Shown piece after piece: positions 1 through 64,000 of a stretch of DNA of 64,000 nucleotides. Within the stretch, counting starts at the first letter, position 1. Each line of letters begins with the position of its first letter. Below the pieces are notes generated by a model. It worked only from the letters and a program-made list of their open reading frames with translations. It was not told the DNA's origin and did not search any database. Made by a program: the position numbers and the translations under genes. The DNA is from Archangium gephyra (GTDB taxonomy: Bacteria > Myxococcota > Myxococcia > Myxococcales > Myxococcaceae), in NCBI RefSeq assembly GCF_001027285.1, contig NZ_CP011509.1, positions 4,906,501 to 4,970,500 on the forward strand. The letters run 5' to 3'.

Positions 1-837
1 CTTCTGCTCCTGCTCCGGCTCGGGGAAGGCGAGGGCGCGGTACCCCTCGAGCGCCGACACCACCTTCTTCACCTGCTCGGAGGCCGCGCGCAGCTCCACC
101 GGCTGCACCAGCTTCCACGGCTTCTCGGTGGTGGCGCGCTCCAGGGTGAAGGCGTTCCTGCGGGCCTTCGCCTCGATGCGCAAGAGCGAGGACTCCTCCA
201 CGGGGAAGACCACCCGGTCCCGCCACTCGTTGGTGTGCTTGAGCAGCACGATGCGGAGCCCGCCCTGGGCGGAGTACACGCGCGGGTCTCCCTCGCGGCG
301 CACGTACACCGAGCCGTCGAAGTTGTTCTCGACACCCAGATAGATGGTCGTCGAGCGCTGGCGCGAGGGCTCCTCCGCGCCGCCGCCCTGGGCGTCCGGC
401 ACGTAGGCGCGAGCCGTCACGGTGCCGCGGGGCTGCTTCAGCCCGTAGCGCTCCAGGTCCGCGTCGGTGGGCTTCTCCTCGAGGGTGGCCTTGAACTTCG
501 CGGCGGACAGCTGGCTGAGCAGATTGCTCACCTCCGTCTTGTCCGCCCGCGCGGAGATGGGCGAGGTGATGCGCCAGGTGTTGTCCTTCAGCTCCATCAC
601 CGTCTTGCCCTGGGGCACCTCGACGGAGAGCCAGGTGAAGACGGGCTCGGGCGGGGCGCCCTTGTCGGTGCCGGTCTCGCCGGGGGTGTTGAGGGCGAAG
701 ACCTTCTCCTCCGCCTCCTTGCGCTGGTTCTCCTTCTGCTCCGGCTGCATCACGCCGAAGTACGCATAGAGACCGAGCCCACCGGCCACCAGGGCGGCGG
801 CGAGCAACGTGACGAGGTTCTTCTGTTGGGCGTTCAC
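1..837 (-). CDS. DUF4340-type membrane-anchored protein (partial)
   Basis: The gene is read on the minus strand from a GTG at 837 and runs off the left edge of the window, so about 279 codons are visible. The start codon overlaps the TGA of the upstream gene (834-836), which argues for translational coupling and fixes the start. The product has one N-terminal membrane segment (about residues 7-25) followed by a soluble, beta-rich, charged region of the kind annotated DUF4340, expected outside the cytoplasmic membrane. Proteins of this type often close operons encoding Gld-like ABC exporters, as here. Its biochemical role is unknown. I infer that it works with the ABC complex encoded just upstream. 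The C-terminus is not visible. Confidence 0.75.
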   Translation of the reverse strand, partial: MNAQQKNLVTLLAAALVAGGLGLYAYFGVMQPEQKENQRKEAEEKVFALNTPGETGTDKGAPPEPVFTWLSVEVPQGKTVMELKDNTWRITSPISARADKTEVSNLLSQLSAAKFKATLEEKPTDADLERYGLKQPRGTVTARAYVPDAQGGGAEEPSRQRSTTIYLGVENNFDGSVYVRREGDPRVYSAQGGLRIVLLKHTNEWRDRVVFPVEESSLLRIEAKARRNAFTLERATTEKPWKLVQPVELRAASEQVKKVVSALEGYRALAFPEPEQEQK

Positions 838-2420
838 TTGTTGCGCCTCGAGAGCCAGATGGCCAGGCCCACGCCGAGCAGCGACAGGGGCAGGACGTCG
901 GTGGACACGAAACGGATGCGGTTGAGCATGTCCGCATCCAGCTGGAGGGTGGAGGCCGCGCGGTCCGGAGGACGGATGGTGACCTTGTCCTCCTGGTTGG
1001 TGCTCCAGCCGAGCGCGTTCATCACCAGGTTGCGGTTGCCCTCGTGGCCCCAGTTGGAGTCCATGAGCAGCTCCGAGTCACCCACCACCACGAGCCGCGC
1101 CTCGTCGGAGCGCTTGTCCGGCGCCCCCGAGGTGCCGCGCGTGCTGGCCGTCACCAGGGGAATCTGGCCGGTGCGCTCGCCCACGCCGGGCTCCGGCTTG
1201 TCGTCGGGCGTCAGCTCCACCCAGCCGAAGGGCGAGGTGCTGACGACCGGCACCACCTTCACGCCCTCGGCCAGCCCCTGGGTCAGCACGTTGAGGGCAC
1301 GGGAGGTGGGGAACTCGATGTTGAGCTCCCGCTGCTTGAGGGGCAGGGAGATCTCGTGCTGGCCGTAGAACAGCGAGAGCACGACGTAGGGGCTGCCGCT
1401 GTTGAACTGCGCATCGGCGACCACGCCCGGGTCGATTCCCACGCCGTACTCGGTGAGCAGGGCGGACAGGTCCGGGCCGGGCTCTCCATAGGCCTCGGCG
1501 AAGTAGATCAGGCGTCCGCCCGCGGACAGGTACTGACGCAGCGACTCCACCTCGGAGGGGCTGAAGCGCCCCTTGGCACCCGCGACGATCACCAGCGCGG
1601 CATCCCGGGGCACCGTGGTGCCACCCGCGAGGTTGAGCTCCTGGGTGACGTAGCCCTCCTGGGTGAGCTGCTGCTTCATCTCCGAGAGGCTCGTCGTCCG
1701 GCCGCGCTGGCCGGGCATGGGCATGGGCTGATTGAGCGGCCACTCGCCGTGGCCCACCACGAAGTACACCTTCTGCTCGCTCGTCCGGGTGAGCTTGATG
1801 AGAGCGTTGGTGAGCTCCTGCTCGCTGATGATGTTGAGCGAGGTATGGGACTCGCTGGCTCCCTCGCCGCGCGTGAGCACCACGGTGATCTGGCCCTCGT
1901 GCAGGTCGTACTTGGAGGCCAGGTCCGGATAGCGGCGCGGATCCTTGAAGGAGTAGTCGAACTTGTCCGGAGCCTCCGCGTGGTAGCGGTCGAAGGTGAC
2001 CTGCAGGGCCTCGTAGGCGGGGTGGTCCGTGGGGATGAAGCCGATGGCGCGCACCGGCTCGCGCAGGCCCTGGAGCGTGCTCATCGTCTGGGGCGAGAGC
2101 GTGAAGATCTTCTGCTCCGTCAGATCCCAGCGCACGTTCTTCTTGTGGGCGATGTAGTTGATGGCCACCAGGGCGCCCAGCGTCAGCAGCAGCGTGAGCG
2201 CGGTGCTGCCGAAGAAGAAGCTGGAGCGCCGCGAGGCGAACTGGCCGAACTGCTGGAAGTTCGTGGCGAAGTAGAGGCCCAGGAGCACCAGCCCGGCCAC
2301 CACCTTGACGGCGGCGATGGCGAAGGAGCCCGAGGAGAAGAAGAGGGTGAAGGGGCTGGAGAACAGCAGCAGCAGCCCGAAGCCACCCAGGATCTTGCCG
2401 ATGTTGGACGCTTTCATCAC
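834..2420 (-). CDS. GldG-like ABC transporter auxiliary protein
   Basis: A 528-residue protein with three hydrophobic segments in its first 110 residues, a large extracytoplasmic domain of the GldG/ABC-type uncharacterised transport family, and one C-terminal membrane helix ending in basic residues. Family knowledge: GldG partners a GldA ATPase and a GldF permease, first described in Flavobacterium gliding, but homologues occur in many non-gliding bacteria. The start may be GTG at 2420 or the adjacent ATG at 2417. Only a base or so separates it from the permease stop at 2422, so the genes are co-transcribed and probably translationally coupled. The substrate cannot be read from the sequence. 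Lying near a gliding cluster does not show a role in gliding. Confidence 0.8.
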   Translation of the reverse strand: MMKASNIGKILGGFGLLLLFSSPFTLFFSSGSFAIAAVKVVAGLVLLGLYFATNFQQFGQFASRRSSFFFGSTALTLLLTLGALVAINYIAHKKNVRWDLTEQKIFTLSPQTMSTLQGLREPVRAIGFIPTDHPAYEALQVTFDRYHAEAPDKFDYSFKDPRRYPDLASKYDLHEGQITVVLTRGEGASESHTSLNIISEQELTNALIKLTRTSEQKVYFVVGHGEWPLNQPMPMPGQRGRTTSLSEMKQQLTQEGYVTQELNLAGGTTVPRDAALVIVAGAKGRFSPSEVESLRQYLSAGGRLIYFAEAYGEPGPDLSALLTEYGVGIDPGVVADAQFNSGSPYVVLSLFYGQHEISLPLKQRELNIEFPTSRALNVLTQGLAEGVKVVPVVSTSPFGWVELTPDDKPEPGVGERTGQIPLVTASTRGTSGAPDKRSDEARLVVVGDSELLMDSNWGHEGNRNLVMNALGWSTNQEDKVTIRPPDRAASTLQLDADMLNRIRFVSTDVLPLSLLGVGLAIWLSRRNK

Positions 2421-2421
2421 G

Positions 2422-3216
2422 TCAGGCCCAGCGCTGTGCTTCCACCGTGCGGTGGCTGAGCAGCAGCGAGAAGAAGATGACGGAGAAGAAGAAGACGAGC
2501 GCCTTGAGGTCCAACACGCCGCGCATGAGGCCCTGCAGCTGCGCGCCGAAGGACAGGTAGTTGATGAAGGAGCGCACGGGCTCCTCGGTGGCCTGGGCCA
2601 GGCCCTGCAGCAGCATCCACGGCAGCAGCACCGCGAAGGTGACGAGCGCGGCCACCATCTGGCTCTCCGTCAGCGAGGAGATGAACATGCCCACGGCCAT
2701 GCAGGTGGCGCCCCACAGCAGCAGCCCGCCGTAGCCCAGCAGCACCGTGCCCCACTCGAGCGCGCTGCCGGAGTCCGCCTGTCCGAAGACGGTGAGCAGC
2801 ACCGGGAAGAAGATGGTGAGCCCCAGGGTGGTGGTGATGATGCCCAGGCCGCCGAGGTACTTGCCCAGGACGATCTCCACGGGCCGCACGGGCGCCGTCA
2901 TCAGCAGCTCGAACGTCTTGTTGCGCTTCTCCTCCGCGAACAGCCGCATGGAGAGGAAGGGCACCACGAAGAGGGTGATCATCACCACCGTGGACCAGAA
3001 GGGCACCATCACGCCGTCGGTGAGGTTGCGGAACTCCTGGGGGATGCGATCCCAGCCGTACGTGCGCGCCATCTCCTGGGCGCGCTGGAAGTCGTAGAGG
3101 GAGTTGACGAAGAAGAACGACGAGACGGCCAGCATCGCCGTGAAGACGGCGTAGGCCCACGGCGTGGTGAAGTAGATGGACAGCTCTTTGCGGGCGATGG
3201 CCAGCGCGGTGCGCAT
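2422..3216 (-). CDS. ABC-2 type permease, GldF-like
   Basis: A 264-residue integral membrane protein with about six hydrophobic helices. It begins MRTALAIARKEL, a typical opening for ABC-2 permeases in which a short amphipathic KEL-type segment precedes the first helix. The conserved cytoplasmic stretch around FAEEKRNKTFELLMTAPV, with its EEKR.KT.ELL signature, is characteristic of the GldF/ABC-2 permease family. The ATG at 3216 was chosen because the frame upstream runs through the neighbouring ATPase gene and lacks permease features. It follows the ATPase by 38 bases and precedes the GldG-like gene directly. Together the three should form one exporter in the cytoplasmic membrane. Confidence 0.85.
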   Translation of the reverse strand: MRTALAIARKELSIYFTTPWAYAVFTAMLAVSSFFFVNSLYDFQRAQEMARTYGWDRIPQEFRNLTDGVMVPFWSTVVMITLFVVPFLSMRLFAEEKRNKTFELLMTAPVRPVEIVLGKYLGGLGIITTTLGLTIFFPVLLTVFGQADSGSALEWGTVLLGYGGLLLWGATCMAVGMFISSLTESQMVAALVTFAVLLPWMLLQGLAQATEEPVRSFINYLSFGAQLQGLMRGVLDLKALVFFFSVIFFSLLLSHRTVEAQRWA

Positions 3217-3254
3217 GAGGCCTCCAGGAGCGTGTGCGAGGGGACGCGCGGGCC

Positions 3255-3986
3255 TCAGGCCGCGGTCAACTTGATGAAGATCTCCTCCAGCGAGACGTTC
3301 TCCGCCTTGCCGCCGTGCACCTTGGCGAGCTTGCGGATCTGATCGTACGCGACCACCCGGCCCTGGTTGATGATGAGGACCTTCTCGCAGGTCATCGTCA
3401 CCTCGGGGAGGATGTGGGTGGAGAGGATGACGGTGTGTTTGCCCGCCAGGCCCTTGATGAGGCCGCGCACCTCGGCGCGCTGGGCGGGATCCAATCCTTC
3501 GGTGGGCTCGTCGAGGATGAGCACCGGCGGGGAGCCGAGCAGGGCCTGGGCAATCCCCACGCGCTGCTTGTAGCCCTTGGAGAGGTTCTGGATGACGCGG
3601 CCCATGACATCCGCCAGCCCGGTGAGGCCGGCCACCCGCTCCACCTCGGCGCGAAGGCCGCGGCCGGGCAGCCGCTTGAGCTCGGCCACGAACTTCAGGT
3701 ACCCGGCCACCGTCATCTCCGGGTAGAGGGGCGGGGTCTCGGGCAGGTAGCCGATCCGCCGCTTGACCTCCAGGGGCTGCTCGAAGACGTCGAAGCCCGC
3801 CACCTTCGCCACGCCCTCGGAGGGGGGCAGGAAGCCGGTGAGGATCTTCATGGTGGTGGACTTGCCCGCGCCGTTGGGGCCGAGGAACCCGAGGATCTCT
3901 CCCTCGGCGACCGAGAAGTTCAGGCAGTCCACCGCGACCCGTTCCCGGTATCGCTTGGTGAGGTTCTGGACCTCGATCATGGGCAT
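3255..3986 (-). CDS. ABC transporter ATPase, GldA-like
   Basis: A 243-residue nucleotide-binding subunit with Walker A GPNGAGKST (residues 36-44), signature LSKGYKQR, Walker B VLILDEPTEGLDP and a following STHI switch histidine. The slightly divergent signature (LSKGYKQR rather than LSGGQ.QR) is normal in the GldA/CcmA-like group of ABC-2 ATPases. ATG 3986 is preferred because a promoter lies just upstream (4023-4050) and gives a 5' leader of about 30 nt; a second in-frame ATG sits two codons later. This is the first gene of the four-gene minus-strand operon and energises the permease encoded next. Confidence 0.88.
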   Translation of the reverse strand: MPMIEVQNLTKRYRERVAVDCLNFSVAEGEILGFLGPNGAGKSTTMKILTGFLPPSEGVAKVAGFDVFEQPLEVKRRIGYLPETPPLYPEMTVAGYLKFVAELKRLPGRGLRAEVERVAGLTGLADVMGRVIQNLSKGYKQRVGIAQALLGSPPVLILDEPTEGLDPAQRAEVRGLIKGLAGKHTVILSTHILPEVTMTCEKVLIINQGRVVAYDQIRKLAKVHGGKAENVSLEEIFIKLTAA

Positions 3987-4022
3987 GGGGAAGCTCCGGA
4001 AAGAAGCGTTCGACCGGCGGCC

Positions 4023-4050
4023 GATATAAGAGCCGGTTTCGGACTGTCAA
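4023..4050 (-). promoter_or_regulatory. sigma70-like promoter of the Gld-type ABC operon
   Basis: Read on the minus strand, a perfect TTGACA (4045-4050) is followed after a 16-base spacer by TATATC (4023-4028), matching 4 of 6 consensus positions. The predicted start of transcription is near 4016, about 30 nt before the ATPase start codon. It lies in the 207-base region divergent to the aspartate kinase gene. I see no equally good promoter facing the kinase. Confidence 0.6.
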
Positions 4051-4193
4051 GGCGGGCGGGCAGGCGTGGGCGGGTCACGGGAGGGCGCTGGCGAGCCTTG
4101 TGCATGAGTGACTTCCAGTGTGTCTGGGCGGACACGCCCGGCAGGTTACCTGTGACCTCCACCGGGCCCTAGGAACAAAGCAGCGGGTGCTTT

Positions 4194-5384
4194 ATGCCAA
4201 TCGTGGTTCAGAAGTACGGCGGTTCGTCGGTCGCCGATGTGGAGAAGATCCGCAAGGTCGCACTCCGGGTGAAGGAGACACGGGAGCGGGGCTACCAGGT
4301 GGTGGTGGTGGTCTCGGCCATGGGGGACACGACGGACGAGCTGCTGGCGCTGGCCAAGCAGGTGTCGCCGGATCCGCCCCGGCGCGAGCTGGACATGCTG
4401 CTGACGTGCGGGGAGCGCATCTCCATGGCTCTGTTGTCGATGGCGCTGCAGGAGCAGGGGGTGGCGGCCATCAGCTTCACGGGGAGCCAGAGCGGCATCA
4501 TCACGAACGACGCGCACTCGCAGGCGCGCATCGTGGAGGTGAGGCCGTACCGCATCCAGGACGAGCTGGCGCGGGGCAAGGTGGTGATCGTCGCGGGGTA
4601 CCAGGGCGTCTCGTACAAGCGGGAGGTGACGACGCTGGGGCGAGGGGGCTCGGACACGACGGCGGTGGCGCTGGCGGCGGCGCTGAGCGCGGAGTCGTGT
4701 GAGATCTACTCGGACGTGGACGGGGTGTTCAGCGCGGATCCGCGGGTGGTGCCGGACGCGAGGAAGCTGGAGACGCTCTCGTACGACGAGATGCAGGAGC
4801 TGGCGAGCGCGGGGGCGAAGGTGCTGAACGCGCAAGCGGTGGAGTTCGCGAAGGCGAAGGGGATCGTCATCCTGGCGCGGACGGCGCATGCGGCGGGGAC
4901 GGGGACGGCGGTGCAGGAGGTGGCGCCGGCGGACACGCGGGTGAGGGGGGTGACGGCGGAGGCGGAGATGGCGGTGCTGTCGGCGGCGGTGGAGGCGGTG
5001 AAGCTGCCGGAGCTGCTGGAGTTCCTGGACGCGCGCGGGGTACGCGGGAGGGCGCTGGCGTTCGATGGGCTGATGGGGCAGGGGAGGACGTTCATCGCGG
5101 TGCCGTTGCAGGACGTGCACGGGCTGGAGGTGCTGAAGCGGGACGTGGGGGCGCGCTTCGGGGAGGCGGTGACGCTGCGGGAGGAGGTGGGGACGGTGAC
5201 GGCGGTGGGCGCGGGGATGAACGCGGACTGGAGCTACCTGAGGAGGGCGCTGGGAGTGGCGGAGGAGCTGGGCGCGAGGGTGCACGCGGTGCACACGTCG
5301 CCGTTGCAGCTGACGCTGCTGGTGGACAAGCAGCACCTCAAACCGCTCACGGCGAGGCTGCACCGGGAGTTCCTCGGAGCCTGA
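4194..5384 (+). CDS. lysC: Aspartate kinase
   Basis: A 396-residue aspartokinase that phosphorylates L-aspartate with ATP, the entry step to lysine, threonine, methionine and diaminopimelate. Visible motifs are KYGGSS near the N-terminus, the [15 protein letters not shown] nucleotide/substrate motif, and [15 protein letters not shown]. The last 140 or so residues form two ACT domains (starting at [12 protein letters not shown] and at [12 protein letters not shown]), the usual site of feedback inhibition by lysine and/or threonine. Length is normal for the single-function type. The gene stands alone between a divergent ABC operon and a cyclase gene starting 13 bases after its stop. The symbol lysC is conventional (also ask). 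The effector specificity of the ACT domains cannot be read here. Confidence 0.92.
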
Positions 5385-5397
5385 CAGGATATCGAGG

Positions 5398-6651
5398 GTG
5401 CAAAGACAATCCCCCGCACCGTTCACGAACCCGGGCGCCGACACCACGGCCCAGGAGATCGAGCAGACACTCGCCCAGAGCCGGGCCTCCGCCGAGCGGA
5501 GCATCGCGCTCTACCGCGTCTGGATCGTGAGCGCCGTGGGGCTGCTCTCGATCTGGCCCTACCTCGCTGGGGGAAGCGCGTTCTCGTTCATCGTCTCCAG
5601 CGTCTACCTCGCGTACTCGCTGGGGGTGCTGGCCTGGACACGCCGCCGCATGCCGCGCTGGCTGGGCGAGGCCACGCTGCTGGTCGACCTCGTCTCGATG
5701 GCCGCCTTCTACGTGGTGCTCCCGCGCTTCGATGCGACGGGCCAGACGCCGCGCTGGACGCTGTACATCCTCCCCTCGTTGCTGATGGTCACCCTGCTCA
5801 GCAACTTCCTGAGGTACTCGGGCCGGTTCGCCATCGCCAGCAGCACGGTGGCGGCGGTGCTGTTCCTGGGGGTGAGCGTCTCGCAGGACGACTTCCACCC
5901 GGCGCAGCTCTCCACCGCGGCCATCCTCGTCGTCTCCGGCTTCATCGCCGCGAGCAGTGGTGCGCGGGCCCGTCAGAACCTGGATGCCTTCGCCCGGCTG
6001 CGCCTCTTGCGCCGGTACCTGCCGAAGGTCGCGGTGGAGCGGGTGCTGGAGGATCCGCGCGCGGGCATGGCACTGGGCGGCCGCTCCGTCACGGTGACGC
6101 TGCTGGCGACGGACCTGCGCGGCTTCACCTCGATGAGCGAGAAGCTCTCGCCGGAGGAGGTGGTGCGCCAGCTCAACGCGTACCACGCCACGCTGCTCGA
6201 GCAGGTGGAGCGGCACGGGGGCACGCTCGACAAGTTCATCGGGGACGGAGCGCTGGTGGTGTTCGGCTTCGGCACGGAGGAGTCGCCCCAGTCGGACCAC
6301 GGCGCGGCGGCGGCGCTGGCCTGTGCGCGGGACATGCTGGAGGCGCTCGAGCGCCTCAACCGTGAGCGGGCCCAGGCGGGCCTGCCACCGTTGCGGATGG
6401 GAATGGGGCTGCACACGGGCCTGGTGGTGGCGGGGAACATTGGCGTGCCCGGTGTGCGGCTGGAGTTCACGGTGATTGGAGACGCGGTCAATACCGCCGC
6501 GCGGCTGGAGGGGCTCACCAAGGAGGCCGGGGTGCCGGTGCTCATCTCGGCGGAGACGGTGGCCCGGCTGGAGGCGCCTTCGCTGCGCGAGCTGCCCGCG
6601 ATGCGGGTCCGGGGCAGGGACGAGGCGGTGCGGGTCTTCACGCTGCCCTGA
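5398..6651 (+). CDS. Membrane-bound class III adenylate cyclase
   Basis: A 417-residue protein with about six hydrophobic helices (residues roughly 40-190) and a C-terminal class III cyclase domain (about 228-385). Both metal-binding aspartates are present (D239 in LLATDLRGF, D283 in DKFIGDGALV). K279 and D362, at the base-recognition positions, favour ATP over GTP, and N366 and R369 (VNTAARL) fit the transition-state-stabilising pair. It should therefore be a catalytically competent adenylate cyclase that dimerises. The start is GTG at 5398. The membrane part resembles no sensor I can name, so the signal is unknown. It is followed after 15 bases by a gene for a degenerate cyclase-like protein, probably in the same operon. 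Confidence 0.85.
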   Translation: MQRQSPAPFTNPGADTTAQEIEQTLAQSRASAERSIALYRVWIVSAVGLLSIWPYLAGGSAFSFIVSSVYLAYSLGVLAWTRRRMPRWLGEATLLVDLVSMAAFYVVLPRFDATGQTPRWTLYILPSLLMVTLLSNFLRYSGRFAIASSTVAAVLFLGVSVSQDDFHPAQLSTAAILVVSGFIAASSGARARQNLDAFARLRLLRRYLPKVAVERVLEDPRAGMALGGRSVTVTLLATDLRGFTSMSEKLSPEEVVRQLNAYHATLLEQVERHGGTLDKFIGDGALVVFGFGTEESPQSDHGAAAALACARDMLEALERLNRERAQAGLPPLRMGMGLHTGLVVAGNIGVPGVRLEFTVIGDAVNTAARLEGLTKEAGVPVLISAETVARLEAPSLRELPAMRVRGRDEAVRVFTLP

Positions 6652-6666
6652 TAGAATGCCCTCCTG

Positions 6667-7875
6667 ATGGCTACGTACAACATCTCCCTGGCGGATCTGC
6701 GGCAGGACATCGCGGGGCTCATCCCGGCCGGGCTCGTGCTGGGCTGGAACGGGCAGGAGAAGACGTCCGCCCGGCACGAGCAGCTGCTGGCGCCCTTCCG
6801 GAAGCGGGGCACGCTGGTCTCCACGGACTCGGCGGGACTGTCCACGCTGACCCAGCGCTACTCCCTGGCCCAGGTGATGAAGCTCGTCTCCGAGCCCAAG
6901 GAGGTGATCCACGCCTACGGCACCGCGATTGGCGGTGAGGCCATCGGCATCTGGGCGGCGGACAACTCGCAGATGTTCTTCGACGAGACGATCGCTCCAG
7001 CGCGGGTCGTCGCGCAGATGCTCGCGGCGCAGGAGCGGGTGAAGGCTCTGCGGGTGCAGGTGGGGATGGGCATCCACACCTGCGAGTGCTACCGGGTGGG
7101 AGGCGGGCTCTTTGGCGAGGGGGCCGACTTCATCGAGGCCATCGCGGAGGACGCGACCTCGGGAGGAGAGCTCGTGTTGTCGGGGGCGATCTTCGAGCGC
7201 CTCCCGGCGGGGATCCGCGAGGCGGCCCGGGTGCGCGAGGATCTCCGGGGGCAGGGCGTGCTGTGGTCGCTGAAGGACTTCCCCGGACGGGTGGAGGCCG
7301 TGGAAGGCGGCAATCCCCGCTACCCGACGCCCTTCGATGCGGCGTTCTTCCAGCGGGTGCGTTCGATGTCCGTGGAGGAGCTCGGCAGGGAGGCCTTCCC
7401 CGAGTACCGGAAGACGCGGACGGTGGTGTTCGTGAAGGTGGCGCACACCCCGCACGAGTTCCTGCTGGACTCGTTCACGGACATGTCGCTCATCGACCTC
7501 GCGGTCCGCCGGATCGCCTCGTCGCATGGGGCGGACGTCGTGAAGTCCAACGGCACGCTGGCGATCGTGCTCTTCGACGAGGGCCGGGAAGCGGTGGCAT
7601 TCGCACGGGACATCATCGAGGGCCATCGTGCCCTGGGCTTCGAGGCCCACGTAGGTGTGGCGCGGGGCGAGGTCTACCTCTTCCCACTGGCCAACGGAGA
7701 GCGGGAGATCGCGGGCAATCCCGTCAACGTGGCCTCCAAGCTCGCGGAGGACTCGGGCCTGGAGGGAGTGCTCGTCGAGCGCTCCGTCGGGCTCGGAGGA
7801 CTCGAGCGGGACGGAGCGCCCTTCCAGCTGACCCTCTCGAAGGTCGAGCTGACCGGACATCGCTTCTCGGTCTGA
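6667..7875 (+). CDS. Protein with two degenerate cyclase-like domains
   Basis: A 402-residue soluble protein without signal peptide or membrane helix. Its first half resembles a class III cyclase domain: STDSAGLSTL keeps one metal aspartate (D54), but the second metal position reads IGGEAIGIW, with Gly instead of Asp (about residue 90). The distal part (GMGIHT, then GEGADFIEAIAEDA) is recognisably homologous but altered. The second half repeats the pattern in even weaker form (GHRALGFEAHVGVARGEV, then IAGNPVNVASKLAE) and lacks the metal aspartates. I infer a non-catalytic regulator or partner of the neighbouring cyclase. The start ATG at 6667 lies 15 bases after the cyclase stop. No exact family name can be given from the sequence alone. 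Confidence 0.65.
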   Translation: MATYNISLADLRQDIAGLIPAGLVLGWNGQEKTSARHEQLLAPFRKRGTLVSTDSAGLSTLTQRYSLAQVMKLVSEPKEVIHAYGTAIGGEAIGIWAADNSQMFFDETIAPARVVAQMLAAQERVKALRVQVGMGIHTCECYRVGGGLFGEGADFIEAIAEDATSGGELVLSGAIFERLPAGIREAARVREDLRGQGVLWSLKDFPGRVEAVEGGNPRYPTPFDAAFFQRVRSMSVEELGREAFPEYRKTRTVVFVKVAHTPHEFLLDSFTDMSLIDLAVRRIASSHGADVVKSNGTLAIVLFDEGREAVAFARDIIEGHRALGFEAHVGVARGEVYLFPLANGEREIAGNPVNVASKLAEDSGLEGVLVERSVGLGGLERDGAPFQLTLSKVELTGHRFSV

Positions 7876-7992
7876 AGAGAAGAGCAGGCAGGCGCGGATC
7901 TGTCCGACATGCCTCCCAGGGATGGGTGAAACACTTCCCATGCTGGGTCTCGTGCTTACCCTCGCAGCCCCAGGGGGGTTGGGAGGCGGGCC

Positions 7993-10536
7993 ATGGCGAA
8001 GGGTGTTCGGATCATCGGGGTGTTGGCTGCCGTACTCTGCCTCCTGGGCCTGGCCGGAGGATGTGAGGAGACGGGGTCGGGGACGGGCGATTCGAATGGT
8101 GGCGGGCGCGACAATCCCCCGCTGCAGCGCTCGGATGGTGGAGAGCCGGACATCGTGGACGGAGGTCCGACGGCGCCGCCTCCCGAGGACGGCGGGACGG
8201 ATCCGGTTCCAATTCCCCCTCATGATGGGCAGGCGATCCGCAAGGAGAACGCGCGTCCGGGGACGAGTGCGTGGCGCATCAAGCGGGGCGCCAACAACAA
8301 CGAGATTGAAGGGTACGCGCTCGTCTCCACGGTGACGCAGGGCGAGCGGGTGCCGATCGCGGTCTCGGTGACGGGAGGGCCGCGCAAGTTCAGCTGGGAG
8401 GTGTACCGGCTCGGCTATTACGGAGGGCTGGGAGGCCGGGAGGTGGTGCGCGGAGGGCCGCTGCAGGCGGTGCCGCAGGCGCCGTGCCCGCCGCAGAAGC
8501 CCACGGGCATCATCGCGTGCAACTGGACGCCGACGCTGGAGCTCGAGACGAACGCGAGCTGGGTGCGCGGGGTGTACGTGGTGAAGCTGGTGCGGGAGGA
8601 CGGCTACCAGCGCTACGTGCCGTTCTTCGTGAGGGATGTGGAGCCGCGCTCGGAGGTGACGGTGATCATCCCGACGACGACGTGGGCGGCCTACAACACC
8701 TGGGGTGGCACGAGCCTCTACGACGACAAGTTCCGAGTCACCGGGAAGGGCCGTGCCTTCCAGTCCTCGTTCGATCGGCCCTACTACCGGGGCCAGGGCT
8801 CGGGGCACCTGCTGGACGACGAGCAGGGGCTGATCATGTGGCTGGAGGCCCAGGGGCTGGACGTGGCGTACGTGCCCAACGAGGAGCTGGAGCGGAGCGG
8901 GGACGCGCTGCGCGAGGCGAAGGTGCTGATGCTCTCGGGGCACGACGAGTACTGGACGCGCACCCTGCGTGATCGGGCGGACAAGGCGGTGGCCGAGGGC
9001 CGGTCGATCATCAATCTCGGAGCGAACCAGGCCTACTGGCAGGTGCGGCTGGAGCCGGCGGTGGATGGGCGGCCGAGGCGCATCGTCACCTGCTACAAGG
9101 GGGACGCGGAGGATCCGGTGGGGGTGAGGAGTCCGGATCGGACGGCGAAGTTCAGGGACCTGGCCACGCCGCGTCCGGAGAACGCGCTGTTGGGGGTGAT
9201 GTTCTCCAGCCGGTGGCACCAGTTCGCGTTCCCCACGGTCATCACGAATGCGAACCACTGGGCCTTCGAGGGGACGGGGCTGAGGAACGGGGACACGCTG
9301 TGGAAGGCGAACGGCTACGAGCAGGACCAGGTGGTGGACAACGCCCAGTCGCCCGCGGGGCTGGAGGTGCTGGCGGAGTCCCCGGCGTTGTCGCTGCAGG
9401 GGGCGTTCGGCTTCGGGCAGATGGTGGTGTTCCGCAAGGGGAGCGCGTGGGTGTTCTCGGCGGGAGGCGTGGACTTCGTGCACACGCTGGGGACGAGCGA
9501 CGCGGCGGATCCTCGTGCGGCGCGCCTGGTGGCGAACGTGCTCTACCGTGCGTTGGGGAGGGCGGTGCCGAGGGATCTGGTGGTGCTCCCGGCGACGCCG
9601 TTGCCGAAGCCACGGGGCACCTACGCTTCGGCGGTGCGCACGGTGGCGGGCGAGGCGGGCCGGCGAGGTGATCAAGATGGTGGACCGGGCCGTGGGCTGC
9701 TGGCGGCGCCCATCGCGGTGGCGGTGCTGCCCGGTGGAGGCTGGGCGGTGGCGGACGCGATGGCCAACAAGGTGAAGCGGGTGGCGCCGGATGGGAGCAT
9801 CTCGACGCTCTCGTCGGTGCGGCTCAACGGCCCGATGGGGATTGCCGCGGACGCGCAGGGGAACGTCTACGTCTCCGACTCGGACAACCAATGCATCCGC
9901 CGCATCACGCCGGACGGGACGACGACGGTGTTCGCCGGAGGGGTGTCGGAGCCGGGCCTGGTGGATGGGCCGGCGGCGCAGGCGCGCTTCAACCAGCCGG
10001 CGGGGCTGACCCTCACGCCGCAGGGCGAGTTGCTGGTGGCGGACCTGGGCAATGGCGTCATCCGGCGGATCGATCTGCTGGCTCCGGACAGCCCGGTGAC
10101 GACGCTGCCGGCGAACCTGTGGCTGTACCGGCCCTCGGCGGTGGCGGTGGGGCCGGACGGGACGGTGTACGTGGTGGAGACGGGGATGTCGCGCGTGATG
10201 GCGCTGCGCAACGGCACGGTGAGCGTGGTGGCGGGCTCGCCGCCGGGAGGCTTCGCGGACGGGACCGGGGAGAACGCACGGATGCTGCCGTACCTGGGCC
10301 TGGCGGTGCTGGCGGACGGGAGCCTGGCGGTGTCGGATCCAGGCAACTACCGGGTGCGGCGCATCACTCCGGGCGGCGAGGTGACGACGCTGGCGGGCTC
10401 GGGCCGCTTCGGTTCGCGCAATGGAAACGGGGGCGACGCGGACCTGGTGCTGCCCGCGGGGCTCGCGGTGGGCCCGGACGGAACGCTGTACGTGGCGGAG
10501 TCGGGCAACGCGCTGCTGCGCGCCATCACGCCGTGA
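7993..10536 (+). CDS. Lipoprotein with DMFase-beta-like domain and NHL propeller
   Basis: An 847-residue predicted lipoprotein: signal peptide with lipobox LAGGC (Cys24), then a low-complexity Gly/Asp/Pro linker to about residue 85. Residues about 90-530 match the large-subunit domain family of N,N-dimethylformamidase, with landmarks VYRLGYYGG, TTTWAAYNTWGG and MLSGHDEYWT. The last 300 residues are an NHL-type beta-propeller with repeated GxAVxxDGxxYVxDxxNxxIRRI blocks (for example NVYVSDSDNQCIRRITPDG). Family knowledge suggests an amidase or carbohydrate/peptide-binding fold outside the cytoplasm; the substrate is unknown. It should be anchored at the cell surface or periplasmic face. ATG 7993 has a GGAGGC ribosome site just upstream. 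It is a monocistronic gene with a hairpin after its stop. Confidence 0.75.
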   Translation: MAKGVRIIGVLAAVLCLLGLAGGCEETGSGTGDSNGGGRDNPPLQRSDGGEPDIVDGGPTAPPPEDGGTDPVPIPPHDGQAIRKENARPGTSAWRIKRGANNNEIEGYALVSTVTQGERVPIAVSVTGGPRKFSWEVYRLGYYGGLGGREVVRGGPLQAVPQAPCPPQKPTGIIACNWTPTLELETNASWVRGVYVVKLVREDGYQRYVPFFVRDVEPRSEVTVIIPTTTWAAYNTWGGTSLYDDKFRVTGKGRAFQSSFDRPYYRGQGSGHLLDDEQGLIMWLEAQGLDVAYVPNEELERSGDALREAKVLMLSGHDEYWTRTLRDRADKAVAEGRSIINLGANQAYWQVRLEPAVDGRPRRIVTCYKGDAEDPVGVRSPDRTAKFRDLATPRPENALLGVMFSSRWHQFAFPTVITNANHWAFEGTGLRNGDTLWKANGYEQDQVVDNAQSPAGLEVLAESPALSLQGAFGFGQMVVFRKGSAWVFSAGGVDFVHTLGTSDAADPRAARLVANVLYRALGRAVPRDLVVLPATPLPKPRGTYASAVRTVAGEAGRRGDQDGGPGRGLLAAPIAVAVLPGGGWAVADAMANKVKRVAPDGSISTLSSVRLNGPMGIAADAQGNVYVSDSDNQCIRRITPDGTTTVFAGGVSEPGLVDGPAAQARFNQPAGLTLTPQGELLVADLGNGVIRRIDLLAPDSPVTTLPANLWLYRPSAVAVGPDGTVYVVETGMSRVMALRNGTVSVVAGSPPGGFADGTGENARMLPYLGLAVLADGSLAVSDPGNYRVRRITPGGEVTTLAGSGRFGSRNGNGGDADLVLPAGLAVGPDGTLYVAESGNALLRAITP

Positions 10537-10590
10537 GCTGATCCCGCTTGCTCCTGTGGGTGGGCCGGCCTCCCGGGCGCGCTCTTCACG

Positions 10591-10619
10591 AACTTGTCCA
10601 ACAGTTGGACAAGTTTTGC
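10591..10619 (+). terminator. Palindromic hairpin between convergent genes
   Basis: Twelve-base perfect arms (AACTTGTCCAAC, 10591-10602; complement at 10604-10615) flank a single base, which leaves a practical hairpin of about ten pairs, followed on the plus strand by TTTTG. It lies between the convergent lipoprotein and DnaC-like genes and is clearly AT-richer than its surroundings. A terminator is the simplest reading. The symmetry could also fit a repressor operator. Confidence 0.5.
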
Positions 10620-10638
10620 GAGACCGCGCCTGGAGGGC

Positions 10639-11586
10639 TCAGCGTCCCGGGCCGCGCATGCCGCCCGGAGGGGGACCCGGGCGGACATCCAACTCCTGCC
10701 TCATGCGCCGCTGATCCGGCGTCTCCTTGGGCAGCTCCACGAAGCTGCACATCTCGCACAGGCGGCTGTAGATGCGCTCGCCCACGCGCTCGCGCAGCAG
10801 TTCCACGTCGCGGGCCGCGGTCTTCGCGTCCTCCGTGGTGCGGTAGCCGCTCGGCGCCGCGGTCCGGACGCTCTTGCGCTCGGGCTCCAGCGAGTAGTTC
10901 GTCGCGAAGAGGGTGGTGCGCCCCGCGTTGTAGCGCCGGGCGATCAGCTCATCGAGCGTCTCCATCTCGAACTGGCTGCCGCGCCCCTTGCCCATCTCGT
11001 CGATGGCCAGCACCTCCACATCCGACAGGGGGCCGATGATCTCCCCGCCGCTCTTTCCCTCCTGGAAGCCGCGCCGGATGGTGGCGTAGAGCAGGGAGAT
11101 TTCGACGTAGCGCGCCTCCAGGCCCACCTCGAGCACCAGGTGCTTGAGCGTGGCGGCCAGCAGGTGCGTCTTCCCCGTGCCCACCGGGCCACTGAGGATG
11201 AAGCCCTTGTTCACCCCGCCCTTGGCGTAGTGGTGGGCGAAGTGCATCGCCCCGTTGCGGGCCCGGTCCTGCGCCTCGTTGAAGGCCCGGTAGTTCTCGA
11301 AGCTCGCGTGCGCCGCCACGCTGGGCAGCCCCACGGTGTTGAAGTGATCGATGCGCCTGGCCCGGTGCTGGCAGACGCACGGCACGAGCACCTCGTAGCG
11401 CTTGGGGCCCACCTTCGCGCTGAAGGTCTCCTCGCGCGTCTCGTAGGCGTACCCGCGTCCCTCACACAGCCCGCACCGGGCCGAGCACGTGCACACCCGT
11501 GCATGCGCCCGGTCTCCGCGCCGCTCGATGAGGTACGTCCGCCCTCCACACTCGCCACACACCTCGCCGCTCGCCTTGGTGCCCAT
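10639..11586 (-). CDS. DnaC/IstB-like AAA+ ATPase with N-terminal cysteine clusters
   Basis: A 315-residue protein. Residues 1-75 hold paired cysteines (C10/C13, C32/C34, C38/C41, C70/C72), suggesting one or two zinc-binding modules. Residues about 110-260 form an AAA+ domain with Walker A GPVGTGKT (133-140), Walker B VLAIDE (192-197) and a sensor-like TTLFATNY. This is the arrangement of DnaC/DnaI helicase loaders. Members can also be the IstB partner of a transposase, but no transposase gene lies nearby, so a replication or primosome role is preferred. The upstream gene on the same strand (11657-12307) ends 70 bases before this ATG and probably shares its transcript. The C-terminus is Gly/Pro/Arg-rich. 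Confidence 0.8.
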   Translation of the reverse strand: MGTKASGEVCGECGGRTYLIERRGDRAHARVCTCSARCGLCEGRGYAYETREETFSAKVGPKRYEVLVPCVCQHRARRIDHFNTVGLPSVAAHASFENYRAFNEAQDRARNGAMHFAHHYAKGGVNKGFILSGPVGTGKTHLLAATLKHLVLEVGLEARYVEISLLYATIRRGFQEGKSGGEIIGPLSDVEVLAIDEMGKGRGSQFEMETLDELIARRYNAGRTTLFATNYSLEPERKSVRTAAPSGYRTTEDAKTAARDVELLRERVGERIYSRLCEMCSFVELPKETPDQRRMRQELDVRPGPPPGGMRGPGR

Positions 11587-11656
11587 GTCCGCAGCCCATA
11601 GCAGAGCGCCCTGACGCTCGTCAGCCTGCTACACGGACGTTCAGCCACCTACCGCT

Positions 11657-12307
11657 CTAGGAGTCCATCAGGCCCAGCCGCCGGCGCACCACCGCCACCA
11701 GCCGGAAGCGCCGGGCCAGCCGCCGGGCGCGGAAGGACATGTACTGCTGGTCCGTGTCCCCCCCTCGGGCGGTGCGGCACAGCTCCAGCCGCTCGGAGAA
11801 GGGCAGGGCGCGCAGCAGCATCAGCCCCACCCGCGTCTCCAGGGCCTCCATCTTCGCGAACTCGGTGGGCACCTCGTGCAGCACCGCCTCCAGCAGCCGG
11901 TGGACGCGGGGGGCCAGCGCCGGCTCCCGCTCGGCCAGCCGCTCCAGCGAGGCCTGCAGCTGGGCGTGGCGCAGCTCCTCCCACGAGCGTGTCCGCGCCG
12001 TGCGCCGGCTGCTCTCCATGCCCGCGCCCGCGGTGCGCTCGCGGTGCTTCTTGAGCTCCGCCTCCACCTGCTTGCGGCACGCCCGGAGGCTGCGCAGCAC
12101 GGGCTCCCCGGGGCGCGCGTCCCACAGCGCCTTCTCCGCCGAGCGGGCGATGCCCCGCGCCACCACCTCGAAGGGAACTCCCTGCTCGGCCCAGGACGTC
12201 AAAAGCTCCACGTCCAGCGCGGACAGCATCAATCCGCTGCCTCGCATCGCGAGGAAGTAGTCCTGCACCAGCTCCTCGAAGCTGGCGCTCTCGGGCAGGA
12301 GGCTCAT
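11657..12307 (-). CDS. Hypothetical protein paired with the DnaC-like ATPase
   Basis: A 216-residue, strongly charged and mostly helical-looking protein with no signal peptide or membrane helix. I do not recognise a domain. The N-terminal half (LSALDVELLTSWAEQGVPFE, then VARGIARSAEKALWD) could form a small helical or winged-helix module of the type seen in DnaD-like primosome proteins, but this is only a shape-based guess. It lies upstream of the DnaC-like gene on the same strand, so a link to helicase loading is plausible by context. Its start faces the glt promoter across a 280-base divergent region (12308-12587). ATG 12307 was chosen because it is the first in the frame with a plausible leader. 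Confidence 0.6.
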   Translation of the reverse strand: MSLLPESASFEELVQDYFLAMRGSGLMLSALDVELLTSWAEQGVPFEVVARGIARSAEKALWDARPGEPVLRSLRACRKQVEAELKKHRERTAGAGMESSRRTARTRSWEELRHAQLQASLERLAEREPALAPRVHRLLEAVLHEVPTEFAKMEALETRVGLMLLRALPFSERLELCRTARGGDTDQQYMSFRARRLARRFRLVAVVRRRLGLMDS

Positions 12308-12467
12308 GTGTCGTTACATCTCCCCAGGTGGGCAGCCGGACGGCCGGGCGCAAGATTCCCCCTTACCAGCAGAGGCTGACATCGCCACCCGGAGAACGCT
12401 TTTCGCACAGTCCTTCTAAAATCTTTCCGGCTGGGTCCAAGCAGCCCGGCATGCCCCCAAGGGGCTG

Positions 12468-12496
12468 TTGACCGGCCCCAACTCACCGCGCATAGT
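12468..12496 (+). promoter_or_regulatory. Candidate sigma70-like promoter of the glt cluster
   Basis: TTGACC (12468-12473), a 17-base spacer, then CATAGT (12491-12496) give a good housekeeping-type promoter about 90 bases before the gltD ATG. An alternative in-frame TTG start for gltD would begin inside this -35 element, which supports the downstream ATG at 12588. The rest of 12308-12587 shows no further clear element. Confidence 0.5.
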
Positions 12497-12587
12497 GCGC
12501 GCCTTCCAGATGGAAATTCCCGAAGAGTCCCGGACACTTGCCGAGCAGGCGAGGATCCGGGCCGGAAGAACCCCGCAGAGGAAACCC

Positions 12588-15500
12588 ATGCGCCGCACGC
12601 TCCTCCTCAGCCTTCTGCTCCTGGCCACGACGGCCAACGCGCAGGACAAGAAAGCGCCGCGCGACGCCAACCTCGGCAAGAAGAGCTCCACTGCCGTGGT
12701 GGACAAGTCGCTCGCTGGCGATATCAGCCGCAAGAAGGAGAAGCAGGACAACGCGCCCGCCCTCCAATACGACCAGTTCCGTCTCGGCGTGGAAGGCCAG
12801 GTCGCCACCAAGCGCCGCGAGCAGATCGAGTCGCTCAAGAAGATCATCTCCCTCTCGGCGGACCAGAAGGAGCAGCCCTCGCTGCTCTTCCGCCTGGGCG
12901 AGCTGTACTGGGAGGAGTCGAAGTTCTACTTCTTCGAGGCGAACCGCAAGGACGACGAGCTCATCGACGCGATGAACCGCGGTGACTCCGCGGCGCAGAG
13001 CCGCGCCAAGGCGGGCAAGGCCGAGCTGCTCACGCGGATGAAGCAGTACGGCAAGCTCGCGCTCGAGCAGTACACGAAGATCGTCCAGGAGTACCCGGAC
13101 TTCGAGCGCTCCGACGAGGTGCTCTTCTTCCTCGGCACCTACCTGATGGAGGACGGCCAGGACCGCAAGGCGCTGGTGGCCTTCAAGCGCCTGGTGGAGA
13201 AGCACCCCAAGTCCAAGTACATCCCCGACGCCTACCTGGCCTTCGGCGAGTACTACTTCAACAACTCGAAGGGCAAGCACGCGGACCTGGAGAAGGCGCT
13301 CGCCGCCTACAAGAAGGCCGCCGAGTTCCCCGAGAGCCAGGTGTACGCCTTCGCCCTCTACAAGCAGGGCTGGTGCCACTTCAACCTCGGCGACTACACC
13401 AGCGCCAAGGACAAGTGGAAGGCCGTGGTGCTCTACGGCGAGCTGGCCGGCGCGCAGGCCGTGGAGAAGGACGGCGCGGCCAACAAGAAGGGCAGCTCGC
13501 TGGTGCGCGAGGCGCGTACCGACTACGTCCGCGCCTACGCCCGCGAGGGTGACGTGACGCTGGCCCGCGAGGACTTCTCCAAGGTCGCCACCAACCCGGA
13601 TGACCGCTTCGCGATGATGCGGACGCTGGCCAACATGTATTACGGCGATGGCAAGGACCGCGAGGCGGCCATCACCTACAACACCCTCATCAAGGAGAAG
13701 CCGCTCTCTCCCGAGGCCCCGGGCTTCCAGGGCCGCATCGTCGACATCGTCCTCCGCATGGGCAACAAGGAGCGCACCGTCACGCAGGTGCGCCGGCTCG
13801 TGAAGATCATGAAGGAGGTCGAGGGCTCCGGTGTCATCAAGGAGGAGAAGGACAAGAAGGCGCTCGAGGAGGCCAAGGATCTGGCCGAGCGCACCCTGTC
13901 CAACCTCGCCGTCACCTGGCACAACGAGGCGAAGAAGACGCGCGAGGAGGCCACGTTCGGCTACGCCGACATGATCTACTCGGACTACCTCACGCTCTTC
14001 CCGGAGAGCAACAAGGCGTATGACCTGCGCTTCTTCTGGGCCGAGCTCCTCAACGACAACCTCCAGAAGTTCGACAAGGCCGCGGCCAACTACACGCTCG
14101 TCGTGTTGCAGGACGTCAAGCAGCTGGAGGCCAAGGACGAGAAGGGCAACCCCAAGCCGGGCAAGCCGGGCAAGTGGCTGAACAACGCCGCGTACAACGC
14201 CGTGCTCGCCTATGACGAGATGGTGAAGGACGCCGAGGCCAAGGGGCTCTTCAAGGATGAGATCAGCAAGGACATCCGCAAGAAGGCCAACATCCCGCAG
14301 GGCAAGAAGGATCTGCTGGAGGCCTGCGAGCGCTACCTGAAGTACGTGCCCAAGGGCGACAAGAAGGTGGAGATCGCCTTCAAGGCGGCCAACATCTACT
14401 ACCGCCACAACCACTTCGACGAGGCGGTGCTGCGCTTCAGCGAGATCGCGCTCGGCTCGCCCGAGTACAAGTTCGAGACCGGCGAGCGCGCCGCGGAGAT
14501 CGCCGCCAACCTGATTCTCGACTCGTACAACCTGCTCGAGGACTGGGCGAAGGTGAACGAGTGGGCGCGTAAGTTCTACGCCAACGACAAGCTGGCCACC
14601 GGCAAGTTCCGCGACGAGCTCTCCAAGGTCATCGAGCAGTCCAGCTTCAAGCTGGTGAGCCAGCTCGAGGCCAAGAACCAGTTCGCCAAGGCGGCCGAGG
14701 CCTACCTGTCCTTCGTGGCGGACTTCCCGCAGACGGAGATCGCCGACGTGGCGCTCTTCAACGCCTCGGTGGACTACTACAAGGCGAAGATGCTGGATAA
14801 GGCCATCCAGGTGCGCCAGCGCATCATCGAGCAGTACCCGTCCTCGCGCTTCGTGCCGGAGTGCGTCTACAACAACGCGGAGGCGCTGGAGGCCATCGGT
14901 GACTTCCTCGAGTCCGCGGACGTGTACGAGCAGTACGTGGAGGGCTACGAGGCCAGCAAGAGTGGTGGCTCGGCCCGTCCGGCCCCCGCCCGCGCCAAGA
15001 AGGGCAAGGGCAAGGGCAAGGCCCCCGTGGTGGTGTCCGACAAGCCCGGCGCCCCGCAGAAGTGGGAGGAGTCCAAGGCCCAGGTGGCGCTCTTCAACGC
15101 GGCCACCTACCGCGAGGGGCTCGGCCAGTACAAGGAGGCCCTCGCCCTGCGCGAGCGCTACCTGACGCTCTGGCCCAAGGCCAAGGACGCCGAGGACGTG
15201 TTCCTGGCCATCGTGGACCTGCACGAGAAGACGGGCAACTACATCAAGGCCATGACGCAGCTGGAGGAGTACGAGCGCCAGTACATGCGCAGCCCCAGCA
15301 AGTTCCTCATGGCCGAGGGCCGCATCGTCGACATCTACGAGAACAAGCTGCGCCGTCCCAAGGACACCGAGCGCCTCTACGCCCGCATCCTCGACTACTA
15401 CGAGAAGCTGCCCAAGCGTCTGCAGACGTCGCTGGAGAAGTCGGCGCTGGAGCCCGTGGCCCGTGCCCAGTTCCGCAGCGTGGAGCCGGACTTCCAGTTC

Positions 15501-16181
15501 TACTCGCGCGTCAAGCTGTCCTGGGGCCGCCCGGCCAGCCCGGAGAAGTTCAAGGCCTCCATCAAGGACAAGAACGACTCGCGCGCGGTGGTGGAGAAGA
15601 AGTACGTGCAGACGGTGCAGATCGGCGCGGCCGAGCCCGGCATCTGCGCCCTGCACCGCCTGGGCCTCGTCTACGACAACTTCGCCGACAAGCTCATCAA
15701 CGCTCCCATGCCCCCGGGCATCGACGAGGAGACGGAGATGGCCCTGCGCGACGAGTTCGGCAACAACGCCCAGCCGCTCAAGGAGAGCGCCGCCGAGGCC
15801 TTCGGCAACGCCGTGGCCAAGGCCCGGGAGCTGGACATCTACAACAACTGCGCGGCCGAGAGCTTGAAGCTGCTGCGCACCACCTACCGCCCGGAGCAGT
15901 TCCCCACCATGGTCGAGGAGAAGGTGGCCCTGTCCAAGGGCAATGACCTGGTCATCGGTGGAGATCTGCTCACCGCCATCCAGGACGTGCCGCCGCCTGT
16001 CGTCGAGACGGCCACGGCCGAGCAGACGCAGACCCAGCAGGCCGCCGAGGACGTGTCGGATCTGGCCAAGCGGCTGCAGCAGCAGACGGCCACCCAGGTC
16101 GATGGTCCGTCCGCTCCCACCAAGGAAGGGACGCCCAAGAAGGCCGGGACGGACGAGCAGGAACCGGAGGACTTCCTCTAA
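12588..16181 (+). CDS. gltD: Adventurous gliding motility TPR protein GltD (AgnA)
   Basis: A 1197-residue exported protein. MRRTLLLSLLLLATTANAQ is a clear signal peptide, so it is periplasmic. The body is made of tetratricopeptide-type helical repeats rich in Lys/Glu, with a Lys/Gly/Ala-rich linker near residues 790-830 and a low-complexity Gln/Thr/Ala/Glu tail. In Myxococcus xanthus the first gene of the M1 glt cluster encodes a periplasmic TPR protein of this size that belongs to the trans-envelope gliding complex driven by the AglRQS motor. I assign gltD from size, export signal and gene order. ATG 12588 has an AGAGGA site 6-7 bases upstream. The stop codon overlaps the gltE start by one base, indicating coupling. 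Confidence 0.78.
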   Translation: MRRTLLLSLLLLATTANAQDKKAPRDANLGKKSSTAVVDKSLAGDISRKKEKQDNAPALQYDQFRLGVEGQVATKRREQIESLKKIISLSADQKEQPSLLFRLGELYWEESKFYFFEANRKDDELIDAMNRGDSAAQSRAKAGKAELLTRMKQYGKLALEQYTKIVQEYPDFERSDEVLFFLGTYLMEDGQDRKALVAFKRLVEKHPKSKYIPDAYLAFGEYYFNNSKGKHADLEKALAAYKKAAEFPESQVYAFALYKQGWCHFNLGDYTSAKDKWKAVVLYGELAGAQAVEKDGAANKKGSSLVREARTDYVRAYAREGDVTLAREDFSKVATNPDDRFAMMRTLANMYYGDGKDREAAITYNTLIKEKPLSPEAPGFQGRIVDIVLRMGNKERTVTQVRRLVKIMKEVEGSGVIKEEKDKKALEEAKDLAERTLSNLAVTWHNEAKKTREEATFGYADMIYSDYLTLFPESNKAYDLRFFWAELLNDNLQKFDKAAANYTLVVLQDVKQLEAKDEKGNPKPGKPGKWLNNAAYNAVLAYDEMVKDAEAKGLFKDEISKDIRKKANIPQGKKDLLEACERYLKYVPKGDKKVEIAFKAANIYYRHNHFDEAVLRFSEIALGSPEYKFETGERAAEIAANLILDSYNLLEDWAKVNEWARKFYANDKLATGKFRDELSKVIEQSSFKLVSQLEAKNQFAKAAEAYLSFVADFPQTEIADVALFNASVDYYKAKMLDKAIQVRQRIIEQYPSSRFVPECVYNNAEALEAIGDFLESADVYEQYVEGYEASKSGGSARPAPARAKKGKGKGKAPVVVSDKPGAPQKWEESKAQVALFNAATYREGLGQYKEALALRERYLTLWPKAKDAEDVFLAIVDLHEKTGNYIKAMTQLEEYERQYMRSPSKFLMAEGRIVDIYENKLRRPKDTERLYARILDYYEKLPKRLQTSLEKSALEPVARAQFRSVEPDFQFYSRVKLSWGRPASPEKFKASIKDKNDSRAVVEKKYVQTVQIGAAEPGICALHRLGLVYDNFADKLINAPMPPGIDEETEMALRDEFGNNAQPLKESAAEAFGNAVAKARELDIYNNCAAESLKLLRTTYRPEQFPTMVEEKVALSKGNDLVIGGDLLTAIQDVPPPVVETATAEQTQTQQAAEDVSDLAKRLQQQTATQVDGPSAPTKEGTPKKAGTDEQEPEDFL

Positions 16182-25800: not shown

Positions 25801-28800
25801 GGGCGACCGGACCGATGTGGTGCGCAGCTTCGCGGACATCCTCCGCCAGCGCCCCTCCGACGTGGACGCCCGTGCCGCGCTCGAGGGGATGCTCGGCTCC
25901 GGCAACGCCCGCGAGGAGGCCGCGCGCGCCCTCATTCCCGCCTACGAGGCCACGAAGGACCATCGCAAGCTGGTGGCCGCGCTGGACGTGCTCGCCGAGG
26001 TGGCGCGCGATGACGCGGCCCGGGTGCTGGTGCTCCGTCAGGCCGCGCAGGTGCACCTGACGCAGCTGCGCCAGCCGGAGCTGGCCTTCGCCTCGCTCGC
26101 CCGGGCCCTGCGCCTGGCACCGGGGGACATGCCCCTGCGTGCCGCCGCGCGCCAGGCCGCCGAGGACGCGGACTCGCTGGACGCCTACGCGGAAATCATC
26201 ATCGAGCTGACGGAGGAGGGGAGCGTCGGTCCCGCCCGCGCGGGGCTGCTGCGCGAACTGGCCGAGGTCCAGGAGAAGAAGCTCGACGACCGGGATGCCG
26301 CGCTGAAGTCGCTCCGCGCCCTGCTGGCGCTGGAGCCGGGCAACCTCGACTGCCTGCGCTCGCTGCAGCGCTTGCACCGCGCGGGTGAGGAGTGGGCCGC
26401 GCTCGCCGAGGTGCTGGAGAAGCTCGCCGCCGCCGCGCCCGAGGTGGCCGAGCAGCTCGCGTACCTGCGCGAGGCCGCCCTGCTGCACGAGTCGAAGCTG
26501 GCCGACAACGAGAGCGCCGCCGCCGCGTGGCGCGCCATCGCCGAGAAGGATCCGCTCCAGCGCGAGGCCGCCGTCGCCCTGGACCGGCTCTACGCGGAGC
26601 TGGGCCGAGAGAAGGACCTGGCGTGGGCACTCGGCCTGCGCAAGACGCAGGAGGGACAGAGCCCCCAGGGCCGTGAAGTCTCCTTCCGCCTCGCCGAGCT
26701 GAAGCGCACCCGGCTGGATGACCCCAACGGCGCGCTCCAGCTCTACCAGGGCATCCTCGCCGAGGACCCGGGCCACCCGGGTGCCCGCTCGGCGCTCGAG
26801 GAGTGGGTGAAGGCCGCCGTGCCGATGAGCGCGGGCGCGCTGGAGGTGCTCGATCCCGTGCTCGCGCGGCTGGGCGATCATCCGCGCCGTGTGGCTCTGC
26901 GCGAGGCGCGCATGGCCTCCGCCCTCAGCGCGGAGAAGGTGCAGCTCGCCGCGGACATCCGCCGCATCTACGAGCAGGACATGCAGCAGCCGTCGCTCGC
27001 CTTCATGGCGGCGGTGAAGGCCTTCTCGCAGGGCGTGGATCGCGAGGGCCAGCAGCCGGAGCTGGAGCGGCTCGCGCGCGAGACGGGCTCCTTCGAGATG
27101 CTCGCCGAGCTGTACGAGGAGGCCGCCTCGGATCTCCCCGCTGGTGATCCCTCGGGGTTGGGCCTGCTGCGCCGGTCCGCGGACCTGCGCGAGCAGCTCG
27201 GCCAGACGGAGGAGGCCACCAGCGTCTGGAAGAAGATCCTCGAGGACGCGCCGCAGGATCGGCAGGCGCTCGAGGCCCTCTCCCGCCTGTACGAGCGCGG
27301 GCAGAACGCCAAGAGCCTCTCCGAGGTCTACGCCGCCCAGTCGGCGCTGGTGACGGACCCCGAGGCCCGGCGCGCCCTGCTGGTGAAGTCCGGTGAGGCC
27401 TACGCCGCCGCGGGTGATGACGCCAAGGCCATCGAGGCGTGGCGCTCGGCGCTGGCCATCCGCCGGGCGGCCGACGGACTGCTCGCGCTGGACAAGCTGT
27501 TCGCCAAGACGCGGCGCTTCGCGGAGCAGGCGGACGTGTTGGATCTGCTCTCCGAGATGGCCACGGACGCCGAGTCGCGCCGCGGCTTCATCCTGCGCCG
27601 GGCCCAGCTGGTGGAGAAGGAGGGCAACCACGCCGAGGCGCTGAGCGCGTACCGCGATCTGCTGGCGCTGACGCCGGGAGATCCGCAGTCCGTCGCGGGC
27701 CTGGAGCGCATGCTCCAGATCGAGGCGCAGCGCGTGGAGGCGGCGCGGCTGTTGGAGCCCGTCTACCGCGGGCTCAACGACACCCGGAAGCTGGTGGAGG
27801 TGCTGGAGCTGCTGCTGCCCGTCACGTCGCCCGCGCGGCGGCTGGAGCGCATCCAGGAGATCGCCACCCTGCGTGAGGCGCTGGGCCAGACGTCGCTCGC
27901 CTTCGCCGCGCGCCTGCGTGCCTTCAACGAGGCCCCGCAGGGCGACGGCGTGCGCGATGACCTGGAGCGGCTCGCGGCCGACTCCGGCTCCTTCGAGGAG
28001 GTGGCGGCGGCGTACGAGGATCAGCTCGAGCGTGGAACCACCGAGCCCCTGGCGGGCGATCTGTGGCGGCGGCTCGCGGGTATCTACGACGGCCGCCTGA
28101 AGCGTTACGATCTGGCGGTGCGGGCGCTGGAGGAGGTCAGCCGGCGGGATCCGCAGAACAAGCAGGTGCTGGAGTCCATCGCCCGCGTGCACCGGCGTAC
28201 CGGTGCCAACCGCGAGCTGGCGCTGGCCATGCGCCGGCAGGTGACGGCCGAGCCGTCCGTGCCCGCGCAGGTGAACCTGCTCTTCGAGCTGGCCCACATG
28301 GCCGAGGAGACGCTCTCCGACAAGGCGCTCGCGGCGCAGACGTACCGGGACATCCTCGAGCGCCGGCCCGAGGACGCCAACGCGCTCAAGCTGCTGGGCC
28401 GCGTGCTGACGCAGATGGAGCGCTGGCCGGAGCTGGCGCAGCACATCGAGCGGGAGATCCAACTCGCCGACGCGCGCAAGGCCCAGGAAGAGGGCAGCGA
28501 GCTGCGCGTGCGCCTGGGCCGCCTGAAGTTCAGCCGCCTGGATGATCCGCGCGGGGCGCTGGAGCTGTACCAGGACGTGCTCCGCCGCCGCGAGGGACAC
28601 CCGGGTGCGGTGGGCGCGCTGGAGGAGATGGCGCGCTCGGAGAGCCCGCTGCGTGGCCAGGCCGCGCTGGCGCTCGAGCCGGTGTTCGCGTCGGTGGGCG
28701 ACCACCTCAAGCAGGTGCAGATGCTGGAGTCGCGCGTCTCCGCCGAGCCGGTACCCCAGGAGCGCGCGGCACTGCTGCGCCGCATCGCGGAGACGTACGC

Positions 28801-31800
28801 GGGCCCGCTGGACAACGCGGAGATGGCCTTCCTGTCCGCCACGCGTGCGCTACGGGACGCGGCGGATGATACCCGCACGCTGGAGCTGTGCCTCTCGCTG
28901 GTGGACAAGGCGGGAGCGGCCGAGGAGTTCGCGGCCGTCCTCTCGGAGATTGCCCCTCGGGCGGGTGACACGGCCCGTGCCGAGCTGTACCGGGCGCTGG
29001 CCCGGCTGCAGGCGCGCCTGGGCGAGGACGACGAGGCGCTGGCCTCATGGCGCAAGGTGCTGACGCTGCGGCCCACGGACACCGACGCGCTCGACAGCGT
29101 GGCGCGGCTGGTGGCCGATACGGGCACGCCGCAGGAGTTGTTGGAGGTGCTGCGCCGCCAGCTCGCGGGCGCCGAGGATCCGGCCCGCCGGGCGTCGGTG
29201 CTGCTGCAGATCGCCGTTCTCCAGGAGGAGAAGCTGCAGGACGGGCTGGGCGCACTGGCCACCCTGCGGCGCCTGCTGGACGTGAAGCAGGACGATGCCG
29301 CCGCGCTCACGCGGATGGACGCCCTGTGCCAGAAGCTGGAGCGCTGGCCGGAGATGGCGGACGTGCTGTCGCGCCGCATCGCGCTCGTGACGCCCGAGGA
29401 GGGGCTGGAGCTGCGTTTCCGCCTCGCGGTGCTGCGCGAGACGAAGCTGCTGGACAAGGCGGGCGCGCTGGCGCTCTACGGCGAGGTGCTCTCGCTGCAG
29501 CCCAACCATGCCGGAGCGGTGGGCCGGTTGGAGGCGCTGGTGAACCGCGAGCCGCAGAACCTGCTCGCGGTGGAGACGCTGCTGCGCGCCTTCCGGGCGA
29601 GCGGGGACGTGGCGCGGCTCGCGTCGGTCATCGAGACGCGGGTGGGCGTGTCGCCGGACGCCTTCGAGCGCAAGTCGCTGCTGGGCGAGCTGGCCACGCT
29701 GCGCGAGAGCCAGGGCGAGCCGGAGCTCACCTTCCTGGCCCTCTTCCGCGCCTTCAAGGAGGACCCGAACGACGGCGCACTGCGTACACGGCTGGAGAGC
29801 GCCACGGACGCGGCCGGCTCGTACGACGAGCTGGTGGTGGCCTACGAGGAGTCGTTGCCGCGCGTGGCCGAGGCCAAGGACGCCTCGGACATGTGCCTCA
29901 AGCTGGGCCACCTCTTCGAGGCGCGCCTGCAGGAGCCCGAGCGCGCCGTCGTCTACTACGAGCGAGCGCGCACGCTGAACCCGGCGGCACAGCAGAAGGC
30001 GCTGGTCGCGCTGGATCGGCTGTACGTGGCGCTGGAGGCGTGGCCGGAGCTGGCCAACGTGCTGGAGGCGCTGGCCTCCTCCGCGGAGGAGAAGGCGGAC
30101 AAGGTCGGCTTCCTCTTCCGCCTGGGCCAGCTGGTCCAGGAGAAGCTGGACGGCATGGATCGCGCGGCCTCCGCGTTCGAGCAGGTGCTGGCGCTGGAGC
30201 CGGGGCACCTGGCCTCGGCGCGGCTGCTGGAGACCATCTACGACTCGGCCGGCGCGCACGACAAGCTGTACAACATCCTCAAGTTGCAGTCCGAGCGCGT
30301 CACCGGCCCGGAGCGTGAGCGGGTCCTCACGCGCATGGCGCAGGTGTCCGCCGAGGGTCTGGATGACCTGGACCGCTCCATCGAGCTGTACCGCGAGCTG
30401 CTGGCGAAGAACCCCCGCAACGAGCAGGCGTTCACCGCGCTGGAGGGCCTCCTCGAGAAGTCCGGCCGGCACGAGGAGCTGCGCACGCTGCTGGCGGATC
30501 GCCTGTCGCAGACGTTGGATCCGCGTGAGGTGGTGCGGCTCAACGAGCGGCTGGGCCGGGTGCTGTACCGGCTGTTGAAGCAGCCCGAGGCGGCGGTGAG
30601 CTACCTCAAGGCCGCGCTGGACCGCGACGCGCGGCACCGGGGCGTGCTGGACACGCTGCGCGAGCTGTACGAGGAGACGGGGCAGGCCGAGGAGTTGGTG
30701 GGCATCCTGCGGCGGCTCGTCCCGCTGCAGGAGTCGGCCGAGGGCGTGAAGGCGCTGCGCCTGCGGCTGGCCGAGGTGCTCTCGGGCATGGGCCGCCGCG
30801 AGGAGGCCCTGGACGCGGCCCGCCGCGCGCTGGAGGTGGAGCCGCACGCGGTGGCGGATCTGGAGCGTGTGTACGCGCTCTTCGTCTCGCTGCGCGCCTA
30901 CAACGACGCGGTGCGCGCGCTCGAGCTGAAGGTGCAGGTGCACCAGCAGGCCGAGGAGCGTGAGCAGGCGGTGGCCGCGTGGTTCGCGGTGGCGGACCTG
31001 TGGACGGGCGCGGGCAACAAGCCCGAGCTGGCCGGCGGCGCGCTGGAGAAGGTGCTGGAGCTCGACCCCGCCAACCCCACGGCGTACGCGCGCGTGTGCG
31101 AGCTGTACCGGACGCACAACGACTGGCGGGCCTACGCGCAGGTGGTGGATCGCTACCTGCCGCACCTCGTCACGGAAGAGGAGAAGCTGGCCACCCTCAA
31201 GGAGCTGGCGAGGGTGCAGGAGCAGCGGCTCGGCCAGAAGGACGTGGCCTTCCTGGCGCTCTGCCGCGCGCTGCAGATCGACGCGTCGGACGACACGCTG
31301 CGCGAGGAGGTGGAGCGGCTCGCCGACGAGACGGGCTCGCACGAGGAGCTCGCCGCCGTCTACGAGGAAGTGGCGGACGCCCTGCCGCGCGGTCCGCTGG
31401 CCGAGCGCATGTACGCCACGCTGTCGCGCGTCCATGACCTGAAGCTGAACGATGCGCAGGCGGCCGAGGCGGCGCTGCGGAAGATCCTCGAGTTCGACCC
31501 GACGAACGCCACGGCGCTCGATGGGCTCGCGGGGATGTTCCAGCGGCGGGGCCGTGAGCGCGAGTACGTGGTCGCGCTGGAGCAGAAGCTCGAGGCCGCC
31601 GGCTCCATCGAGGCGCGCAGGGGCATCCTCCGGGAGATCGCCCGCGTCTTCGAGGAGCAGGGAGACCCCGACGAGGCCGCGAGCGCGCTGCTGCGCTCGT
31701 TGGACCTGGAGCCGGACACCGAGACCCTGGGGGTGCTCACCGAGCTGTACCGCCGCCAGAAGGCGTGGCGCGAGGTGGCCTCCACGCTGCTCCGGGCGCG

Positions 31801-34800
31801 TGACCTGGCGGCGACCGTGGAGGAGCGGGCCCGCATCCAGATCGAGGTGGCGAACGTCTACGAGCGCGACATCGGCGACGACGAGGCGGCGGTGGCGGCC
31901 TTCCGTCAGGCGCTCGAGTTCGAGCCGTACAACCTCCAGGCGCTGGAGTCGATGGAGCGCCTGTACACGAAGCTGGATCAGCCGGCGGAGCTGCTCGGCA
32001 TCTACGAGCGCATGCTCGAGGTCGTCGGCGACTACCGCGAGCGCGTGCGGGTGATGTTCCGCTGCGCGAGCATCTGGGAGGACAAGTACCAGAACCCGGC
32101 CAACGCGGACGCCTTCATCGAGGGCGTGCTGGCCATCGATCCGCAGAACCTGCAGGCCATCAAGACGCTGATCCGCCTGCGGCGCGTGCAGGCGCGGTGG
32201 GAGGACCTGGTCGTCGCCTACGAGCGGCAGCTGCAGCTGGCCACGTCCACGCAGGAGCAGGCCGAGCTGTACGTGGAGGTCGGCAACGTCTACCACCAGC
32301 AGCTCAAGCAGGTGGACCGGGCGGTGAACACGTACCACCACGCGCTGGAGGTGGACCCCGGGTGCCGGCCCGCGCTGCACGCGCTCGGCAAGCTGTACGA
32401 GCGCAGCGGCAACTGGCCCTACGCCCTGGACGTGTTGCAGCAGGAGGCGCAGCTGGCCGGCGCCGCGCCCGACGCGGTGGAGCTGTACTACCGCATGGGC
32501 AAGATGAACGAGGACATGCTGATGGACACGGGCAGCGCCCGGACGGCCTATCAGAACGCCCTCTCCATCGACCCGGGCCACCTGCCCAGCATCCGCGCCC
32601 TCAAGGGCATCCAGGAGCAGGAGAAGGACTGGGGCGGCTACGAGCAGACGCTGCTCCAGGAGGCGCAGCAGACCGAGGACGCGGAGGCCAAGGCGCGCTC
32701 GCTGCTCGAGGTGGCGCGCTACAACGCCGAGACGAAGGGCGATCCGGAGATGGCCACGGCCTACTACGAGGAGACCCTCAAGTACGCCCCGGACAGCCTG
32801 GAAGCGGCGCGTCCACTCGTGGATGTCTACAGCGCGCGGGAAGACTGGGTGTCCGCCGAGCGGATGCTCGACATCGTCGTGCGCAAGATGGCGGAGAAGG
32901 CCATCGCGGAGAAGGACCAGGCGCTCGCCGCGGAGCTGTGCCGGCAGCTGTACCGGCTGGGCTACGTGGCGGACAAGCTGGGCAACCGTGACAAGGCGCT
33001 CGCCTCCTACAAGAAGGCGTACGACCTCGATGCCACCTACCTGCCGGTGCTCGAGGGCTACGGCCACATGCTCGTGCAGCACGCGAAGCGCTACGAGGAC
33101 GCGCTGCGCATCTTCCAGACCATCCTCATCCACCATCGGGAAGAGCTCACCGACATGGAGGTGGTGGAGGTCTACTGGCAGCTCGGTGACATCCACGCGA
33201 AGCTGAACCAGGCGGATCGCGCGCAGAACCACTTCGAGAAGGCGCTGGCCGTGGACCCCAGCCACGAGGCGTCCCTGCGTGCGCTGGTGGCCCTGATGGA
33301 CCAGGGCAGCCGCTGGGAGCGGGCCGCCGAGCTCCGCCAGCAGCTCGCCCAGGTGCTGGAAGGGGAGGCGAAGGCCCGGGTCTTCCTGGAGCTGGGCCAG
33401 CTCGCGCGCGAGAAGCTGAAGGATCCGTACCAGGCCATCGACGCGTACACCGGCGCGCTCAAGCTCCTGCCGGAGTCGCTCGAGGTGCTGGACGCGCTCT
33501 ACGTGCTGCTGCGTGAGACGCGCCAGGGCCAGAAGGCCGCGGACATGCTGGATCGCATGCTCCGGTTGCCCGCGCTCACCGCCGAGCCCAACAAGGCCAA
33601 GCGGGTGTGGTTCGCACTCGGCGAGCTGCGCCGGGACGAGCTGCGCGACGTGGATGGCGCGGCCGTGGCCTTCAACACGGCGCTGGACCTGGACCACCGC
33701 TTCATCGAGGCCTTCAGCGCCCTCGAGGCGATGCTGGGTGGCGCGGGCAAGTGGAAGCCCCTGGAGGAGAACTACGCGAAGATGCTCGGGCGCATGCCGA
33801 AGACGCCCGACACGCATGGCGCGCGCATGGGGCTGTGGCGGGCGCTGGGTGACCTCTACCGCCAGGTGTTGAAGAACCAGGAGGGCGCGGTGGCGGCCTA
33901 CGGCGTCGTCGCCAAGGGCCTGCCGGACGACGCGCAGGTGCAGGAGGTCTACGCCGAGCTGGCCGCGGCCTCTCCGGGCAAGGAGGACGAGGCCATCGCC
34001 GCGCTCCGCCGCGCCCTGCCCAACACGACGGATCCGCGCAAGGTCGTCTCGCAGCTGGTGCGTCTGTCCGCGGTGCGCAAGGACTACGACGGCGCCTGGA
34101 TGGCCGCGCAGGCCGCGGCGGGGCTGCTCGGCGAGGCGGGGGATGACGAGAAGGAGATCCTCACCAAGCTGGGGCCCTACGCCAAGCGCAAGGAGGTGGC
34201 CCAGCGGCCGCTGTCCGACCAGATGTGGCTGACGCACCTGCTGCACCCGAAGCTGCGCGGGCCGCTCACCGAGCTGATGGGGCTGCTCTTCGTGCAGGTG
34301 GGCCACCTGTACGCGGTGCCCCACCAGAACTACCAGATCGTCCCGAAGAAGCACCGGGTCGACCTGGCGAGCGCGCAGGAGTACCACGTGCAGCACTACC
34401 GGTACGTGGCGCGCCTGTTCGGCCTGGACGCGGTGGAGCTGTACTCGCCGCACCTGGTGGTCCGCCGCGAGAACATGGCCAAGCGCTCCAACGAGCCGGC
34501 GCCGGATCCGCTCGTCAACGTGGAGGTGCTGCAGACGCACCCGGCCTGCGTGCGCGCCGGTGGGCGCTTCTTCGCGGAGCAGGGGCAGCGCGAGGCGTAC
34601 TACTTGCTGGGGCGGACGCTCGCCCTGGTGCGTCCGGAGCTGGCCATGAGCCAGCGGCTGGTCCCGGAGCGGCTCGAGGCCGTGGTGCAGGCCGCGCTGA
34701 GCCTGGTGGTGCCCAACCTGCGCTTCACGGTGGACCCGCGGCTGGTGGACGCCGAGCGCCGGGTGCTGGAGAAGGCCTTCAGCGAGCCGGGCCGCGCGGC

Positions 34801-35077
34801 CCTGGCCAAGGTGGCGCGTGTCTACTTGCCCACGGCCACCCCGGCGGATGTTCGCCAGTACCTCGAGGGCGCGGAGCTGACGGCCGCGCGCGCCGGCCTC
34901 TTCGCGGCGGGCGAGTGCGAGCCCGTCAAGCGCATGGTGATGGGGGAGACCGGTTCGGCCTTCCGGGTCTCTCCGAAGGTGAAGTTGAAGGAGCTGCTGC
35001 TGTTCGCCACGTCCGACGAGCTCCGCGAGCTGCGTGTCGCGGTAGGTACGGACGTGGAGGTGCAGGTAAGGAAGTAG
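22811..35077 (+). CDS. gltI: Giant TPR gliding motility protein GltI (AgmK)
   Basis: A single uninterrupted frame of 4088 residues. Nearly the whole protein (to about residue 3800) is an array of degenerate TPR/HAT-like helical repeats of roughly 34-40 residues, with recurring motifs such as [19 protein letters not shown] and [20 protein letters not shown]. The last 288 residues (from [13 protein letters not shown]) are not repetitive and look like a separate globular domain. There is no signal peptide, so a cytoplasmic location is expected, consistent with reports on GltI. In Myxococcus xanthus AgmK is a giant TPR protein of similar order, also followed by agmX. ATG 22811 follows a terminator-like hairpin by 17 bases. 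The role is as a scaffold of the gliding complex; a direct activity is not visible. Confidence 0.85.
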
Positions 35078-35094
35078 ATGAGCGGCTCGAGAGT

Positions 35095-35122
35095 GCGTGA
35101 GACCCAAATGGGGGTCTCACGC
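35095..35122 (+). terminator. Strong hairpin between gltI and gltJ
   Basis: Perfect 11-base arms (GCGTGAGACCC at 35095-35105 and its complement at 35112-35122) surround a 6-base loop, 17 bases after the gltI stop. There is no T-run, so it may be a Rho-dependent or processing hairpin protecting the 3' end of the 12-kb gltI message rather than a classical terminator. Confidence 0.5.
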
Positions 35123-35231
35123 GTTGAAGAAGCAACCGGGCGGGCGAGAGCGGCATCCTTGACCCCCCCGGGTGCCACCTCTACGATTCCGGCGGATTTT
35201 CTGCCGTCTTTTCTGAGAGTTGCGGGGAACG

Positions 35232-37307
35232 ATGCGTTTCGTCTGCGATAGCTGCCGCGCGCAGTACATGATTAGCGACGACAAGGTTGGCGCGAAGGGC
35301 GTCAAGGTCCGTTGCAAGAAGTGCGGCTACAACATCGTAGTCCGCCCAGCCGGCTCCGAGCCGGTCAAGGAGGAGGGGACGAGTGGTGAGGCCGCTGGCG
35401 GTGCGGCCGCGTCCCAGGGTCAGTCGGCCAACGACGGCTTCGGGTTGCCCCCGACGCTGGGCACGCCTCCCGAGGGCGGCATCTTCAGCGGTGTCGAGGA
35501 TGACGAGCTCGGAGCCGTGTTCGACCAGGTGCTCAACTCCGGGTCGCACCGGATTCCGGCGGGCGAGGCCTCGGGTCCGGCGCAGCTGGATTCGTCGGCC
35601 CTGTCGGACGCCGGCGAGACGGTGCGCAAGCTCGCGGAGGCCGAGGGGAACGCGAAGTCCGCGGCCTCGCACGAGTGGTTCGTCGCCATCGACGAGAAGC
35701 AGGTCGGCCCACTGTCGATGGACAAGGTGAAGGACTACTGGGATCGGGGCGAGGTCGGTCCTGACAGCCTGTGCTGGCGCGCGGGCTTCAGCGACTGGAT
35801 TCCGCTGTCCGAGGCCTCGGAGCTGGCGTCGGTGCTGGCGCCGCGTCCGACGAAGCCGGTCATCGTGGAGCCCGCGCCGATGGCCTCGTCCGCGCCGGTG
35901 GCCTCCGGGCCGGTCGAGTCCGCCTTCGCCAGTGGCCTGGCGAAGCCGGCGAAGTCCGACACGCCCGCGCCCGTTCCGACCGCGCAGGAGACGGGCTGGA
36001 AGCCCTCGGCCGCGAGCGTGCTCGCCTCGCTGGTGAAGGAGGAGAACGAGGCGCTGTCGAAGCCCGCGTCCAAGGCGGCGCCAGTGGAGGAGAAGAAGGG
36101 CAAGCCGGCGGCCTTGGGGCTGCTGGATGTGCCTCCGCCGGAGTCCGCTCCCGGGGCGGCGCAGAGCCCGCTGATGGCCGAGCCTCCCGCGCCCGCGCCG
36201 TACCTGCAGCCCGCTCCGGCGCCGGCCTACGCGCAGCCGCCTCCGCAGGCGTACGCGCAGCCGATGGCCCAGCCGTACCCGCCGCCCCAGCAGTACGCGC
36301 CTCCGGCTCAGCAGTACGCTCCGCCTCCGGGATACCCTGGCTACCCGCCGCAGGCCGCGCCCGCGCCGAAGCAGGGCGGGAAGATGGGGATGATCATCGG
36401 CGCGGTGGCCGTCGTGCTGTTGCTCGTCGGAGGGGGCGCCTTCTTCGCGACCCGCTCGTCCGAGCAGCCGACTCCCGTGCCGCAGCCCACTGGGACGCAG
36501 CAGATGGCCCAGGCGCCGGCCAAGCCGGTGGAAGCGCTGCCCATGCCGCCTCCTCCGGCGGCGGTGGCGCAGAACACCGCCACGCCCGCGGCGGGCACCA
36601 CGGCCCAGCCGGCCGCCACCCAGCCCGCCACGGCGCCAGCGACTGCACCCACGACTGCTCCCGCGGTCGCCGCGGCGGGGACGCCTGGAACCACGACGGC
36701 GACGCCTCCACCTGCTACCGAGCCGGTGAAGCCCGCCGAGCCTGCGAAGACGGAGCCGCAGCAGGTGGCCCGCGCCGAGGTGCCGAGCAAGCGGACGCCG
36801 ACCACCCCGGTCAGCCGTCCAGCGCCCTCGCGCACCTCGAGCGACGACGAGGAGCCGGTGCGGAGCAAGCCGCAGCCCGCCAAGAGCGGCGGGAGCGCGG
36901 ATGACGAGTTCGATGAGCTCTTCGGCACGAAGAAGCCCAGCTCCAGCGCGAAGAGCGACACGGTGTCGGCGAACGGCCGTACGGCCTACATCCCGCCGGA
37001 GCCTGGCGGCGGTGGTGCGGCGCAGGAGAAGCTCGGGCAGTCGGACATCATGCAGGTGGTGCTGGCGAACAAGCCGGCCATCATCAAGTGCGTGAACGAG
37101 CAGAAGAAGAAGGATCCGGGCCTGAGCGGCAAGCTGGTGATGCGCTGGACGATCCAGACCAACGGCAAGACGAAGAACGTGTCCTGCCAGACGTCGGAGT
37201 TCCGCACGACCTACATGGCGACCTGCATTTCGGGGCTCATCAAGGGCTGGAGCTTCCCGAAGCACAAGGTGCAGGGCGATCCGATCGATTTTCCGTTCAC
37301 GTTCTAA
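35232..37307 (+). CDS. gltJ: Gliding motility protein GltJ (AgmX)
   Basis: A 691-residue inner-membrane protein. Residues 1-38 are a zinc ribbon (C5, C8, C28, C31: MRFVCDSC and VRCKKC). About 148-200 is a GYF_2 domain (EWFVAIDEKQVGPLSMDKV). A long Pro/Ala/Gln/Tyr-rich linker precedes one membrane helix (about 385-406), then a Pro/Thr/Ala-rich periplasmic spacer and a C-terminal AgmX/TonB-like domain (about 600-691, ending PIDFPFTF). This order is the known layout of GltJ, whose cytoplasmic zinc and GYF domains are reported to engage polarity regulators and the motor. ATG 35232 has GGGGA upstream; an in-frame TTG four codons earlier is less likely. Last gene of the cluster; a long inverted repeat follows the stop. 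Confidence 0.88.
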   Translation: MRFVCDSCRAQYMISDDKVGAKGVKVRCKKCGYNIVVRPAGSEPVKEEGTSGEAAGGAAASQGQSANDGFGLPPTLGTPPEGGIFSGVEDDELGAVFDQVLNSGSHRIPAGEASGPAQLDSSALSDAGETVRKLAEAEGNAKSAASHEWFVAIDEKQVGPLSMDKVKDYWDRGEVGPDSLCWRAGFSDWIPLSEASELASVLAPRPTKPVIVEPAPMASSAPVASGPVESAFASGLAKPAKSDTPAPVPTAQETGWKPSAASVLASLVKEENEALSKPASKAAPVEEKKGKPAALGLLDVPPPESAPGAAQSPLMAEPPAPAPYLQPAPAPAYAQPPPQAYAQPMAQPYPPPQQYAPPAQQYAPPPGYPGYPPQAAPAPKQGGKMGMIIGAVAVVLLLVGGGAFFATRSSEQPTPVPQPTGTQQMAQAPAKPVEALPMPPPPAAVAQNTATPAAGTTAQPAATQPATAPATAPTTAPAVAAAGTPGTTTATPPPATEPVKPAEPAKTEPQQVARAEVPSKRTPTTPVSRPAPSRTSSDDEEPVRSKPQPAKSGGSADDEFDELFGTKKPSSSAKSDTVSANGRTAYIPPEPGGGGAAQEKLGQSDIMQVVLANKPAIIKCVNEQKKKDPGLSGKLVMRWTIQTNGKTKNVSCQTSEFRTTYMATCISGLIKGWSFPKHKVQGDPIDFPFTF

Positions 37308-37315
37308 TCATCCGG

Positions 37316-37365
37316 GAAGCGGACAGTCACGTTTGAGTCACTTGGCTCGTACGACTGTCCGCTTC
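37316..37365 (+). repeat. Perfect 13-base inverted repeat after gltJ
   Basis: GAAGCGGACAGTC (37316-37328) and its exact complement (37353-37365) are separated by 24 bases, starting nine bases after the gltJ stop. It probably marks the end of the glt transcript, although no T-run follows. Confidence 0.6.
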
Positions 37366-37419
37366 AAGGGACGTTGAATTCCCACCTGGGGGATGCGTCG
37401 AAGGCCGTGTCGACATTCG

Positions 37420-37447
37420 TTGACACGTCTGGAGCGCCGGGACTAAA
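37420..37447 (+). promoter_or_regulatory. Candidate promoter of the Cys-rich lipoprotein gene
   Basis: A perfect TTGACA (37420-37425) is followed after 16 bases by ACTAAA (37442-37447), a weak -10. The -35 lies in one arm of an imperfect palindrome (GTGTCGA...TTGACAC, about 37407-37426), which could be an operator. The leader to the ATG at 37534 would be about 80 bases. Confidence 0.35.
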
Positions 37448-37533
37448 GCCGCGCGCTGCAGGACGGAGGGGGCCTGAGTGAGTGGCCGGAGGCCCGCCTC
37501 GTGCGACGTACCCATTCAGGAGGAAGTCGAAAC

Positions 37534-38391
37534 ATGCAGCTTCGCAAGATGACGTTGATGCTCGCCGCGCTGGGCGCAATGAGCATGGTGCTGACGGGTT
37601 GCCCGGACGGTGGCCGTGAGAGCCTGACGTGTACGGCGGACACGGACTGCATCGAGGGTGAGATCTGTCACCCGGGCGCCAAGGTGTGCGTGCAGACCTG
37701 TACCTCGGGCGCTGATTGCCCCGAGTCCTCGAAGACCTGCGAGGTCATCAGCTCCACGAACAGCACCAAGGTCTGCCAGTGCAGCACGGACGCGCTGTGC
37801 CAGCGTGACGAGCGCATCAGCGATGCTTCGGGCCTGAAGTGCTCGACCACCCACAAGGTCTGCACGGACGGTGACACCACGCCCACGCCCACCACCTGCT
37901 CGGGTGAGGGTCAGAGCACTTGTGCCTATGGCCAGTTCTGCAGCGGCACCACGTGCACGGCGGTGCCTGCTCCGACCTGCGCGAACTTTGACCCTGCTCA
38001 GGGTGGTCGCGCGCCGACGTTCAATGCAGCGACGTCTACTGGTCCGATCATCTATGACGTGACGCAGGTGTCCTTTGCTCAGGACTCCTTCTGTGGTGAT
38101 GGAACTGCTGGGTCGACTGGCCTGACCGCCAAAGCTCGGGTGAAGGCCTACATCAAGACGGGTACTTTCCCGGCTGAGAAGAGTGGGCTTCCCGGCCTGT
38201 TCTATGTGCGTGTCAATGGTACCCAGGTGGATGGTACCACTCTGATCCGCCCCTCTGAGTACACCACGGCGGAAGCTGGTAAGCGTGCGGAATTCACCAT
38301 GAACTTCTGCCCCGGCTCGACTGCTACGACGCTCTCCATCGGTCTTTACTTCACCGGTGGTAACGAGATCTGCAAGCAGCTCAACCGCTAG
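37534..38391 (+). CDS. Cysteine-rich lipoprotein of unknown function
   Basis: A 285-residue predicted lipoprotein: basic start, hydrophobic core and lipobox VLTGC at about residues 19-23. Residues about 30-160 hold many cysteines in short spaced pairs (CTADTDCIEGEICHPGAKVC and similar), a pattern of disulphide-rich EGF/Dickkopf-like modules frequent in myxobacterial surface lipoproteins. The last 120 residues (from about NFDPAQGGRAP) look like one beta-sandwich domain. The base composition shifts within the gene: the second half uses many T-ending codons. ATG 37534 has AGGAGG upstream, which decides the start over an in-frame GTG at 37501. A terminator follows. The role is unknown; a surface or matrix protein is a reasonable guess. 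Confidence 0.75.
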   Translation: MQLRKMTLMLAALGAMSMVLTGCPDGGRESLTCTADTDCIEGEICHPGAKVCVQTCTSGADCPESSKTCEVISSTNSTKVCQCSTDALCQRDERISDASGLKCSTTHKVCTDGDTTPTPTTCSGEGQSTCAYGQFCSGTTCTAVPAPTCANFDPAQGGRAPTFNAATSTGPIIYDVTQVSFAQDSFCGDGTAGSTGLTAKARVKAYIKTGTFPAEKSGLPGLFYVRVNGTQVDGTTLIRPSEYTTAEAGKRAEFTMNFCPGSTATTLSIGLYFTGGNEICKQLNR

Positions 38392-38429
38392 GCGAGGGAA
38401 GCAAGTCGCATACGACTTGTGTTGATAGG

Positions 38430-38466
38430 AGCTCCATCCCGCAGTTTGGGATGGGGCTCTTGTTTA
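38430..38466 (+). terminator. Rho-independent terminator
   Basis: AGCTCCATCCC (38430-38440) pairs with GGGATGGGGCT (38448-38458) with one G-U pair, around a 7-base loop, followed by CTTGTTTATTT. It closes the Cys-rich lipoprotein gene. Confidence 0.75.
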
Positions 38467-38537
38467 TTTGGCTTCATTGCATCCGCAACAAGTTCCAAGC
38501 AATGGCCTGAGAGAAGCTCGCTAAAAGTCCATTGAAT

Positions 38538-38566
38538 TTGTGGGTATCGTGCGCGTTCTTAATAAT
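38538..38566 (+). promoter_or_regulatory. Weak candidate promoter of the YwqK-like gene
   Basis: TTGTGG (38538-38543), a 17-base spacer and AATAAT (38561-38566) lie 45 bases before the ATG at 38611 in an unusually AT-rich stretch. The match is modest. Confidence 0.3.
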
Positions 38567-38610
38567 GACCGGCAGCACTGCTGGTTTGGACCACATGAAA
38601 GGAATGCTGT

Positions 38611-39126
38611 ATGTCTCTCAAGATCGCGTCTCGCACTCTCTTCATTCTTGCCATGACTGCCGCGCCTGTGGCTTTGGCGGAAGGGGCATCCAGCACCAAC
38701 TCTGCTCAGGATGTGCGCCTCGCATGCCCAGCGGGTACTGTGCAAAAGGGGCGGAAGGTGTCGAAGACTGATGGTTCCTTCTGCGTGAAGGTCGGTTCCA
38801 AAAAGGATGGAGAGGCGCAGCTGCATGGTCCTTATGTGGACTTCCACTCCAACGGGCAGAAGCAGTCGGAGGGGCAGTACTCTGATGGCGCCCGTGCTGG
38901 TCTCTGGACTTTCTGGGACGCCAACGGTGTGAAGACCGGTGAGACGCAGTTCTCGGGGGGCAATTATCACGGCAAGCGCGTGGAGTATTTCTCCAACGGA
39001 AAGCAGCGCCTCGTCGAGGAGTACGCGAACGGTAAGCGTAATGGCCTCGTCCAGGAGTTCTCCGAGGACGGGAAACTGGTTCGTCAAGCCCAGTATCGCG
39101 ACAACGAGCAGGTCGTTACGAAGTAG
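38611..39126 (+). CDS. Exported MORN/YwqK-like repeat protein
   Basis: A 171-residue protein with signal peptide (cleavage probably after VALAEG, about residue 24). The mature part contains four or five short repeats of the YwqK/MORN_2 type, for example GPYVDFHSNGQKQSEGQYSD, GLWTFWDANGVKTGETQF and GKRVEYFSNGKQRLVEEY. Such proteins are often auto-annotated as antitoxins, but the repeats are a general beta-hairpin scaffold and this copy is exported, so an antitoxin role is unlikely. No toxin gene lies beside it. It stands alone between two terminators. ATG 38611 has AAAGGA upstream. Confidence 0.75.
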   Translation: MSLKIASRTLFILAMTAAPVALAEGASSTNSAQDVRLACPAGTVQKGRKVSKTDGSFCVKVGSKKDGEAQLHGPYVDFHSNGQKQSEGQYSDGARAGLWTFWDANGVKTGETQFSGGNYHGKRVEYFSNGKQRLVEEYANGKRNGLVQEFSEDGKLVRQAQYRDNEQVVTK

Positions 39127-39149
39127 CGGAGCTGCCTCGCGGTGACTCC

Positions 39150-39188
39150 CAGAAGGCCCTCTCCGAGCAGGCGAGGGCCTTCTGCTTT
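39150..39188 (+). terminator. Rho-independent terminator
   Basis: CAGAAGGCCCTC (39150-39161) pairs perfectly with GAGGGCCTTCTG (39173-39184), with a C then TTTT after it. This is the clearest intrinsic terminator in the window and ends the YwqK-like gene. Confidence 0.9.
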
Positions 39189-39232
39189 TCCGGAAGCGCT
39201 TCCCTCGGTGAGCGGGCTCGGCTAGAAGCCCA

Positions 39233-40336
39233 GTGGTGAAGTTCCCGCCTACTATCCCACAGTTGCCCGATATCCCCGTTTGCACCGTGGCGGACATGGG
39301 CCTCCGCGAGCTTGAGCGCATCCGGCTCATCCTTCGAGGTGGCTCGGTCATCGACTGGCGGCGGATGCACTTCCAGAGCCGGGACGAAGTCGACCGGTTC
39401 CTCCGGCTCTGTCAGATCGACACCTCTCAGCCCGAGGACGAGGCCTGGGCTCGCACTGTCCTCGCCGATGCGGTCGAGTACCTCCGTCAGACCTTCGACT
39501 ACCGGGTCGCGGATGCTGTGGCGGATCCGGAGGAGATACACGATCTCTTCCTCTATGCCTCCGGAGTGAAGGGGCTCCCGAGACATCGCCGCATCGCCTG
39601 CATCGTGCTCAAGGTGATGCATGTTCTCCAGCACATCGAGGGCCGGGACCTGATGCATCGCTTGGCTGTCTCCGAGGCGGATCTCTCCGATCTGGTGACC
39701 GCCAAGGTGTTGGGTGTGGCGCAACTGCTCCGGGACAAGGGGCTCCCTGTTGCCGAGTTCGCGCACTCCATCAAGTCGCGCGAGTCCCTCATCACTAAGC
39801 TGCTGGCCAAGAAGGAAACGGTTGCGGCTCAAATCTATGACCGGACGCGCTTCCGCATCATCACCCAAAAGCCGGCAGAGATTCTCCCGGTTCTCTACTT
39901 CCTGACGCAGCACCTCTTTCCCTTCAACTTCGTCGTCCCTGGCCAGACCGAGAACACGCTCGTCTCGTTTAAGTCTGTGCTTGAGGAGAACCCCCACCTC
40001 CAGCAATTCGCCCAGCATCTCCATCTGGACCTTGATTACGAGGATCGCGAAGAGCGCACCCGCAACCTGTTCTCTGGAAACACCTACCGGGCGTTGAACT
40101 TCGTCGTGGATGTGCCTGTCAGGATGGATGCGTACCTGCCGCCACCGGCGGAAGATACGCGCGAGCGCAAGAACCGGACGGTTTTCACGCTCGTGGAGTT
40201 CCAGATCATGGACGAAGAGACCGCTCGCCAGAATGAGGAAGGCGAGAATGCCCATAAACTCTACAAGCGCCGACAGAAGCGGCGTGTGCTGCGTCGCCTG
40301 TCACGAGGGCTTGTCGTTCCAAAGCGGCAAGGCTGA
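39233..40336 (+). CDS. Diverged RelA/SpoT-like protein (TIGR04552-type?)
   Basis: A 367-residue cytoplasmic protein starting at GTG 39233 (or the next GTG). By memory it resembles the uncharacterised myxobacterial family TIGR04552. Its C-terminal half follows the order of motifs of a RelA/SpoT nucleotidyltransferase domain: HSIKSRESLITKL (178-190, compare RxKxxxSIxxKL), YDRTRFRII (202-210, compare xDxxGxRII), YRALNFVV (285-292, compare YxALHxVV, with Asn for His) and VEFQI plus EGENAHKLYK (321-345, compare VEIQI and the HxxYK end). The Glu and Gln of ExQ are kept. Between YRAL and VEFQ there is an insertion of some 20 residues. The N-terminal 170 residues are unfamiliar. Possible activity: pyrophosphate transfer to a nucleotide or RNA, or a dead regulator. 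Confidence 0.55.
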   Translation: MVKFPPTIPQLPDIPVCTVADMGLRELERIRLILRGGSVIDWRRMHFQSRDEVDRFLRLCQIDTSQPEDEAWARTVLADAVEYLRQTFDYRVADAVADPEEIHDLFLYASGVKGLPRHRRIACIVLKVMHVLQHIEGRDLMHRLAVSEADLSDLVTAKVLGVAQLLRDKGLPVAEFAHSIKSRESLITKLLAKKETVAAQIYDRTRFRIITQKPAEILPVLYFLTQHLFPFNFVVPGQTENTLVSFKSVLEENPHLQQFAQHLHLDLDYEDREERTRNLFSGNTYRALNFVVDVPVRMDAYLPPPAEDTRERKNRTVFTLVEFQIMDEETARQNEEGENAHKLYKRRQKRRVLRRLSRGLVVPKRQG

Positions 40337-40420
40337 ATATTAGCCCTATCGCTCTCAACGATTTCCGAAACGTTACTGATGGAATTGTCGTATTGGGGGA
40401 TTGTTCAGGAAATGGGGAGT

Positions 40421-42376
40421 CTATTCGTTGTAGCGCTGCACGTAAGCATATTCCCCGCCGTCGCTTCCTAAGGCATTGTGGCTTTCGTTCCAAACGAGTA
40501 CAGGTCTCCCGCTTGAGTCAAGTACAAGTGCTGGGTGCGCGCTGCTTTTCTGACTCTGGTTCAGGCCATCCTCGACGGTTAGGCTATTCCAAGCTTTGTC
40601 GTCCCAGTAACTAGCAAACAGATGCACATACCCTGTCTCGGCCATTCCATCGAACTCTGACCAAGTAACGAAAAGCTTGCCAGAGGGGGTAGCTCGGAGC
40701 AGTGCCTGTCCCGCATAGGTGTAACCGCCATATGCACTCAAGGGGCTTCCAATCCGCTCCCAAGACTGCGGACCAGTGGAACGGAAGACTTGGATGTCGT
40801 TAGGCCCATCATCGTAGGACACTTCTGCCCACGCCAGGTATAGGTTGTTCTGAGCATCAATGGTTAAAGAGCAATCGCGGGCTAGTGTTGTTCCTGTGGA
40901 GGCGCTGAGCCCACCAGAGACGTAGCCGCTGGTGGTATCTTCGACGAAGGGTGAAACCGCATAAGCCCAGGAACCGTTTGGTTGGAGACGCATGACGTAG
41001 ATGTTCGTAGGCGCGTGTTCCTCGCGGGTTTGCTCTTGAAAGGCCACGATGGGTTGGCCATTGCTGTCCAACACGAGAGAGGGCTTGGTGGCGCTGGTAA
41101 ATCCCGAAACAGCGTGGACCAACCCTCCATATGCTCCTGCGCTGGTAAGGGGTCCGCCATTGGCTGACTTCCAGACGTAAATAGACGAGAAACCCTCAGC
41201 GTTCATCTCATCCCAGGCAACGTAGATGTCGTTCCCGTGCATCGCGAGCGAAGGGTTGCGAGCCGGTGTCGCAACCTTGCTGGAACTCGTGTCATTCACG
41301 GCGGATAGGGCTCCTGACCCCACGGATTGCCAGGTCGTTCCATTCCAGCGCTTGATGTAGATGTTCTCGTCGAACCCATCCGACTCCTGCCATGCCACGA
41401 TGGGGTTCCCGCTGCCATCAAGCACCAGCGCGGGTTTGTAGGCGGAGCCGATGGCAGTGCCGTTCAGCGCACTACCGATCGGTGTGAAAGCGTTACCGTT
41501 CCAGCGGTAGACGAAGATGGATGCCCTGCCGCCCGTCGTGACCTCTTCGCTCCAGGCAACCACCGGGTTGTCTTGGCCATCGAGGGCCATGGCGGTGTCT
41601 TTCAGCGGGGTAGTGCCACCAACCACAGCCTCCACTGGACCACCGAACGAGTACCAGTGCGGAAGCTGAAAGCTCCACGGCGTGCTCGGAACGACGAGGG
41701 CGTTGCCCGCCGAGTCGGTGATGCCATTGCTCAGGCCGATCGAGAATGTGGCTGGCAGGGACGGCCTTGCCTTGGGCACGAGAGTCAGCGTTCTGCCGTC
41801 GCTCGAAAGCGAAAGGGTCTTTTCCGCCAGCACTCCCGCGACAGCGAAGCTCACCGTAGTGTCGCTGATCGTCGTGGCCTTCACCGGCTTCGAGAAGACC
41901 ACTTGGATGGGCGTGCTGTACGCCACATTGGTCGCGCCAGGGGCCGGTGAACGCGAAGCGACCTGCAAATTGGTACGGTCGACGATGACGGTGATGGACG
42001 CGCTGGAGAAGGTCCGGCCCGCCTTGCTGGCACGAGCAGTCACCGTGTAACTGCCCTCGGGCTCGGCTGCGGTATTCCAGGTGTAGCGATAGGGCGAGGA
42101 AATCGTCGCGAGCTCCTCCGCACCCTTGAAGAGCCGCACCACCTCAGGTGTTCCTCCACGCACGTCGACGGAGAGGTCAACGGCCCCGCTCGTGTAGAAC
42201 GTGCCCGTCGGGGCGGTGATCGTGACTGACAACTCCGTGGAGGGTGTTCCCGAGTCGGCCGGGTCCACTCCCGCATCGGGCCGGGTAGGGGAACCGGTGT
42301 CGATCTCCGGCAGCTGGAGGCATGCGGACATCAATCCGGCGAGGACCAGGGGGATGTAACGTTTGAGGGTTGGCAT
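40421..42376 (-). CDS. Lipoprotein with Ig-like domains and a repeat C-terminus
   Basis: A 651-residue predicted lipoprotein on the minus strand: lipobox LMSAC in the first 20 residues (start ATG 42376), an Asp/Pro/Ser linker, one Ig-like domain (about 45-135: VTITAPTGTFYTSGAVDLSV), then a bacterial Ig-like/Big_5 domain (about 140-235: SRSPAPGATNVAYSTPIQVV). The rest holds five or six repeats with the core ALDGQDNPVVAWSE / LVLDGSGNPIVAWQE, resembling sialidase-type propeller blades. It should sit on the cell surface. Codon use is less GC-biased than the neighbours. It converges with the RelA/SpoT-like gene; 40337-40420 between them holds nothing I recognise. No catalytic residues could be identified. 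Confidence 0.75.
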   Translation of the reverse strand: MPTLKRYIPLVLAGLMSACLQLPEIDTGSPTRPDAGVDPADSGTPSTELSVTITAPTGTFYTSGAVDLSVDVRGGTPEVVRLFKGAEELATISSPYRYTWNTAAEPEGSYTVTARASKAGRTFSSASITVIVDRTNLQVASRSPAPGATNVAYSTPIQVVFSKPVKATTISDTTVSFAVAGVLAEKTLSLSSDGRTLTLVPKARPSLPATFSIGLSNGITDSAGNALVVPSTPWSFQLPHWYSFGGPVEAVVGGTTPLKDTAMALDGQDNPVVAWSEEVTTGGRASIFVYRWNGNAFTPIGSALNGTAIGSAYKPALVLDGSGNPIVAWQESDGFDENIYIKRWNGTTWQSVGSGALSAVNDTSSSKVATPARNPSLAMHGNDIYVAWDEMNAEGFSSIYVWKSANGGPLTSAGAYGGLVHAVSGFTSATKPSLVLDSNGQPIVAFQEQTREEHAPTNIYVMRLQPNGSWAYAVSPFVEDTTSGYVSGGLSASTGTTLARDCSLTIDAQNNLYLAWAEVSYDDGPNDIQVFRSTGPQSWERIGSPLSAYGGYTYAGQALLRATPSGKLFVTWSEFDGMAETGYVHLFASYWDDKAWNSLTVEDGLNQSQKSSAHPALVLDSSGRPVLVWNESHNALGSDGGEYAYVQRYNE

Positions 42377-42422
42377 GCCACTCCGCAGTGCAGGCTCCAT
42401 TCCAGGTGCCTGTGGCTGAGTC

Positions 42423-42450
42423 TCGGGCTCTTACTCGCGTAAGCCCCCGA
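42423..42450 (-). repeat. Stem-loop in the leader of the Ig-like lipoprotein gene
   Basis: Twelve-position arms with two mismatches (42423-42434 and 42439-42450) close on a TCGC loop, 47 bases upstream of the ATG at 42376. It may be a leader hairpin. The remainder of 42451-42565 shows no further signal. Confidence 0.4.
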
Positions 42451-42565
42451 AACGACTCGCGGAGAATGCCTCAGTTCGACTCGCCTCGTGAACCCACCGA
42501 TGGGCTCCGTCTCTCTCCCAGGATGCACCGTCCGCGGCACTGGACTGCTGGCCCCCGGAAACACT

Positions 42566-42610
42566 CGCGCCGCTCCAGGAGGCCCTCCTTGGGGCTTCCC
42601 GAGCGGCGCG
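42566..42610 (-). terminator. Probable terminator of ffh
   Basis: Ten-base perfect arms (CGCGCCGCTC at 42566-42575 and its complement at 42601-42610) enclose a nested AGGAGG/CCTCCT hairpin. The structure lies 28 bases beyond the ffh stop, with a short TTT on the minus strand after it. Confidence 0.5.
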
Positions 42611-42638
42611 TGGGTGACACCGGAATCCGCAGCGGCGG

Positions 42639-44282
42639 CTACTTCTTCTTCCGGTTCTTCTTCTTGTTTTCCTTCTCGCGCTTGCGGCGCTCCTTGATGG
42701 CGTCCTTGTTCTCGGGCTTGCCCGCGGCCGAGGGCGGCGCGTAACCCATCATCCGCGCCTTCGCCATCGCCGCCTGTCCCATCGGCGCCGTGTAGCCCGG
42801 GGCGATCTGCGGCAGCTGCATCGGCATGCCCCCCATCCCCATCCCCGCCATCGCCTTCTCCATCATCTTCGGGTCCTTCCCGAAGATGCTCGACATGTCC
42901 ATGTTCTTCATCTGCGCCAGCTGGCCCATCTGCTTGAAGCCAGGGATGCGCCCCAACAGGCCCGGGTTCTGGCCAATCGTCCCCATCACCTGCTGCATCA
43001 TCCCGAACTTCTGCAGCAGCTCCCGCACCTCTTCCGTCTTGCGGCCGCTGCCCTTCGCGATGCGCTTCACCCGGCTGTCGTTGATCAGGTTCGGACGCAG
43101 CCGCTCCTGCTCCGTCATCGAGTCGTACATCGCCTCGATCTTCGTCAGCTCCTTCTCGTCCGGGTTCAGGTGCTCCGTCATCTCCCCGAAGAGCGGGAAC
43201 TTCTCCAGCAGATCCTTCAGCGGACCCATCTTCCGCACCATGCGGATCTGCTCGACGAAGTCCTTCATCGAGAAGTTGCCCGAGAGCAGCTTCTGCGCGT
43301 CCTCGGCCGCCTTCTTCTCGTCGACGACGCCCTCGAAGTCCTTCATCAGGCCCACGATGTCGCCGAAGCCCAGAATCCGGCTCGCCAGGCCGTCCGGGCG
43401 GAACTCCTCGAGCTTGTCCATCGACTCGCCCATGCCCAGGAACTTGATGGGCTTGCCCGTCACCTCCTTGATGGACAGCGCCGCGCCACCACGCGCATCA
43501 CCGTCCAGCTTCGTGAGGATGAAGCCGTCCAGGCTCAGCCGCCGGTCGAACTCGGCCGCCGTGCGCACCGCGTCCTGGCCAATCATCGCGTCGCACACCA
43601 GCAGGATGTTGTCCGGCCGGACGTTCGCCTTGATGGCCTCCAGCTCGGTCATCAGCGCCTCGTCGATCGCCAGACGGCCGGCGGTGTCGATCAGCACCAC
43701 GTCGCACTTCTGCTCGCGCGCCGCGGCGTACCCGCGCTTCGCCAATTCCGGCGGCGGCACGTTCGGCTCGAAGTACACCGGCACCTTCAGCCGCTCGCCC
43801 AGCACCTTGAGCTGATCCACGGCCGCCGGACGGTAGATGTCCGCCGCCACCAGCAGCGGCTTGCGCCCCTCCTTGAGGAGCTTGCTGGCGAGCTTGCCCG
43901 TGGTCGTCGTCTTACCCGACCCCTGCAGGCCCACCATCATGATGCCGCTGACCTGGTCCTTGGGCTTGAGCTGGATGCTCGTGTCCACGGGACCCATCAG
44001 GGCCTCGAGCTCGTCGTGGCAGATCTTGACGAAGTGGTCGCCCGCCGTGACGCGGTGCTTCTGGCCGGCCTTGTCGGTCACGGTCGTCTGCACGACCTCC
44101 CCGACGGCCTTCTCGCGCACCCGCGCGACGAACTTCTTCACCACATCGAAGGCGACGTCCGCTTCGAGCAGGGAGACGCGGATGTCGCGAAGCGACTCGT
44201 CCACCATCTCCGGGGTGATCTCTTTCTTGCCCGCAAGGCGGTTCTTGGCGGCTCGGAAGCCCTTGGCGACGGTCTCAAGCAT
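42639..44282 (-). CDS. ffh: Signal recognition particle GTPase Ffh
   Basis: A 547-residue SRP54 homologue that binds signal sequences of nascent membrane proteins and delivers them with FtsY. The N domain (residues 1-85) is followed by the G domain with GLQGSGKTTT, DTAGR and TKLDGDARGG, then a methionine-rich M domain (about 300-450; QIRMVRKMGPLKDLL and MTEQERLRPNLINDSR) and a long Met/Gly/Pro and Lys-rich tail ending in KKKNRKKK. The tail makes it longer than the usual 450 residues, an extension I believe is common in myxobacteria. ATG 44282 (MLETVAKGF) is the conserved start; an upstream extension of the frame has no homology. No SRP RNA gene was found beside it. Confidence 0.95.
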   Translation of the reverse strand: MLETVAKGFRAAKNRLAGKKEITPEMVDESLRDIRVSLLEADVAFDVVKKFVARVREKAVGEVVQTTVTDKAGQKHRVTAGDHFVKICHDELEALMGPVDTSIQLKPKDQVSGIMMVGLQGSGKTTTTGKLASKLLKEGRKPLLVAADIYRPAAVDQLKVLGERLKVPVYFEPNVPPPELAKRGYAAAREQKCDVVLIDTAGRLAIDEALMTELEAIKANVRPDNILLVCDAMIGQDAVRTAAEFDRRLSLDGFILTKLDGDARGGAALSIKEVTGKPIKFLGMGESMDKLEEFRPDGLASRILGFGDIVGLMKDFEGVVDEKKAAEDAQKLLSGNFSMKDFVEQIRMVRKMGPLKDLLEKFPLFGEMTEHLNPDEKELTKIEAMYDSMTEQERLRPNLINDSRVKRIAKGSGRKTEEVRELLQKFGMMQQVMGTIGQNPGLLGRIPGFKQMGQLAQMKNMDMSSIFGKDPKMMEKAMAGMGMGGMPMQLPQIAPGYTAPMGQAAMAKARMMGYAPPSAAGKPENKDAIKERRKREKENKKKNRKKK

Positions 44283-44436
44283 GGCGGTCGCTATATAACA
44301 GCGCAGGCCGGGACGGGATGCCCAAGTGCGTCGGGCCGTCCACCAGTCGAGAGATGGGGGCCCTTCACCCCGGGTACGCCCCATCGTCCGGCCGGCCGGG
44401 ACCCAGGCAGCCCGGGGGGCCGGGCCCTGGAAGGAG

Positions 44437-44461
44437 CCTGCCGCCCGGGCCGGACGGCAGG
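44437..44461 (-). terminator. GC-rich hairpin downstream of mbtH-like gene
   Basis: CCTGCCG (44437-44443) and CGGCAGG (44455-44461) form a perfect 7-base stem 14 bases beyond the MbtH stop on the minus strand, followed by TCCTTCC. It is a possible terminator separating the hydroxylase-MbtH pair from ffh. Confidence 0.35.
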
Positions 44462-44475
44462 TCCTGGCTACCACC

Positions 44476-44694
44476 TCAGTTGGGGCGCGACTGCGCCTCC
44501 ATCTTCTTGCGCAGGCTCAGCGGACGCATGTCCGTCCACACCTGCTTGATGTACTCCAGGCACTCGGCCTTGGGGCCCTGCTTGCCCGCGTCCTTCCAGC
44601 CCGGCGCGTTCTCGCGGTCCACCGGCCAGATGGAGTACTGCTCCTCGTGGTTCATCACGACCTTGTAGACGGTCGTATCCTCTTGCTCGCTCAT
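44476..44694 (-). CDS. MbtH-like NRPS helper protein
   Basis: A 72-residue member of the MbtH family, which binds adenylation domains and makes them soluble and active. The diagnostic residues are present: [10 protein letters not shown], then [30 protein letters not shown] 44694 has AGGAG about nine bases upstream. It follows the first CmlA-like gene by 32 bases on the same strand, so both are probably one transcript. The partner is most likely the NRPS at 52.0-64 kb, though MbtH proteins can serve several NRPSs. Confidence 0.93.
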
Positions 44695-44726
44695 GGTTGA
44701 GTGCTCCTGCAGGTGAAGGGGGGACG

Positions 44727-46316
44727 TCAGAAGAAGAGCTCCGCCTGGATGTAGGGCAGCGAGGAGGAGATTCCCTTCTCCTGGCACCACGCGAGCAGCT
44801 TGCGCGCCTCGACGAGCTGCGGCGAGTTCTCGTGGTAGCCCATCGCCATCACGTGGCCCATCCAGGGCTCGCGGCCCATGGCGTAGATGTGGACCTGCTT
44901 GGGGTTGATCCTCCGGGCGATCTCGATGGCCCGCTCGGCGTTGGAGCCGTTGAGGCGCCGCGACTGGTCCATCTTGCGCGGCAGCGGCGCGGGCAGCAGC
45001 GGCCCGTACATCCAGCTCAGCGGCCCACCCTCGGACTCCATGCCGAGGAACAACACGTCGATGTCCCCCACCGCCGCGTGGACGTGGTCGTACAGGCGCG
45101 GCTCGAGCGCGTTGGAGTCCGCCGCCATCAGCATCGAGCGGCCCTTGAGCTGCACCAGGTGCGCCAGCTTCGCCTGGATGTTGAGATCCGCGTGCTCGCC
45201 GATGAAGGGCACCCCCGTGATGGAGCCGCCCGGCAGCTCGATGGACTCCAGCTCGGACAGGGTCACCACGTTCTTGAAGCCGATCGTCTTCAGCATCAGC
45301 TTGAGCGAGGGGTCCGCCAGGCCACCCCCGTTGCTGGCCGGCACCACGATGGTGCCGATGCGATGGCGCAGCTGCAGCAGCGGCTCGAACATCAGGTGGT
45401 CCGCGTGCCCGTGGGTGATGAGCACGTAGTCGATCTTCTCCGGCAGATCCGCGTAGGTGTAGCGCGGCACTTCCGTGGGGAAGTCGTAGGAGATGACGGG
45501 ATCCGTCAGGATGCTCACGTCACGCGACTCGATGAGCACGCAGGCATGGCCGATGTAGCGCACGCGCACGCCATCCCCGTCATAGCGCGGGGCCGGACGC
45601 GGGGCCTGGTCCGTGAAGAAGGTGGAGAAGAGCTCGGCGTCCTTGGCGCCAATGCCCATGGCCTCGCGGATGGCCTCCATCGAGCCCGGCGTGCGCCGCA
45701 TGGCGTACAGCTGGTCGATGGCCTCGTGGCGGAAGGGCAGGTGCACGTGGAGCGTGTCCTTGTCCGAGTCCAGCCGCGGCGTGCTGAAGACGTACGGCCG
45801 GGCATCCCCCTTCAACAGGCGGAAGGACAGGCTCTGCGAGGACTCCCGGTAGTGGGGGCTGCGGTAGAGCAGCGGCTCGAAGAAACGCGCCGACGCCCGG
45901 TTGTTCAGGTCGTACATCAGCTCCACGTACCCCTGGAGGATGTCCGGCACCTTCTTGTACAGCTCCTCCAGCGAGCCACCGTTGGACGGGGCCAGCAGCT
46001 TGTCCAGCTCCGACACCGCCTGGGCGAACCGCAGCGACGCCGCCTGCTCCTTGCGCGTCCGCTCCAGCAACTCCTTGACCTCGCCCGCCCGCTCGACGCC
46101 GTAGTTGAGGTAGGGGCCGCCGGCCAGCGCCGGGTTCTTCAGCGCCGCCACGTGGATGGCCGGGTTGGCCACGAACGACTCCATGATCTTCACATGGTGG
46201 TTGGCCACGTACAGCGGCGCGGTCGCGGGCGCGAGGAGGTACCACCACGCGTACCACTGGTTGTACAGCGGCTCGACGGCGACGTTCTGCTTCAGGTACA
46301 GCCCAGGCTGGGACAC
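44727..46316 (-). CDS. CmlA-type diiron beta-hydroxylase, copy 1
   Basis: A 529-residue protein with a unique N-terminal domain (about 1-240, including [16 protein letters not shown]) and a C-terminal metallo-beta-lactamase fold. The metal motif THGHADH gives H302, H304, D306 and H307, and further ligands are likely E374 (GEHAD) and D400 (MAADS), with a C-terminal His at 488 or 495. These positions are each three less than the published diiron ligands of CmlA as I recall them (305, 307, 309, 310, 377, 403), and the length is nearly equal. CmlA hydroxylates the beta carbon of an amino acid tethered to an NRPS; FrsH does so on leucine. Neighbouring mbtH and NRPS genes fit that role. A lactonase or beta-lactamase is excluded by size and N-domain. 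Confidence 0.8.
45400..45506. repeat. 107-bp perfect inverted repeat, left copy
   Basis: This 107-base stretch is the exact reverse complement of 49293-49399. It covers the codons for the segment up to the HxHxD metal motif of the two CmlA-like paralogues, which face in opposite directions. Confidence 0.95.
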
Positions 46317-46449
46317 GCGGTGCTCCTCGGGCCCCCAGGAGCCCGATGTGGAGGAGGGGTGGCGGGATGATGAAAGAGCCGCAAGCCGGGAGCAAGGGGG
46401 GGCTCGTGATCGGCTCCCAGGGGCTGGAAGTCAGGTACCCTTTGGCTCC

Positions 46450-47313
46450 ATGCCCCCTTCGAAGAAACGACTCGTCCCGCTGGCTGGCGCCCTCGCGGCG
46501 CTGGCCCTCTTCGCCGGCTGTGATACCCCGGAGACTCCGGACGGCACCCTCTTCGGCAAGACGCAGGTGTTCCTCAACGGCTCGAGGGCCTCCGTGCGCA
46601 CCGAGGAGACCAACCTCGGCGACCTCACCGCCGATGCCTACCTCTGGTTCGCTCGCAAGACGGATCCCTCCACCGTCCTCTCCTTCAGGAACAGTGGCGG
46701 CATCCGTGAATCCATCGACACCGGCGAGATCAGCCAGGCCGACATCGAGAAGAGCCTGCCCTTCAACAACGCCCTGGTGCTCGTCACCGTCACCGCCGCG
46801 CAGCTCGAGCAGGTGCTCGAGCACGGCGTGGCGGCCGTGGCCCCCGAGGTCACCGCCGGCCAGTTCCCCCAGGTGAGCGGCCTCCGCTTCGAGTACGACG
46901 CCAGCAAGCCCGCCCAGGTGTTCGACCTCGACGGCAACCTCCTCACCGAGGGCGAGCGCATCCGCCAGGCCGTCCTCGTGGATGGTTCCGGCAACGTGCT
47001 CGACACCCTGGTGTCCAACGGCGCCCTCGTGGGCGATCCCCACCGCACCTTCCGGATGGTGACGCTCGACTTCGTCGTCGCCTTCGGAGGCGACTACTAC
47101 CCGTTCCCCCTCTTCGAGCTCCAGGACGCGGCGCGCTACCACCTCGTCCCCCTGGACACCACCCCCGACAACCAGGGCTTCAACGACGCGGGCCGCGAGC
47201 AGAAGGCCTTCGCGGACTACCTCGCCGCCACCTGGCCCACCTCCGGTCCGGGCTACGCCGAGGCCGATACGCCCAAGGAAGCCGATACACGCATCAAGTC
47301 CGTTGGACCGTGA
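46450..47313 (+). CDS. Lipoprotein with only a 5'-nucleotidase C-terminal domain
   Basis: A 287-residue predicted lipoprotein: MPPSKKRLVPLAGALAALALFAGC is a signal peptide with lipobox. Nearly all of the mature part matches the C-terminal (nucleotide-binding) domain of 5'-nucleotidases: NLGDLTADAYLWFAR, FRNSGGIRESIDTGEIS and the PFNNALVLVTVTAAQLEQVLEHG stretch are classic. The N-terminal metallophosphoesterase domain that carries the dimetal catalytic site is absent, so hydrolysis by this protein alone is not expected. It may bind nucleotides or act as a partner. It is divergent from the first CmlA-like gene (133-base gap) and begins a plus-strand series of genes. Confidence 0.8.
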   Translation: MPPSKKRLVPLAGALAALALFAGCDTPETPDGTLFGKTQVFLNGSRASVRTEETNLGDLTADAYLWFARKTDPSTVLSFRNSGGIRESIDTGEISQADIEKSLPFNNALVLVTVTAAQLEQVLEHGVAAVAPEVTAGQFPQVSGLRFEYDASKPAQVFDLDGNLLTEGERIRQAVLVDGSGNVLDTLVSNGALVGDPHRTFRMVTLDFVVAFGGDYYPFPLFELQDAARYHLVPLDTTPDNQGFNDAGREQKAFADYLAATWPTSGPGYAEADTPKEADTRIKSVGP

Positions 47314-47421
47314 GAGGCTCCCAGCGGCGCTCGCCCGAGCCCCGAGCAGGCATGCTGCAGGCCCGGGGGATTCACACTAGGATGCCGGCCGCCGCCTTTG
47401 GCCTTTCCGAGGGATTCACGG

Positions 47422-48453
47422 ATGGAGGAAGAGTTCTCGCTCGTCGGCATGACGGAGGACATGGGGATCAACTCCGTCCTCTTCGGCTTCATCGGCCTGT
47501 GTCAGATGGCCTTCCCCAAGCGCCTCCGGGCCTGCTTCCTGCTGGGCAGCCACGCGACGGGTGATGGGGTCGCCGACAGCGACCTCGACCTGCTGCTCGT
47601 CTTCAAGGACCGCTTCCAGGAGGGGGAGGTCGAGCGCCACGAGCACTTCCGCCGCTCCGTGGGCATGATGGCCCGCTACCCCCTGGATGTGAGCGCCGTG
47701 GACGAGGCCCGGCTGATGGCGGAAGGCGCCGTCAACCTCAAGCGGGCCTCCCTGTTGCTGGCGGGCGAGGACCTCCGGGAGCGCATCCCCTTGATGCCCC
47801 TCGAGCAGTGGCTGCGCTACTGCATGCACCGGCCCTACATGTTCATGGAGCGCGCCCGCGCTCGCGCCGAGGGCGAGCCCCTGCGCTACCCGCTCGCCCA
47901 TCCGGACCCGCGGGGCGAGCTCTACGGCTACGACCACTCCGCCGTGCTGGACGCCCAGGGCCTCCCGCACCGGGGCTTCAAGGAACTGGTCACCCTGGCC
48001 AGCCGGCTCGCGGCGGCCGAGGTGGCGCTGGCCGGACAGCACGTGTTCTCCAAGCGTGACGCCATCGAGGCGCACCGCCTGCACGTCCACAACGAGCGCA
48101 CGCTCCTGTTCGAGCAGATCCACGCGTGCCGCAAGCGCTGGGGCTACCGGGTGCCAGAAGCCGCCGAGGACCAGGCACACCTGCGCTCCCTCTGCGCCCG
48201 CATTCTGGACGCGGAGAACCACTTCCTGGGCCTCTACAAGGACTACCTGCTCGCCGAGCTCCAGCGCGGAGAGGTGCGCGACCGGGTGCTGGCCGCCCGG
48301 CGCCTGGGGGAGATCCTCTATCCCGGCCCCGAGGTGCCCGCCGCGTTGACGCAGCTCGAGTCAGCGCCCGAGCCCGAGCTGCGCGAGGCCGCCCGGGAGT
48401 CGCTTCGTCTCATCGAGCGGTACGCCGTCAACCAGAACTCTCCAGCGGCCTGA
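47422..48453 (+). CDS. Nucleotidyltransferase-domain protein
   Basis: A 343-residue soluble protein with a pol-beta-type nucleotidyltransferase core near the N-terminus: LLGSHATGDGVADSDLDLLL contains the GS motif (42-43) and the acidic DSDLD (D54 and D56 as metal ligands). The remaining 280 residues are helical with many charged positions, an arrangement seen in streptomycin/kanamycin nucleotidyltransferase-like and uncharacterised families. The substrate is unknown. It lies 30 bases before the second CmlA-like gene, so it is probably part of the peptide locus, either as a modifying enzyme or for self-protection. ATG 47422 is preferred but a start eight codons earlier is possible. Confidence 0.72.
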   Translation: MEEEFSLVGMTEDMGINSVLFGFIGLCQMAFPKRLRACFLLGSHATGDGVADSDLDLLLVFKDRFQEGEVERHEHFRRSVGMMARYPLDVSAVDEARLMAEGAVNLKRASLLLAGEDLRERIPLMPLEQWLRYCMHRPYMFMERARARAEGEPLRYPLAHPDPRGELYGYDHSAVLDAQGLPHRGFKELVTLASRLAAAEVALAGQHVFSKRDAIEAHRLHVHNERTLLFEQIHACRKRWGYRVPEAAEDQAHLRSLCARILDAENHFLGLYKDYLLAELQRGEVRDRVLAARRLGEILYPGPEVPAALTQLESAPEPELREAARESLRLIERYAVNQNSPAA

Positions 48454-48482
48454 GTCTTCGAGCCTTCATCCGAGGAGTGTGG

Positions 48483-50075
48483 ATGTCCCCGCCCGCGCTG
48501 TATCTGAAGCAGAACGTCGTCACCGAGCCGCTCTACAACCAGTGGTACGCGTGGTGGTTCCTGGCCTCGCCCATGACGGCGCCCCTCTTCGTGGCCAACC
48601 TCCATGTGAAGATCATGGAGTCCTTCGTGGACAACCCGGCCATCCACGTGGCCGCGCTGAAGAGCCCGGTGCTGCGGGGCGGCCCCTACATCAACTACGG
48701 CGTGCAGCAGGTCGACGCGGTCAAGGCGCTGCTCGAGCGCACCTTGAAGGAAGAGGCCCTGTCCCTGCGGTACGCCGAGGCCGTCCTGGAGCTGGAGAAG
48801 CTGCTGGACTCGGCCGAGGGCTTCTCCCTGGAGGAGCTGTACCCGCGCGTGCCGGACCTGCTGCGCGGTTATGTGGAGCTCACCTATGACATGAAGAACC
48901 GCGCCTCGCCGCGCTTCTTCGAGTCGCTCCTCTACCGCAGCCCCTTCCACCGTGAGTCCTCGCAGAGCCTCTGCATGCGGCTCATCCACGGCGACGCCCG
49001 GCCCTACGTCTTCAGCACGCCGCGGTTGGATACCCAGGATGGCAGCCTCCAGGTGAAGCTGCCCTACCGGCATGAGGCCCTCGACCAGCTCTACGCCATG
49101 CGGCGCACCCCCGGGCCCGTGGAGCCCGTGCGCGAGGCCCTGGGGATCGAGCCCCGGGACTTCGAGACCTTCTCCTCCTTCTTCACGGAGCAGCCGCCGC
49201 GCCCCGCCCCCCGGTACGACGGCGATGGCGTGCGCGTGCGCTACTTCGGCCATGCCTGCGTGCTCATCGAGTCGCGCCACGTCAGCGTCCTCACGGATCC
49301 CGTCATCTCCTACGACTTCCCCACGGAAGTGCCGCGCTACACCTACGCGGATCTGCCGGAGAAGATCGACTACGTGCTCATCACCCACGGGCACGCGGAT
49401 CACCTGATGTTCGAGCCGCTGCTCCAGTTGCGCCATCGCATCGGCACCATCGTGGTGCCGGCCAACAACGGCGGACGGCTGGCGGATCCCTCCCTCAAGC
49501 TGATGCTCAAGCAGGCCGGCTTCAAGAACGTGGTGGCGCTCTCGGACCTGGAGTCCCTGCCGCTCCCCGGCGGCGAGCTCATCGGCCTGCCCTTCATCGG
49601 CGAGCACGGCGACCTCGACATCCAGGCCAAGATCGCCCACCTCGTCCGGCTCGAGGGCAAGAACCTGTTGATGGCCGCCGACTCCAACGCGCTCGAGCCG
49701 CGCCTGTACGAGCATGTCCACCGGGAGGTGGGTCACATCGACATGATGTGGCTGGGCATGGAGTCCGAGGGTGGGCCCCTGAGCTGGATGTACGGCCCCC
49801 TGCTGCCCGCCCCCATGCCCAGGAAGATGGATCAGTCGCGGCGGCTCAATGGCTCCAATGCCGTGCGCGCCATCGAGATCGTCCAGCGGCTCAAGCCCGG
49901 GCAGGTCTTCATCTACGCCATGGGCCGCGAGCCCTGGCTGGGCCATGTGATGGTGATGGGCTACCACGAGAACTCGCCCCAGCTCGTGGAGTCCCGCAAG
50001 CTGCTCGAGTACTGCCGCGAGCGGGGCATCACCGCGGACATGCCCTACGGGCAGGCCGAGCTCTTCCTCCGCTGA
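48483..50075 (+). CDS. CmlA-type diiron beta-hydroxylase, copy 2
   Basis: A 530-residue paralogue of the protein encoded at 44727-46316, co-linear without gaps for at least the first 400 residues and identical at most of them. The same putative ligands occur at the same numbers (H302, H304, D306, H307, E374, D400), so it should be catalytically competent. It differs mainly in the N-terminal domain (for example WWFLASPMTAP and SPVLRGG), which in this family contacts the carrier or adenylation domain. Two such enzymes in one locus suggest two tethered amino acids or two oxidation events. ATG 48483 follows the nucleotidyltransferase stop by 29 bases; the ABC exporter begins 20 bases after the stop. 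Confidence 0.8.
   Translation: MSPPALYLKQNVVTEPLYNQWYAWWFLASPMTAPLFVANLHVKIMESFVDNPAIHVAALKSPVLRGGPYINYGVQQVDAVKALLERTLKEEALSLRYAEAVLELEKLLDSAEGFSLEELYPRVPDLLRGYVELTYDMKNRASPRFFESLLYRSPFHRESSQSLCMRLIHGDARPYVFSTPRLDTQDGSLQVKLPYRHEALDQLYAMRRTPGPVEPVREALGIEPRDFETFSSFFTEQPPRPAPRYDGDGVRVRYFGHACVLIESRHVSVLTDPVISYDFPTEVPRYTYADLPEKIDYVLITHGHADHLMFEPLLQLRHRIGTIVVPANNGGRLADPSLKLMLKQAGFKNVVALSDLESLPLPGGELIGLPFIGEHGDLDIQAKIAHLVRLEGKNLLMAADSNALEPRLYEHVHREVGHIDMMWLGMESEGGPLSWMYGPLLPAPMPRKMDQSRRLNGSNAVRAIEIVQRLKPGQVFIYAMGREPWLGHVMVMGYHENSPQLVESRKLLEYCRERGITADMPYGQAELFLR
49293..49399. repeat. 107-bp perfect inverted repeat, right copy
   Basis: Exact reverse complement of 45400-45506. The surrounding paralogous genes differ at many silent positions, so this island of identity stands out. 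Confidence 0.95.
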
Positions 50076-50095
50076 CGGCCATCGCCCCCCACCGC

Positions 50096-51841
50096 ATGTC
50101 CCAGGCCTCTTCCCCTGTCACCGTGCGCCGCCTCCTGGGACTGGCTCGGGCCGAGGGGCGCTCCCTGTCCGCTGGCATCTTCTTCCTGCTGCTCAGCAGC
50201 GGCATGGCCCTCGTCTTTCCCCAGGCCCTCCGGTTCATCATCGACGAGGCACTCGGGGCCAGGAACCAGGCCTTCATCGATCGGGCAGCGCTCGGGCTGA
50301 TCGCCGTCTTCGCCGTGCAGGCCGGGGCCGATGCGCTGCGCTACTCCTTCTTCACCAACGCCGGCGAGCGCATCGTGACGCGGTTGCGGCACGACCTGTT
50401 CGCCAGCCTCGTGGCCCAGGAGGTGGCCTTCTTCGACGAGCACAAGACGGGCGAGCTCACCAGCCGGCTGACCGCCGATACCCAGGTGCTCCAGCACGCG
50501 GTGAGCAACAACATCGCCACGGCGCTGCGCTGTGGCGCCCAGGCGGCCGGCGGGCTGGCGCTGCTCCTCTACACCTCGCCGCTCCTCACCCTGCTGATGC
50601 TGGCCATCGTGCCCCCCGTGGTCGTCGCGACCGTGCTCTTCGGCCGGCGCATCCGGCAGACCTCCAGGCGGGTGCAGGCCGCGCTCGCCGAGGCCAACGG
50701 CGTGGCGGATGAAGTCCTCTCCGGCATCCGCACCGTGCGCGCCTTCGCCGCCGAGCGCCATGAGGTGGAGCGCTACCGCCACTGCCTGGAGCGCGCCTTC
50801 GCGGTGGCTCGCGAGCGCTCCCGTCTGTCCACCGCCTACGTCGCCAGCACTTCCTTCGCGGGCCTCGCCGCCGCCGCGGTGGTGCTGTGGTACGGCAGCC
50901 GGTTGATGCTCCGGGGCGAGCTCTCCATGGGCGGCCTGACGTCCTTCCTCGTCTACTCCACGCTCGTCTCCATGGCCCTCAGCGGGCTGACGGACCTGTG
51001 GGCCGACCTCATGCGCGCCTCGGGCTGCGCCGAGCGGGTCTTCGAGATGCTCGACCGCCAGCCCTCCATGCCCTCCTCCGGTGGCGAGCGCCTCCGGGAG
51101 CTCCAGGGCCAGGTCCGCTTCCAGGCCGTGCGCTTCGCCTATCCCGCTCGCCCGGACGTGCCCGTGCTCCATGACGTCGACCTGGCACTCCAGCCGGGCG
51201 AGGTCGTGGCCATCGTCGGCCCTTCCGGGGCGGGCAAGTCCACCATCGCCGGGCTGCTGACGCGCATGTACGACCCCGAGAGCGGGCGCGTGCTGTTGGA
51301 TGGCAAGGAGTTGCGCTCGCTGGACCCTGAATGGCTACGGCAGCGGATCGGCACGGTGGCCCAGGAGCCACTGCTGTTCGCTTCCTCCATCGCGGACAAC
51401 ATCCGCTACGGCCGCATGGATGCCTCGGACGCGGAGCTGGAGGCCGCCGCTCGCGCCGCCAACGCCCACGAGTTCATCTCCCGCTTTCCCGAGGGTTATC
51501 GGACGCTGGTCGGGGAGCGCGGCGTGCAGCTGTCCGGTGGCCAGAAGCAGCGCATCGCCATCGCCCGCGCGGTGCTGAAGGACCCGCGCCTGCTGGTGCT
51601 GGATGAGGCCACCAGTGCGCTCGACGCGGAGAGCGAGCACCTCGTGCAGGAAGCCCTGGAGCGGCTGATGAAGGGCCGTACCACCCTCATCATCGCCCAC
51701 CGGCTGTCCACGGTGATTGGCGCCGACCGCGTGGTGGTGCTCGAGGGGGGTAGGGTGGTTCAGAGCGGCGACCACTCCACCTTGATGGGGCAAGAGGGGT
51801 TGTACCGCCGGCTGGTGGAGCGCCAGTTCGTGGCCGCCTGA
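50096..51841 (+). CDS. ABC exporter half-transporter (MsbA/MDR-like)
   Basis: A 581-residue fused permease-ATPase. Six membrane helices occupy about residues 20-310; the ATPase domain follows with Walker A GPSGAGKST, signature LSGGQKQR, Walker B LLVLDEATSALD and switch histidine IIAHRLS. It should work as a homodimer in the cytoplasmic membrane, exporting a lipid, drug or peptide. Position directly after the second CmlA-like gene and convergent with the NRPS suggests export of the non-ribosomal product, which would also give self-protection. ATG 50096 was chosen because it begins a typical N-terminus 20 bases after the previous stop. The gene ends at a pair of palindromic repeats. Confidence 0.88.
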   Translation: MSQASSPVTVRRLLGLARAEGRSLSAGIFFLLLSSGMALVFPQALRFIIDEALGARNQAFIDRAALGLIAVFAVQAGADALRYSFFTNAGERIVTRLRHDLFASLVAQEVAFFDEHKTGELTSRLTADTQVLQHAVSNNIATALRCGAQAAGGLALLLYTSPLLTLLMLAIVPPVVVATVLFGRRIRQTSRRVQAALAEANGVADEVLSGIRTVRAFAAERHEVERYRHCLERAFAVARERSRLSTAYVASTSFAGLAAAAVVLWYGSRLMLRGELSMGGLTSFLVYSTLVSMALSGLTDLWADLMRASGCAERVFEMLDRQPSMPSSGGERLRELQGQVRFQAVRFAYPARPDVPVLHDVDLALQPGEVVAIVGPSGAGKSTIAGLLTRMYDPESGRVLLDGKELRSLDPEWLRQRIGTVAQEPLLFASSIADNIRYGRMDASDAELEAAARAANAHEFISRFPEGYRTLVGERGVQLSGGQKQRIAIARAVLKDPRLLVLDEATSALDAESEHLVQEALERLMKGRTTLIIAHRLSTVIGADRVVVLEGGRVVQSGDHSTLMGQEGLYRRLVERQFVAA

Positions 51842-51857
51842 TGTTCCCGGAGTCGCT

Positions 51858-51991
51858 CCCTCTCCCCTCGGGAGAGGGTTGGGGTGAGGGTTTCCGCACC
51901 CGTTCTTCAACCCGTGGCCCAGCGTGGGGACAGGGGGTTCAACCCGGGAACCTCGACACCCTCACCCCGTCCCTCTCCCGGCGGGAGAGGG
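51858..51991. repeat. Inverted pair of REP-like palindromes between convergent genes
   Basis: Two 33-base units lie head-to-head: 51858-51890 (CCCTCTCCC, 3 bases, GGGAGAGGG, then GGGGTGAGGG) and its near-exact reverse complement at 51959-51991. Each unit is itself a 9-base hairpin. They fill the 190-base gap between the exporter and NRPS stops. They probably act as a bidirectional terminator and belong to a dispersed REP-type family. Confidence 0.8.
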
Positions 51992-52031
51992 GAAATGGCC
52001 GCGGAATGGCCGCGGTGGTGGGTGAAGGGGT

Positions 52032-64000
<11,969 letters not shown>

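Follow-up and report, generated by a model that had tools for sequence, protein, structure and literature searches.

The roles of the active-site positions compared here are established for the alarmone synthetases RelQ, RelP and Rel, and in the small alarmone synthetase (SAS) enzymes the beta-1 Arg stacks the donor adenine. By published signatures, (p)ppGpp enzymes carry AVR in syn2 and SxH in syn3, and (p)ppApp enzymes carry RYT in syn2 and GxN in syn3 (PMC12226406). The toxSAS tRNA pyrophosphokinases, CapRel and FaRel2, belong to the same superfamily. The Glt G1 gliding cluster of Myxococcus xanthus (gltD-J) has been defined as MXAN_4870-62, with gltJ as its last gene (PMC3169522). In the open literature that we searched, the genes after gltJ are nowhere discussed functionally, and we found no mutant or interaction data for them.

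Here, we describe a gene downstream of gltJ in Archangium gephyra, within a 64-kb stretch (hereafter the window) of a 12.49-Mb myxobacterial chromosome that carries the Glt G1 gliding cluster, and consider what its product may do.

A catalogued protein family in most Myxococcota

The gene at 39233..40336 (all features located in the window lie on its plus strand) is an intact open reading frame with a GTG start that encodes a 367-amino acid TIGR04552-family protein, combining a predicted RelA/SpoT-fold nucleotidyltransferase with an N-terminal domain of its own. It matches the NCBIfam profile TIGR04552 over positions 3–352 of 352 with 411.6 bits (E = 2.9e-123), far beyond the 125 bits that its curators set as threshold, and its closest named orthologue is that of Archangium violaceum Cb vi76 (96%). 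The preliminary description had seen here a diverged RelA/SpoT-like nucleotidyltransferase and possibly a new alarmone-type enzyme. The relationship holds, as both PF04607 and Foldseek return RelA/SpoT proteins, but the sequence family is not new, being already catalogued as TIGR04552/TIGR04562 with no assigned function. What the present analysis adds to those entries is the RelA/SpoT fold, the change at the acceptor site and the linkage to glt genes.

The gene is single copy in the A. gephyra genome and occurs in 157 of 195 Myxococcota genomes (~80%), or in 128 of the 149 good ones. Both halves of the protein are under strong purifying selection, with a dN/dS of 0.03 against close Archangium orthologues and of <0.17 at 77% identity. 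Beyond the Myxococcota, the range is based on one publication (PMC9888234) and one sequence record. The publication names the gene in Bdellovibrio sp. NC01 and reports a one-base deletion in it among the high-frequency mutations of one evolved line (PMC9888234), so the gene is not essential there in laboratory coculture. The record (L133; MW495066.1, 111573-136562) is titled 'Microcystis phage MaAM05' but looks bacterial (fabI, engB, glyS, secDF, acpS, scpAB), and it encodes a relative with the canonical YRSLH. Searches of plasmids and of viral contigs gave no relative, and the sole hit under a phage name is this record. A Myxococcus-type orthologue at 73% identity also stands in a genome record titled Comamonas sp. 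KCTC 72670 (L053), whose label looks wrong or whose assembly looks mixed.

Fold and motifs of the carboxy half

RelA_SpoT (PF04607) is the sole Pfam match of the protein (E = 1e-5), with 26.2 bits just under the gathering cut-off of 27, and scores 28.9 bits in the genome search with frame neighbours included. In a sample of 43 non-redundant Myxococcota relatives, reaching down to 35% identity, 20 match RelA_SpoT at E 0.01, and no other Pfam family is matched. An AlphaFold2 model built from the 43-member alignment (pLDDT 88.5, pTM 0.86) places the motifs on the expected strands and helices, and its best Foldseek matches are small alarmone synthetases or Rel (RelP 6ex0, 2.8e-6); on these two grounds the residues named in the preliminary description would cluster in a pocket. 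In VIA-align, model residues 145–346 superpose on RelQ (5ded_E) with a Z of 10.8 and 3.0 Å over 146 residues, far above the first unrelated structures, DNA polymerases at Z 5.7. Aligned profile to profile, the family and the Rel synthetase domains of myxobacteria match over residues 146–347 (E = 7e-5; reversed control 0.055). Sequence searches of the PDB gave only chance-level matches with the single protein as query, and with the family profile a sole, non-significant match to RelP/YwaC in the right register (E = 0.13). At the level of fold and motif, these predictions support well that the carboxy half, with a synthetase-like domain at residues 146–351 (39668..40285), is a RelA/SpoT-type nucleotidyltransferase: the modelled synthetase fold comes together with the metal Asp, the catalytic Glu, the Lys/Ser/Lys set and the stacking Tyr of the superfamily.

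Five motifs had been noticed in the order typical of alarmone synthetases, and when the protein was shuffled 200,000 times, a regular expression that encodes all five in this order never matched. The first motif, K181xxxS185xxxK189L (39773..39802), corresponds by conservation and profile-profile alignment to the phosphate-binding block of RelA/SpoT enzymes. It is followed by D203xxR206xR208 (39839..39856), which holds the metal Asp and, at D+3, an Arg as in adenosine-type enzymes; by N278-x-FSG..Y285xxLN289 (40064..40099), the equivalent of the G-loop with Asn for His; and by E322xQ324xxD327 (40196..40213), with the catalytic Glu. The last, N334..G337..H341xxYK345xR347 (40232..40273), was proposed to be a RelA-type end motif from its HKLYK sequence, and the profile-profile alignment agrees, pairing the ExQ and H..YK blocks with Rel blocks that include AHWxYK. 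These blocks are kept across the relatives: K181, K189, D203, R206, N278, S281, E322, Q324, D327, H341 and Y344 are invariant in 43/43, and S185 (42/43), Y285 (40/43) and N289 (40/43) are nearly so.

An insertion had also been suspected before ExQ. It amounts to ~60 extra residues, with Pfam RelA_SpoT positions 3–112 stretched over residues 180–348, and in the profile-profile alignment it lies mostly before Y285 and partly before E322. Pro236, Asn241 and Asn278 inside it are additional residues invariant among the 43 relatives. The protein ends in a strongly basic tail (40274..40333), residues 339–367 containing 12 Lys/Arg and zero acidic residues, and nowhere in its 367 residues is there a hydrophobic stretch of sufficient length or strength to form a membrane helix.

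The acceptor site

Compared with RelQ (SAS1) and RelP (SAS2), the protein has the same predicted fold over residues 145–351 (Z 9.7–10.8) and the same Lys/Ser/Lys, Asp, Tyr and Glu-x-Gln residues, but it is without the beta-1 Arg and the G-loop His and carries the insertion, the N-terminal domain and the basic tail. Residue 179, which takes the place of the beta-1 Arg two positions before the first Lys, is Ser, Gly or Asn in 43/43, so donor binding must differ from that of the SAS enzymes. NxFSG stands where the RFKDYI..PK G-loop block would be. The exchange of the usual His after YxAL, read from the single sequence, extends to the family, Asn289 being present in 40 of 43 members; one Myxococcota member (L061) has His. 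In two genomes (G066 and G068; L144 and L147), a second TIGR04552 paralogue reads YRHLD, with Asp at this position. The Bdellovibrio-type member keeps the canonical YRSLH and DLVGVR (DxVGVR), which links the family with canonical enzymes and suggests a later date for the change from His to Asn.

The invariant Arg206 at Asp+3 occupies the place where (p)ppApp synthetases carry Arg. Set against the Apk signatures RYT, GxN and YH, the family equivalents are R-[FY]-R for syn2, [AV]-L-N ([AV]xN) for syn3 and [IL]V, a partial match. By published signatures (PMC12226406), the likeness to adenosine 3'-pyrophosphokinases (Apk2, MuF toxins) thus lies in the Arg-Tyr/Phe of syn2 and the x-x-Asn of syn3, whereas syn4 differs; the A. 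gephyra protein is no polymorphic toxin, and we saw no immunity genes. The acceptor pocket is remodelled and leans to an adenosine-type acceptor. Because Apk2 kept its specificity after syn motif swaps (PMC12226406), the motifs serve as a weak pointer to the acceptor only. SxH in syn3, the RxKDYI..PK block and the beta-1 Arg, all features of (p)ppGpp synthetases, are absent from the protein; in contrast to CapRel and FaRel2, it has neither an antitoxin nor a pseudo-zinc-finger domain and is encoded by a core chromosomal gene. Lacking defining features of each group, it should be filed under neither.

The N-terminal domain

Residues 1–145 (39233..39667) are predicted to form a helical domain with GxSVxDW and ACxxLKVMHxxxH motifs, and are helical also when modelled alone with AlphaFold2 (pLDDT 84.6). 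The preliminary description had called the N-terminus unfamiliar, and Foldseek against the PDB indeed gave no match under E 0.001, nor under E 1. The best VIA-align candidate, RbcX (Z 5.8 at 12 Å rmsd), was rejected as helix packing.

Two members from one genus (L137 and L138; genomes G167 and G166) keep the N-terminal motifs and have lost K181, D203, R206, YxxLN, Q324 and HxxYK; L137 still scores 178 bits to TIGR04552. Judged by these residues, they are a pseudo-enzyme lineage, and since the N-terminal motifs outlast the catalytic residues there, the domain seems to serve a separate function. For the A. gephyra copy, a dead regulator had been entertained, which we consider unlikely: with its catalytic residues invariant and a dN/dS of ~0.03, this copy is not dead.

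Linkage to the Glt gliding genes

Upstream in the window lie gltG (18100..20025; FHA and TonB_C; NF033760, 1013 bits at G000:C1:4924600-4926522) and a gene for a giant TPR protein at the gltI/agmK position (22811..35077), recognized by TPR models and named by its position and size (PMC3169522). The conserved upstream partner is gltJ (AgmX; 35220..37307), whose product has a zinc ribbon, a GYF domain and an AgmX/PglI tail (NF033761, 893.6 bits; cut-off 450). Between gltJ and the TIGR04552 gene are an open reading frame for a Cys-rich lipoprotein-like protein (37501..38391), with a similar one in 9 of 39 loci, and the immediate upstream neighbour, a MORN_2 repeat protein gene (38611..39126; PF07661, 8.5e-13). 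A terminator-like hairpin followed by CTTTT (39150..39189; −33.6 kcal/mol over 39140–39200, z −3.5) separates the MORN gene from the TIGR04552 gene; a consensus scan does not list it. In this genome, the TIGR04552 gene is probably its own transcription unit. Convergent genes including ffh lie beyond it, and a Big_5/BNR protein is also among the neighbours. Elsewhere, the genome holds a long Rel and a second diverged RelA_SpoT open reading frame (G000:C1:663104-663529; L002:1354-2214; 286 aa, 29.8 bits), which has DLGRFRIV and EVQI motifs and falls outside TIGR04552.

Among the matches listed, 111 Myxococcota genomes have both genes; in 98 of these, the TIGR04552 gene follows gltJ in the same orientation, at gaps of 73–5718 bp; most of these 98 are Myxococcaceae-like (family f1), and the count does not equal independent events. 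The same linkage is found in families f3, f6, f8, f9, f13, f17, f24 and f25. Less than about 35 bp separate the gene from the gltJ-like stop in several deep lineages. In the Myxococcaceae, 2 kb and a terminator-like hairpin stand between gltJ and the gene, and family f2 has it after gltG and a CglE-like gene. Thus the gene is found just past gltJ or beside gltG, and is not counted in the published M. xanthus cluster. The link is not obligatory: family f11 has gltJ-like genes and no TIGR04552 gene, the gene is unlinked to glt in several families and on the Bdellovibrio-type contig, and Bdellovibrio, which has the gene, is without gltJ (PMC3169522). A co-occurrence test is uninformative, because the gltJ and gltG profiles match nearly every Myxococcota genome. 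Linkage to the glt cluster is the strongest functional clue.

Two individual loci have other neighbours. In one (L084:2128-4853), the sole case seen, the TIGR04552 gene is directly preceded by a long RSH gene, two genes up, and a CglE-like gene; in another lineage (L063:6451-7305), the gene overlaps or abuts an upstream gene for a Stp1-type PP2C phosphatase.

Discussion

Our preferred reading, to which we give a probability of about one half, is that the TIGR04552 protein is an active pyrophosphate-transferring enzyme tied to the Glt gliding and envelope machine, with a putative acceptor, and is not a toxin-antitoxin toxin. We infer a catalytically competent, cytoplasmic member of the RelA/SpoT nucleotidyltransferase superfamily that would take pyrophosphate from ATP and place it on the ribose of an acceptor, at the 3' position. 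Since the pocket is unlike that of (p)ppGpp synthetases and partly adenosine-like, an adenine nucleotide or an RNA 3' adenosine would be likelier than GDP or GTP. Control of the enzyme probably falls to the N-terminal helical domain, which would dock onto or sense a partner. Given the position of the gene beside gltJ or gltG, the enzyme's product, or the modification that it makes, most likely acts on the Glt machine, tuning it or coupling it to nucleotide status. A more specific version, in which the protein is built into the Glt machine as a nucleotide second-messenger or RNA-modifying pyrophosphokinase with a new adenosine-type acceptor and N-terminal control, is rather unlikely in its entirety.

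The neighbourhood could instead reflect inherited gene order only, the enzyme serving an unrelated housekeeping role. The hairpin and two intervening genes in the Myxococcaceae fit this, as do the unlinked families and the Bdellovibrio-type contig, but linkage to gltJ on the same strand across about nine families, at gaps that vary widely, and a separate gltG neighbourhood, lead us to consider it somewhat improbable. On another reading, the protein would serve the Glt complex chiefly in a structural or regulatory capacity, with catalysis secondary, as in the lineage that lost the catalytic residues and kept the N-terminal motifs; that loss is confined to one genus against invariance in the 43 aligned members, and we regard such a role as very improbable.

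The chemistry itself may also be read differently. The protein might still make (p)ppGpp, as a small alarmone synthetase that is specialised to feed the stringent response or development and whose acceptor pocket is unusual. RelQ and RelP are its nearest folds, non-Asn members exist (the Bdellovibrio-type relative with YRSLH and DxVGVR, and the His of L061), and one locus has the long RSH gene two genes upstream; yet Asn in 40/43, the missing RFKDYI..PK block and beta-1 Arg and the long Rel already in the genome make this unlikely. A tRNA 3'-CCA pyrophosphokinase with toxSAS-like chemistry, which would put a regulated brake on translation and be no toxin-antitoxin toxin, could use the basic tail to bind RNA, and would suit the partly adenosine-like pocket and the structural match to CapRel (Z 6.0). 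CapRel, however, falls below ordinary SAS and near the unrelated polymerases, no antitoxin adjoins the gene, a PADLOC search gave no significant match and the distribution is that of a single-copy core gene (157/195 genomes), so that we judge this quite unlikely. The toxin raised by the preliminary description finds no support for the same two reasons of neighbourhood and distribution.

If active, this family with an alarmone-synthetase fold, found in ~80% of the Myxococcota genomes examined and beside gliding genes, with no assigned function, would form a third branch next to the (p)ppGpp synthetases and the toxins. In predatory bacteria, it could connect motility with nucleotide status. The glt linkage suggests a nucleotide-based step in the gliding machine; if the enzyme were indeed built into it, alarmone-type chemistry would be directly linked to a bacterial motility motor.
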